Source of the DNA: Physcomitrium patens
Taxonomy: Eukaryota; Streptophyta; Bryopsida; Funariales; Funariaceae
Direction of reading: 5' to 3'
Length of the DNA stretch: 64,000 nucleotides
Assembly: GCF_000002425.4 (NCBI RefSeq)
Contig: NC_037275.1
Span: 8,888,450 to 8,952,449, forward strand
Of this stretch, positions 1-64,000 are shown in pieces (the first letter of the stretch is position 1; each line of letters begins with the position of its first letter). The translations under genes and the position numbers were made by a program. Under the pieces are notes generated by a model, which was not told where the DNA came from, ran no database searches, and saw nothing but the letters and a program-made list of their open reading frames with translations.

Positions 1-472
1 GTGCTTGAGGGGGCTTTGGGATAATGGGAATCGTTGGGATTCTTGAAAGATTCACTGGAATTGGAGACACCTGTAATTTGTGGTGCATTGAGTACCTTAT
101 ACCCAATTTAGAATTTTTCCAATTTCTCTCATCAGTCAATGCAGATGAAATGCAGGGGTTTGGAAAAATTGCAGCATAGTGGGTTTGCTGTTCTGTAAGT
201 CTTCGATAATATCCCTCGTTTGGAAGGGTTTATGGTATCTCAATTGGTCGTTTTAAACTGCTTACGTTTTGGAGTTTATTTGTAAGGATCTTTTTTATAT
301 GTATGGAGGCATGCTTTCTTCTCTGAATATTTCCAGTTGAAGAAAGTATTCTCTTCCATAGTTTCATAAGACGTCGAGTAATGGTGCGAGTCTTTGAATT
401 ACACATGAGAGGTCTAGATCTGAAATTGAAGTTTCATACCTAACGTAAGCGTGCTCACTTATATATAATCAG
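1..472. other. Upstream intron or leader of the NDUFS6 gene, no exon assigned
   Basis: No coding exon could be assigned here. The stretch precedes a good splice acceptor (ag at 471-472) and is probably intron, or partly intron, of the NDUFS6 gene whose 5' exons lie at or beyond the window edge. The mitochondrial presequence expected for this protein is not visible. Confidence 0.4.
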
Positions 473-867
473 AACACCGAAAACAAGAAGTCTCCTATGG
501 AGTTGATTCAGGAAGTACCTCCAATCGACGTCGATGCCCGAATCGCGGCTTGTGAAGGAGGTACACTTATTTCGCGTTTATTTGAATTTATGCTCTCCTT
601 CTGCTTGTTATTATCACTCTGTCTTTCTTTAGTTGCAATTAGTGAATTAGTGGTTTGACTCAGGTTTTAATTTTATGAGCTACTGGGTGTTCCAACACTG
701 ATGCTTGAGGTGAAGACCTTATTTTGTGGTATTCTGTATATCTTGCAGGGACGGACCCCGCTTTGGGTCACCCAATCGAGTACATAAGCCTAGATGGCGT
801 AGGTCCACATGTGTGCAAGTATTGTGGTCTCAGATATAATCAAAGGAATGCCCATGGGCACCATTGA
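473..867 (+). CDS. NDUFS6: NADH dehydrogenase [ubiquinone] iron-sulfur protein 6 (NDUFS6, 13-kDa complex I subunit), 3' exons only
   Basis: Two exons are visible: 473-560 (acceptor ag 471-472, donor gt 561) and 749-867 (acceptor ag 747-748, stop TGA 865-867). The phases join cleanly across the 188-bp intron and give the last 68 residues of a partial protein. The second exon contains GHPIEYISLDG followed by CKYCGLRY and a His-rich C terminus. This is the zinc-binding zf-CHCC end typical of NDUFS6, where one His and three Cys hold zinc. The family is an accessory subunit of mitochondrial respiratory complex I, sitting at the N-module/Q-module interface on the matrix side. The N-terminal exon(s) with the import presequence are missing because the gene enters from the left edge. 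An AATAAA at 1086-1091 could serve polyadenylation. The assignment is strong; only the 5' structure is unknown. Confidence 0.9.
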
Positions 868-3800
868 CATTGAAAACATTTTTATTTTTCTTAAATAATT
901 TGGCCCATCAGTTCCAACACTTTCACTTGCCCCAGCTGGCTACAAACTGATGTATACATTGATTTTTGGCTTTGCTACATCAGATCATGCTCTGTAGATG
1001 GAGCTTATTTGTTGTCCTGCTGTTGCAACATGTGGACCTTACAATTTTTATTTCTGAAATGACAATACTACTTGTAGTTATCTTTAATAAACTAATACCC
1101 TATCTGTAGGTGGGGCATTGGCATTTATCCAACACCTTACCAAGCCTTAATATATCCTGTTTCAGTTCAAATATCTATTGAGATTTCAAATCCTCTATTT
1201 GTTTTTAGTTTTAAAGTGAAAAATCTTATCTAGTTTTCATTGGAATTATTTTCTTGAGAGTTGTATGTTCATTTGTGACTTTTGTAAGGAAGTGAAGGGT
1301 TTAAGTGATAGAAAGAAAAAAAATGTTTGAAGCTCATCTTAAGTTTTGAGTTGCTGTTACAGGCAACAGTACTAAACTTCTACAACAATTTTTATTTCTG
1401 TAAGACCTTGTCATGAGTGTAACTTGAACAAGATGTTGCATTAAAAATAATTATTTTAAAGCTTTGATCAACTAAGCCCAACTGCATTATTGAGTGTAAG
1501 AAAATTAGTGGTTTCTTAACTTTCGTTTTAGTTGCTGCATATCTTTAAAGAGTCTTATTGGATTTATCAATCTGAAAACTTAAGAAGCACAATATCTTTG
1601 TTAAAATGTTTGAGGACTTTGTTAAAGATATTGTTACTGATATTTTTTCTAAAATTTGGATTAAACATCATGACTAAATATTTCTAGGCTTAAGACATTT
1701 GGTCATGAAATGGAATAAGGAGATATATACAAAAGAAAATACCATTGAAATCTTTTTATTTGTGAAACAAACGAGTAAAGTAAGGGAAATGATGAAGATT
1801 ATGAATGAGATTTGACATGATTTATTCTTTCTCTTTATTTTAAAACAAAAAAACATAAGACTAACAGTTTCAAATTCAATTTTTTTTAATGACAACTACG
1901 CAACATCAAGTTACTTTCCTAATAGAACCATGTTTTTACATTTTTTTGTTACTAGAATGCAAATGATGCTTTTGTCTAATTTTTTAGCTAAATTCCTAAA
2001 TTTTATTTTTTGAATTAAAATAATAAAATGAGTTAAGATAGAATGTTGTCAAGTACTTGATTCTCTATCATGATCAATCCCATGCATCAATATCAACTTC
2101 TTATCTAATTCAAAATCTCAAAATATAATTCACCAATTGGTCGAAAAAAAAAAAAAAAAAAAAAAATGGCATCCTCAATTTGTGAAACCAGAATTTGAAA
2201 TACCATACAGCATGAAAACAGTGCTTCACAATACTATATTTAAATTAAGCACACATTATTCTGCACATGATCAACAAACTCCAACTTCAAAGTCATCAAG
2301 CCTAGTTGGACACCCTGCCACATCAGCCCAAAGCCAACTCACCTTGAAGGTATATTGCCAGGGTGGCAAAGAGTGAATGTGGTGTGTGTGTGTGTGTACA
2401 TACAACCTGCTCATCTGTCACTCCTCTGCCCCATCGAAGACAGGGGGGTCTCATTCAATGAGGAGGGTTCAAAAAAACATTGTTGGATTCAAAGCTCCAT
2501 CCTCCCTCCTTTAGTGCTAACACCACAACAACAACAACAACAACAACAACAAAACCAAAACCCAAAATCTAAAGCCCCAAGTCCATGACCTATCAATACC
2601 ACCATGCAATCTACCTTGGAAAGTGTGCAGAATTTTGTCTACCTGTACCATTGCAATGCCATCTCCACAGTAACCAAGCTCCATGCATCCCCTTGTTTTT
2701 GATGGGTTTGGGAGGAGGAGGATTAAGAAGAATAATAATAATGAGAAGAAGAAGGTGTGCCATTCTGGAATCCTGAGGTAGAAAATATCTGTGGGGAACT
2801 GTCATGCTCATGGGACTGCCCTTTCTCAACATGAAAAAAAGGGTTTTGAAGCTCTTGTACCAACTTGCTTGCTTGCTTTCAGAGTTGTTTTTTCTTTACT
2901 TTACTTTATTTTAATAGGATGTTTGTGTCTTTTGTGCAAGACTGTTTGTGGTTTTGTGGTTTCATTTTTCCATTTTTTTTTCCTACTTTCCCCTAATATT
3001 ATGTCTTGCTTGAATTGAGGCAAAGTAATAATGGTGTCAAAAAGAAACTATAGTGTAATGGAATTGTAAATAGTAAAGGTGGAATTTGTTGTGTTTGTGG
3101 ACAATGAAAATTGAGTAATTAATCCTTAGAGTAAAATTAATCTTTTTGTATTTGTACTTTAATTGGCTTCTCATTTACTTTGTTCTCAAAAACTTCATAT
3201 GTATGTATTATACATACATACATACATACATTCAACTAGTTTTGTGTTGTCTATCATGTTGGTTTCAGAATGATGGGACTATTGTGTCTTATCTAGTAAC
3301 CAGTGAGACCTTTAGTTGAAGTCTCTCAGTTTAGGAACAGAACATGTCACATGCTTCATAATATGATATTTGGAACTTGTGAAGTTTATCATGTCAGCCA
3401 AATTTTACACTGAGGAAAGTGTGCCTTGATGCATCTGGTTGATTTAGTGATACAATATGACATATTATATTCTTATTACATGGAAATACAACAATTAATG
3501 CCATAGAATCCAGTCATCCAAAGCGGCCTCATCTCATCCACCAACAAACTAACCTACAAGCACAACAATAAATAAAAACTCACAACCATTAGCATTCTTA
3601 AAAGTCCACTACAACAAATTCATTTCTATTCATGCCTCTCCATCTCTGTTTTCTCAAAGAATTGCTTCAAACAGTACATCAGCTAATCAATTGCACTAAC
3701 TTCTACAAAGCAATCATGTACCCATCCGGAACTCTAAGCTTGAAATCAAAAAGCATGCAATGCACAGCTGAAGGGCAACATGAATTACTGGAACAATAGG

Positions 3801-4284
3801 TGGAATAAGCAGGATCAATTAAGCCTAGCAAGTTTATCCAGATAGATACTGAATCACACACTCCCTTCAAAACATCAAAAATAGCGCTAACAGGAAATGC
3901 TCCAGGAAAGAAAGGTGGCACGATGCCAATGGAGGTGGGTAGTCCAGAACCAAGACCCACAGATTATATCGCATTCATAAATCGAAAAGGGGCGCCAGAC
4001 AAGCGCATTAAAAGGTTGCAGTTGGGGATCGGATGCCGTCATTAACCGTCTGATCGCAGAAGTCCGGAGCTGGATCTGCAGGCGACTCTTTCAGGGGATC
4101 TAGCATCGATCCGCTGCTGCGGGTAGTTCTTCCTCCCACTTAATTCCCTCACTCTAATCATAAGCTTCATCACCACACCGCCTAATATCATCTCCCACTA
4201 ACGGTTTTCTCGATCAACCCAGCTCATTACTGCGTGCGCCAAGTCGGCGTGCATGATATCCTGTAGAACCCTCTCGTAGCAGGC
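868..4284. other. Intergenic: NDUFS6 3' flank, AT-rich DNA, microsatellites, then GC-richer leader of the RRM gene
   Basis: About 868-2130 is AT-rich 3' flank with many stops in all frames. 2140-3240 is CpG-poor and holds a poly(A) run (about 2143-2166), (GT)n at 2381-2397, (CAA)n at 2524-2552 and a CATA/TATG repeat at 3201-3231. The reading frames in it owe their length to these repeats and match nothing I recognise. From about 3960 the base composition becomes GC- and CpG-richer, fitting a promoter or 5' leader of the RRM gene that follows. No gene was seen. Confidence 0.6.
2381..3231. repeat. Cluster of microsatellites: (GT)n, (CAA)n, (CATA)n
   Basis: (GT)n lies at 2381-2397, (CAA)n at 2524-2552 and a palindromic TATG/CATA run at 3201-3231. 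They sit in a CpG-depleted stretch with no coding signal; the polyglutamine frame over the CAA run is a by-product of the repeat. Confidence 0.8.
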
Positions 4285-6107
4285 ATGCTCTCTCATCCAG
4301 AATCCAGTGGCGTTCGAGACCCAGTCTCAGAGGACTCGAATCCATCGTCAAAAGCTGCAACGACCTTTGCATGGTTTCGTAGGTTGGTCGAGTCTTGGTT
4401 TCTGTTTCAGGTCTACTGGCTTCTCAACGCTAAGAGTCGACGAGGAAAAGAGAATTCGATTCAGTGTCTTGTAGATAGTCGATTGCGAGACGCGCTGTTG
4501 TAGGTTTGATGTGAGGGCAGATGTCCGTGTAGTTGGTGGCCGCAGGTTGGTAGTTTTCATGAGAGTTGTGCTTTGATGTGGTGTGTCTATGTTGACAAGC
4601 GCGGGGGTATGATGGCCGACATGTTGGTGCTGTTCAGGTTATTGCGGTATATTGTTTTTCAGCGTTGTTGTTAAGTCGAGCTGAGCAAATACACGTTCTG
4701 ATCCGTCGAGAGTGATGTGGTGAGAAGTGAATTCACCGCTTGATGGCTAGGTCCCTGGTCAGTGAATGAGATGCTGCAAACGGGCGTGTGGGATGCCGAA
4801 GTTGGTAATTCTACGGTGTCAAAAGGCTTCCTCATTGCGTAACTCTCTGTCAGGACTGCGTAGCTTCTTGACCTCCCATGTGAAGGTCGTTTTTGGGAGG
4901 GAATGAGGGCTTTTTAGTCAGAAAGGGGGGTTGATACGCGATGGCTGGGCGACTGCATCGCCGTCTGTTGTGTGTGTCCAATCGAGAGTAACCGATTGCA
5001 GAAACGATGAATGCAGTGATGGATACCGTTACAGGGATGGTGTATTGGATCCCCGTCGAGTACTCTGCAGCTGCTTCCGTGCCTGCCTATGCCCCACTCG
5101 TCGTGCCGCCTTACACGTAATGTTCCTAGTCACACTTTCGATCTTCAAATAAGTTTACCATTCTTCAGTGAGGCATTTCTACTTCTTCCACGTTGCGAAA
5201 AAGCCCATCCGTAGCGATCTCACACATCTATATTCATGCTCATTGATTTGTGTGTTTCTGTTGCAGATACATCCGATCAATTCCAGCTGTCGTGCCTCAA
5301 GCGCAGCCTGCGTACTCTACCGATCGCGCCACAGTGCTGATCCCTGACATCAACACCACCGTCTTCGTGCGGGGTATTCCAAGAGAAGCTACCACGCAAA
5401 CTGTGGGACACCACTTCAAAATCTTCGGCCCCATCCAGTCATGTCACGTCATTCGACACAAGGACGCTTCCACCAACAAGGGCATCGCCTTTGTGAAGTT
5501 TTACGATGCGGTCGCGGCGCAACGCGCCATTGACTGCACCAACCCGGGCGTAATGGAGCAGAGGGAGATCTTTGCCGAGTGGGCACATCCGAAACCCTAC
5601 CCCTCACCCTCACAGTTCGACAGTTCGTCGCTCCTGCCGTTGCAAGCATCTGCAGACGCACACAATTCTCGTCTCCACCTTTGTCTCCCATCGCCAGTAT
5701 CCCATCTCAGGAGCCCAATCGCCTTCATCCCAACTGGCCAGAGTACCATTGCTGCACCATATGTCAACAGTCCCTGGATTCCATCGCCAAGATCTGCGAC
5801 CTCTTTCGCAGTGGCGCCATTCGGTAGCCATTTCTTACCAGGTAACCACGTTTTGGGGTTCCCTTATGCAGATTTCGGCACCTCCGTCGCGCTTTGGAGG
5901 ACTCCAGGGGCTGCTTTAGGAGTGTATTCGAGGTCGCCAGTTTATGTCCCTGTGACGGAGCACACCACTCATCGACCTGCAGCTGGTACTGGGAGCATTG
6001 TCCAGGACTCGAGAGCTGTGTCAGACTCTATGCCGCATTCCAGCCACTCGGCGCATGCTCTGGCTACTTCCTTGAACATCAAGTCTGAAGAGGGTACTGA
6101 TAGTTAG
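4285..6107 (+). CDS. Small RRM-domain RNA-binding protein, function unknown
   Basis: My model has three exons, 4285-4378, 5002-5116 and 5267-6107 (stop TAG), giving 349 residues. Donors gtaggt (4379) and gtaatg (5117) and acceptors ending gattgcag and ctgttgcag join all exons in phase. The first exon is the least certain. Translation could instead begin at ATG 5007 in exon 2 (316 residues), leaving exon 1 as 5' UTR. One RRM lies at about residues 100-176, with RNP2-like VFVRGI near 102-107 and RNP1-like KGIAFVKF near 141-148. An RRM of this type binds single-stranded RNA. The flanks are Pro/Ala/Ser/Tyr-rich and look disordered, with no second RRM, membrane segment or signal. I do not recognise the family; the fold is clear but target and role are not. 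The GC-rich leader (about 4000-5000) contains several upstream ATGs. Confidence 0.65.
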
Positions 6108-6946
6108 TTATGAGCGAAGGGGTGGGCTCCAGGTTCAAAAACTCACTTAAGATTCAGGATCGTGAATTGCCTCTGTATGCGAACGTCTTCTCGGTCTGTG
6201 AGTGGCCTCAGGCATTAGTATTGGTTGCCAGCTCCCGATAACGACCGCTAACAGCAAAAATTATATTCTATCAAGTTGTAGCTCATTTTCCATTCGAAAC
6301 ATGCAAAATGTACTTGTTCAATTTTTTTGAGACATCAAGTTTAGTAAACTGTTTGATTGATATACCGGGTCTGAGTTAGATCTAGTGAAAAATGATACAT
6401 GGTATGGACTGACCGAATAATTCTACAGCAGGTCACCAAAAGCTTATGGGCTGCATGCAAGTGTTAAGTACGTAGATAAAAGGTATGACCTCATGGATTC
6501 GCGTAAGTTTTAAGACAGCTAGAGATTCGGCCCCGTCTAACAAGCAAGAATGAAAATGAACAGAAGAGTGATAATGCAATTTGTGTGTGTGCATTGATAA
6601 ATGGAATGATACTGGTCTCTCCTGTTACATTCATGTCTGGAGATTGTTTACCCGGTAGAGTAATTGGCAAAACTTCGCCACACAAGATGAACATTCGGTA
6701 CTACCTGGGAAAATTATCCTGGCATGCGCTTCCCTCTGTGTCTCTCCCCTTTCTCCCTCTGTCTTTATTTCGAATCCTGTAGGGTGTTTCGACGATTTCC
6801 TGACATATCGTTGCCTATATACACCAAAATGGTAGGCCCACTTGTCTTGTGTGGCTCCAAAGTTCCGAAGAGCAAGGCTCGGGACATAGACTTGTCCTCT
6901 CTTTTTACAGTATAAGCATATTTTGTTGACCTCGACTGCGATTCCT
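6108..6946. other. Convergent 3' flanks of the RRM gene and the AP2 gene
   Basis: The RRM gene (plus) and AP2 gene (minus) converge here, so this should be mostly two 3' UTRs and a short spacer. The open frames (for example 6631-6957 minus) show no domain or codon pattern that I can support. Confidence 0.6.
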
Positions 6947-9881
6947 CTACATGTCAAACGTTAAAGTTAAGTCGCTGTCAGAAGAAGGACACCTGAACGT
7001 CTGCTGCTCGTCGAATACGTCGGGGAAGGAGGTCTCCTGCAATAGAGGGTCGTTCGACCCCAGAAATTCATCCCAGAAAGAATTATTATCCACTTGACTC
7101 TCTATCTGACTCTCACATTCCGTGTGAGAGTCGTCGTCGAAGTCAATCTCAAAGCTCTTCAAGTAGTTGGATTCCCTCGGAATCATCATGGTGGTCACAA
7201 CGCTAGAGCCGCTCGTCTCCATCTCCGGGATCTTGTCCCCAGGAATGCATTCGTTGACGACATAGGTGATGTCTTCTAGACATATTTTGGGCTTCTCGTC
7301 TACAATCTGATATTCTTGATGGGAAAAGTCATTTGTAAGATAAGGATTGGCGTTGAAGATCACGTCCTGCTCCATGCTATCGTCTGTGTATTGGTACTGA
7401 GACGAACAACGAGACTCTGTGATCTGAGCAGGATCCTCGTACGCGAGGCTCTGGAGGTTGTTGCTTGAGCCACCATCGCAAGCGTACCGTAGTTTCGTCA
7501 ATGACTTGATGCACGAGCCCCCTGCGTCCGAGCCTGGACTGAAGGGTGATTGAAGGAGCTGGGAGAGGTCCCTGCAAGAGCCACTGTCAAAGATGATGCT
7601 CTTCCTGTCCACCAGCTGGGAATCATCTCCATCAAGAGTCGGCAGCAACTGCATGTCGCATGATTGTTCTAAGGGGATTGGTGGATACATCTGATCGTTA
7701 GTGCACGAGCCGCCTACTGAGACTGAGCTTGCGCCTTGACCCTCCTCGAATGCCAACTTCGATTGCACGGGCTTTCGCGCCAATTGCCTGAAGTCACCAT
7801 TTCCAAGATTCCACCGTCAGAGGCGAATTTAACGCACAGAAATAAAACAAAACAACTGGTCCACTAAAGTTGACCAAGCACACAAACAACAGAATCGAAC
7901 TTCAAGGTATCAATGATATACAAAAGAATCAACATTCCAAATGCTCCATACGGGTTCACTGCGCAGCACAAACTGAAAGGAATGCATTCATTCGAGAAAA
8001 GCGAGTACGCACTGGGTGTAACACGTGAGATCGAAGTTGGTAACAGCTGCTGGCCCACGGTACTCAATGGCAGCCCTGTCATACGCTCGAGCGGCTTCTT
8101 CTTGTGTACCTGAGTACACATCCAAACTGTTGGAAACGACCACTAGCTACTCCAATAGCCTCTATCCATTGCTCTCCCAAACAACATGTTGCAAAAAAGC
8201 TACGGTATAGAAACCTTTTGACACGGTAGATCGCAGTATCAAATTATCTTGGAAGTCTACCAATTCCATACGAAATGACACCTTTTGATTTGAACATTCT
8301 GACAAACTATGATCATTTTGGTGATGCATACCGAAAGTGCCGAGATACAAGTACTTGTTGCCATCAACACGACCAATGCGAGCTTCCCAGCGTCCGTTGT
8401 GATGATGCCTGCAAAATTATTTAAGACCACACTCATTCAGAACCCAAAGTTCAAACCATGATGTCACTTTCATTAGGACATTTGACTTGTATTCAAGACT
8501 AAAACAGTGATTTCTTTTCACAGGTCCCGGAGCATCTTGTGACCGATTACCTAGCAACACCTCGATATTTGGAAACTCCCCGCGAGAAGCCGCTGCTTTT
8601 TCTGCACAAAAAATTTAGATCCCTAGTTTAGTATATCAGCGACACGTTTTTCGAAGCTTTGCTGGATTGTCAACAAAGTCAGTGCATGTTGAACGTCACC
8701 GACAGTGACATACCTTCGAAGAGTGGCAAGGTACTCCTCACGGGTAATGTTCCTCATCTCCTCAAGCTGTTGTTGATAATCTTCCAACTGCCACGTTCAA
8801 GAATTAGACTTTTGAGCACCACCTTGAGTACACCAAAAAATAAACAAAATGAAATAGAAACACGTTGTAGAATTTGATTGCGAACTCGGCTAAGACGAGA
8901 TCGTTATGGAGCACTGAAACATCAAGACATGATTCAAGCCGCAGGCGATCACACCTTGAAGTTAATAACAGTACTCTGTCCCCAGTATTTGAGCGCAGCA
9001 AGGTCGTAAGCCCTGGCAGCCGCCTCTTCTTCATCGTATGCTCCTGGTGAAGAAAAGCGAAGAAAAATCTAGTCAGCAATCTGGGAGGAAGAGGAGGGAA
9101 ATAAGTAAAGGTGGGAAGGAGGAAAGAAGAAGAAGAAAGGAAAACTATAAAGGTGCAATTTCCAACACTCCCTCAAAGTAATATTCTTTTCACATTGCAT
9201 GCTCTCAAAAGAAAGGTTGGATTTCCAATAATTCTCACCTAAATAAACTGATCGATAGAAGAATCGCCGTAACCAGCACCCCACAACCAGCACCCACAAA
9301 CGACAATGACCCCGATGAGCAGGAACCCAGTCCGCATTCCCAAATTTACGAATTCTACCCAATGCAAGAGCCCATTACTTCATCGTAAACAACTTCAAAG
9401 TTTGAAAAAGTCCGAATTCCCTCACCTTGTCGTCCTTTCTTCTTTTGTTTATCATTCCAACAATTCTTGTCCCAGAGGTGTGCCTCAAATCTTCCTGTCC
9501 ATCGGTGCCTGTCCAGACCCCAAAGAACCCAATTCCATGCACTTAACTCCAATGCCCTCAACACGCCGATCTTCACCCCAAAACCCATCCCTCAAAATGT
9601 CCATAAAAATCACGTAAAACCATCGTAGACAAAAACAAAGACTGGAATCTGTCACAATCTAGAATTCAACACATTCTGGCAAACTACCTGGTCACTCCTC
9701 TAAACGACGAGCTTCTCTTCAAAGGGCCACCGCATGCATCAGCTCCCGCGAGCTCTCGCTCCGCAAACGACTTCCGCTTGCTTTTACTCCTCGCAGGGTA
9801 CTGCCTCACAGTCCTCTTACAAACCTTGTCCTCCGCGACAACCAAACTACTGAGCATCAGGCTTCGCTGCCGCGGCTCCAT
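6947..9881 (-). CDS. WRI1-like: AP2/ERF transcription factor with two AP2 domains, WRINKLED1/ANT type
   Basis: I resolve nine exons on the minus strand: 9881-9688, 9508-9426, 9247-9239, 9043-8955, 8787-8714, 8601-8551, 8408-8332, 8109-8025 and 7787-6947. All have GT-AG borders and the phases add up to 1503 nt, 500 residues. AP2 domain 1 (about 58-125) has [19 protein letters not shown] and YWG. The linker (126-159) runs through [13 protein letters not shown]2 domain 2 (about 160-219) has [33 protein letters not shown] and VTNFDL. The third exon is only 9 nt and encodes the VYL step, a hallmark of WRI1 and related genes. The C-terminal 279 residues are Ser- and Asp/Glu-rich, as expected of an activation region. 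Family members are nuclear DNA-binding regulators; WRI1 controls glycolysis and fatty-acid synthesis genes in angiosperms. Whether this copy does so, or acts more like AINTEGUMENTA-type factors, is inference. A basic patch (about 31-38) may be a nuclear localisation signal. Confidence 0.92.
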
Positions 9882-10265
9882 GGTGACCCCTCCCTCTACA
9901 CAAACTCCACCACGACGCGGCTACACGAACTCGTGTCCTCCATGGGAGAAAAACCTCTACGGCACCTCTCCGCGTCACCTCTTCCCAACCCCCCACTCCA
10001 ACACTCTCGCGATCTCTCGTTCTATCACTCACTCTCCCTCTCTCCCTCTCTTTCTCTCTGAGTATGTCTGTGTGTGAGAGAGTGCGTGTGTCCCTCTTCA
10101 GTCTCAACCTTCCAAAACTCTCACTAGCTGTCTGGGATCGGTGGTCTGCAGGATTCACTTTGTTCACAACAGGTAGTCGGAGACTGTGAGAGACTGTGAG
10201 ACAACTGAAGAGCTCGTTACCCCTTAGGCTGATCGATTCCTCCAGATTGAGCATGCGGCTCCTCA

Positions 10266-10273
10266 TATTTATA
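10266..10273 (-). promoter_or_regulatory. Putative TATA box of the AP2 gene
   Basis: TATAAATA on the minus strand lies about 385 bp upstream of the AP2 start codon, so transcription would begin near 10235. The resulting leader contains a long CT/GA-rich tract (about 10020-10085), common in plant 5' leaders. Position and sequence fit; there is no direct evidence. Confidence 0.5.
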
Positions 10274-13200
10274 AGGCAACCTCTAGAATAGATGCTTTCG
10301 TTGTGGTTCCCAGAACGAGGCGAGTTAGTACCTGCCAGGTTTCTCCGCTCTTTTTCTTTTTCCCTCCCTCAAAGGAAAAGACAAATCTCACACACACACA
10401 CCCTGCAGCCATGGCCGTCTGATGACATGTTGGTGTAGGAGTAGTAGTCGTAGCAGTGGTAGTGGAGGTGATAGTGGCTGCTACGGCTGCCTAACTCCAC
10501 TCACCTTTACAACAAAACAGGAGACTAAGACTGTGTGTGTGAGAGAGTGTGAAAACGAGAGTGGGAGATTGAGTAAAAGGAGTAATAATGATGATAATAC
10601 ATCTCTGCATATAGTGTTAAAAATAGTTTTTGTATGTCCATGGTGTATTTTGTCTCAATGTAGTGCTAATACACACTTGTTCCTGTTCTTCTATATATAT
10701 ATATATATATATATAAATATATATATATACATTTAATGCAAGTGGTACATATATAAAACAATGATAAGATTGACTTTTGTTTTATTGTTTTTAGTTTTAG
10801 TTTTTTTCTTTCTTTGCTATCCTTCAAATGGTATTGGTGTTGACATTCTACATTCCTTGTGTGTGTGTGTGGGGGTGGGGGGTCTTGGTATCCATTGCTC
10901 ACCCAATGATGGACTTGGATTAGTCAACAGGAGGTGCCCTTGCAGTTGGAAACACAGAGCCAATGCCCAAGTCTGGTCTTCGAAAAGCTGATTAGTTCTG
11001 TCACCAAGGGAACTGGCAACAACCCATCTTGTTTTTTTACCTCATGAGTTTAGAAATCTAGAGTTGTACAGCTATACAGGGTGGTGGGGGGGGGGACCAG
11101 AATCAGAAGAAAGAACAATATTTTTATGTGTTTGCATAGCAGGGTGGTGAGTGACTTTTTCCTCAGTAAAAAGTCTGAAATACTCCCTAGAAATGCTGTG
11201 CCAAATGGGACAGAAATATCAATGGCTGCTCAACAATGCCATGGCCATCAAAACTGGAGAACCTTAAATATAAAAAGGCACACTGCATGGGCAACAAGTA
11301 CAAACAGAGGGCTCACTTCAACCCAAGTGGACAATGATTCTGCAGGCACACCATCCATTACCTCCATTCATCCTCCCCATCTCTCTTGTCCACCATGCAA
11401 ATCATTCCCCTGTTAACCTCCCCTCCCCACTTCTCTAAAGAAAGGAAACAAACTGTTGCCTACTTCTACCACCCCTACAAGGAACACACCTCAGCCTCTG
11501 CACCAAGTGGTTGGAGGACAATAAAGCTACCAAAGAAAGACAGACAGAAAGAAAAGAAACAGAATGAAGGCAGGAAGGAACAGCATGGGACCAAAGGCAG
11601 TGGGAGCTGAGCAAGGGAGTGGGCTATGGAGTTGGGAAATGTGCTCTTTCTCTTACTGCTTCTCATTCTACTTCTACCACTACTTCTTCTCATAGTGTTA
11701 ACTTGGGCTTCCAACAGAGGGACCCATACAAGGCATTTTGTCTTCTTCTTCCTCCTTCCTTCATTAGGTCTATTATTCCAGATATTTGGTTGTGTTTTTG
11801 TTTTGGTTTCTAGCAGAGAGCTCTGTGTGTTGTGTTTTGAGTGTGCAAGTGAGTGTAGCTCTGTTGGGAGTGAGTGAGTGAGTGAGCTGCTGGCATCTTG
11901 TTAGTACCCACACATGGCACTGGGTGTGCCCTAGGAAACCTAGAGGGCAGTGGGAACCTTCCTGATCCTCTGCCTTTGAAGACAAATTTTGAGCATATTT
12001 CAAGCTGGCTGACAATGGGCTGCATGGCATGTGTAGTAAATAGTATCCACCCCTTCATGTTCAAATAATAATAATAGAATATCACTTATTCTGTGCACAA
12101 AATCGTCACCAGTTTCCACCCCTTTCTACATACCATCTGTTCTCCACCATGTCTCTCCATGCAGTTGAAAAAGGGGGAAAAGAGAGAAGGGGACTATTAA
12201 TTAAATGTGTACATATGGGGGTTAAGCTTGGGCCCCATCAAATAGTTATATCTGCCAATTTGCAACCTCCACAAACACATTGTGTACACACATTGTGCCT
12301 CCACACTCAAGCTCATGTTCATAGTTGTGTGTGTGTGTGTGTCTATGTACACATGTACCCAAAACCAAAACTTAAACAATATCAAAAAGAAAGAAAGAAA
12401 GTCTCAGAATGTGAGGCCCTAGTTCTATTGATTTCAGTACCAAAATATCTCATAAATAAATAAATTTTGCTTTTTTATTTTTCATGTATCTACTTTTTCT
12501 TGATGTATTTTATTGTCAAATCGAAAATTCATTTATTTGGCAACTCAGGGTTGACTAGCTTTTATTATTATCATGAATCCTGTACAAAAGGTTTTCTTTC
12601 TTACCATGTCAGCCTTCATGCTATCTGATGGTGTTGAATGGCTCCTATCAGATGATATGACATGAAAGCCCCACATTATATGATGTGGAGAATGTAGTTA
12701 AGTCTCTATATGGAAACATGTGTAGATATGTCTGACAATATCTACCCATCTATCCATCTATAGAAAGAAAGACTGCAGTTCCACAATTGCATATCAATGT
12801 TAACAATAAATATGTATTCTTTGCTTTTTAAATAAATTTTATTACGTGCATGATGAAAAGTCTTGCAAATCTCACATCTTTCAATATGAGTATAGAAGCA
12901 TGGGGCAAAATTTTGGTCTTACTTTATTTAGTCATTCTCTTTACTTATTTATCTAGCTTTCTCATAATTGGCACTGGAGTCAAACTAGTTCGATTCACAT
13001 ACATGGAAGATAGTACAGACACCAACAACTCATCTTCTGCTCAAAAGTATTTGCATTAAATTTGCTTGAAGTTTTTAGTTCTTAGTTTGAGTTTTTTTTT
13101 TTGGACTTTATTTTTTCATTTATCTGTTTTCAAGTATTTAATTTTATCTATCTTGCTACCACAAAGGAAGCCATGATTTGATTGGGTTTGGTGGGTCTCA

Positions 13201-13855
13201 ACATGGCCACTTCCACCCAAAAGTATTGCAACACACTGGATCCAATGAGAGCATGGCAAACTGAAATAGGAGAATTTAATTATTGGGATATTAGGTTCAT
13301 GATATATGCTGTGCCAGCTCTTGCACATTTAATTTTCAATTTAGCTTTACTCAACATTTGGTATGAATGTATGCAAATGAAAAAGAGGCAAATATATAGT
13401 TGTAAAAATAAAAATAAGAATAAAAACATTCAACAACCTCCTTTCAGAAACATAATCGGGTTTGTGAAACAGATGGGGGTGACAGCAACCTGCTCTTTCT
13501 TCATGAAAATGTAAAAAAGGAAAGTAATAACAACAACAACAACAAAAACAGGGACCGTGTGAAAGCAATCCACTATTCAAAAACCTTAAGTGTCAAAGAG
13601 ATTTTACATTCACCTATAGCACTGTAAGACAAATAGCACTCCAGATCACTTTTGTCAAGCATGATACGTGACGAGAGATCTCAAAAAAGCAGTGTAAAGG
13701 GCAGGGATAAAGAATAATTCAAAAAATATAATAAAAAACATTTTTTTTTCTGTATTGGTTTTAATCCGAAATATTTCAGAAATCAAAGCAATAAACCCCC
13801 CCCCTCCCAAAAAAAAAAGAAAAAGAAAAAGAAAAAAAGGACTTAATTAATTGAT
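10274..13855. other. Intergenic, CpG-poor, microsatellite-rich
   Basis: This holds the upstream region of the AP2 gene and then about 3 kb of CpG-poor sequence with (TA)n at 10691-10729, (GT)n near 10858-10871 and (GT)n near 12326-12342. An imperfect hairpin lies at 12605-12664 (CATGTCA...TGACATG outer, ATCTGAT...ATCAGAT inner). Several 60-110 codon frames occur, but none has a domain, splice-consistent extension or coding bias that I can defend. Confidence 0.6.
10691..10729. repeat. (TA)n microsatellite
   Basis: An almost uninterrupted AT dinucleotide run with one TAAATA interruption. Confidence 0.9.
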
Positions 13856-13859
13856 TGAA

Positions 13860-14320
13860 AAAGTTTTTAAAACCACGAGACGAGTCTACAATTACAAGGG
13901 AAGCCCCTAAAATAGCAAGAGGCAAGATTTGGCGCAAAGAAACTGACAGTAGCGCGGGAGTGCAGACTTGCCACGTGACCGTTCGTCATTCTATGCACCC
14001 AGGAATGAGTCCATGTCAGCAGAAAGTACGGCCAGCAGGGCTCCTCCTCCTCCATGACGGCCAATCAGATTCTGGAAGGAATCTGCCTCTCCACCACGCC
14101 GCATTCTGAGCTGGAATGGGTGTCAGAGTCTGCGCGGATTCCACACATGCCGCGTGTCGTTTCTTATTCCTTCGAGGCGGAGAAAGGGGAGCTTTCAGCC
14201 TTGTTCCCCATGACGTTCCCCTCCGGCTCCGTTCCTTATGTGGGGAACTCTGAACGAGATATTAATGTAGGAGGGGGGGGGGGATGGACCGAATTAATTG
14301 CTCATCTATGTTCATGAATC
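13860..14320. promoter_or_regulatory. Gene-less CpG-containing island with promoter-like motifs
   Basis: Base composition jumps from AT-rich to GC- and CpG-rich for about 450 bp. The island contains a G-box core CACGTG (13972-13977), a CCAAT motif in GGCCAATCAG (near 14059) and a TTCTGGAAGGAAT heat-shock-like motif just after it. No open reading frame here looks coding. It may be the promoter or first exon of a non-coding or mis-split transcript, or a relic of one. Confidence 0.4.
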
Positions 14321-17300
14321 TGACCCATTTGTTCCCTTCCGATGAAGCCTCACTTCTTGCGTTGGAGTTATTTTAAAATTGGGTGTAAAAATGAAATAAT
14401 TCTTGAGTGTGGCTCGCCATTCGAGGGCCAGATAAGTAAATATTATTATTACGTGCGAATTCGTTAGTGTGTGTGCATTATGAGCACATTGTAAACGATT
14501 CATAGCTTTAACATAGGTTATTTATTTATTTATTATGTAGAAATTAATATTGAATTTCTTAACGTAGTAGGTGTTTGATGATTATTTAGTTATTACTCTA
14601 TAGTTAGAGATGTAATGAAAATTTGTAGTTACTCATGTATGCCCATTTTAAATCCGTTATGAAAGATTTTAAAAATCCAAAACTCCATGGTAACAATTTG
14701 TTCAATTGTAAAATTAACTGTAAACTTGTTATTCATGAATTGTTAAAGAGTATGCAGTGGGTTTAATCTTGTTTGAATGTAGAGAATATTCCATTGATGA
14801 ATTTAAAATGTTTTGAAGATTAACTTAATCTTCTTTATGAATAAGAAATAACTACTTTAAAAACCAATATCTACCAATCAAAAGTATTCTCACACTTGAG
14901 GCTTATATTTCCCTTAGTTATTTTTAAGTGTAGAATTATAGAATAGATTATGTTCATGTTTTTTAAAATTATTTGGCATTGTCATGAGTTTAATCCAAAT
15001 TTATATTTTTAAAATTTATTTTGAAATATGTTTTTGACTCATGTGAAAGATTTTCAATTCATGAAACATCTATATAATATTAAAAAATCATTAATAAGAT
15101 ATTAGTAAGAATTTTTTTTTTAAAAATCTCATTGGCCAAATAAGCCAATGAGAATTTTTTAATTTTAAGAAAATTCTCATTGGCTTATTTGGCCAATAAG
15201 ACAAAGAAGTTTTCTTATTGGCCAACAACATATATTGTTGTCAAGGACATGAATCTCAAAGAACTAAAGAATTAGTACACTCTTGTGATACCAAAAAAGA
15301 GTAGATAATTTCTCAAAGATAATACAATATTAAAACTAGAATGACTATTTGATTTGATTTTGATTTTTTTATTTTTATGGTAATGAAGAAACCCACAAAA
15401 GAGGAATCCACTTAGAAAGTTATAGTCATCAATTTTTAATATCTCATTTGATATGATATCTTCAATTGAAAGAAGACAAATATAAACCTAAAGGAAGGTT
15501 TTTACATTTTTCAAATCTATTTTTCTGAGGTAATCACTTTGATTGCAACATTGATTTTAAATCATTGAATTTATTTTTTATGTTATTGAAAACCAAGAAT
15601 AAAATTAGATCAAGGAAGAAATATGGGAGCAATCCAATTTTTAATTAGTAAATCAAATCTTTGTACCATAGTTATTATTAATTTATGGGTACACATCATT
15701 CAAGAATTTCAGGTAAAATATACAATTTTTTCCTTAGTTTATTTCTGTAGATCTTTACTGGTAAAACAACTACCTGGTTTATAAAAGGTGTTGTTCTTCT
15801 ATTTATTACTTGTGTTTTGATGGCTTCTTAAGAGTTACAATAAAACACTCAAAAATGAGTTTTAAATTGAATATTTCATCAAACTCTACCAAATCAACCT
15901 CTAAATAAAATTCATTGTATCTTATTTTCTGAATTAGCTTTGTATATTTCCTTAACAGATGCAAGGGACTTAAGGGGTACATTAGTGTGATTTCCCTTGA
16001 GAATATGTTACGTAAGGACCATAAGCTTTGGAAATGCTTCAATGAACCTCCGATGCTTTGTCTGCATTTCCTAGTGATGAAGCTTATTAGAAATAAATAA
16101 TCTTTAAAACAATTCACAAATTATTTTTTACTAATTTATTATTTAAACCATTTTCACAGTAAATTATGCAGGTTGTGGAGAATTTATTTTATTTTATTCT
16201 ATTTTATATTTTTAAGCATAGAATATGTTTACAAGCGAAAACTATTTTTTTTGTTTTATTTGTGTTTATTTTATTTTCCATTAATAAATTGTTTATAATT
16301 TTTTTAAACAATGTAGGGTTTTTGTTTAAACTCTATTGGAGAGTGTTGCAACAGCCATGCAAGTTGCAAAAAAGTAATCTGTTTTATTGGACAAAGTCAA
16401 CATAAAGACAATAATAGAGTAGTACTTAATGTCTCTTCTAAGAAAGTCATCTTATTTTTACATCATACCAATTACTATTTTTTGAAATTGTATGCCTTTG
16501 TTGAAAATAATGAATTATGTATATATATATATATATATATTTATTCATTCATTCATACATTCTCCTGCAAAGATGCTGTAAATCAGGTATTTGTGTAGCA
16601 ATGTTCATTTCTCTACATATGTACTTTCTTTGTCATATAGAATCTCAACTGCTGGATGTGTTGAAACCTGCATACATGCACATTAAATGATATTTAAATG
16701 ATTGCCCATTAAATTTGTATTTATTTTCTTTATTTTACAATGTGAGAAAATCTTGCCCTCAAATTTTGATTCTTTAAACTACTTGAATGGGAGTTAAAAA
16801 AAAATCGCCTCTCAAATTGCACATGTGATCAAATAACTCAGACTAGTGCAAGCACCCAATTGAGACTCCTTTACTTTACGATCTTTATTTATGAGGTAAA
16901 AATACAAGTACTGGATGTAGGTATTTTTGCAGTTTTGTAAATTAAAATTGAAATAGAAGAAGAAGATAGATTTGGAGCACATTAGATAGATTGACTTTGG
17001 TTTTAGACCATTTTGAATCCAATTCCAACCCACTACAAATCTATCATTCCTTTTCAAACAGTGAAATATGAAAAAAAAATTAATTAAATTAAAGTAATGG
17101 TATCATTTGAAGTTAGAAGTTGGTTTTCCGAGAGCAAAGGAACATTTAAGGATTCCAAATGGATTGCATGCAATGCATGCAATCACTGATGAATGAGAAG
17201 TGAAATAACCATAAAAAATTTATGCAATAAATTCCTACAATAAATTCATAAAACACATTCTTTGCTACATCAAAGATAATTACAATTTATCAATGAATTA

Positions 17301-19870
17301 TGAAATTGATCAAAATATGGATAAAAAATGGAATATTGTTGTTGATTATAATGACTAAAAAAATATGATTGATGCTCATAGGTGGTGATGGCATGCATGT
17401 CCAAGATTAGGCTTGTCAAACTTTTCTCGTATAATGGAGGGAAAATCTTTCACTAAAATGCCATCATTTATCTATCTTTTTTGTTTTATTATTATTATTA
17501 TTATTGTTATGGGTTCCAAATCTTATTTACTTATTCATTCCTGAATGATCTAAACTATTTCAATGTAACAATGAGTACATATTGATTTATTTGTTATTTG
17601 TCTTTCTCTTAATGAAAATGTGAATTTTTATGGTTATTAAAAAATTATTACATTAAAAAATAAAATAAAATAAAAGCCATTAAATAGCTAAATGTATAAT
17701 ATTATTTCAAACAATTAATTAAAATTATGATAATTTATATAGTTCTTAGATGCACAATTATTAATCCTTGAAATATATATATATATATATATATATATTG
17801 ATTTTTTTAAATCAGAGAGGCAATTAACAAAGGCTATGTGCTATATATGGTTGGAAGAGGCAAAGCCAAGTGGCTGATAGGATTGTAGGGCCATGGTAAG
17901 AATGATTTCCATCTTGGTTTCAATGCGCCACCTCTTATGATTAACAACTTTTGATAATTAATAGTTTTTCTTGCAATGGATGATACTAATTAATGGAGAA
18001 ACACTGCAGATATATATATAAAATTAAAATGATAAAAATATCGTTATTATTTTTTTACTAATACAGCTAGAGCTTTGTGCAAGCTAAATATTAATATAGT
18101 TTGGTATATTTATACATTTTTTTATCTCTAAATTACTACTGCATAATTTGTACTCATCAAAAAATTTATCGAAAAATTGTCACATGTAAAGAATGGACAT
18201 AAGAAAAATACTTAGAAAATGCTACAAAAGAAGTTAAACATTAAAAATTGCAAATCAAAAACTTCCTGTAAGATAGAAAAGAAGAAGTTAATCATCCACA
18301 AAAGAAAAATAAAATCCTATTTTTTAAAAGGTTTTTTTAAAGTTTTTTTTTGAAAAGAATGCATTCTTAGAGTTATGCTAAGTATGCTTTTGGACACCCA
18401 ATTTCAAAAATCATTAATTGTCATAAAAGGGATCAAAATTTTGAAAATTGGATTGGACTGTGTGTGTGTGTGTGTGTTTGGGCAAGTTTTCCCACAACAG
18501 GATCCCCTTCTTTTGAAGCCCACTGTGAAAATGAAGAAAGGGAGAAGGCCAGAAGGAGAAGCCAGCCACAAAAAGCTGCTCACCAAAGCAGCCACAAAGG
18601 GTTTTGTAACACCAAAGTGATACAGGACAGGGAGATGAGTTTGGTGCCTGCATTTTAATACCACCCACTTTGCTAATGGCCCCACATTCCTCTCACATCA
18701 ACCCCTTCAAAGCTGCCTCCCCATTTTCAAAGACCTTGTTGCTGCAACAACTTTCAATTTTGATCTCTCAGTGTCATCTGAAGCTACACAAAGGTTTACC
18801 AACCCTTTGACCACCCACATGAGCATTTTTTTTATTCATTTACTCTATGTCAAAATTACTGGTAGGAATTTGTTACTCTTTGAAGATCACATACTCCTCT
18901 CTCTTCAACATTCCACAATTGGATTGTTGAAAAATGCATCATGTTGAGATAAACACATATTTATATCCATTTCTTTGAATGGGTGTGTGATAAAGGGACA
19001 AGTCTGCAGATGATTTTTGAGTGATTTCTGGGGTTGTTGATACGGATGTGAAGAATAGCGAGTAGCACATTTCAGGCAATTTTCCCCAGTCCTGTAGGTT
19101 ACTGAGGGAGGTGCTACTGAACTGAATTGTCATGTGAAGCACTACAGCAAATTATGTTAGATTGCCTAGATTATTCTAATTCCCTAGAGCAAGTGCACTG
19201 TGCATTGTAGGAGGCATATACTTTGCAATACACCCATCTTCAAAAGGAGATCCAGGGTTGAGGCATTGAGACTCAATACCAGAGCCTTTGATGGTTGGAG
19301 TTTTCCAAGGTCTTAGGTTCAAAAACAGTGGGTCAATGAAGAAGGCTTCTGCTTCCCCTGTTGCTTTCATACATGCATGACACTGTGCACTTGTTCAGGG
19401 TGCAAACAGTAGGCCATAGAATCGATAGAGCCTTAGTATGGAATTCTAATCCTAATTTCAATCCCTCTCCACCACAGTTGAGCAGAAAGAAAAGAAAGAA
19501 AAAAGAAGAAGATATAAAACAAAAAAGTAGTTCAGAATGAAAGAAAATAAATACAGAGCAAAAGAACAAAGCTCTCGACTAATTCCCCTGTTATCTGACT
19601 CCTCTGCCTGTCATACAAAAGTTTCATCCATTAAATCAACCAAGGTGTCAAGGTTCTAATAAATTGGCCAGTCTGCTTGAAACGATGGAGGTCTTCTATC
19701 AGACTTCTACTTCACATCTGCACAATGTCTAATTTCATACAAATCGTATGCTTTTTTTTTTTCCTTTTTTTGTTTTAATCGCTAACAGAACATCTTAAGC
19801 TTCAGGGTTTCAATGCCCCTACATCTAAATTCACTTCTACAAAACCACGGGCAGAGCAAGTCCAAGTCCT
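14321..19870. other. AT-rich intergenic region and LPP 3' flank
   Basis: Mostly very AT-rich DNA with (TA)n at 16519-16541 and 17772-17798, a perfect inverted repeat at 15131-15197, and a CpG-poor (GT)n-bearing stretch at about 18370-18900. From about 19150 to 19870 it should include the 3' UTR of the minus-strand lipid phosphatase gene. No coding gene was identified. Confidence 0.6.
15131..15197. repeat. Perfect 28-bp inverted repeat (hairpin)
   Basis: Arms 15131-15158 and 15170-15197 are exact reverse complements separated by 11 bp. The arm core ATTGGCCAAATAAGCCAAT is itself partly palindromic. A third partial copy (TCTTATTGGCCAA) follows at about 15212-15224. It could be a small foldback element remnant or a hairpin RNA source. 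Confidence 0.85.
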
Positions 19871-22235
19871 CTACTGCATTTCAAGAGATTCTCCGTCCAC
19901 CCTCCTCTTGTCCGTTCTGCCCATTTCCAGATCGTTCTGTGGAGCATTTGTAGAAGGAATTGCTTTAGGACCGTGAAGGCCATGACTAAAAATTCCTTGC
20001 GGTTCGTATTCGAAAGGATATCCAGCTGTCCAACACCAAGAAGCCCACAAAACATTAGGTTTGACGTAAATTTGGAATAGGCTAAGAACATGTTTGTGAA
20101 ACTAGTTCAAATTCTGAATAAGGATATGGAGTACATAACAAAAAAAACCCTTGAAGGCTTACCCCATGATCCGGCATAGATACTTGGGAAATGTTGCCTG
20201 TAACAGAAGTATGCAATAGGAAGTGCTGCGTATTCCATGAAACAATGGTTATTAGAAGCGAACGTTTTATTATTGTCAAGGATTGCAATAGGATTTCAAC
20301 AATGAATCCATGAGAGTCCGGCAACAGGCTACAACATCCGCCATCAGTGCAACTGGCTGTTGCAAGACCTCTCGTTCAATCAGGCTCTATCATAGTGCTC
20401 TCCTGTATGCAGAAGGAATCACATGCAGATTCACGGTGATAAATTAAGCCCTCACCTAAGATTGCTGCACCAATGATGTCCACCCACCGATGTTGGTAAT
20501 CGTTCACCCGAGAAATTGCAATCAAAACCGCAACCAATTGAGGAAACAGCACGAAAAACACTCTGGAAGAGTAGCCTCTCTTGTCAAAAAGGCTCAGTTT
20601 TCCCGCCAAGTACAGTGACAAGTAACCAAGGCCAGCAAAGCACCCTGAAATATCACACGATAGAGCTCAAGATGACGAAACCCACGGAACAATACAGGAT
20701 TCATAAGATAATTGCAATCTGTTTATTGTTAAGAGAAAAGAACTACATAATGATATCTTCCAAAACAGGGATTGAACATATCGGTAATTTCCTTCGCACG
20801 GAGAAAATGAAGTTTTCCGATTAATTGTGCTCTCGAAGAATCATGAACCTTGTGGTTCACATTCTATTTGTCTTTTCTGCAATAGCCATTCAACCCATAC
20901 CATGCATGTGACATCTAAATAACTAACTAAATAAATAAAGACACCCTTCTTACCGTACAAAAAGCCTAGTAAAATAAAATGTCTGGCACTTACATGATAC
21001 ATGGCCGCTAGGAAAACTTTTAAAACCATCATTGTACTCCTTCATGTTAGTGGGATGACAAATTGCTCGTCTATGCTCGTCATTGGTGTATACCTGTCAC
21101 ACGATTATTCCCACAATTCTATGCATCAGATCACACTCTAATCCCAAGCTTAAACAGTAACTATCTTAACATTCGAACACCTTTGAGAAAAAGTAGCGAC
21201 AATAAGTCTTACCGCGATACCATCAGGAAAACATCGATCGAAGAAGTCGGGACGCGGCATTCCAACCATGTTCTTTACGGAATCAGTGAAAAGTGCAGTC
21301 AGAGTGATCGCTGTTGCAAGACCTGCAAGAACGGGGTTCAGGAGAACATCACATTACAGCATGAGGACGAAGAGCCAAAGTCTCTGAAAATATTTCCCAT
21401 ATTCTAACAGAACTACAACGTTGTCATACATCGTAGTCACACACATACAATTTGGAACCACATCAAATTATATGATCATGTAAACCTTCTCAATTCTACT
21501 TCAGCATATCAAAAGACGACAAACAAAGCAACTCCACGATAAACACTTTGCATCGACAAGCCGCGTGCAGGTGATTAATGCAGTATGAATGTCTGCTGCT
21601 CAGGGAAGAGGACACGTCTTTTTTCTCATGAGAAAGACAAGATCAATACATCGATTTTTCGAACAATTAAATCACAGTAGGAGTGGATGCACTTGATCAG
21701 TACCCACCAAGAAAAGCATTGTGGAAATCACGAATACTCCTCCTCCTGACGTAGTACGCGACAAAGAAAAGAAACGGAACCAGAACAGCCACAACCTGGT
21801 TATTAGATTCAACAAAAACAAAGACTTAGTAATTCCTTTGCAAGACTGTCAACAGTGAGCCAGTTAGTTGAAAGATTCACCATCCTCATGCGCACAAGGG
21901 CACGAGATATGGGCGATGCATCAACACGCATGAACTAAACTTACTGGATAAAGAAAAAAGAAAAAAAGAAAAAAAAGTGAGAAGAGTCGTACCCCAATGG
22001 ACCACACTGGTACAGTGTCTGGACCTGTTGGGTACTTGTAGTCCTGCATTTTATCTTCATCCACGAAACGTTGGAATGGGGGGATCACAACGTAGACAAT
22101 AATCTCCAGGACAATCATAACCCCAATCCACACCCAGTCCCGCAGGTGATGCTTAATTAGCTGCACGAGCCGCACCTTGTGGTGCGACCGTTCCAATGGG
22201 ACCCGATCCCCGTCGCCGTCCCATCCAGTTCGCAT
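19871..22235 (-). CDS. LPP: Lipid phosphate phosphatase (PAP2 superfamily, plant LPP type)
   Basis: Seven exons on the minus strand: 22235-21993, 21795-21708, 21322-21213, 21093-20994, 20644-20456, 20225-20163 and 20025-19871. They join in phase to 948 nt, 315 residues, the usual plant LPP length. The three PAP2 catalytic motifs are complete: KNMVGMPRP (127-135), PSGH (175-178) and SRVNDYQHRWVD (225-236, catalytic His232). Hydrophobic segments near 34-51, 83-93, 183-193 and 209-224, among others, fit the six-helix integral membrane fold. The family removes phosphate from phosphatidic acid, diacylglycerol pyrophosphate and lysophosphatidic acid, ending PA signals and supplying diacylglycerol. 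The start is the first ATG after a splice acceptor (ct at 22238-22239 on the plus strand), so an intron lies in the 5' UTR. An upstream coding exon cannot be excluded, but the N terminus already matches the family in length. Confidence 0.93.
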
Positions 22236-23450
22236 GCCTGCGGAAAGAAAGGCAGAATGTCTAAAAATTCAATCTCCAAGAATAGACAAGCGCTGTTCTC
22301 CAGAACACACAGAAAAAAATCTTGATAGAACCGTGGATAACCAGCGACCCCATTCATAGTACTTCATAATGATGTAATACATAATCTGCCCAAGAGATCA
22401 AATTTCAGTTAAGGAAAATTGTATGCTACATACCGGAACTCATTTTAACCTTCTAGATCGAAGAGCTCGAATCTGCCTGCCGACCCAACCTGTCACAAGA
22501 ACAACAAACCTTCAAATCAGGAACAAAGCAAAGAATGTACACGGACTCCCAGCAGACCTTTCCATTCCGAAAATGACGCACTCAGTCGAAAAAGATAGAG
22601 GCTACAGGTGGACGCATTTCATGTATCATACACAAAGAAATGCAACGAGGGCTACCAAACCCAACAACAAACAGACCACTGAGCTCAAATCCCCGCGAAA
22701 AGCTCATTCCCTCATTCTCACGACTCAAGACTGGGGCGTCTCACCAACCTATGAAAAATGCTGGGTCTCTTAAAACTCCATTTCAGAGAATACTACTCAC
22801 TAAAACCATTAGGTCACCATTGGCTTCCAGCCAGCCACGACAAAGCCGAACAGAACATACAACGCTCCAACACAACACGCACCCTGCAACCGAAACTCCA
22901 GGACAGCAACATTAAAGTAAAAATAAAAAACAAAAACAACAATAACAACAACAACAGAACTAACTGAACATACGAAACTGCACAGCGGGGCCAGTGACAC
23001 GAACCCACCGTGCAACAAGTGAAAGGTGCAGGCACAGCAGCGTCCGAAATAACGGGAACCTTTGCTCGAGGGGTTCATTCATTCACAGCCTATGCCTTGC
23101 CTGCCTTGACTTGCCAAGCTGTCGGCTCAACGTCATCATCTGGCAAGGCAACAAATGTCAGGCATCCCGCAATTTCTCCGACTTGAAAATACAGCAGGAT
23201 CCGCCTCGTCGTCTCGGTGACCCATCCCGGCCCTGATACGTGATCGGCTGGACATTAGCCCACGGTCCACCCTCGCGGTTCCGAATTCCTCGCTGGCAGA
23301 ATTACGCTTCGACGACATGAGCTTGCAACGGATTCGACGCCGAATAGCAATACCGGGCGGCACTCATCGGCATGGGACGACGTCGCCGGACCCCGACACC
23401 ACAAACAGCTCTTCGGATCACGAACGTGTCGGTGAGGCTTTGTCACGGAA
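22236..23450 (-). promoter_or_regulatory. 5' UTR, leader intron and promoter region of the LPP gene
   Basis: A splice acceptor two bases before the LPP start codon shows that the leader is spliced. CpG content rises through about 23000-23430, where the promoter or first exon most likely sits. The first donor and the TATA box could not be placed with confidence. Confidence 0.45.
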
Positions 23451-24502
23451 ATAAGGGTGTAAAGGTGTCAGTTTTGGCTGTTGGTGGGGGATGGAGAATC
23501 GACAAATGAATAATTGAGGGGGTGGATAAACTGACCCATCTGTTTGTTAGGCTGTGAACCTCGTGCCGAGTGGATTGGATACCGCCTCTTCTTCAGGCTC
23601 TTTCATGCTTATATCCTCTCGCTTCTACTCACCGCAACACTAGCAGGGTCGTTTTGCACTTGCCTCTGTCTCTCACATGTCGTGGTTCGATTTAACAAGG
23701 TTGTTTGTTATCTTGCATGTTTGTGCCTTCGATTCATACAGAGGATGCCAACGTAGATTTATCACTTCTTTTTTTTCAGTTTTGCTGCTGAGATATCTTG
23801 TTCCAGGGGGTTTTACCTTGTGTTGTGAATTTTTCTTATCAGTTGTATGTTGTAGATGGCTTAGCTTGTGACCTTACTGAAATGCAAGTAATCTTAGCAT
23901 CAATGTCTATGTAAAAGAATTTGGTCGTGATTTTGAGATCCACACCTACCTCATTTTGGTGTCATTTAAAGGACTTTGATTTAAAAGAGATGTTCCTTGG
24001 CTATTTGTAATTGCATCAAGCTTAAGTTGTATCATTAAGAACAATAATTTCTGTTTATGCATAAAAGAATGAGAAGTAGTTGATTGTAAAAAAAAAAAAA
24101 AGATATTACATTTTACCTTGCATTTTTAAAATTAACTAAAGCACTTCATTACATTTATTTATTTATATTTAATAACCATTGAACAATTGATACAAAAATA
24201 AAATTATATGTTTTGTTATTCTAAAATTATTTTATATAAAATAGAATATATAATAATAAAGATAATAAGGTATATATATACACACATACATATATACAAT
24301 TAAATATGTGCTAAATAAAATAAGTTATTGCAAAGATATGTATTAATTGACATAGGGTATTAAATATTAGATTATGGAGAGGTTCCATACAATGATGTGC
24401 AACTTTTTTCCTTCCACTAAACAACTTCTTTCTTCCCTCTAAATCTGCAACTTTACCTCACTTTTAGACCTCTTCGTTTTGGTAAATTTCTCTTCTTTCA
24501 AC
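23451..24502. other. Intergenic, becoming AT-rich
   Basis: No gene was recognised. Two frames at 23544-23756 and 23677-23871 are Cys/Leu-rich and short without homology that I can see. The remainder is AT-rich sequence leading into the decayed retrotransposon. Confidence 0.55.
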
Positions 24503-24993
24503 TATCAAGGACAAGAACTCAAAGAATATATATCAAAGAGAGTTGACAAAAAAAAAAAAAAAAAAAAAAAAAAATGCATATTCAAGAAGAAATTAGAATA
24601 GCTATTGCTAAAAACTAAAAAATTAGAGATTCTTGAAACTAGATTTAGAAGTAAGAAAGGAATTGATAAAAGTGTAAAAGGTCTCATTCTTCTATATATA
24701 TAAGAGCTATGTGACAATGTTCTATAAGATCTCCAATACATATGCAACTTATGCTACATATGTCTAACTTGCAAGGCAAGTTTCATATATGTGTGCTATA
24801 TAGCCAACTTGTAACACAAGTGACTAATATGTACAACTTGTGGCTAAGTTTTTAACCTATCAATCACTTACATACATGTATAAAATAAAATCCACATCTA
24901 TGAAGTTTTTTTATAATATATTATCAAATTTACTTATTTCTATTTACTTCTACTTAAATCCTCTAATCTAAATAAATATGCATATCCATAATA
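24503..24993 (-). repeat. 3' LTR of decayed element C
   Basis: It begins tatcaaggacaagaac, the decayed form of the TGTCAAGGACAAGAAC LTR end of the related elements, and follows them through ttgcaaggcaagtttc and cttacatacatg to a TTACCTCC polypurine-tract complement at about 24994. Confidence 0.65.
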
Positions 24994-25319
24994 TTACCTC
25001 CTTTTTTAGGACAAGTTCTACAAGAAGTCATAATTACATGTTGAAGAAGTTTAAGATGTGACAAATTGTAAATGCCACATACTTCAATCTATATTCTTTT
25101 CAAAGGTAGTTGATAAGTTTTCTTAGTCATTAATAGTGTCTTATATCAAGATAGTAAGCTAACCTTGTTATTTAATTATTATTAAGGCTTTCATAATTTT
25201 CTTCACATAATTTTTTTTGAATACCATTAAGAATTATTCTTACTTCCAATAATTTTACTAGATTTCAAAAATTTCTTCTAAGATTGTGATATTAAACACA
25301 TTGGATCTTGCCATCAATT

Positions 25320-25354
<35 letters not shown>

Positions 25355-25775
25355 ATTTTTGAGAGTCTTCATCTCTATTATATTATTTTGAAGGTTGTAA
25401 CAATTTCAATGTCTCATTTTCTAACTAAAAAAATACTAGCTTTTAAGTTAAATCTATTAGTTATTGCTTTTTATCTTCTCAGTACTACAAATATATAAAA
25501 AGATGGAATATAAACTTCATCAAACATGTATTCTTTTATAGCAAAGTTTTTCTTGACTCTTTATTTTGGTTTGATGGATGTTATTGGTAAAAAGTATTCA
25601 CCTTTCCTATTGTATTTGCAAAATTCTTAAATGGCTCCCATGTTCATTCATTACTATCATATTTGAACCATTGTATAAAATATTATAACTTATTTTAGTG
25701 CTGCTTGAAATCAAAATTTCTTGTACCTCAAATTTTTAATTGTTCTTTACTTCTATAGGAAGAAGTGGAATTTGT

Positions 25776-25807
<32 letters not shown>

Positions 25808-26612
25808 TTTTTGTTTTTTTGTTTTATATATATTCATTGTCTTATATGGCTCAAAAAAAGATATATGAAATACAAAATGAATCTTTATAAAGTTTGATAG
25901 GTGTAATTAATATACAATTGACTTGATCTATTCACAAATAAAAAATGGTCTAAATCTATACTAATTTAACTTGTTACAAAGATAAATAGTCTTGAGATTA
26001 CTAGACAATAATCATATCTTGTTGCAAACATGTTATTGAAGTTATTCCTTGCAATAGGCATTTATATATATTTTTTGTTATTTTTGAGATTTTTTTTTAT
26101 TTTTTCCTTCTTAAGGCATACAGTTCTAATAAATATTTTTTCAAATCTTTTGCCACATGATTATGAAGTTTTGTAAAGTCAAAAGTATCAAGTTGTAGAT
26201 AATAATCATAATTAGCATAAAATGGTGACAATTGAATAGAAGAATGTAATATATTATTGTAAGTGGATTCTACTAATGGCAAAAGATTTGTCTAATCATC
26301 TTGATGATAGTTCATGGTATACCTCATATATTGCTCCAATATTTGATTTATTCATTTTGTTTGTCTATCACTTTAAGAATGAAAAACCAAAGATAGTTTT
26401 ATATCCACCTTCAATATCCTCAAAAGAGTTTTTTAAAATTTATATACAAATTGAGTTTCTTTATTTGATATAATATCCTATGGCAATCCCTAATAGCAAT
26501 AAATATTATTGAGAAAACATTTAGTCGTTTCTTTATGTGTGATGGATTTTTTACATAGTACAAAATATGCCATTTTAATGAAACAATCTACTATCACAAA
26601 TATAGAGTCATA

Positions 26613-26709
26613 AGAACTTGAGATTGAAAGATCCATGATTATATATACCAAAAGTTTCAAGGTCTTCAAGAACTTGAGATTGAAAGATCTTGGTACTTTT
26701 GGTATATAT
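26613..26709. repeat. Local direct duplication with 15-bp inverted repeat inside element C
   Basis: A 21-bp word occurs at 26613-26633 and again at 26669-26689. A perfect 15-bp inverted pair (26641-26655 and 26695-26709) flanks the second copy. The sibling elements have only one copy, so this arose after insertion. Confidence 0.75.
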
Positions 26710-28600
26710 AGTAGGTAAAAAAGTCCATAAGATCAATGATAAGGAGTTTTTGATTCTAAAGTAATATCAAATGATTTCATAAAGTCTTTAAGTTTTTTTT
26801 TACATTTGAGACCACTAAAAATATTTTGAGTTTAATTTAAAAGTCCCATTGTATCTAAAATATCATGTAATTAGAAAGTTATGATGAGTTTAAGTAGCTT
26901 GTAATCATGCTTTGCTTTCTAAAACATACAAATATTCATCAAAATATAATAGATTATTCTTGAATTCAAACTTAGAAGGATCATGAGATTTAGAAGACTT
27001 TTTTTTAATATAATAAATAAGAGGATTTAAGGACATATTTGATTGAACTTAATAAAAAAAAGTTGAATCAATAGTCAATATTGATTTCATTGTTCAAAGA
27101 TGAAATTTCTTTGGCTTCAAAAAAATAATATGTTGCTGATCAAAAATTGCATCTCTTTGTTTTGGCACTAAATAAGACTATTTAAAAAGAACATTTGACA
27201 AACTTTATTTTTTCTAATCAATAAGTGATAATGAATACAAATATTGATATAAACATGTTCTAACAAGCTTCTTGATAATTTAATATGCATATTGATAGAA
27301 AATACTTGAAGTTCTTATATTTTGTGCAAATAATCTTTACATCAAATGTACCTTCTAGATAATGATGTCATTTTAAAAATAATTATATAATTGCAAGAAG
27401 ATCTTTGTTGTGGATCTTATAGTTAATTTCAAAAATTGAAAATTTTCTTAAATAAAAATTTACTAGATGAAGTTTTTATTTTTTCCTATTCAAAATAATT
27501 TTGCATCCAAAATAAAGTCTAATACATCTATTTTTATAAAAAATATCATAAAAAAGTCAATATAATAGAAGATTGGTATAGAAATAAAAGTTGTCTTTAA
27601 AGATTCAAATATCATTTTAGCTTCTTTATTCTATTCAAATTTGTCTTTACAAGTCTAATGTATAAAAAAAGCTACAATAAAAATAAAAAAAATTAAAAAA
27701 GATTTAATAGTAATTAAAAAATTAATAAAAATATTAAATATCTTTTACTATTTTTTAAATCTTCCAATCTATGATAGTCTAAAATTTCTTCGAATCCATT
27801 ATAAAGCCATCATTTGAAATAATATATCATAAGAAGTCAATTTATTGTTTGAAATACGTACTTCTTTATCTTAACATATAATCTTATATCTTTAAGTTTT
27901 TATAACACATAAAAAATATAAAGCTTATATTTTATATTTTTAGAATATATTAAAATATCATCTATATAATTAACAATAAAATCATCTAAATATTTTTTAA
28001 AAAAATCATTTATTACATATTAAAAAGTAGCTTGTACATTTGTGAGTCCAAATAGAATAACATTGTATTTAAAATCCCTATACCTTATTCAAAATATAGT
28101 CTTTTATTTATCTTCTTCTTTAGTACATATCAAATTGTATGTTCTTTGTAGATATATTTGTATATAGAATTTATTTTGAATTAGTTGATTGAAAAGTCAT
28201 AATATCAAAGATAAAAGATACATAGTTTTAATGGTAATCTTATTGGACCTTCAAGAAACTACACACATCCATAGTAACCTTTTTTTTTCTTCACAAACAA
28301 GATATAAGCTCTTTTTGTAAATATTGAATAGTGTATGAAGTGCTTAGCTAAATTCTCATCAATGTATTTCTTGAATTTAGCCAATTCACTCTATGATAAA
28401 GTGTAGATTAATCCAAATAGTAGTTGTATTCCTTTTTGAAGATCAATTAAATAATCATAAAGACAATACTTTGGAAGAATTTTTTTTTAAGAAATAACTT
28501 AACAAAATTGATATTGATTTAGAATATTACTTGAATTTTTTTTATTGCTAGAAATGGATATGGCATAAAAATATAAGTAAAATCCTTCTTGATAACATCA

Positions 28601-30201
28601 CTCTTTTCTTATTTAATATGAGATTTAAAATATATTGTGCCAATTTGCATGTCTTTTTCTTCTAAATGTAAATATTAAAAAGATATTGGTGTTGCCATTG
28701 AATTACAAAAAAAATGAGACCTACTTGTACAACTCTTAAATTGAAATTCAAAAAGCTAATTGTTGCATTTTATAGCAAAGTAAATTAATTAATTCAATGT
28801 TTAAAAATCAAATAAGTTCAACATCAACTTTCTTTTTTTATATTATAAATCGTAATAAAATTGGTTGACAAGTTTAATATTATTCTACTTGATATTAGTA
28901 ACAAGTTATTAGAATTGTAAAGCATATAATGTTGTTCACTTTTTAATATGTAATAAATAATATTTTTAAAGATATTTTGATCCTTTCATGCTATACATTG
29001 GTAAAAGGAGAAGTCACCTTATTAAGACTTGATAGAAACTAAGACTTAATTTTGGCACAAAATCTTTAATCACATGATTTTTTTATATTATTTTTGGTGA
29101 TTGTACTATTATATAGTCAAGAGTCAGATTATTGCATATATTAGTGAATATTGATTATTTTTGGAGTAAATCAAGAAGATTGAAAGAAATATATTTTTAC
29201 TAATTGTGTACAATTGTTTTTGGTAGATTTTTGATCTATATATGAAAAATATTATGCAATTTGTGTTGCAACCAATAAGATTTTTATTTTTTTATTAATC
29301 AAGTTAATAAAAAAAATTTCGTCTGTGTATCGTCGTCGTCATGGCGTTTCGTCCGACGATCTTCTTTGTTGTCGTCAGAACTTTTCTTCTGAGGATCTTC
29401 GTCGTCATCGTCATGACGTTTCGTCACGGACTAATGCTAAGCCCTAATCATAAAAAATAAAAATAAAAAATGTCTTCTTTAGCAAACCAACTACACATGA
29501 GTTTCAAAGTTTTTCATTAGTTTTTTTTTATGAATAATTCTTAAAACATCACGAAATTTTCTAATATCGTAAGATTAATTTGAACACATGAAAGTCATTG
29601 ACAGCCAAAATTGTATAGTCTAAGATGTCATTGATGCAAGTTTTGTGACAAAATTAGTTATACATTGTTTTAAAATTGTATAATATTATACAATTTTTTG
29701 AATGCTGAAGTAGTTTTTCTGGTTTGAAATTATTTCAGGTTTAAAAAGTATATTTTTAAAAATAGTTTCGAAATAATCTAATTATGAGTTTTTTCTTAAT
29801 ATAACTAAAAATAATTTAAAAAATACATTATGTTATTACACCAATAAAGTAAACTTATTGTTCCTTAAAGAAAATGGATTTATGTAAGTTTAAATATTTT
29901 AACATATGTTTTTCTTAAGAAAAAATATATAGTATAATTCTAATAGATTATTTTTGATTTTCACGACATGTTTGAAAATAAATGTAACTATTGCATTTAA
30001 ATGGATTTATTTTATAATTTTACAGTTGATGTTTGATAGGGATTTTTTTTATTAGTTTGACTAATTTACACATTTTACAAAAAAAATTGATTATTTTTTA
30101 ATATACCTTAATAAATATATGAAATTAATTAAATGTGATGCTCAAAGTCTCTTACATGTACATTAATCTCTTTTATAAATATTATTTAAAAGAGTAACTT
30201 G

Positions 30202-30236
<35 letters not shown>

Positions 30237-31141
30237 CAGGAGTTTTTGTCAATTATTTTTGGGCATATAATTTCTTCATAAAAGTACTATAACTAAGATT
30301 GATATTAAAATATATCTGTGATTTCATAAAACTCAATGCACAAAATAAATAGAAGAATAAATAGAAAATTATGATTTTTATTTTAAAAAAATAGATATTG
30401 AAAGTGTGACATTATATTTTGTGGATTTACTTATTCCTCAAATGCTTTTAAAATTTATAATAATTTATTTAAAGATTTAGAACATTAAACTAAAAATAAT
30501 CTTATTTATTCCAAAATTATAAATATTAGAAAAAATATATATTTATCATGTACTACAAAAAATAAAGGTAAAAGATTTTTAAAACTAAAATATTAAACTA
30601 AATTATTCAATTTAAATAGAGAAAATAAATTATACAATTTGCAAAATACAAACGATAGACTTAATTTGGATACTAAAAAGGTAAAACATATTGTGAATAT
30701 GAACATAACTGTAGATATAAAAAACATTCAATTCTCTTGTAATTTTCCAACCATCACTCTTTGACTATTTAAGAATTGTTTTGCTTATACATTCAACTTA
30801 CAAAAAACAAAAAACAAAACAACTCAACACTGTTCAAAGATAAAATTACTCAAAGTCCTCGTTAAGATTGTTCACATTTTCAAGACAATCTTTTTATTGA
30901 AGAAACAAATATACTAGATTTTCCAATGATAACTGTATAACTAAATATAAAATTACATAATTAATAGCATATTATTTTTATTTGAAAAAAAATAATGATG
31001 ATAATTATTTATTAGATTAGTATTAAAAGATATAATATTTTTCTGTTCATGTTGAAAATAACCCTATTATTCCAAAGATAAATTTATTGTAATTTGTATG
31101 CAAAATTAAATTTCTTGTTGAAACTCTCTTATCATGTTATG

Positions 31142-31173
<32 letters not shown>

Positions 31174-31680
31174 TAATTCATGATTAATAAAAAAAAAACA
31201 AATTGTAATTACAGAAATTATATTTTAAGAAGTGAAATCAACAGCATATGTTGATCCAAGATTATTTAATCAAGGTTTCTTAAGTATGATAACTAGCTTT
31301 TTTTATTCTTGAAGCTAGGAAGAAATTGTAGGCATCATAAATATACAACTCACTATACCAACAAATACAATTTTTTCTCTTGTTTTCTAGACATTATTTT
31401 TATAAGAGGTTTCAAAATACAAAATGACCTCACATTTTGAGTTTCTTTTTTTCAAGAAATCTAAATTCTTTTAGCAATATTTAGGATTAAAATAATGCAT
31501 CTTTCACATGTTTTAATGTTGAAACCATGAATTGAAGTTTTAAACTTTTCATTCGTTTTATATTTCCTTTTTTAATTTTTAATTTTTTTCAGAACTTCCG
31601 AATTGCATAGACACGCCTGATTTAGAATTCGATATACTTGAAATAGCAGTTTAATTTTCAAATTTTTAAAATGTCAAACA
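28601..31680. other. Extremely AT-rich intergenic DNA
   Basis: Probably further decayed repeat DNA. It holds (TA)n at 30202-30232, a poly(A) run near 31142-31171 and a conspicuous CGTC-rich island at about 29318-29445. No open reading frame is worth annotating. Confidence 0.55.
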
Positions 31681-31793
31681 GTATGTGAAACGAAGAACTC
31701 AAACTGGACCTCCGCCAGAATTTCAGAAGCAGGAACCAGCCACATACCTTGATCTTACCGGGATGCCCTATATACCCGGTAACTTGTTTAAAC

Positions 31794-31864
31794 CCTACGT
31801 GGGTGGAGATCGCACCCGGAAACCCAATACACCCGGGAGCGGGTGCAATCTCTACCTGGGTAGG
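31794..31864. promoter_or_regulatory. Imperfect 25-bp inverted repeat in the SAM50 promoter/leader
   Basis: Arms 31794-31818 and 31840-31864 pair at 20 of 25 positions around a 21-bp loop that is itself rich in ACCCGG/CCCGGG. It lies 255-325 bp upstream of the SAM50 start codon, next to a CCTATATACCC TATA-like stretch (about 31767-31777). Confidence 0.6.
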
Positions 31865-32118
31865 GGCCGGTGTCTCCAGGTTTGGTGAAGACGATGGCAG
31901 GCGATGGCGCCATAGCCAGAGCTCAAGACGAGCTCATCGGCGAGCATGGCCGTGGCCGAGTCCTGATCGGTACCAGTCGGCCGGTTGAAGAAACAGTGTC
32001 AGGGGCGCACGGCGGGAAGTCACACTGGGTTGCGAAGTAAATTGCGAATGGTAGGGTTTTGAAGGTTCTATTTGAGTGTAGGAGTTGGAAAGGCTAGGGA
32101 AACCCTAGCCTGGTAGCT

Positions 32119-33567
32119 ATGGATCACTTGACGGGGGATGGGCGGGAAGAGGATGATGAGGAGACGCTGAGAGAGTGGGACATGGAAGATCGGGATGATG
32201 GAGCTGGGCAGCAGAGACATGAGGAAGAGGAAGAGGAAGAGGAGGTGGATGATCAGACTAGCGTGAACTTAATGAATATTATGTCGGAGAAGCTCGTGAA
32301 GGAGCCTGTCAAAGTGCGGGTGCACGACATTGAAATCAGAGGGAATGTCAAGACGAAGGATAGTGTGATCGAGGCACAGCTGAAGGAGCTCAGGGAAGTG
32401 GATACCATGCAGGAGCTTCTCCAGGAATGTGTGCGTGCGAATTCCCGCCTGCGAGCCCTTGGCATTTTCGACAAGTGCGTGATTACTCTGGATGCTGGAC
32501 CCCAGGAGCTCCCTGGCACGGTAACCAACTTTTTTTTTTCCTTGTGTTGTAATTGTGCATTGGATTGTGCGATAGCCAGCTAGACATGTTCCTCTTTATC
32601 TATCAGGCTGTTTTGGACGCGTCGTTTGGCTTTTGAGGCTCAACTTTGGGAGATCGAGGGCCTGTTCTCCGCTTGTCCCTTCCCCTCGGATGGTTTCGAA
32701 AACCGTGTGTAAATCTTCAAATTTTCCACAGCAGTCGGTGGTGTGATCAGGTCTCCCCAAATCAGGAAACTTAGTGTCAGTTTTCATAGAACCTCGCTAC
32801 TAAGCACAGCTCCAATTCACAGTTACGAAGTGGATTCGTAGTTTTTCTTGCTGGTAATGTGTGCACTATAACAACACCACCTGGCCTTGTGCATGTGAAA
32901 TTGAAGGTCTTCTAACACACGTTATGGTTCCTCCCTCAGGCCAACGTGATTCTTGAAGTAGAAGAAGTGAAACGACTATTTTCGGGTGACCTTGGAATGT
33001 TCTCTAAACCTGAGGTAAGTAATAGGTGTTGTTGTTCATCTCGTAAATGTTGCTTCTAGCTGTATGTTGTATGCCTAAAAGCTACTTTACTGTGTCTATT
33101 AATTTTATTTGGGGGGAGAGGAGGTTACAAAGGTGGATAAAGCATTCTAATGTTGGTTTGGTCATCTTTGTTGATTCGGCATGAACGCAGAAACGTTATG
33201 ATGAGGATGAACTGTTTGTATCAGCTTTAATAATAAGTATTTTAGGACTTGGAATTTAATAGATGTGGAACTATGTTATGAGAGCGATGGATGTATCTAC
33301 TCTATATCATAAATTAAATTGCATATATTTCTTAGTGTTTAAGTCGTCCCGTATACTCCTCAGATGTGGTGTGTGAAGGTACAAGGTTCAGGGTTTTTGT
33401 TCACATAATCTCTTCCTCCCCTCTGTCCATTGTACGTACTTACATTATTTTTAGACAGATCTTTAATACGCTGCTACCTTAAATAAGATTGAGGGTGGCA
33501 TCTACATCGTCAATGTTTGAGATCCTACCGTTGCATCGTGCGGGTTGGAAACATATCCTTAACGTTG

Positions 33568-33633
<66 letters not shown>

Positions 33634-35212
33634 GAATGGTTCTTGTGTGTAGACAAAAGCATGGACCCTGGAAGGGACAGTCAAGTACAAAAATCTGGCT
33701 GGCCTAGCCGAAACTTTGGATGCTACAGGATGTTATGGCCTGGATACAACTTCTGAACTTAGTGCAGGTGTCACTTACCCAAGATTTAAAGGATTGCCGG
33801 CGTCTTTGGCGACCCGGCTCACCCTCCTAACACAAGACTGGCAACGTTATTCTTCCTACAGGGAGCGTCTGACTGGATTCTCGGTGGGTTTAGTAGGTGA
33901 TAATCAGCACGACATTTCCTACAACCTTACCTGGCGTGACCTCAAGGATCCCTCACGTAGTGCCTCCAAATCGGTAAGAAGACAACTCGGCCATAGTCTT
34001 CTTTCGGCAGTTAAATACACATACAGGAGGGATACTAGAGACTCTGTATTCCGACCTCGACGGGGAATTGCTTTCATCTCAACAACACAGATTGCCGGGC
34101 TGGGACCTGATGCTAAGCTTCTACGTTTTGCACGCCAGGTAACTTTGCCCACCTTGACTTTCACATGTAACCCAGGATAATTGTTCGACTCTAACTTCTG
34201 TGAGATTGTGACTTCTGATTTACTTTTATCGAGATACGTTCTCATATGACCTATTACCAATTGAATTCACATTGTAGACCATTTGGATTCAATTTTACTA
34301 CGTTTTTGTTTTAACAAGACTTGACCTTGGGGGGTGTTTTATAGGAGGTTGAGCTGAGATTGGCAATCCCACTGGGCCTTGCGAATGCAGCGTTGAATTT
34401 AGGAGTTGCCGGAGGTATCATATTACCGTGGGGACCAGGATACAAAACGAAAGCAACCCCAATAGGTGATCGTTTTTACGTGGGAGGTCATTCGTCACTG
34501 CTTGGTGAATTGAAGGGTCCATCTGCTCTATTGGGTTTTCGCACTAGAGGTGTTGGTCCTAATGAGCTTCGTAGAACTACAGCCTCGCAGACAGACAAAG
34601 TGGACAGTGAAGTGGAAACAAGTCTCAAGAGGGACACTCTAGGTGGCGATTTGGCAGTTTCTGGTTTCGCTGATATTTCTTTCGATTTGCCAATGCAATT
34701 TTTGAAGAGCTATGGAATACATGCCCACACTTTTGCTTGCGCCGGCAATCTAGTTCCTCTGACGGGGAATAACACTACCCAATGGTCGCTTAGAAACTTT
34801 TTATCTGGATTTCGCGTCTCGTCAGGAGCTGGAATTGTGATTCCAACTAAATTGTTTCGGCTCGAGGTTTGTTTGCCGTCATCATACTTGATTTGTGTTT
34901 TTTATCATTGTCTCGAACTGGTTAATTTTCAGTGCTATTATATTAGCTGTATTTTCAATCACATGCGTAGTTTTTGTTTCACTTGTAGTTCCTCACACAT
35001 CTATTGTGAGACAGTTGTGCTTTTTCTTAAAATTTGAACAACTATTCTTGTGGAGTGTATGCCAAGTTCGATATTAAATGTGTTGCTTGTTAAGTATTGC
35101 TGATCGTTGGATAATAATTTGGCTCCAGGTTAATTACTGCTATTTGTTGCGGTACCAGGAGAATGACCGTATTAAACGAGGCGTTCAAATCAGCTTGAAT
35201 TCACCGCAATGA
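32119..35212 (+). CDS. SAM50: SAM50/TOB55 mitochondrial outer-membrane beta-barrel assembly protein
   Basis: Five exons (32119-32520, 32940-33014, 33653-34138, 34345-34866 and 35129-35212), all GT-AG and phase 0, give 1569 nt, 522 residues, close to plant SAM50. The N terminus is acidic with a Glu run (about 35-48). A POTRA domain spans about 69-155, starting VRVHDIEIRGNVKTKDSVIE. The Omp85-type surface-antigen barrel fills about 190-522, with LGFRTRGVGP, GGDLAVSGFADISF and the terminal GVQISLNSP strand. SAM50 is the core of the sorting and assembly machinery that inserts beta-barrel proteins such as TOM40 and VDAC into the mitochondrial outer membrane. The close plastid relative OEP80 is the main alternative, but domain order, single POTRA and length favour SAM50. 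Intron 2 ends just after a 60-bp (TA)n repeat, only about 20 bp from the acceptor. Confidence 0.9.
33571..33630. repeat. (TA)n microsatellite in SAM50 intron 2
   Basis: Sixty uninterrupted bases of AT dinucleotide end 20 bp before the AG acceptor at 33651-33652, occupying the place of the usual polypyrimidine tract. The Ile/Tyr-repeat reading frames across it are artefacts. Confidence 0.95.
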
Positions 35213-38200
35213 CCGATACAATATCGCAGCCATAATAACTTCGGGGGTTTGGGCATGAGGTTGCAGACTAATTGAGTAGGTTTGAATATTTTAGTGCGTC
35301 TCACGTTGTTAGGTATTGCTACAACGTGTCACGATGGCTTCAAGCACCTATTCTTTTCTACCTTTTTGACATGGTTCAATGTCGAGTTCTTGGCTTTCTG
35401 TTACAAATGCCCGAAAAAAGTACCATTTTTATATGCGCTGCTTCAGATTGTGTAGTCGTGGGTTCGTGTGGATCATACTTAATAATGAATACTCTTCTTG
35501 GAACAGTTCCTGAATGATGATACTGATAGGCTTGTCTGATGAATGAATGAGCTTACTCAGGTAGCGAGGAGCCATGTTTTTCAGTACGTATTCACCGAAT
35601 TCTTTAACAACCCTCCTTGATACGTACCCTCCATTTTATCTATTCAAACTGTTGTGGCCTTCGCTAACTCGGAATCAAGTCAAGTAATCTGAACAAACGC
35701 TGGCAGATTTGTTGTGGTTCACAAAAACAAAAAATAAACTGGAATATTTAGAGTTCTTGGTGTATTCTTCTGTAAACCAATCATATTTAGGGGATTCTGG
35801 TCCTTGAAAGCTCAAAGTGATATCATTGGATTTGATATTTCTATTTATGAATTGGGAAGGCGAAGCTAAACCTGTCAGAGACATGCCGCCGAGTAAAGTA
35901 GGTGGCTAATTCATTTGAGAACCTCCTTAGAGAAGTGCATCACAGCAGTAACATTGTGACCTATATTTGCTTCTCTGACAATTAATCTCAATTCAAGAAA
36001 CACACAAGCAGACTTATTGATGTTCGAGGCTGACTTCTACAACCTGCCTGATTCATGACACCACCGTGGTAAAAAACTGCTTGATAAGAATGAAATATAG
36101 GGGAATGTGTCGTATGCTTTTGACTTATACCTTTCTAAATCCATGGAATGCAACATAATTGTCTCTTGTTTTGCATTTTTGTTTGAGATACATTGGCATC
36201 CCATAGTACTCGGTGTTTATCTAAATTGTAGTCAGACATATCAATACGCAATAGTGTTTGAGATTTGATATGGCAAAATAACTTAGTGTTTGTAGCTACA
36301 TGGAACCTCTTATCACTCATGAATTTGCAATCTTGAATTTTTTTGTAAAGATGTTTTAAACTCTGTAAGATATTCATTTATTTCAAATCGATTCTATATC
36401 TACAATAAATATTATCTATAATAATATAATATAAAATAAAATAAAATTCACAAAGCTACTATATACAATTTTAATGCCATTCATGGATATTATCCATTTT
36501 TATAATATATATATGTTATGAATTACAGCAACATATTAAGACATACAAAAGACTTAAACAAGCCTTCTAATTGGTAAGCACATGATTTTTCTTTTGCCTT
36601 TTTATCAACTAAATTATTAACCTTGCATTAAATTCAATAATACATAATCAAAAAAACAAAAATTTAAATGAGTAAATGTTTATTATTTTTAGGTTGAATG
36701 ACACAAACTTCCACTTGTTTGTAAATATATCTCCATAATATAATAACAATAAGCTAGTTCATTTCGCCTCACATGTGATACAATATTTCAAGTATTAAAA
36801 ACCTCGTATAAAATATAAATAGTTACATTACATGTGCAGTGAACATATGCAGATGTTGTGTATTTTCTTATAAAGATAGACTTTAATTTAATTTACTCAC
36901 ATTACTTTTTCAAATACATTGTTTTGCCCAATCAACACATGTTAATCAGTTTTAAATTATCTATGCACAATTATTCATGTAATTAATGTTGTAAATTACA
37001 TGTTAAGTATTTATTAGAGTTCACAAAACATGATTAAGCATCAAATGATTAGTGTAGATTATGGAATTTAAAATGACATTTTTATATACATATAATTTCA
37101 TTCAAGGATTGCTACATATAAAATGTTCGACATTGATGTGCATCTTTAACGTATTAAATTAAGCTACTAGTAGTGATTCAAGTATATGTACACACGAGAT
37201 GTATTATTTTTACCAAAAATAAATATTATTTCATATTAAGTTTTGCAATATTTGGTAATACATATATATGATTAAAATATGGTTTTCAAGCAATATAGCA
37301 TTAACCATAATTCTATCATATGTCAACAACATGAAATAATTTTATTGCATTCATATATATATATATTTCTGCTCCCATACATCATAAGAATTTTTTTTTA
37401 ATATGCATTCCTGAAAAAACGTGAAAAAAATTGAATATAAAATCCTGGAATGTATTTATGAAGCAAACATTGTATTAGAACTGCTCCTGGATGGTCAATA
37501 AACTCATGAATGGTCTCCTCCACTTCGTCTGAGCGAACAGGGAAAGGGGTTAATAAAAACACACACACAGACCTTCAGGATGAATGAGCTAGCATGTCGA
37601 TGAACAGATAGTTGGACTTATGGATGACAAACCACAGTAGGTTCCCAAACCTCCTTACATGTTCCCACCTAAGTTCAAAGATGGGGACACACGTACCCTA
37701 TGTTACCAATCCACCCACAAAAGAACTAACCACGGCAGCATGCAGTGTGAACATATGTATTAGCTTTTGAGAGAGCCATAGGCTTGGTTGCTACACTCGG
37801 GGAACCCATGGAGAACCTCCCTGAGGAGTTGGTACATCTGCCACACAGTTACCAGCCCCTTTGGAACCAAAAAGAAGGGGTAAAATAGGGGCCCATCGCC
37901 GGCCTCCAATTTTAGGGCTTCACAAGGCCCTCACAGGATTGGGTCAGCATTATTGGAGCAGTTAAAAAAGAATTTCTCTCCTTCTTTTCCTCTTATTTTA
38001 AATGAGAGCGGTTAGGGTTTTCAAATTTGAGCAAAATGAAAGCGTTTGCATTGTTTGTAGATCTCGTTCTAAGCGAGTGGTTGGTGTTCATTTTTAATTA
38101 TGTGACGAGCATGGCCCGGAAATAGGTTGCCTTGAAACTACGGGCAGCTTGGACTACTTGTAGGAATCATGTGGAGAGTGGGTTCGTTGCAACCTTTGGT

Positions 38201-41012
38201 TACAAAAGGAGAAGTACTCAAAGTCTTTATTAGTATTGATTTAAGTACTGATGTTGTTAAAATAGAACTCTGGGGTTTTTTTGAAAGCAATTTTTGTCTT
38301 GAATTGCTTGAATTAAAATTTTATATGGAATGGTAATAAAAGCATAAAGTAGTAATCATAATAGGTCAGATGAGCAGTGAGGAAGTGTCCCTCTATTTGG
38401 GACCGATTCTCTGACTAGAACTACAGAACTAAGACCACAACGCATTTTTGTTGATTTTTAATAATTCATATTACTTAATATCAAGAGAAAAGCCACATAT
38501 TTCTCAGGTAATTGTTGGGTCACTCAGATCCCATTCTTACTTTAATAACACAACCCAGAGCATTGCAAAACCTTTTGATATTGCATTAGAACTTCGACCA
38601 AAACAGAAAGATTGTGGCACACATCAAAATCATGCTGACGTGGAATTTCCATTACATAAGTCACACCAAGCACCTTCGCCAATTCACATAGGGTTCAGAA
38701 AGGACACCGGAGTAGGTGGGTCTTGATGTCTCTCTCTTTACTTTAATTAACGGCCCCTTTCATTTCCTGGAGGAAATTGGAGGGGATGACCAGCAAAACC
38801 ATGCATTTCCACCACGAAAAAGAAAATAATAAAAATTAACTCAACTGCCATTATTTCCAAATATGGACTCCCAACCAACCTTCTTCGTGGAAGGAGCGAA
38901 AGCTGGGCCTATTACCACGCCGCGAAGAGTCAAAGTGTCCGATTAGATTCAGTTCTCGAATTGTCGCATCACCGCGTCAAGATTCCAGTCGCTGGCATGA
39001 GGCACGGGTCCATCCAATTCCGACCCGAAAGATATTCCACGTGCGCCAATTAAAAAATATGAATATGTGGTTGTGGAACCATTGGATGAATAATGGTGCT
39101 TCAACCGTATTCGCTTGGCTTCGAAAGGTGTTCATCCTCACTGGAATCGTCGGCTGGATGGAAGGATCCCGGGTCCTTCTGCTCCGCCCTGCTGCTTTAA
39201 CCCTGTGGATGAACATAATTCATCCGTTTTATGGATTGACTTAGGCGACGGCATTCGTCGAATTGGCAGTTCATTCCACCTTCTTCAGAAATTAAGTAGA
39301 ATTCTGACTATGTTTGATTTTTATTGCTTGATTTTCAGTGAATTATGGTGTTAGTTCACAATGTATATGTTTGAAATAATACTTGTCTTCAGGAATACGT
39401 GGATTTATTACTCTCGATATCTGAACAATGTTGGAATGTTGGTTTACATGAAATTCAAATATTCAATATTATGGTGGTTTAGAAGCATTGGAAAGTCATA
39501 AGAATCAAAGACATAGATCATTTTATACTGCTAGCTAAAAAACAAATTATGAAGATTTATGACATTGGTCCTATGGTTTAGATAGAATGAAGAAGTGGCA
39601 AACATTGGATTTTACAAAGCAATACAGATTTGAAATACATTTACATCTAATGATTGAATCTAATGAAATTACCTGTATGAAATTTTATTTATTTAGTGCA
39701 TATTGGAGTGGGAAACTGCAGCAAAGCTATGTATAGCTGGAATTATCGTAGTGTTGGAATTATAAAAGTCAAAATGTGGTGATTGCATACATTGCTGTCA
39801 AAGAATTTTATAAAACGAATGGTTTAATTGTAAAATTTTAAAATAACTAATTTATGTGTAAATAACAATTTGAGATGGAAGAATGATCTGTTTTGAGATT
39901 CTAGTAGTTATGTTTTAGAATTCATTAAAGATATGTTTGTTGGATAACTTGTAAATATACTTTACTTTTTGAAAAAATTCACTAATAATTCGATGACAGG
40001 TGTAGTTTTGAAAGTTTTAAAAATCTAAATAATATTTCAAAACCATCAGAATTGGATCTATAGCTAGGTTCGAAAAAATAAGAATAAAATAAAAATTAAT
40101 AACTTATGAGTAAATTTAATATGATGCGGTCATTAAAAGATCAAAGAATATAAAAATGGCACAGAAGCTCAATACATAATAAATAATTTCTAAAATCGTC
40201 GCTATCTATAGGTAGATTCACAAAGTAAATCATCAACAAAAAATGTTTTTCAACCATAAAATTTACATCACCGGAATTAAATACTCATTGATTTACGGGC
40301 TCGAAATCAAAATTTCAAAATTCTCATGGACATCAAAACCCAAAAATGTGAACAAAAATAAGTAAGAAACAAAGATATCGAGTGTGGGCCCACTTTCATT
40401 CGGGGCAGAGCGTTCGAGAGGGTGGGAGGCTGCCCGAAGAAGTCCAAACTGACCGCAAAAACCCAAACACTGCATTCAGCACTACGATGCAAATCCAAAG
40501 AGCGTGAAGGATGAATGATAGATGGAAAAGCGTCCCCTTCATCAGTTATTCATCCAGCACGAACTCATCACCACACTTCATGAATTCATTCATTCATCCA
40601 TCCATAAATTATTTTTACATCAATTATAAATTCATCCATAAGTCCATCGGAACAAAGCCAAAGCTGTTCTTCTTCTGGTCTTCAAAGCACTCACTCACTC
40701 GGCGAAGGAGGTGGCTTTGTGTCAATCAACACACACATCCTCGCTTCTCCTCGCGACTATCGAAGAAGCTCTTGGCGGCCATTGTGCAATGTTATTATTG
40801 TCTACGGCGATGGCGATGGCGATGGCGCCAGGTTCACTCAGATCGGAAGCCAACCTGGCCTGACTGGAGCACCGTAAGATTTCCCTTGTAACGTCGCAGG
40901 TCGGTGGTCGACCTGAGGAAGTGGAAATCATTCAATCCTTTGCTAGGAAGGAAGGAAGGAAGGAAGGATGTGGTGCAGGAGGCGTGGAATTTTGAGCCAT
41001 TGGTGGTAAGGG
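35213..41012. other. Intergenic between SAM50 and the DUF616 gene
   Basis: 35213-36400 is SAM50 3' flank. 36400-37440 is very AT-rich. 37500-38250 has mixed composition with no recognisable protein. 38850-39270 is a CpG-containing island with a CACGTG G-box (39038-39043) but no gene. 39300-40380 is AT-rich again. 40380-41012 is the GC-richer leader of the DUF616 gene, with a GCGATG repeat near 40806-40828, a GGAA tract near 40946-40967 and several upstream ATGs. Confidence 0.55.
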
Positions 41013-42737
41013 ATGAGCGAGCGTGGGGAAGAGTGGCGAGGACGCTATGGCGGTCTAGCCATGGGGGTGAATGCCGCGCGGCGCTTGTGGTGGATGATAG
41101 GGAGTGAATCTGGCAGCGCGAGGCGATGGCGCGGGGAGAAGGAGAAGGAGAAGAGGATGGGAGGAGTGGTCGCAGGGGTAGGATTGGGCTCAGTGGGGTT
41201 TGCCGGGATGAGTTCCCGGCGAGTGGCGGGTATGTGGTCGGCGCTGCTTCTCATCGGGTTGTCTCTGGTGATGATATTGAACAATGTGAGCTTGATTGGG
41301 CAGCATGTGGAGGGGAGCGTGAGAGAGAGCGGGGACGCGGCGAATCTGCTGCGAAGTGAGATAGGGAAGCGCGTCAAGGTGATGGTGTTGCCGGAGGTCG
41401 GACGGAAGGTGTTGAATCCGCATCCGTGTGATGGATATACGGTGCCCCCACCCCCGGCGGATCCCAAGCGGACAGGCCCGCGACCGTGTCCTGTTTGTTA
41501 TTTGGATGAGGAGGGTGCCTTGTCGCAGTTGCCGGTGGAGGGGAAGTATGATTCGCCTGTGTTGAAGCGCTTGAGCTTCATGAGCGATCCAGCAGCTGCC
41601 AAGCGACCCTCGTCTGGGGCGCCCGGGTCAGCGTTCGGAGGTTACCCTAGCTTGGAGGAACGGGCTGCGAGTTTTGACGTGCGGGAGGAGATGAAAGTGC
41701 ACTGTGGCTTTGTGAAGGGGCCGACGCCAGGGCTAGGAACGGGATACGATATTGACGAGGAGAATCGGGAGGCCATGCTCGCTTGTCGGGGAGTTGTGGT
41801 GGCATCAGCAATATTTGGGAATTACGATCAGTTGCAACAACCGAAAAACATCACCGATGAGTCTAAGAGGTCGGTGTGTTTCTTCATGTTCGTGGATGAG
41901 GAGACCGAAGCATCGCTTAATGATTACGATAATTTCAAGAGCTCCAAGCAAGTAGGGTTGTGGCGTGTCGTTGTTGTGCACAATCTACCGTACAGAGATG
42001 CTCGTCGGACTGGCAAAATTCCCAAGTTGTTGCTACACAGGCTGTTTCCGAATGTGCGCTTCTCTATCTGGGTTGACGGGAAGTTGGAGCTAGTGCAAGA
42101 TCCTTATAAAATTCTAGAGAGGTTTCTATGGCGCACCAATGAGACCTTTGCCATCTCTCAGCATTACAAGAGATTTGACGTGTTCATGGAAGCTGAAGCC
42201 AACAAAGCTGCTGCCAAATACAACAACAAGTCTATTGATTCGCAAATAGACTTTTACAAGAAAGAAGGGCTAACTCCATACTCCGCCGCGAAGCTTCCCA
42301 TCACGAGCGATGTTCCTGAGGGATGCGTAATCATTCGTGAGCATACTCCAATTGCCAATCTGATGTCATGCCTCTGGTTTAACGAGGTAGATCGATTTAC
42401 GTCCCGGGATCAGCTTAGCTTTGGTATTGTCCGTGACAAGCTAATGGCTGCTGTGCCGTGGCGGGTTAGCATGTTCAAGGATTGTGAACGTCGCAATTTT
42501 GTTGTTCAGGGATACCACCGGGATCTATTAGTGAAGCGAGGCTTGTTGCCTGTTGCAAATTCTAGTGGAGTCGCAGAAGTGAAGGAAATCAAAACTAAAC
42601 CAGGTGCTGTAGTTAGCAAGCCCATGACTAAGGACCAGGTACCGTCAGAAAATCAGAGTAGCAGCTCCAGGCAAAGGGTGAAAGATGAAAGCCGACGTAT
42701 AGGATTGAGGAGGCTCGCCCATTACATGGACATCTGA
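41013..42737 (+). CDS. DUF616 (TOD1/MUCI70-like) type II membrane protein, probable Golgi glycosyltransferase
   Basis: A single uninterrupted frame of 574 residues. A basic N terminus is followed by one hydrophobic segment at about 75-97, giving a type II topology with the body in the Golgi lumen. The DUF616 domain spans about 225-515, with CRGVVVASAIFGNYDQL (258-274), FVDEET (293-298), WVDGKLEL (353-360), EHTPIANLMSCLWFNEVDRF (443-462) and SRDQLSF (464-470). The C-terminal 60 residues are Ser/Lys-rich and low complexity. Related Arabidopsis proteins are TOD1, described as an alkaline ceramidase in turgor regulation, and MUCI70, needed for pectin/xylan structure in mucilage, so the substrate here is open. 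I chose the first ATG of the frame; another in-frame Met at 17 exists. The lack of introns contrasts with the neighbouring genes. Family membership is firm, activity is not. Confidence 0.88.
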   Translation: MSERGEEWRGRYGGLAMGVNAARRLWWMIGSESGSARRWRGEKEKEKRMGGVVAGVGLGSVGFAGMSSRRVAGMWSALLLIGLSLVMILNNVSLIGQHVEGSVRESGDAANLLRSEIGKRVKVMVLPEVGRKVLNPHPCDGYTVPPPPADPKRTGPRPCPVCYLDEEGALSQLPVEGKYDSPVLKRLSFMSDPAAAKRPSSGAPGSAFGGYPSLEERAASFDVREEMKVHCGFVKGPTPGLGTGYDIDEENREAMLACRGVVVASAIFGNYDQLQQPKNITDESKRSVCFFMFVDEETEASLNDYDNFKSSKQVGLWRVVVVHNLPYRDARRTGKIPKLLLHRLFPNVRFSIWVDGKLELVQDPYKILERFLWRTNETFAISQHYKRFDVFMEAEANKAAAKYNNKSIDSQIDFYKKEGLTPYSAAKLPITSDVPEGCVIIREHTPIANLMSCLWFNEVDRFTSRDQLSFGIVRDKLMAAVPWRVSMFKDCERRNFVVQGYHRDLLVKRGLLPVANSSGVAEVKEIKTKPGAVVSKPMTKDQVPSENQSSSSRQRVKDESRRIGLRRLAHYMDI

Positions 42738-45700
42738 TGCCTTGGACGAAGGATCTCAAGATCTACTCTTTGATCGTAAAACAGACATGTGATGCTGCTT
42801 GGTCCGAGTGTTTGATAAAACTTCCGTAATGTAGATACCTACAACTTTCGCTCAAGCAGGATTATATGTGAGATTGGTAGCAAGTGAAGAGACGTGCAAA
42901 CGGATTGACCTGATGGGCACAAGGGAGGGGTGAAACTGGGTCTGAAATGTCGAGGTGGGCTACAGTGTGATACCAACCAAGCTACTTGAGTTGGCACATT
43001 ATTTGTTCGAAAGAGGGGGAGATGAACAGGCTACTACTCTTTCTGCATGAGCACATGGCGCGGGTTCAACGTTCCTGGTGAAGCGTGGTCAAGGCATTTG
43101 AGTGGGTGGCACCCGCGGATCTTTTCTGATTCAAACGGCAATTCCTGTTCCGGCCATTCCGCAGAGCGGCAGAAGTGATGGCACTCTCCTTGTATTATAC
43201 GATGTCATGATGTTTCATCATGGGTAATTTATCTACATTTATCCTTGATTCTTTTTAGTAATGTGATAAAAAGCTTGGTAAGGAGGTGCGAACCTTAGGT
43301 TTTTTCTTGTTCAACGTTAGTTTCCAGCCATTCATGCAAGACGAACGATTCAAGCAAAACAATTTTTCCAGCAAGATGTTCCTGTGGTTCATAATTGAGT
43401 TACCTAATGGTACGTCAGTACTTTTTCACCTTGTCTTGCTTCCTTGCTTCCATCCGCTGTATGTCGTTTCGTGAATTCTACTACAAGTCCTGCAGCTGTT
43501 GTGGCTTTCCTAATATTCCGTGTAGACCCATCATTGGGTACTTTTGTCGAGAAGTATTATGTTAGTTTACGACTCTTAAATCTCTCTCGTATGTCTGCAC
43601 GTCTTGCATCTTCCTATGATGCTGTCTGCATATCTTCCCACGTTTTCAGAAATGACCGATTCCTTATATCCAGAGAGTCCACTGTAGCTTTAAGATCGTG
43701 GGATTGAATGAAGATTCTTTGTTAAAATTTCCTCACACCTGCCAGATGTTGAACAGAGTCAGTGCTTGCTGTGCTTTGTACTATGCTGGAGGCCAATCCA
43801 TAAAACAATCTTGTTGTCTGGTTTGAGATAGGGTATACGCATTTTTGCCTTGGGTACTTGGTTGGTTGAACTTATACCTGTACCATAGGTCTTTAAGAGC
43901 TGACTAATGTAATCAACAATCTGAAGACTCTGGGCGTACCACCTTGTTAGCTCTTTCTATGAAAACTACTCATGGTTTTGTTTAATCTTTATAGGAAGTT
44001 TCAAGGAAAGAAACATGTGGTAATGACTCATTATTCTGCATTTACCAAGAACAATAGAATGTCACATTGTTCAAGAGATTGTGATCGATTGGTGATATTA
44101 TCAATATACGTTTCTATTCCAGTTTTTGATAAAATAGTGTCCTAAGATTTTATTGTAATTTCATACCTTACTACATGTTAGGAATAGTTAATCACATGGT
44201 ATTGGAATGTTATTTGCCATAATATTTCACATACTTACTAGCTCTCGGTTGTCAATATCATTGTATTGTCGGTCGATTTCATTCAGCGCATGGTGAACAT
44301 CTAAATAAGAAAATTGTCATACTTAGTGCTGTTAGTGATGTGCTGTTAGTGATGTTAAAGTTGTAATAAAATTGTACGTGTAGGTTGCTTTGCATTAGAA
44401 GAAAAGCTTTGATATTGTAAGATAGAGCACAAATCATTCAAAACATCTAATTGTGTAGGACTTATATAGGAGAATGGATTTGATTTTTTTTCCTTTTACC
44501 ATTCTTTTATTCACATGCATGTGATTTCAGATTGTTGGCTTTTCAAATTCAATTGTATTCTATTTTATCTTTTAAAATTAAATACTTTATTGTAGATTGT
44601 ACAAAATTTTATATATGTATATATGCATATATACACATGAATTTTTTTTCACTGATATATTGGATATCTCAAAACAACCTTAGCCAACTATCTTTAGTGT
44701 GGAATGGCATTCATGCAAGGTTTGTAATCTCTCTTTGTATGTATTTATATCAATATATATATATATATATATCTCTAAAAAAATCACATTTTAAAGTTAA
44801 TTCTTCAAATTTTTAGATAGCCAAATGCAATTATCAATGGCCACCACAATTCTATAGGACCATACACCAATTTTCAAGAATATACTATTTTTAGTTGTAA
44901 CATTGGAAGTCATACAAGTCTTTTAGCCTAATAATTTACAAACAAGTTAGAAAGCTATTTTCTATTCAATTTTTCTTTTTTGGAATCATTTCTTGTTTTG
45001 AGAGTTACTTATTGAGTTCAAATTGAATTTTATATATTGAGATTATGGATGTAAATGGTGCCATCAAATGTAATGGTGAGGTTTCTTGCCTATGCTTTCA
45101 AAGCATCTAGTACTAACTTGATTTGTTGTGACTAAAAATTGATTCAATTCTCCAAGCTTTTTTTGAAACCTAATGACAAAATTGGATTAAACATATGAAA
45201 TTTGCTTTTAAACAATTTTTTGTTTCTAAAAGCAAATACTTCAAGTGACCCTATGTTTTCATTGTGGATGTGCACATGATTAGTTTTGCTTGTAGATATG
45301 TCATTCAATGCTTACTTCTACTTTCCTATTGTTTCATTATTTTCACAAGTTGATCTTTATAAGAATCATGTAGTATGTATTAAAGAAAAAATAACTTTGA
45401 AGTCACCAACACATAAGATGAGGAAGGTTGCTCACGAAGAGAATATGAAATAAGATATCTTTCACTTCCAACATCTGCTATTTATAAGTTGTGGTTGCTG
45501 CCTTAATGGACAACTTCTATCTTTTGATGAATACACCCATCCAACATTCTATCAAGACTATCTATAGCTATTTTATCTACTATAAGAATATATCTTTGTC
45601 ATATCCTTTATATCCTTAAGATCCTTTGTCCCTTCATCTACCTTATTTTTTAGTCTTCTTACATACCAAGAGCCAACTTTTTAATCAATAGCAACTTATC

Positions 45701-45869
45701 TAAGGTAATATCCTCTATAATATAACTTATTCTACTTTTATTTTTATTTACTTACTTTAAGACTCTCAATTTGCTATTAGTCAAAGGCTTTCAATCCTAA
45801 TACCTTTATCAACATGTGATGTCTATTCTTTATTTATATCTTTTTCAACAATCAGCAAGAATATCTTCT
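42738..45869. other. DUF616 3' flank and AT-rich intergenic DNA
   Basis: About 42738-43260 is probably 3' UTR. The rest grows increasingly AT-rich towards 45 kb, with short TA runs near 44620 and 44756. Nothing coding was recognised. The last few hundred bases may belong to the decayed copia element that follows. Confidence 0.55.
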
Positions 45870-47047
45870 ATTGCATAATACTTTATATCAATTACTTCCA
45901 TTTTAATCCTCTCTTTTATGAAGTGATGTTGAATGTCAATGTACTTGGTCCTTGAATGATACTTTGGATTTTTTTGTAAATATAAGACATCCTTGATTAT
46001 TATATTCTATTGAAGTTGCTTCTATTTGTACTACTCCAATATCTTCTAAAAGTTGTCTTAGCCATATTACATCCATTACACCATGCTTGCTACCATGTAC
46101 TCCCCCTCCATTATTAACCTTATAATTCAGGGTTGTCTATTATAATTCCATAAAATAGTTCCTATTCCAATAAAGAATACATATCTCGTTGTTGACCTTC
46201 TATCATTTGCATTTCCACCCTAATCCACATCATAATGACCATGCAAAATAATGTTATTACCTCCAAAGCGCAATTTGAAATGCAAAGTGCCTTTTAAATA
46301 CTTCATGATCTTTTTGATGGTTGTCCCATAGATTTATTCAGCTTTTGCCATGTATTGACTTACAACACTCATTGCATATACAAGATCCATCTTTGTGCCA
46401 ACCATTACATATATAAGTGAACATACTGTTGTTTTATATGAAACACCTTGTATTTGACGTTCAACTTTAACAAACTTTTCATTTGTGACCTTCATCAACT
46501 TCAACAAATTCTTCATCCATGACCTTCATCAACTTCAAATTGGTCTCCAAAGGTGTATCTATAGACTTACACTCTTCTATGTTGAATCATTTCAACACAA
46601 CTTCAATGTACTTACTTTGATTCATTGTAATGGTCTCCTTAATATGATTTCTTACAAACTCCATTTCTAAATAATAATAAAGCTCTTCTAAATCACTCAT
46701 CTTATACTCTTTTTCTAACTTTGCCTTCAACCAATCCATCACCTTCAAGGTATTAGTTAAGATGATCAAATTATCAACACATAAGATAACATTTAATATA
46801 AATTTATATTAAAATTTTATATATAGAATGATCAATATTACTTCTTTCAAAACCTTTATTCACAAAGAATATATCAATACATTAGTACCATATCTTTCGT
46901 GATTGCTTAAGCCAATATAAAGATTTCTTCAATTTACAAATAAGATGTCGTTTTCATTCTTCAACAAATCCTTGAAGTAGATCCATATAGAGGTCATCTT
47001 CTAACCTTCAATTCAAAAAAATTATCTTTACATCCATTTGATATATC
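45870..47047 (-). mobile_element. Decayed Ty1/copia element fragment (RT-RNase H), minus strand
   Basis: On the minus strand, 46587-46769 keeps a copia RT block with KEYKMSDLEELYYYLEMEF and MNQSKYIEVVLK. 46334-46516 keeps CSLIYVMVGTKMDLVYAMSV. About 45905-45970 reads NPKYHSRTKYIDIQHHFI, the copia RNase H end. Near 46890-47047 QMDVK and SLYWLKQ motifs are visible with frameshifts. It is cut at 47047 by insertion of element H in the RT domain. Its LTRs were not found. Confidence 0.8.
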
Positions 47048-47605
47048 TGTCAAAGACAAGAACATGATAAAAACAAATAAACAAGTGAGACTTCTCTCAA
47101 AGAAAGATGACAAAATAAAAATAATTTGATATGTATATTAAGAAAGAAACTGGAATGGATATTGCCAAAAACCAAGAAAACTAAAGACCCTTGAAACTAG
47201 ACTGGAAGCAAGAAAGGAATTGACAAGAATGAAGAAGGCTTCACTCTTGTTTCTATATATACTATCTAATTAGGGATTATGTGGCAACGTTCTATAGGAT
47301 CTCTAATATGTGTTGACTTTGTAGGACACATGCCTTGACTTACAAGGCAAGTTTTTCTACATGTTGGCAATATAATTAGCTTAATCTTCAAGCTAACAAC
47401 ATGTGTGGCACATGGCCAACTTGTTGACCACGTTTCTAATCCAAAAAGTCAATTAAAGACACCTATAAAGTCAAAGCAGTGTCTATGAAGCTTCTAGAAA
47501 GCTTCTATAGCAAATACTATAGAATTAACTTATATTTATCTACTTTTACTTACTTCTATCTATTTATATATGTAATTATTGGCTTACATGCGTATGTCTA
47601 TGATA
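47048..47605 (-). repeat. 3' LTR of element H
   Basis: It reads TGTCAAAGACAAG at the left and ...GTCTATGATA at the right, the decayed counterpart of the TGTCATGG...TTGACA LTR of element A read on the other strand. Length is about 558 bp. It contains a perfect trimeric heat-shock element GAAgcTTCtaGAA at 47487-47499. Confidence 0.75.
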
Positions 47606-47646
47606 TTCCTCTTGCTTCTAGGAATGAGTCCCACGAGGAGCGGTCA

Positions 47647-48069
47647 TTAAATGTTGAGGAAATCTATGATGCGACGAATTGTATTCGCCACATACTCTGA
47701 ACTTTGTTCTTTTCAAAGATGATTGATAGGACCTTTCAACCATCGCTAGTGTCCCATACCAGGACGAGAAGACCACCCAATTATTTAATCGTTGTTGAGG
47801 CCTTCATAACTTCCTTCGAATGAAACATTTGAAACACCGTCATGAGTTGTTTCTACTTCTACTAAAATCTCCAAACATCGGGAGTTCCTTCCAAGGTCGT
47901 GATACTAAACGCGTTGTATCTTGCCATCTATTTGAGGAAGAACATGTCATTTTTGAAGATCTTCATCTCGATTGCGTCATCTTGAAGGTTGTGACAATCG
48001 TAATGTCTCGTCCAGTAGGTCAGCAAATGAAGGCTCTTGAGTCAAATCCACTAGTTGTTGGTTCTCCAT
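47647..48069 (-). pseudogene. Extra ORF (ORF3) of element H, decayed
   Basis: On the minus strand a 141-codon frame with exactly the same length and endpoints as the intact ORF3 of element A. Several in-frame stops interrupt it but no indels. Blocks matching GHYRWL/GPINHL and the C-terminal ANTIRRIIDFLN remain recognisable at the nucleotide level. Function is unknown, as for the other copies. Confidence 0.7.
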
Positions 48070-48262
48070 CTCCTTAGCGTCACAACTACAAAGAAGCTAC
48101 AAACAAAGATTGAAAGTAGAATGTTATCTTGCTTAGATCTTGATTCTTCTATAAAGAAGGTTTTCATCTTGATTTTGATAGATGTTGTTGATGAAAAGCC
48201 TCTACCGCCTTTGTTGCATTTGCAAGATTCTTTACTAGCTCCCATGTGCGTTTATTAATATC

Positions 48263-48822
48263 TGTCATGGCCATAATCATGTAAGCTAATAATTACATAT
48301 AGAAATAGGTAGAAGTAAGTAAAAGTAGGTAAAAGTAAGTTAATTCTATAATATTTAATATAGAAGCTTCTTAGAAATTTCTTAGACGCTGCTTTGACTT
48401 CATAGGTGTCTTTAATTGACTTTTTGGATTAGAAACGTGGTCAACAAGTTGGCCATGTGCCACACATGTTGTTAGCTTGAAGATCAAGCTAACTATGTGG
48501 CCCACACGTAGAAAAACTTGCCTTGTAAGTCAAGGCATGTGCCCTACAAAGTCAACACATATTGGAGGTCCTATAGAACGTCGCCGCGTATCCCCTAGTT
48601 AGAGAGTATATATAGAAACAAGAGTGAAGGCTTCTTCACTCTTGTCAACTCCTTTCTTGCTTCTAGTCTGTTTCAAGGGTCTCTAGTTTTCTTGTCTTTT
48701 GGCAATAGCCATTCCAGTTTCTCTTTCAATATATATACTTGTTTATATATATTTTGTTACCTCTCTTTGAATGAATTCTCACTTGTTTGAATTATTTTTT
48801 CATCGAGTTCTTGTCCTTGACA
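48263..48822 (+). repeat. 5' LTR of element A (LTR1)
   Basis: 560 bp with TGTCA...TGACA ends. Its TATA box is at 48607-48614. U3 carries a partial heat-shock motif (GAAgcTTC at 48363-48370). It is visibly closer to LTR3 than to LTR2. Confidence 0.9.
48607..48648 (+). promoter_or_regulatory. LTR core promoter and predicted 5' end of element A RNA
   Basis: TATATATA at 48607-48614 places transcription start near 48637-48642. CACTCTTGTCAA (48637-48648) lies exactly there and is the perfect complement of the bases just inside the LTR. A hairpin ACAAGAGTGAAG/CTTCACTCTTGT surrounds the same point. LTR3 keeps the 12-mer; LTR2 has one change. Confidence 0.6.
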
Positions 48823-48824
48823 GA

Positions 48825-48836
48825 TTGACAAGAGTG
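48825..48836 (+). promoter_or_regulatory. Putative self-complementary primer binding site of element A
   Basis: TTGACAAGAGTG begins two bases after the LTR end. There is no TGG-starting tRNA complement here. It pairs perfectly over 12 bases with the predicted RNA 5' end, as in Tf1-type self-priming elements. Confidence 0.55.
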
Positions 48837-49034
48837 CACTTACAATATCACAGCTTTGTTTTTCTTGAGTAAGAGTGGATTACCCCTTTCTCTTGATAAG
48901 ACATAAGCATATTAGAAGTTTGCGGATTACCCACTTCTAAACTGATATTGTTCTTAGTATCTCTTTATTATCAAGTCTTTTCTTTTTCTTTTGTCCTGAG
49001 CAATATCAAACAAATTTTTCTTCTTAGTATCATT

Positions 49035-50039
49035 ATGGCAGAGCTTGTTGAAATGAAGAGTGCAATGGCACAAATGTAAGAACAATTGAGGGAGTTAATG
49101 CTTGCGATGCATCAACTCAATTCACCAACACAGGAAAGAACAAGAATAGCAGAAAGTGGAGATATAGAGATGATCGGAGCTGCTTCAACATCTACAACAA
49201 ATCACGTTCCTTCTCCAATTATACAACACCCTATAAGCACTAGAGAACCAAGAATTACCTTACCTGAGAAATTTGATGGTACGAGATCAAAGTTTTGAGG
49301 GTTCATCAATCAAGTACAATTGGCAATTGAACTTCAACCGCAAAGCTATTCAACTCCAGGATCACAAGTCAGGTTTATTGGCACTCTACTTTCTGGTTCT
49401 GCATTATCATAGTTTTCGTCTTTTCTTGAACAATGAAATCCAATATTGGAGAATTTGGAAGCTTTTTTGGTGGAGTTTAGATCTATGTATGGTGAATACG
49501 ATGCAACTCGTATTGCAACAAATAAGATTCGAATTCTGCGACAAGGAAATCGCTCAGTAACAGTATATGCTTCACAATTTCGACAACTTGCAATTGACAT
49601 CAAGTGGGATGATGCTGCACTCATCAGTCAATTTCTTTATGGATTGCAATACGAAGTAAAGAAATTGATGCTCAACTTACCTAATCCTCAAACTTTGAGT
49701 CAAGCAATCGATTTTGCGATAAAATGTGATAATCGACTTTTTGAATTTCGATCCGAGAATCATTCATGGGAACCTCAACGTTATTACTCAATGGCAACAT
49801 CAACATCTTTGCCAAACGTACATTCAGAAGTAGAAGACATGCAAATTGACGCGGTACGTTTTAAACCCCTAACTGAGCAAGAAAAGATTCGCCGTCGTCA
49901 AGAAGGATTATGTTTATATTGCGGAGAACCTAAGCACACTGGTCAACATTGTCCAAAGAAACGACGCAACTATAAAATGAGGGGTACGATGGTCAAAGAA
50001 GACAACATGTCGGAAAACGGATTCGTCCAGCTACAATAG
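49035..50039 (+). pseudogene. gag: gag of element A, interrupted by four stop codons
   Basis: The frame from ATG 49035 to the stop at 50037-50039 encodes a nucleocapsid-type Gag. It ends with a CCHC zinc knuckle (CLYCGEPKHTGQHC, about 49910-49951), which binds element RNA in the virus-like particle. Four premature stops lie in frame at 49077-49079, 49296-49298, 49410-49412 and 49434-49436; there is no frameshift within gag. The first three are explainable as C:G to T:A transitions. pol follows at 50045 in the -1 frame, with an open overlap from about 49990. In relatives gag and pol are often one frame, so this could be a frameshift signal or a 1-nt indel. Confidence 0.85.
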
Positions 50040-50044
50040 GGACC

Positions 50045-53000
50045 GTGCAGCTGGAACCTTGTACAATTCCTAATGAAGGTCCTATCTTCTCGTCAGAACC
50101 CTCTCCTTGTTTTATAATAGACTTATATTTAGGACCTAAGAATTACAAAGCCTTTGCTTTATTAGATTCGGGAGCCTCAGCATGTTTTTTAGATGAACAA
50201 TTTGTTAAAAGTTGTAAAATATCCTTTGTACAGAAACCTAAACCAGTACATGTAGAAGTCATAGATGGTCGTCCCTTGTCTTCTGGAGATGTCACTCATG
50301 AAACTCATCCTATAAAAGTAACAATAGACGGTCATGATAGCTACATAGCTTTTAACATAATTAAATCCCCGTCCAATCTAGTTATTTTAGGTTTATCATG
50401 GCTAGAAAAATATAACCCTCGAATAGATTGGAATTCGCATAAACTTGACTTTTCCCAAAGCGTTATTAATAATTCTACCAACCAAGTAAAAAATTATAAG
50501 TCTAGTACAGTAAAACCCGTACTGATAGGTGCAAAAGCATTTATACACGCAGCAAAAGAAGGATCAACTTTTGCTATTTATGCTGCACCTATTTCTGAAA
50601 ACGTAAAGACTTCAATTGGCATTCCAAGTCAATATCACGAGTATCAAGACGTTTTTGAAAAAAAGAATGCAGATATTCTTCCTAAGCATCGCCCATATGA
50701 TTGTTCTATCGACCTCAAGGAAGGAACTCAGCCACCATTTGGACCAATTTACAATTTATCGCAAGATGAGATGGCTGAACTCGAGACATATATTGAGAAG
50801 AATTTAGCAAAGAATTTCATACGCCATTCAAAATCTCCAGCAGGAGCTCCAATTCTATTCGTAAAGAAAAAAGATGGATCTTTACGAATGTGTGTTGATT
50901 ATCGAAGACTCAACAAGATCACAATCAAGAACAGGTATCCATTACCTTTGATATCAGGACTCCTTGATCAGTTGAATCAAGCTAAGATCTATACAAAAAT
51001 AGATCTAAGAGGAGCATATAATCTAGTACGGATCAAAGAAGGAGATGAATGGAAGACTGCCTTTCGAACCAGGTATGGACATTTCGAATATAATGTCATG
51101 CCCTTTGGACTCACGAATGCACCAGCTGCTTTTCAACATCTCATGAATGATGTATTTCGTGAATTCTTAGACAATTTTGTAGTCTGCTATCTAGACGATA
51201 TCCTGATCTATTCTAAGAACGTCGAAGAACATGAAATATATGTTCGTCAAGTATTACAAAAACTTAGAGTTGCAGGATTGTACGCCAAGATGGAAAAGTG
51301 TGTATTTCACACTACTCAAGTTGACTTTTTAGGATACATCATTTCAAATGATGGTCTCATGATGGATTCTAAGAAAGTCCAAACAATCATGGATTGGAAG
51401 ATTCCAAGGACAGTAAGAGATGTCCAATGTTTCTTGGGATTTGCCAATTACTATTGGATCTTCATCAAAGATTTCTCACGAGTTGCAGCTCCACTTACAC
51501 GCTTGACTAGTAAAGATAAATTCCAATGGAATCAAGAAGCGGAAGCAGCATTTGAAGCCTTGAAGACATCGTTTGTCTCTGCACCAGTCTTATATCGTGT
51601 TGACTTTTCCAAGGCATTTTTTATGGAAATAGATGCATCAGATTTTGCCTTGGGTGCAGTTTTATCACAAATGGGATCAGATGACAAACTTCATCCGATA
51701 GCTTTTCATTCAAGAAAATTCTCAGCAGCCGAGATCAATTATGAGATCCACGATAAAGAACTTCTTGCGATCGTGGATTCCTTTCAAGCATGGCGTCATT
51801 ATCTAGAAGGCGCTTCTAGTCCAGTCACTGTGTATACAGATCACAAGAACCTCGAGTATTTCATGTCAGCATGCGTGTTGAATCGTCGTCAAGCTCGTTG
51901 GAGTATGTCTTTGTCAAGATTCGAGTTCATTATCACTTATCGGCCAGGAAAACAACAAGGTTTGTCCGATGCATTGTCTAGACGTTTTTATTTTGTACCA
52001 AAAGAAGGAGATGCAGCTTTTGAGCAACAAAGAATGGTCCTCTTGAAATCGGAGCAATTTCATCTCCGAGCAATGAAATCAACATTGAGTGTTGATTCAA
52101 CTTTTCTCAAGCAAATCCAGTCCAGTATGTCCTTAGATCCTCTTGTTTATGATATTGAGAATAATTCTTCCAAGTCTCATGATTCTTCTAAGTTCGAGTT
52201 CAAGAATAATCTATTATATTTTGAAGGACGCCTATATGTTCCAGAAGGAGAAGCACGTTTACGTGTTCTTCAAGCATGTCATGTCTTTCCAACAGCAGGG
52301 CACTTTGGATATAATAAGACTTTGGAACTCATATCAAGAGATTTTTGGTGGCCACAAATGTGGAAGTCAGTCAAAGACTTTGTACAATCATGTGATATTT
52401 GTTCAAGATCAAAAATTCCTCGTCATCGACCTTACGGACTTTTTCAGCCATTACCTATACCAGAACGACCATGGTCTTCTGTTTCTATGGATTTCATCAC
52501 AGATCTTCCAAGCTCAAGATCTTATGATTCTATATTTGTGATAGTAGATCGTTTCACCAAGATGGCACATTTTGTGCCATGTATAAAATCTATCACAGGT
52601 GAAGAAACAGCTAAGCTTTTCATTGATAATATCTATCGCTATCATGGATTATCTAAAGATATCATATCAGATAGGGGAACTCAATTTGTGTCAAGATTTT
52701 GGAGGACCCTTTTCAAGATTTTAAAAGTGGACATAAAGCTATCTTCGGCTTTCCATCCTCAAACTGATGGACAAACAGAGCGCGTAAACTAAGTCTTCGA
52801 GCAATATTTAAGGTGTACTATCAACTACCAATAAGATGATTGGACAATCCTTTTGCCATTGGCAGAGTTTGCTTATAATAATACGGTACATTCTTCCACG
52901 CAACAAACACCTTTCTTTGCCAATTATGGCTATCATCCACGACTTGATACTTTTGATTTTTCAAAAGTTGATAATCCTGCAACAGAAGATATGGCAAATC

Positions 53001-53534
53001 GGTTGTCAAAGTTACATGCAATAATGAAGACGCAATTGAAGGAAGCTCAAGAACGACAAAAGATAAACGCAGATCTTTATCGTAAAGAGCAACCAGAAAT
53101 CAACGTGGGTGATAAGGTATGGCTACTTCGTCGCAATATCAAGACTACTCGACCTTGTGACAAGTTGGACTATCGTAGGCTTGGCCCCTTTTTCAGTTTC
53201 TGAACAGATCAACCCAGTTGCATATCGGTTACATCTACCGGAGTCAATGAAGATCCATCCTGTATTCTACGTGTCTCTTCTTGAACCATATAAGACAGTG
53301 GATATACAAGGAAGAAGACAAATGCCACCGCCTCCTATAGAAGTAGATAATAATGAAGAATTTGAGGTGGAAGAGATATTAGACTCAAGGCGGCGCCAAA
53401 ATAAGCTGGAATATCTTGTTCATTGGCGCGGATATGATATTAGTGAATGCACATGGGAGCCATCTAGGAATCTAGCAAATGCATCAGCTAAAGTCAAAGT
53501 TTTTCATCAACGACATCCATCAAAATCAAGATGA
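50045..53534 (+). pseudogene. pol: pol of element A: protease, RT, RNase H, integrase, chromodomain; one stop and one frameshift
   Basis: Residues are counted from 50045. Aspartic protease DSGA at 41-44. RT from about 260 with the YLDD active site near 382. RNase H with IDASDF near 528 and TDHKNLEYF further on. Integrase with its His/Cys zinc domain near 740-780, then MDFITDLP and SDRGTQFVSRFW catalytic blocks. A C-terminal chromodomain follows (about 53360-53530, EYLVHWRGYD and CTWEP). A TAA at 52790-52792 ends the first 915-residue frame. The same frame resumes to 53203, where an extra T in a T run near 53190 shifts it. The chromodomain then reads on to the stop at 53534. A chromodomain usually steers integration to particular histone marks. 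Product activity is doubtful as it stands. Confidence 0.92.
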
Positions 53535-53628
53535 AAATCTCTCTTATAAAAGAGACAAGATTGAGGCAAGATAACATTCAATTTCTTATCCTTGTTTGTA
53601 ACTTCTTTGCATTTGTGACGCTAATTAG

Positions 53629-54051
53629 ATGGAGAGCCAACAACCAGCGGATTCAACTCAAGAACCTTCGTTTGCTGACCTGCCGGACGAGACATTACAT
53701 TTGTCACAACCTTCAAGACGACGTAATCGAGATGAAGATCTTCAAGAACGACATGTTTTTCCTCGAATAGATGGTGAGATACAACGCATTTGGTATCACG
53801 ATTTGGGAAGGGACTCTCGATGTTTGGTGATTTTGCTAGAGGTAGGAACAACTCCTGATGGTGTTCCAAATATTCTATTCGAAGGGAGTTATGAAGGCCT
53901 CAACAATGATCTAATAACTGGGTGGTCTTCCCGCCCTCATATGGGACACTACCGATGGTTGAGAGGCCCTATCAATCATCTTCGAAGAGAACAGAGATCA
54001 GAGTATGTGGCGAATACAATTCGTCGCATCATAGATTTCCTCAACATATGA
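53629..54051 (+). CDS. Extra ORF (ORF3) of element A, intact, function unknown
   Basis: 140 residues, starting 95 nt after the pol stop and ending about 40 nt before the 3' LTR, in the sense direction. The N terminus is acidic/Ser-rich (M-E-S-Q), then comes a basic patch LSQPSRRRNRDED. The middle has LVILLE and DGVPNILFEGSY. The C-terminal block has GHYRWLRGPINHLRREQ and an amphipathic helix to the end (about 110-140). There is no signal peptide, membrane segment or Cys cluster, so an envelope protein is unlikely. I recognise no family. Homologous frames of identical length sit in B (57654-58076) and H (47647-48069), and a diverged one in K (61202-61555). This argues for a real element-encoded protein. 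A nucleic-acid or host-factor binding role is only a guess. Confidence 0.75.
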   Translation: MESQQPADSTQEPSFADLPDETLHLSQPSRRRNRDEDLQERHVFPRIDGEIQRIWYHDLGRDSRCLVILLEVGTTPDGVPNILFEGSYEGLNNDLITGWSSRPHMGHYRWLRGPINHLRREQRSEYVANTIRRIIDFLNI

Positions 54052-54078
54052 TGACCGCTCCTCGTGGAACTCGTCTCT

Positions 54079-54092
54079 AGAAGGGGGGGTAA
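54079..54092 (+). promoter_or_regulatory. Polypurine tract of element A
   Basis: AGAAGGGGGGG directly before LTR2 is the expected plus-strand primer site. The matching tract of B is at 58104-58114. Confidence 0.85.
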
Positions 54093-54644
54093 TGTCACGG
54101 CCATAATCATGTAAGCTAATAATTACATATAGAAATAGGTAGAAGTAAGTAAAAGTAGATAAAAGTAAGTTAATTCTATAATATTTAATATAAAAGCTTC
54201 CTAGAAACTTTCTAGATGCTGCTTTGACTTCACAGGTGTCTTTAATTGACTTTTTGGATTAGAAACGTGGTCAACAAGTTGGCCATGTGCCACACATGTT
54301 GTTAGCTTGAAGATCAAGCTAACTATGTGGCCCACACGTAGAAAAACCTGCCTTGTAAGTCAAGGCATGTGTTCTACAAAGTCAACACATATTGGAGGTC
54401 CTATAGAACGTCGCCACGTAGCCCCTAATTAGATAGTATATATAGAGACAAGAGTGAAGGCTTCTTCAGTCTTGTCAATTCATTTCTTGCTTCTAGTCCA
54501 GGTTCAAGAGTCTTTAGTTTCTTGTCTTGTGGCAATAGCCATTCCAGTTTCCTTTTCATATACCTACTTGTTTATATTTTGACTTACTATATCGAGATAG
54601 CCTTTTTGTGTATATTTTCCCTCATTGAGTCTTTGTCCTTGACA
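54093..54644 (+). repeat. Central LTR (LTR2) shared by A and B
   Basis: 552 bp, TGTCACGG...TTGACA. It is the most divergent of the three, especially over its last 90 bp. It is followed at once by pol sequence (CATTCCAAG) instead of a primer site. Confidence 0.9.
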
Positions 54645-57559
54645 CATTCCAAGTCAATATCAGGATTATCAAGACGTTTTTGAGAAAAAAAATGCAGATA
54701 TTCTTCCTGAGCATTGCCCATATGATTGTTCTATCGACCTCAAGGAAGGAACTCAGCCACCATTTGGACCAATTTACAGTTTATCAAAAGATGAGTTGGC
54801 TGAACTTAAGACATATATTGACGAGAATTTAGCGAAGAATTTCATATGCCATTCAAAATCTCCAGTAGGAGCTCCAATTCTATTCGTAAAGAAAAAAGAT
54901 GGATCTTTGTGAATGTGTGTTGACTATCGAGGACTCAACAAGATCACAATCAAGAACAGGTATCCATTACCTTTGATATCAAGACTCCTTGACCAGTTGA
55001 ATCAAGCTAAGATTTATACAAAAATAGATCTAAGAGGAGCATATAATCTAGTACGAATCAAGAAAGGAGATGAATGGAAGACTGCGTTTCGAACCAGGTA
55101 CGGATATTTTGAATATAATGTCATGCCTTTTGGACTCACGAATGCACCAGCTGCTTTTCAACATCTCATGAATGATGTATTTCATGAATTCTTAGACAAT
55201 TTTGTAGTCTGCTATCTAGACGATATCCTGATCTATTCTAAGAACGTCGAAGAACATGAAATATATGTTCGTCAAGTATTACAAAAACTTAGAGTTGCAG
55301 GATTGTACGCCAAGATGGAAAAGTGTGTATTTCACACTACTCAAGTTGACTTTTTAGGATACATCATTTCAAATGATGGTCTCATGATGGATTCTAAGAA
55401 AGTCCAAACAATCATGGATTGGAAGATTCCAAGGACAGTAAGAGATGTCCAATGTTTCTTGGGATTTGCCAATTACTATTGGATCTTCATCAAAGATTTC
55501 TCACGAGTTGCAGCTCCACTTACACGCTTGACTAGTAAAGATAAATTCCAATGGAATCAAGAAGCGGAAGCAGCATTTGAAGCCTTGAAGACATCGTTTG
55601 TCTCTGCACCAGTCTTATATCGTGTTGACTTTTCCAAGGCATTTTTTATGGAAATAGATGCATCAGATTTTGCCTTGGGTGCAGTTTTATCACAAATGGG
55701 ATCAGATGACAAACTTCATCCGATAGCTTTTCATTCAAGAAAATTCTCAGCAGCCGAGATCAATTATGAGATCCACGATAAAGAACTTCTTGCGATCGTG
55801 GATTCCTTTCAAGCATGGCGTCATTATCTAGAAGGCGCTTCTAGTCCAGTCACTGTGTATACAGATCACAAGAACCTCGAGTATTTCATGTCAGCATGCG
55901 TGTTGAATCGTCGTCAAGCTCGTTGGAGTATGTCTTTGTCAAGATTCGAGTTCATTATCACTTATCGGCCAGGAAAACAACAAGGTTTGTCCGATGCATT
56001 GTCTAGACGTTTTTATTTTGTACCAAAAGAAGGAGATGCAGCTTTTGAGCAACAAAGAATGGTCCTCTTGAAATCGGAGCAATTTCATCTCCGAGCAATG
56101 AAATCAACATTGAGTGTTGATTCAACTTTTCTCAAGCAAATCCAGTCCAGTATGTCCTTAGATCCTCTTGTTTATGATATTGAGAATAATTCTTCCAAGT
56201 CTCATGATTCTTCTAAGTTCGAGTTCAAGAATAATCTATTATATTTTGAAGGACGCCTATATGTTCCAGAAGGAGAAGCACGTTTACGTGTTCTTCAAGC
56301 ATGTCATGTCTTTCCAACAGCAGGGCACTTTGGATATAATAAGACTTTGGAACTCATATCAAGAGATTTTTGGTGGCCACAAATGTGGAAGTCAGTCAAA
56401 GACTTTGTACAATCATGTGATATTTGTTCAAGATCAAAAATTCCTCGTCATCGACCTTACGGACTTTTTCAGCCATTACCTATACCAGAACGACCATGGT
56501 CTTCTGTTTCTATGGATTTCATCACAGATCTTCCAAGCTCAAGATCTTATGATTCTATATTTGTGATAGTAGATCGTTTCACCAAGATGGCACATTTTGT
56601 GCCATGTATAAAATCTATCACAGGTGAAGAAACAGCTAAGCTTTTCATTAATAATATCTATCGCTATCATGGATTATCTAAAGATATCATATCGGATAGG
56701 GGAACTCAATTTGTGTCGAGATTTTAGAGGAACCTTTTCAAGATTTTAAAAGTGGACATGAAGCTATCTTCGGCTTTCCATCCTCAAATTGATGGACAAA
56801 CAAAGAGTGTATACCAAGTCTTGGAGCAGTATTTAAGGTGTACCATCAACTACCAATAAGATGATTGGACAATCCTTCTGCCATTGGCAGAGTTTACTTA
56901 TAATAATACGGTACATTCTTCCACGCAACAAACACTTTTCTTTGCCAATTATGGCTATCATCCACGACTTGATGCTTTTTATTTTTCCAAAGTTGATAAT
57001 CCTGCAGCAGAAGATATGGCAAATCGGTTGTCAGAGTTACCTGCAATAATGAAGACGCAATTGAAGGAAGCTCAAGAACGACAAAAGATAAATGCAGATG
57101 TATATCGTAAGGAGCAACCACAACTCAACGTGGGTGATAAGGTATGGCTACTTCGTCGTAATATCAAGACCACTCATCTTTGCGACAAGTTGGACTATTG
57201 AAGGCTGAGACCAATTTCTTATTTCTGCACAAATCAATCCAGTTGCATATCGTTTACATCTACCGAAGACAATGAAAATCCATCCAGTATTCCACGTGTC
57301 TCTTCTTGAATCATACAAGACAGTGGACATACCAAGAAGACGACAAGCTCCACCTCCTCCTATAGAAGTGGACAATAATGAAGAGTTTGAAGTAGAAGAA
57401 GTCTTAGATTCAAGGCGGTGCCAAAATAAAATAGAATATCTTGTCCGTTGGTGCGGATATGATATTAGTGAATGCACATGGGAGCCAATGAAGAATCTTG
57501 CAAATGCAGCAAAGGCGGTGGAGGCTTTTCATCGACGACATCCATCAAAATCTAGATGA
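54645..57559 (+). pseudogene. pol: Truncated pol of element B (RT to chromodomain)
   Basis: B starts abruptly at the position equivalent to 50620 of A, so primer site, gag and protease (about 1.8 kb) are deleted. RT, RNase H and integrase follow in one 604-residue frame, 54913-56727. By direct comparison with A, the in-frame stop at 54910-54912 is CGA to TGA and that at 56725-56727 is TGG to TAG. A further frameshift lies near 57200, and the chromodomain is at about 57380-57559. From 55185 to 56649 the sequence is the same as A, by eye, over 1,465 bp. Outside that block the copies differ every few dozen bases. Only copying in trans could mobilise it. Confidence 0.9.
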
Positions 57560-57653
57560 AAACCTTCTTTATAAAAGAAACAACATCTAGGCAAGATAAC
57601 ATTCTACTTTCAATTCTTGTTCGTAGCTTCGTTGTAGTGGTGGCGCTCAGGAG

Positions 57654-58076
57654 ATGGAGAACCAACAACTAACGGATTTAACTGAAGAGCCTTCATTTGC
57701 TGACCTGTGAGATGAGACATTACGATTGTCACAACCTTCAAGACGACGCAATCGAGATGAAGATCTTCAAGAACAACATGTTCTTCCTCGAATACATGGT
57801 GAGATACAATGTGTTTGGTATCACGATTTGGGAAGGGACTCCCGATGTTTGGTGATTTTGCTAGAGGTAGGAACAACTCCTGATGATGTTCCAAATATTC
57901 TATTCGAAGGAAGTTACGAAGGCCTCAACAATGACCAAATAACTGGGTGGTCTTCCCGCCCTGGTATGGGACACTACCGATGGTTGAGAGGCCCTATCAA
58001 TCATCTTCGAAGAGAACAGAGATCAGAGTATGTGGCGAATACAATTCATCGCATCATAGATTTCCTCAACATATGA
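57654..58076 (+). pseudogene. Extra ORF (ORF3) of element B, one in-frame stop
   Basis: Same length and position relative to pol and LTR as in A. A TGA at 57708-57710 (codon 19) is the only break; a downstream Met-less frame of 116 codons continues to the stop at 58076. The GHYRWLRGPINHLRREQ block is unchanged from A. Confidence 0.8.
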
Positions 58077-58117
58077 TGACCGCTCCTCGTGGAACTCGTC
58101 CCTAGAAGGGGGGGTAA

Positions 58118-58677
58118 TGTCATGGCCATAATCATGTAAGCTAATAATTACATATAGAAATAGGTAAAAGTAAGTAAAAGTAGGTAAAAGTAAGTTAATT
58201 CTATAATATTTAATATAGAAGCTTCTTAGAAATTTTTTAGACGCTGCTTTGACTTCACAGGTGTCTTTAATTGACTTTTTGGATTAGAAACGTGGTCAAC
58301 AAGTTGGCCATGTGCCACACATGTTGTTAGCTTGAAGATCAAGCTAACTATGTGGCCCACATGTAGAAAAACTTGCCTTGTAAGTCAAAGCATGTACCCT
58401 ACAAAGTCAACACATATTGGAGGTCCTATAGAACGTCACCACGTAGCCCCTAGTTAGAGAGTATATATAGAGACAAGAGTAACGGCTTCTTCACTCTTGT
58501 CAACTCTTTTCTTGCTTCTAGTCTGTTTCAAGGGTCTCTGGTTTTCTTATCTTTTGGCAATAGCCATTCTTGTTTCTCATTCAATATATATACTTGTTTA
58601 TATATATTTTGTTACCTCTCTTTGAGTGAATGCTCACTTGTTTGAATTATTTTTTCATCGAGTTCTTGTCCTTGACA
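58118..58677 (+). repeat. 3' LTR of the array (LTR3)
   Basis: 560 bp, TGTCATGG...TTGACA, preceded by AGAAGGGGGGG (58104-58114) and followed by the ATATC target duplicate. It is very similar to LTR1. Confidence 0.9.
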
Positions 58678-58682
58678 ATATC

Positions 58683-60754
58683 ATATCCGTGCTTATGGAT
58701 AAGATATTTCACTTTATTTCGATGCAACCTTGAATCTAAGACTTCTTCCACTTTAAACTCTTCATTATTGTCCACTTCTGTAGAAGAAGGTGAAGCTTGT
58801 CTTCTTCTTGATATGTCGACTGTCTTGTATGGTTCAAGAAGAGATACGTGGAATACTGGATAGATTTTTATTGACTTCGGTAGGTGTAAACAATATACAA
58901 TTGGATTGATTTGTATAAAAATAGAAAATGGTCCAAGCCTTTGATAGTTCAACTTGTCACAAGGTCGAGTGGTCTTGATATTACGATGAAGTAACCATAT
59001 CTTATCACCTATGGGGAATGGTAGTTGTTCCTTTCGATAGACATCCGCATTGACCTTTTGTTGTTCTTGAGTTTCTTTTAACTATGCATTCATCGTTGCA
59101 TGTATCTCTGACAAATGAATTGCCAAATCTTTCTCACTAAGATTATTAACTTTTGAAAAGTCAAAAGTATCAAGTCGTGCATGATAACCATATTTAGCAA
59201 AGAAATGTGTTTGTTTTGTAGAAGAATGTATCGTGTTATTATAAGCAAACTTTGCCAATGGCAAAAGAGTTGTCCAATCATCTTATTGGTAGTTAATGAT
59301 ACATCTTAAATATTGCTCCAAAACTTGATTAACACACTCTGTTTGTCCATCAATTTGAGGATGGAATGCTGAAGATAGTTTTATATCCACTTTTAGAATC
59401 TTGAAAAGAGTTTGCCAAAATCTTGATACAAATTGAGTTCCTCTATCTGATATAATATCCTTGGATAATCCATGATAGCGATAGATATTATCAAGAAAAA
59501 GCTTTGTTGTTTCTTCACTTGTGATAGATTTTGTACATGGTACAAAATGTGCCATCTTGGTAAAATAATCTACTATTACAAATATAGAATTATAAGAACC
59601 TGAGATTGAAAGATCCGTGATGAAGTCCATAGAAACAGAAGACCATGGTTGTTCTAGAATGGGTAATGGCTAAAGAAGTCCAAAAGGTAAATTACGAGGA
59701 GTTTTTGATCTCAAGTCAACATCACAAGATTGTACAAAATCTTTGATTGCTTTCCATATTTGGGGCCACCAAAAGTCCCTAGATATTAGTTCCAAAGTTT
59801 TATTGTACCCAAAATGTTCTGGTGTTGGAAAGTCATAATGAGCTTGAAGAATATGTAATAGAGCTTCACCTTCTAGAACATATAGGTGTCCTTCAAAATA
59901 TAGTAGATTGTTCTTGAATTCAAACTTGGAAGTATCATGAGACTTTGAAGGATTTTTCTTAATATCACGAATAAGAGGATCAGAAGACATACTTGATTGA
60001 ACTTGCTTAATGAAAGTTGAATCAACAGTTAGTGTTGATTTCATTGCTCGAAGATAAAGATGCTTTGGCTTCAAGAGAATTATTCGTTGTTGATCAAAAG
60101 CAGCATCTTCTTATTTTGATACAAGATAAGATCGTCTAGAGAGTGCATCTGACAAACCTTGTTGTTTTCATGGTCGATAAGAGATCTTGAATTCGAATCT
60201 TGACAAAGACATACTCGAATGAGCTTGGCGACGATTCAAAACACGTATTGACATAAAATATTCAAGATTTTTGTGATCCGTATATACTATGACTAGGCTA
60301 GAAGCACCTTCTAGATAATAGTATCATTTTTAAAATGAATCTATGATTGCAAGAAGTTCTTTATCGTGGATCTCGTAGTTGATCTCGACTGCTAAAAATT
60401 TTTTGGAATGAAAAGCTATTAGATGAAGTTTATCATCTATTCCCATTTGTAACAATACGATATTCAAAGCAAAGTCTGATGCATCTATTTCCATAAAAAA
60501 TGGCTTAAAAAAATTAACGCGATAGAAGATTGGTGCAAAAACAAAGGTTGTCTTCAAAGCTTCAAATGCTACTTTTACTTTTTGATTCCATTGAAGTTTG
60601 TCTTTACAAGTCAAACATATAAGTGGAGCTGTAACTTGGGAGAAGTCTATGATGAAGATCTGATAGTGGTTGGAAAATTTCAAAAAGCATTGGACATCTG
60701 TTACCATTTTTTGCGATCTTCCAATCCATAATAGTTTGAACTTTCTTAGGATCC
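58683..60754 (-). pseudogene. pol: pol of element H, right segment (chromodomain to RT), minus strand
   Basis: On the minus strand the order from right to left is RT/RNase H (60800-60330), integrase zinc region (60074-59670), integrase core (59630-59283, MDFITDLS and SDRGTQFVSRFW), integrase C terminus (59264-59082) and chromodomain start (58952-58683). Multiple stops and frameshifts show that it is dead. It resumes exactly where the left segment stopped at 48262. It is cut at 60754 by element K, inside the RT-connection region equivalent to A residues near 450. Confidence 0.85.
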
Positions 60755-61151
60755 TGTCACGGACACAGAATACAGACTTGATATCTACCAAGAAGTTCAA
60801 GAAGAACTGACAAGAACTGGATTAATCGGATGAATACAAGAACAACACCAAAGAGGTGAGCTAGAGCTCCAAGAGATGTGTTGTCGAGACTGAAGAACTC
60901 TTCAGCCTTGATCTCAATATATACTCCTATTTAAGAAGCTTCTCAAGCAACTTCTACCAACTAGGAAGCTTCTAGAAGGTTCCAGAGACCTTCTTCTAGA
61001 AGGTTCTAGAAACTTATCTCTAGAAGGTTCTAAGGACTATGTCCCTAACATCTTCTACCAACTAAGAAGCTTCTAGAAGGTTCCAGAGACTTGCTTCTAG
61101 AAGATTCTAGAAGCTTGTCTCTAGAAGGTTCTAAGGACTATGTTCCTAACA
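60755..61151 (-). repeat. 3' LTR of element K with 101-bp internal tandem duplication
   Basis: 397 bp, TGTCACGG...CCTAACA on the plus strand. Two about 101-bp units (60951-61051 and 61052-61151) form the U3. On the minus strand the TATA-like GTATATATTGAG (about 60913-60925) and CTTAAATAGG (about 60926-60935) follow the repeats. Confidence 0.9.
60965..61131 (-). promoter_or_regulatory. Cluster of perfect heat-shock elements in the LTR U3 of element K
   Basis: Four tetrameric elements of alternating GAA and TTC with exact 2-bp spacing lie at 60965-60982, 60994-61011, 61066-61083 and 61095-61112. Two dimers lie at 61023-61030 and 61124-61131, with another at 60935-60942. The consensus nGAAnnTTCnnGAAn is bound by trimeric heat-shock factors. 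The array ends about 40 bp upstream of the TATA box. Confidence 0.8.
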
Positions 61152-61201
61152 TCACCCCCTCCTTTAGCTTCGAGGTCTCTGAGAAGCAATGTTGTTGTCA
61201 A

Positions 61202-61555
61202 TCAATAAAAACGCAAGAAAATGAAGATCTGTCGCATAACGTCTGCTATGAACTCCAACTGTTGTTCACGAGGTAAGTGGTTCATCGGCCCTTGAAGCCA
61301 ACGGTAGTGGCCCACTCTTTCAACTTCTGACCAAGCATGAACTTCCGTGTCTTCATTGTGAAATTGTCCTGCAAATATGCCTTCTGGTTCACCATCGTAA
61401 GCAGGCTCGAACTCAAATACAATCACCAGTGATCCGTTACTTGGTATCCTCCGTCGTCGTCATAGTACAGGTGGTTCTTCATCTCGGGGTTGCCTTCGTG
61501 AACTAGTTGGTTGAGATAATCTGACTAGCATAGTATCTATCTTTTGGCTATCCAT
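61202..61555 (-). pseudogene. Extra ORF (ORF3) homologue of element K, one in-frame stop
   Basis: About 117 codons from ATG 61555 to the stop at 61202, with one TGA at 61460-61462 inside a CGA-like arginine run (a likely CGA to TGA change). It shares with A the start M-[ED]-S-Q, LSQP-[ST]-SRR...RDE, the LVI-E core, and GHYRWL-x-GP-x-NHL-x-REQ near the end. It is shorter in the middle and lies between the chromodomain and the 3' LTR, as in A. Confidence 0.75.
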
Positions 61556-61686
61556 ATCAGAAGACCAAACTATGGCTACTGAAAAAATTCTATTTTATCT
61601 TGGAGAAAATAACTACATCAACTACAAATTTTGGTGGTGCTCTCTCCCTTTCTTATATTCTTGGGTGGGCAAGCTTTAGAAAGAAG

Positions 61687-64000
61687 CTATTGTCGAACCG
61701 GCTTAGGTTTATGAGGATGTTGTTGATGAAACTTCTGTATCTTTTGTGGCGCATTGGTGAGATTTTCAGCTGGCTCCCACGTTCTCTCATTAATGTCGTA
61801 GCCGCACCAATGAACAAGATACTCCAACTTGCCCCACCTTCGTCGAGAATCCAGTACCTTTTCAACCTCATATTCCTCGTGGTTCTCGATCTCAATACTA
61901 GGTGGCAGACATTGCACTCTTCCAGAAAAAGATGACTCTTGATAAGGCTCCAACAAAAAAACATGAAAGACTAAATGTACCTTCATAAAAGCCGGTAATT
62001 CGAGACGGTACGCCACTAGATTGATTTGCTTTTGGATGATAAATGGTCCCAATCTTCGATAGTTCAACTTATCACATGGTCGCTTGGTCTTGATATTCCA
62101 TCGAAGAAGCCATGCTTTATCTCCAATTTTGAAAATAGGTGCTTGATTCCGAAATCTATGTGCAGACACCTTGTAGGATTCTTGAGCGGATTATAATTGA
62201 AGCTTCAATGTATTTTGAAGCTCTAATAATTGTTTCGCAAATCCTTCAGCTGCTGAATTGTTATTTGTTGATGAACTCAATAAATCAAGCTTTGGATGAT
62301 ACCCATAGTTGGAAAAGAATGGTGTGTATTGTTTCGACGCATGGAGGGTGTTGTTATATGCAAACTCGGCTACTGGCAGATATGTGGTCCAATCGTCTTG
62401 CTGATAATTGATGCTGCATCGTAAGTATTGTTCCAAGACTTGGTTCACCCGTTCCGTTTGGCCGTCAGTTTGAGGATGAAAAGCCGAAGAAAGCTTGATA
62501 TCTACCTTCAGTATCTCAAAGAGAGATCTCCAAAACTTTGATATGAACTGGGTTCCTCGATTTGATACGATATCATCTGGTAGTCCATGATATCGATACA
62601 CATTATCGACAAAGAGCCTTGCTGTGACTTCACTGGACGATGTCTTCTTGCAAGGGACAAAGTGTGCCATTTTTGTAAGCCGATCTACCACGACAAAGAT
62701 GCTGTCAAATGAGTTCGATGATGGCAGGTCTGTGATGAAGTCCATGGAAATTGAAGACCATAGTCGACGTGGAATCGGCAATGGCTGTAGGAGTCCATAA
62801 GGGCGATGCCGAGGATTCTTGGATCTTGATTAGATGTCACAGGAGAGAACAAAATCTTTCACATCCTTCCATATTTGGGGCCACCAAAAATCTCGAGAAA
62901 TAAGCTCCAAGGTCTTGTTGAATCCAAAATATCCCGCAGCTGGAAAATCGTGGCGAGATTGAAGAACTCGAAGTCGTGCTGGTCCTTTTGGAATATATAA
63001 CCGCTCTTCAAAGTGTAAAAGATCTTCTTCCACTTTCAACTTGTCGTCATTGGCACACTGCTTAATATCAATGGCTACTGAATCTTCAATGGTTACGGCA
63101 GGTACCTGATTCAGGAAGTCAGCATGAATTGACATAATAGTAGCGCAAAGCTGAAATTGCTCTGGCTTCAACAATGTTGTACATTATTGATCAAACGCTG
63201 CTTCTCCAACCTTTGGTACAAGATACGATCTCCTCAATAAGGCATCAGATAGTCCTTGTTGCTTTCCAGGTCGATAAGTGATAATAAAATCAAACCTAGA
63301 TAGCAACATACTCCATCGAGCTTGACGTCGATTTAGAACTCGAGCCGACATGAAATACTCCAAATTCTTATGATCTGTGTATACGGTCACTGGATGTGCA
63401 GCTCCTTCAAGAAAGTGATGCCATTCTTGGAAAGAATCCACTATAGCAAGAAGTTCCTAATCGTGGATCTCATAATTGATTTCAGCAGCAGAGAACTTTC
63501 GAGAATAGAATGCAACCGGATGGAGCTTCTTATCTTCTCTCATTTGTGAAAGTACAGCTTCCAAAGCAAAATCCGAAGCATCAGTTTCTAAATAGAAGGC
63601 CTTTGTAAAGTCTGGATGTATCAAGATTGGAGCCGTAGTAAATGCGGTCTTCAGGTTTTGAAATGCCTTCTTTGCTAGAGGTCCCCATTCCAGCTTATCC
63701 TTGCATGTCAACCGAGTGAGAGGAGCAGCAACTTGAGAGTAATTCTTGATAAAGATCCAATAGAAGTTGGCAAAACCAAGAAAGCATTGTACATCTCTAA
63801 CCGTCTTTGGAACCTCCGAGGACACGATTGCTTCCACCTTCTTGGGGTCCATCTTCAAGCCTTCCGTAGTCGCAACGAACCCCAAAAACTCCATCTCTAT
63901 TTGGTGAAATAAACACTTTTCCAACTTGGCATATAGTCCTCGCTCGCATAGTTTCTCCAATACCAAACGAACGTATTTTTCATGCACTTCCTCATTTTTG
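61687..64000 (-). pseudogene. pol: pol of element K (RT C-terminal part to chromodomain), four stops, no frameshift
   Basis: One frame is maintained from 63987 to the final stop at 61687-61689. It is broken only by stops at 63457-63459, 63184-63186, 62830-62832 and 62191-62193. Domains in order: RT/connection (FLGFANFYW), RNase H (TDASDFALEAVLSQ and TDHKNLEYF), integrase zinc region, integrase core (MDFITDLP and SNRGTQFISKFW) and chromodomain (about 61840-61720, [19 protein letters not shown]). The catalytic block has SNRGTQF where A has SDRGTQF, so the second integrase Asp is replaced by Asn. The N-terminal part lies beyond 64000. Confidence 0.88.

Follow-up and report, generated by a model that had tools for sequence, protein, structure and literature searches.

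How does a retrotransposon begin reverse transcription when no tRNA-type primer binding site (PBS) follows its 5′ long terminal repeat (LTR)? The question is raised by element A, a chromodomain Ty3/gypsy retrotransposon located within a 64-kb stretch of the 470-Mb genome of the moss Physcomitrium patens. The whole of this stretch was analyzed and is referred to as the window. A preliminary description of the window had proposed that A primes from the 5′ end of its own RNA and that this would be a surprise for a plant chromovirus. The mechanism is supported by covariation and by a forecast that came true for a relative of A, element K, whereas the novelty among plant chromoviruses is not supported. 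Taken together, the data presented here make it highly probable that A is a moss Tcn1-type chromovirus (Tf1/sushi group) that self-primes from about position 48638 with an 11-nt RNA primer, and that an arm in U3 pairs in addition with part of the primer sequence, through which it may lock the 3′ copy. Published work is cited throughout from excerpts of the articles named.

Layout of element A and its surroundings

The features of A and its neighbors are listed below in window coordinates.

48258-48262, no strand: 5′ target site duplication of A, ATATC; the same 5 bp are found at 58678-58682
48263-48822, + strand: 5′ LTR of A, 560 bp, TG...CA; 540 of 560 positions match 58118-58677
48607-48614, + strand: TATA box of A, TATATATA, 30 nt ahead of 48637
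48618-48629, + strand: U3-side arm of the U3/R hairpin, located past the TATA box and ahead of the predicted RNA start; pairs and covaries with 48634-48645
48634-48645, + strand: second arm of the hairpin, the final 4 nt of U3 and the initial 8 nt of the predicted primer
48638-48648, + strand: predicted 5′ end of the RNA, with the self-primer of 11 nt, 31 nt past the start of the TATA box; the 12-nt match is 48637-48648
48823-48824, + strand: spacer of 2 nt between the LTR end and the PBS
48825-48835, + strand: putative PBS, complementary to the predicted RNA 5′ end; 48836 is the twelfth pair in A
49446-50039, + strand: gag ORF piece of A (Retrotrans_gag)
50045-52792, + strand: pol ORF of A (protease, RT, RNase H, integrase)
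53109-53534, + strand: ORF of A with integrase tail and chromodomain (PF00385, E 3.9e-17)
54093-54644, + strand: middle LTR of A, fused straight to pol; its own PBS and gag are missing
58118-58677, + strand: 3′ LTR of A; U3 arm at 58473-58484, primer-sequence copy at 58492-58503
47045-47603, - strand: 3′ LTR of the older element B; primer-sequence copy at 47220-47231
60755-61151, - strand: 3′ LTR of K; 12-mer CAGTCTCGACAA at 60881-60892; the 5′ LTR and PBS lie outside the window (locus L013)

Element B, an older relative on the minus strand, hosts the insertions of both A and the third relative, K. The target site duplication of K, GATCC, is found at 60750-60754 and is repeated next to the K 5′ LTR in L013. 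The two LTRs of K correspond to 60755-61151 and to 2593-2989 of L013; in the 3′ LTR a unit of about 101 bp is present twice, head to tail (60941-61142), and BLAST suggests that the same repeat is present in the 5′ LTR. Element A is a tandem LTR-internal-LTR-pol-LTR array with a single flanking duplication. Within its part at 54093-58677, the middle LTR terminates in CA and joins pol at the equivalent of 50620. Such LTR tandem arrays are described as common in plants (PMC11899658).

A further older relative on the minus strand, D (24494-28933), is approximately 66-69% alike to A in the longer matches and has an inverted piece at 29217-29282. It carries a decayed primer sequence at 24674 without a PBS pair. 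The window also contains a TOD1/MUCI70 gene, whose nearest named protein among the matches listed is from the moss Ceratodon purpureus (70%). An Rfam scan and a tRNA scan of the window were both empty. Genome-wide, a first look gave 4912 candidate copies of A, of which 40 were scored and found to be 96-100% alike.

A match between the PBS and the predicted RNA start

The preliminary description had based self-priming on a 12-base complementarity placed downstream of the TATA box. Letter for letter, 48825-48836 is the exact reverse complement of 48637-48648, and the TATA box TATATATA begins at 48607, 30 nt upstream of 48637. The match had also been called unlikely by chance; it is real, yet taken alone it is moderately rare, as runs of at least 12 were obtained in 4 of 5000 dinucleotide shuffles of the A LTR and, when 3830 20-mers taken from other parts of the window served as mock primer sites, at four of these. 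The weight of the argument rests on position and covariation. The position is regular, with 30 or 31 nt from the TATA box to primer position 1 at 23 of 28 sites and 30 nt in all 38 young A copies read. In all 12 copies, 2 nt separate the PBS from the LTR, which terminates in CA in nine of them and in TA in three.

The 12-nt pairing is present in A, whereas the length conserved across diverged copies is 11 nt (48638-48648 with 48825-48835). A primer of 12 nt was rejected because the outermost (twelfth) base is unpaired in 9 of 12 diverse copies and paired in only three, even though most young A copies (33 of 38) do have this pair. Judging from the sequences, a self-primer of 11 nt is more likely.

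As had been described, A has no TGG-type tRNA complement, with no TGG in the 14 nt 3′ of its LTR. The search for such a match in relatives, which the preliminary description had suggested, gave a similar result; by the canonical CCA-complement rule, TGG is missing from the 14 nt after the LTR in 11 of 12 copies, the exception being the copy in L032.

Covariation of primer and PBS across copies

The covariation sample consisted of 324 kb of the P. patens genome (the window, L013-L033, and L040-L044). It contains 28 primer-sequence sites and 12 PBS sites, which form 11 pairs; a PBS-like site in L025 is without a primer partner. The twelfth pair comes from L001, a contig filed under a cyanobacterial MAG (GTDB), which we take for eukaryotic contamination. 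The RT encoded by L001 is 78% identical to that of A, and in the first 1500 bases of this diverged relative the primer/PBS pair is the sole inverted repeat of at least 10 nt at a spacing of 60-700 nt.

The same MAG contains the retrotransposon contigs L001, L003, and others (L007-L012), apparently through contamination by a eukaryote; L007 is a shorter cut of the L001 contig. A nearly identical retrotransposon is present in both L004 and L005, which are filed under Neobacillus and Shewanella. No primer/PBS pair was found in loci L002-L012, and the inverted repeat of L002 looks like LTR ends. The viral contigs searched yielded no relatives, and the pattern search gave six matches.

In A, the primer and PBS read ACTCTTGTCAA with TTGACAAGAGT. 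The corresponding pair is AGTCTCGACAA with TTGTCGAGACT in L001, K, and L022 and ACTCTTATCAA with TTGATAAGAGT in L015, while B carries a matched C-to-T/G-to-A change plus one mismatch. Letters have thus been altered on both sides with pairing kept at 11 of 11 positions in L001, K, and L015 and at 10 of 11 in B. Over 11 nt, six of the 12 pairs are perfect, five have one non-Watson-Crick position, and one, the second L021 copy, is decayed with just 5 of 11 positions paired. Unmatched or wobble positions are found in L017, L021 (two copies), L032, L041, and B, in a pattern that decay would give. Summed over the 12 pairs, Watson-Crick pairing is seen at 121 of 132 positions as compared to a mean of 105.7 with the PBSs permuted, a value reached by 101 of 200000 permutations (155 of 200000 when G-U is counted), both figures ignoring kinship. 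Double changes occur at four primer/PBS positions, and the changes are concentrated on few lineages. The comparison of the two sites across copies, proposed in the preliminary description, therefore revealed paired changes, in favor of self-priming.

The window, L001, and L013-L033 were also searched for an LTR-end motif followed by two bases and the 11-mer, which yielded 37 matches having no more than one mismatch. The six perfect matches all sit behind a TATA box in elements of A's group, and those with one mismatch are mostly chance. Among young A copies (39 high-scoring copies, of which 38 were readable and L076 was left out), 33 of 38 keep 11 of 11 pairs and five have one change. These copies are nearly identical and therefore add little independent evidence. 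Element K provided a forecast. The 12-mer reported downstream of its TATA box on the minus strand is present at 60881-60892, and the primer site predicted from it, before that site had been seen, was borne out by TTGTCGAGACTT after the K 5′ LTR, a match of 11 of 12.

Two other explanations of the match were weighed against self-priming. One is that A uses a tRNA with an unrecognized complementary site and that the 12-base match is incidental. The canonical CCA-complement rule that was applied here does not span every moss tRNA, the L032 copy does carry TGG, and SM-Tcn1 of Selaginella is reported with neither a tRNA site nor a self-priming site recognized (PMC2864245). The lack of TGG in the other 11 copies points the other way, as does the PBS, which covaries with the LTR where a tRNA complement would stay fixed; we consider this explanation very improbable. 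The other is that the match arose once and persists only through the youth of the copies, for which one may cite the four long runs among 5000 shuffles and the 96-100% likeness of the 40 scored matches. The altered primer letters of L001, K, L015, and B, which nevertheless match their PBSs, make chance with shared descent the least probable of all the explanations considered. Self-priming of A, a mechanism of a known kind, is thus very likely.

Element A is on the Tcn1 side of the chromoviruses

An RT tree of 20 rows places A, L001, and their relatives with fungal (Tremellales) and vertebrate rows, and a split with 100/100 support sets this group apart from two Closterium rows and three angiosperm rows, all of the latter from Asteraceae. 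The rows carry no clade-labeled reference (Tf1, Tcn1, Reina, CRM, or Galadriel), and the tree does not settle positions inside A's group. A placement of A among angiosperm-type chromoviruses was rejected by this tree. Most of the 120 matches listed in a search with a piece of pol are without an organism name; those named are mainly from frogs and fish, while a Tremellales fungus and Tanacetum contribute one match each and Closterium two. The chromodomain of A is at the end of the integrase. Its cage residues, read by eye with no alignment computed, are F, W, and Y, the first being F for Y, with the aromatic-cage positions of the group I chromodomain taken from PMC3350952.

Judged by its RT sequence, A belongs with the Tf1/sushi (Tcn1) elements and is not a typical plant chromovirus. 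Self-priming had been presented as a surprise for plant chromoviruses, a view that is not supported for an element on the Tcn1 side, as self-priming of plant Tcn1 elements has already been predicted (PMC6317226).

A conserved hairpin joins U3 to the primer sequence

In A, 48618-48629 and 48634-48645 form a 12-bp hairpin with a 4-base loop, which joins U3 to the primer sequence and whose right arm holds the first 8 of the 11 primer letters. The hairpin was counted at 28 sites (27 from this genome and L001; the L017 site is cut off). At these sites, 284 of 336 positions are Watson-Crick paired, or 309 of 336 with G-U, and this pairing was reached by 0 of 20000 shuffles. Four decayed sites were left out of the covariation alignment, and in the remaining 24 sites 94.9% of cells are paired, as compared to 42.7-48.2% when the arms are slid. 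Double-change cells number 18 against a shuffled mean of 6.6, and 0 of 500 shuffles reach 18; two coarser measures are unexceptional, being reached by 42 and 339 of 500 shuffles. Columns 33/50 are G-U in seven of eight K-type rows and A-U in the eighth, L041. Such a G-U pairs in sense RNA and is a mismatch in a DNA palindrome, which favors sense RNA.

Among the young A copies, the hairpin is full in 32 of 38, with 11 of 12 pairs in three and 10 of 12 in three. The 3′ LTR of A itself has two mismatches (10 of 12 paired), and the hairpin of L015 is weak, folding no better than shuffles. As a conserved pairing, deduced from the alignments, we regard the hairpin as real. No description of a U3/R hairpin, or of a lock on the 3′ copy, was found in excerpts of the open-license literature, whose coverage of Tf1 is thin and makes this a weak absence.

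An RNA start upstream of the hairpin was rejected, the left arm beginning 11 nt past the start of the TATA box. If the RNA start at about 48638 is right, the 5′ end is without the left arm and only the 3′ LTR copy can form the hairpin. Binding energies to the PBS were predicted for 8 of the 12 pairs, with short pieces modeled and the 5′ LTR standing in for the 3′ LTR; under this scheme, all eight elements tried favor the free 5′ end over the armed 3′ copy, with a margin between 2.9 and 10.6 kcal/mol. Our plausible but still tentative proposal is that the U3 arm is a lock that hides the 3′ copy of the primer sequence. Which primer end is chosen would then be decided by a switch built into the RNA, and selection would maintain this switch while copying re-matches the primer site.

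Other roles of the hairpin must be set beside this proposal. The hairpin could be a DNA palindrome, that is, a promoter element or factor-binding site at the start of transcription, with the PBS match partly a by-product. Its location between the TATA box and the start, at the near-fixed spacing noted above, is in keeping with such a site. However, the families differ in arm letters while the pairing persists, the G-U pairs at columns 33/50 would be mismatches in a palindrome, the primer/PBS pairing reaches 3 nt past the hairpin, and the double change at primer/PBS position 8 of L015 is unmatched by the hairpin arm, all of which render this role unlikely. The U3/R border of a retroviral 3′ LTR, where the hairpin is located, is a known site of 3′-end formation, dimerization, packaging, and strand-transfer functions. 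A 3′-end RNA element with one of these jobs (3′-end formation, dimerization, packaging, or first strand transfer) rather than a lock is possible, if rather doubtful, and the competition for the primer site that distinguishes a lock comes from predicted energies. On the other side, the arm spans 8 of the 11 primer letters and weakens predicted PBS binding in every element tried, neither of which the other roles need.

Predicted leader folds

Unforced folding covered leaders from 9 of the 12 pairs. The primer/PBS helix of A appears in the 223-nt minimum-energy fold, where a second duplex adjoins it, and is absent from the 247-nt fold. The minimum-energy fold of L001 contains the primer helix, whereas that of K does not. 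In slightly longer leaders the complete helix forms in five of nine, with 10 of 11 pairs in B, and the longer folds of A, K, and the L021 copy are without it. Averaged over the helix, the pairing probability is 0.9 or higher in just four of nine leaders, and the unforced folds differ among copies.

Discussion

In the mechanism that we favor, A is transcribed from about 48638, a start deduced from the TATA spacing. What the analysis shows are the pairings with their covariation, the phylogeny, and predicted energies; RNase H cutting, priming, and what the hairpin does are, like the start, inferred. The first 11 nt of the RNA, whose complementarity is observed, would fold back onto the PBS 2 nt beyond the 5′ LTR. 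The RNase H of the element would cut after nucleotide 11, and the released short RNA would prime minus-strand DNA. A new PBS would be copied from the primer, so that both sites would be re-matched in every cycle; joint changes and sharp edges of the pairing would follow from this. The U3 arm, which lies ahead of the predicted RNA start, pairs with nucleotides 1-8 of the primer sequence. Provided that this start holds, the arm is present only in the 3′ LTR copy of the RNA, and it may lock that copy and leave the true 5′ end for the PBS.

The closest known systems are the Tcn1-clade chromoviruses of mosses and clubmosses (REXdb; PMC6317226, PMC2864245), which like A are chromodomain Ty3/gypsy elements of non-seed plants on the Tf1/sushi side. 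Most Tcn1-clade elements have no tRNA site and are predicted to prime themselves, which sets them apart from the other plant chromovirus clades (PMC6317226). Covariation, primer length, and a hairpin were not found in the excerpts of PMC6317226 and PMC2864245, and A differs from SM-Tcn1, for which the latter reports no recognizable self-priming. In Tf1 of fission yeast, the first 11 bases of the RNA are complementary to the PBS, a feature that Tf2, Tj1, and Tosmo1-3 share with A (PMC7175516). Tf1 and its relatives also resemble A in a PBS adjoining the 5′ LTR and in having a chromodomain (PMC10085805). The three-duplex "pretzel" of the Tf1 leader (PMC10085805) receives weak support from the varying leader folds obtained here, and unlike in A, a U3/R hairpin was not found described in the excerpts of PMC7175516 and PMC10085805. 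Priming of Tf1 has an experimental basis, whereas that of A is deduced. TAR-lineage Ty1/copia elements belong to a different superfamily from A and are without a chromodomain. Members of this lineage (Houba, Osr-1) are, like A, plant LTR elements for which self-priming is predicted (PMC6317226).

RLG1, the dominant chromodomain gypsy family of P. patens, has 5092 complete copies (PMC7466625), as compared to the 4912 first-look candidates for A. Expression of RLG1 in protonema is also reported there. Based on copy number and source genome, rather than on RLG1 sequence, A would belong to the RLG1 family. The excerpts of PMC7466625 make no mention of a PBS or self-priming.

With these results, a published prediction of self-priming for plant Tcn1 elements is now backed by covariation and by a forecast that was confirmed; the family concerned numbers thousands of candidate copies in a single moss genome. 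The hairpin also poses a question not encountered in the excerpts cited, namely what keeps a self-primed RNA from using the primer copy at its 3′ end. If the PBS is rewritten from the primer, the pairs of LTR and PBS would constitute a natural record of priming.
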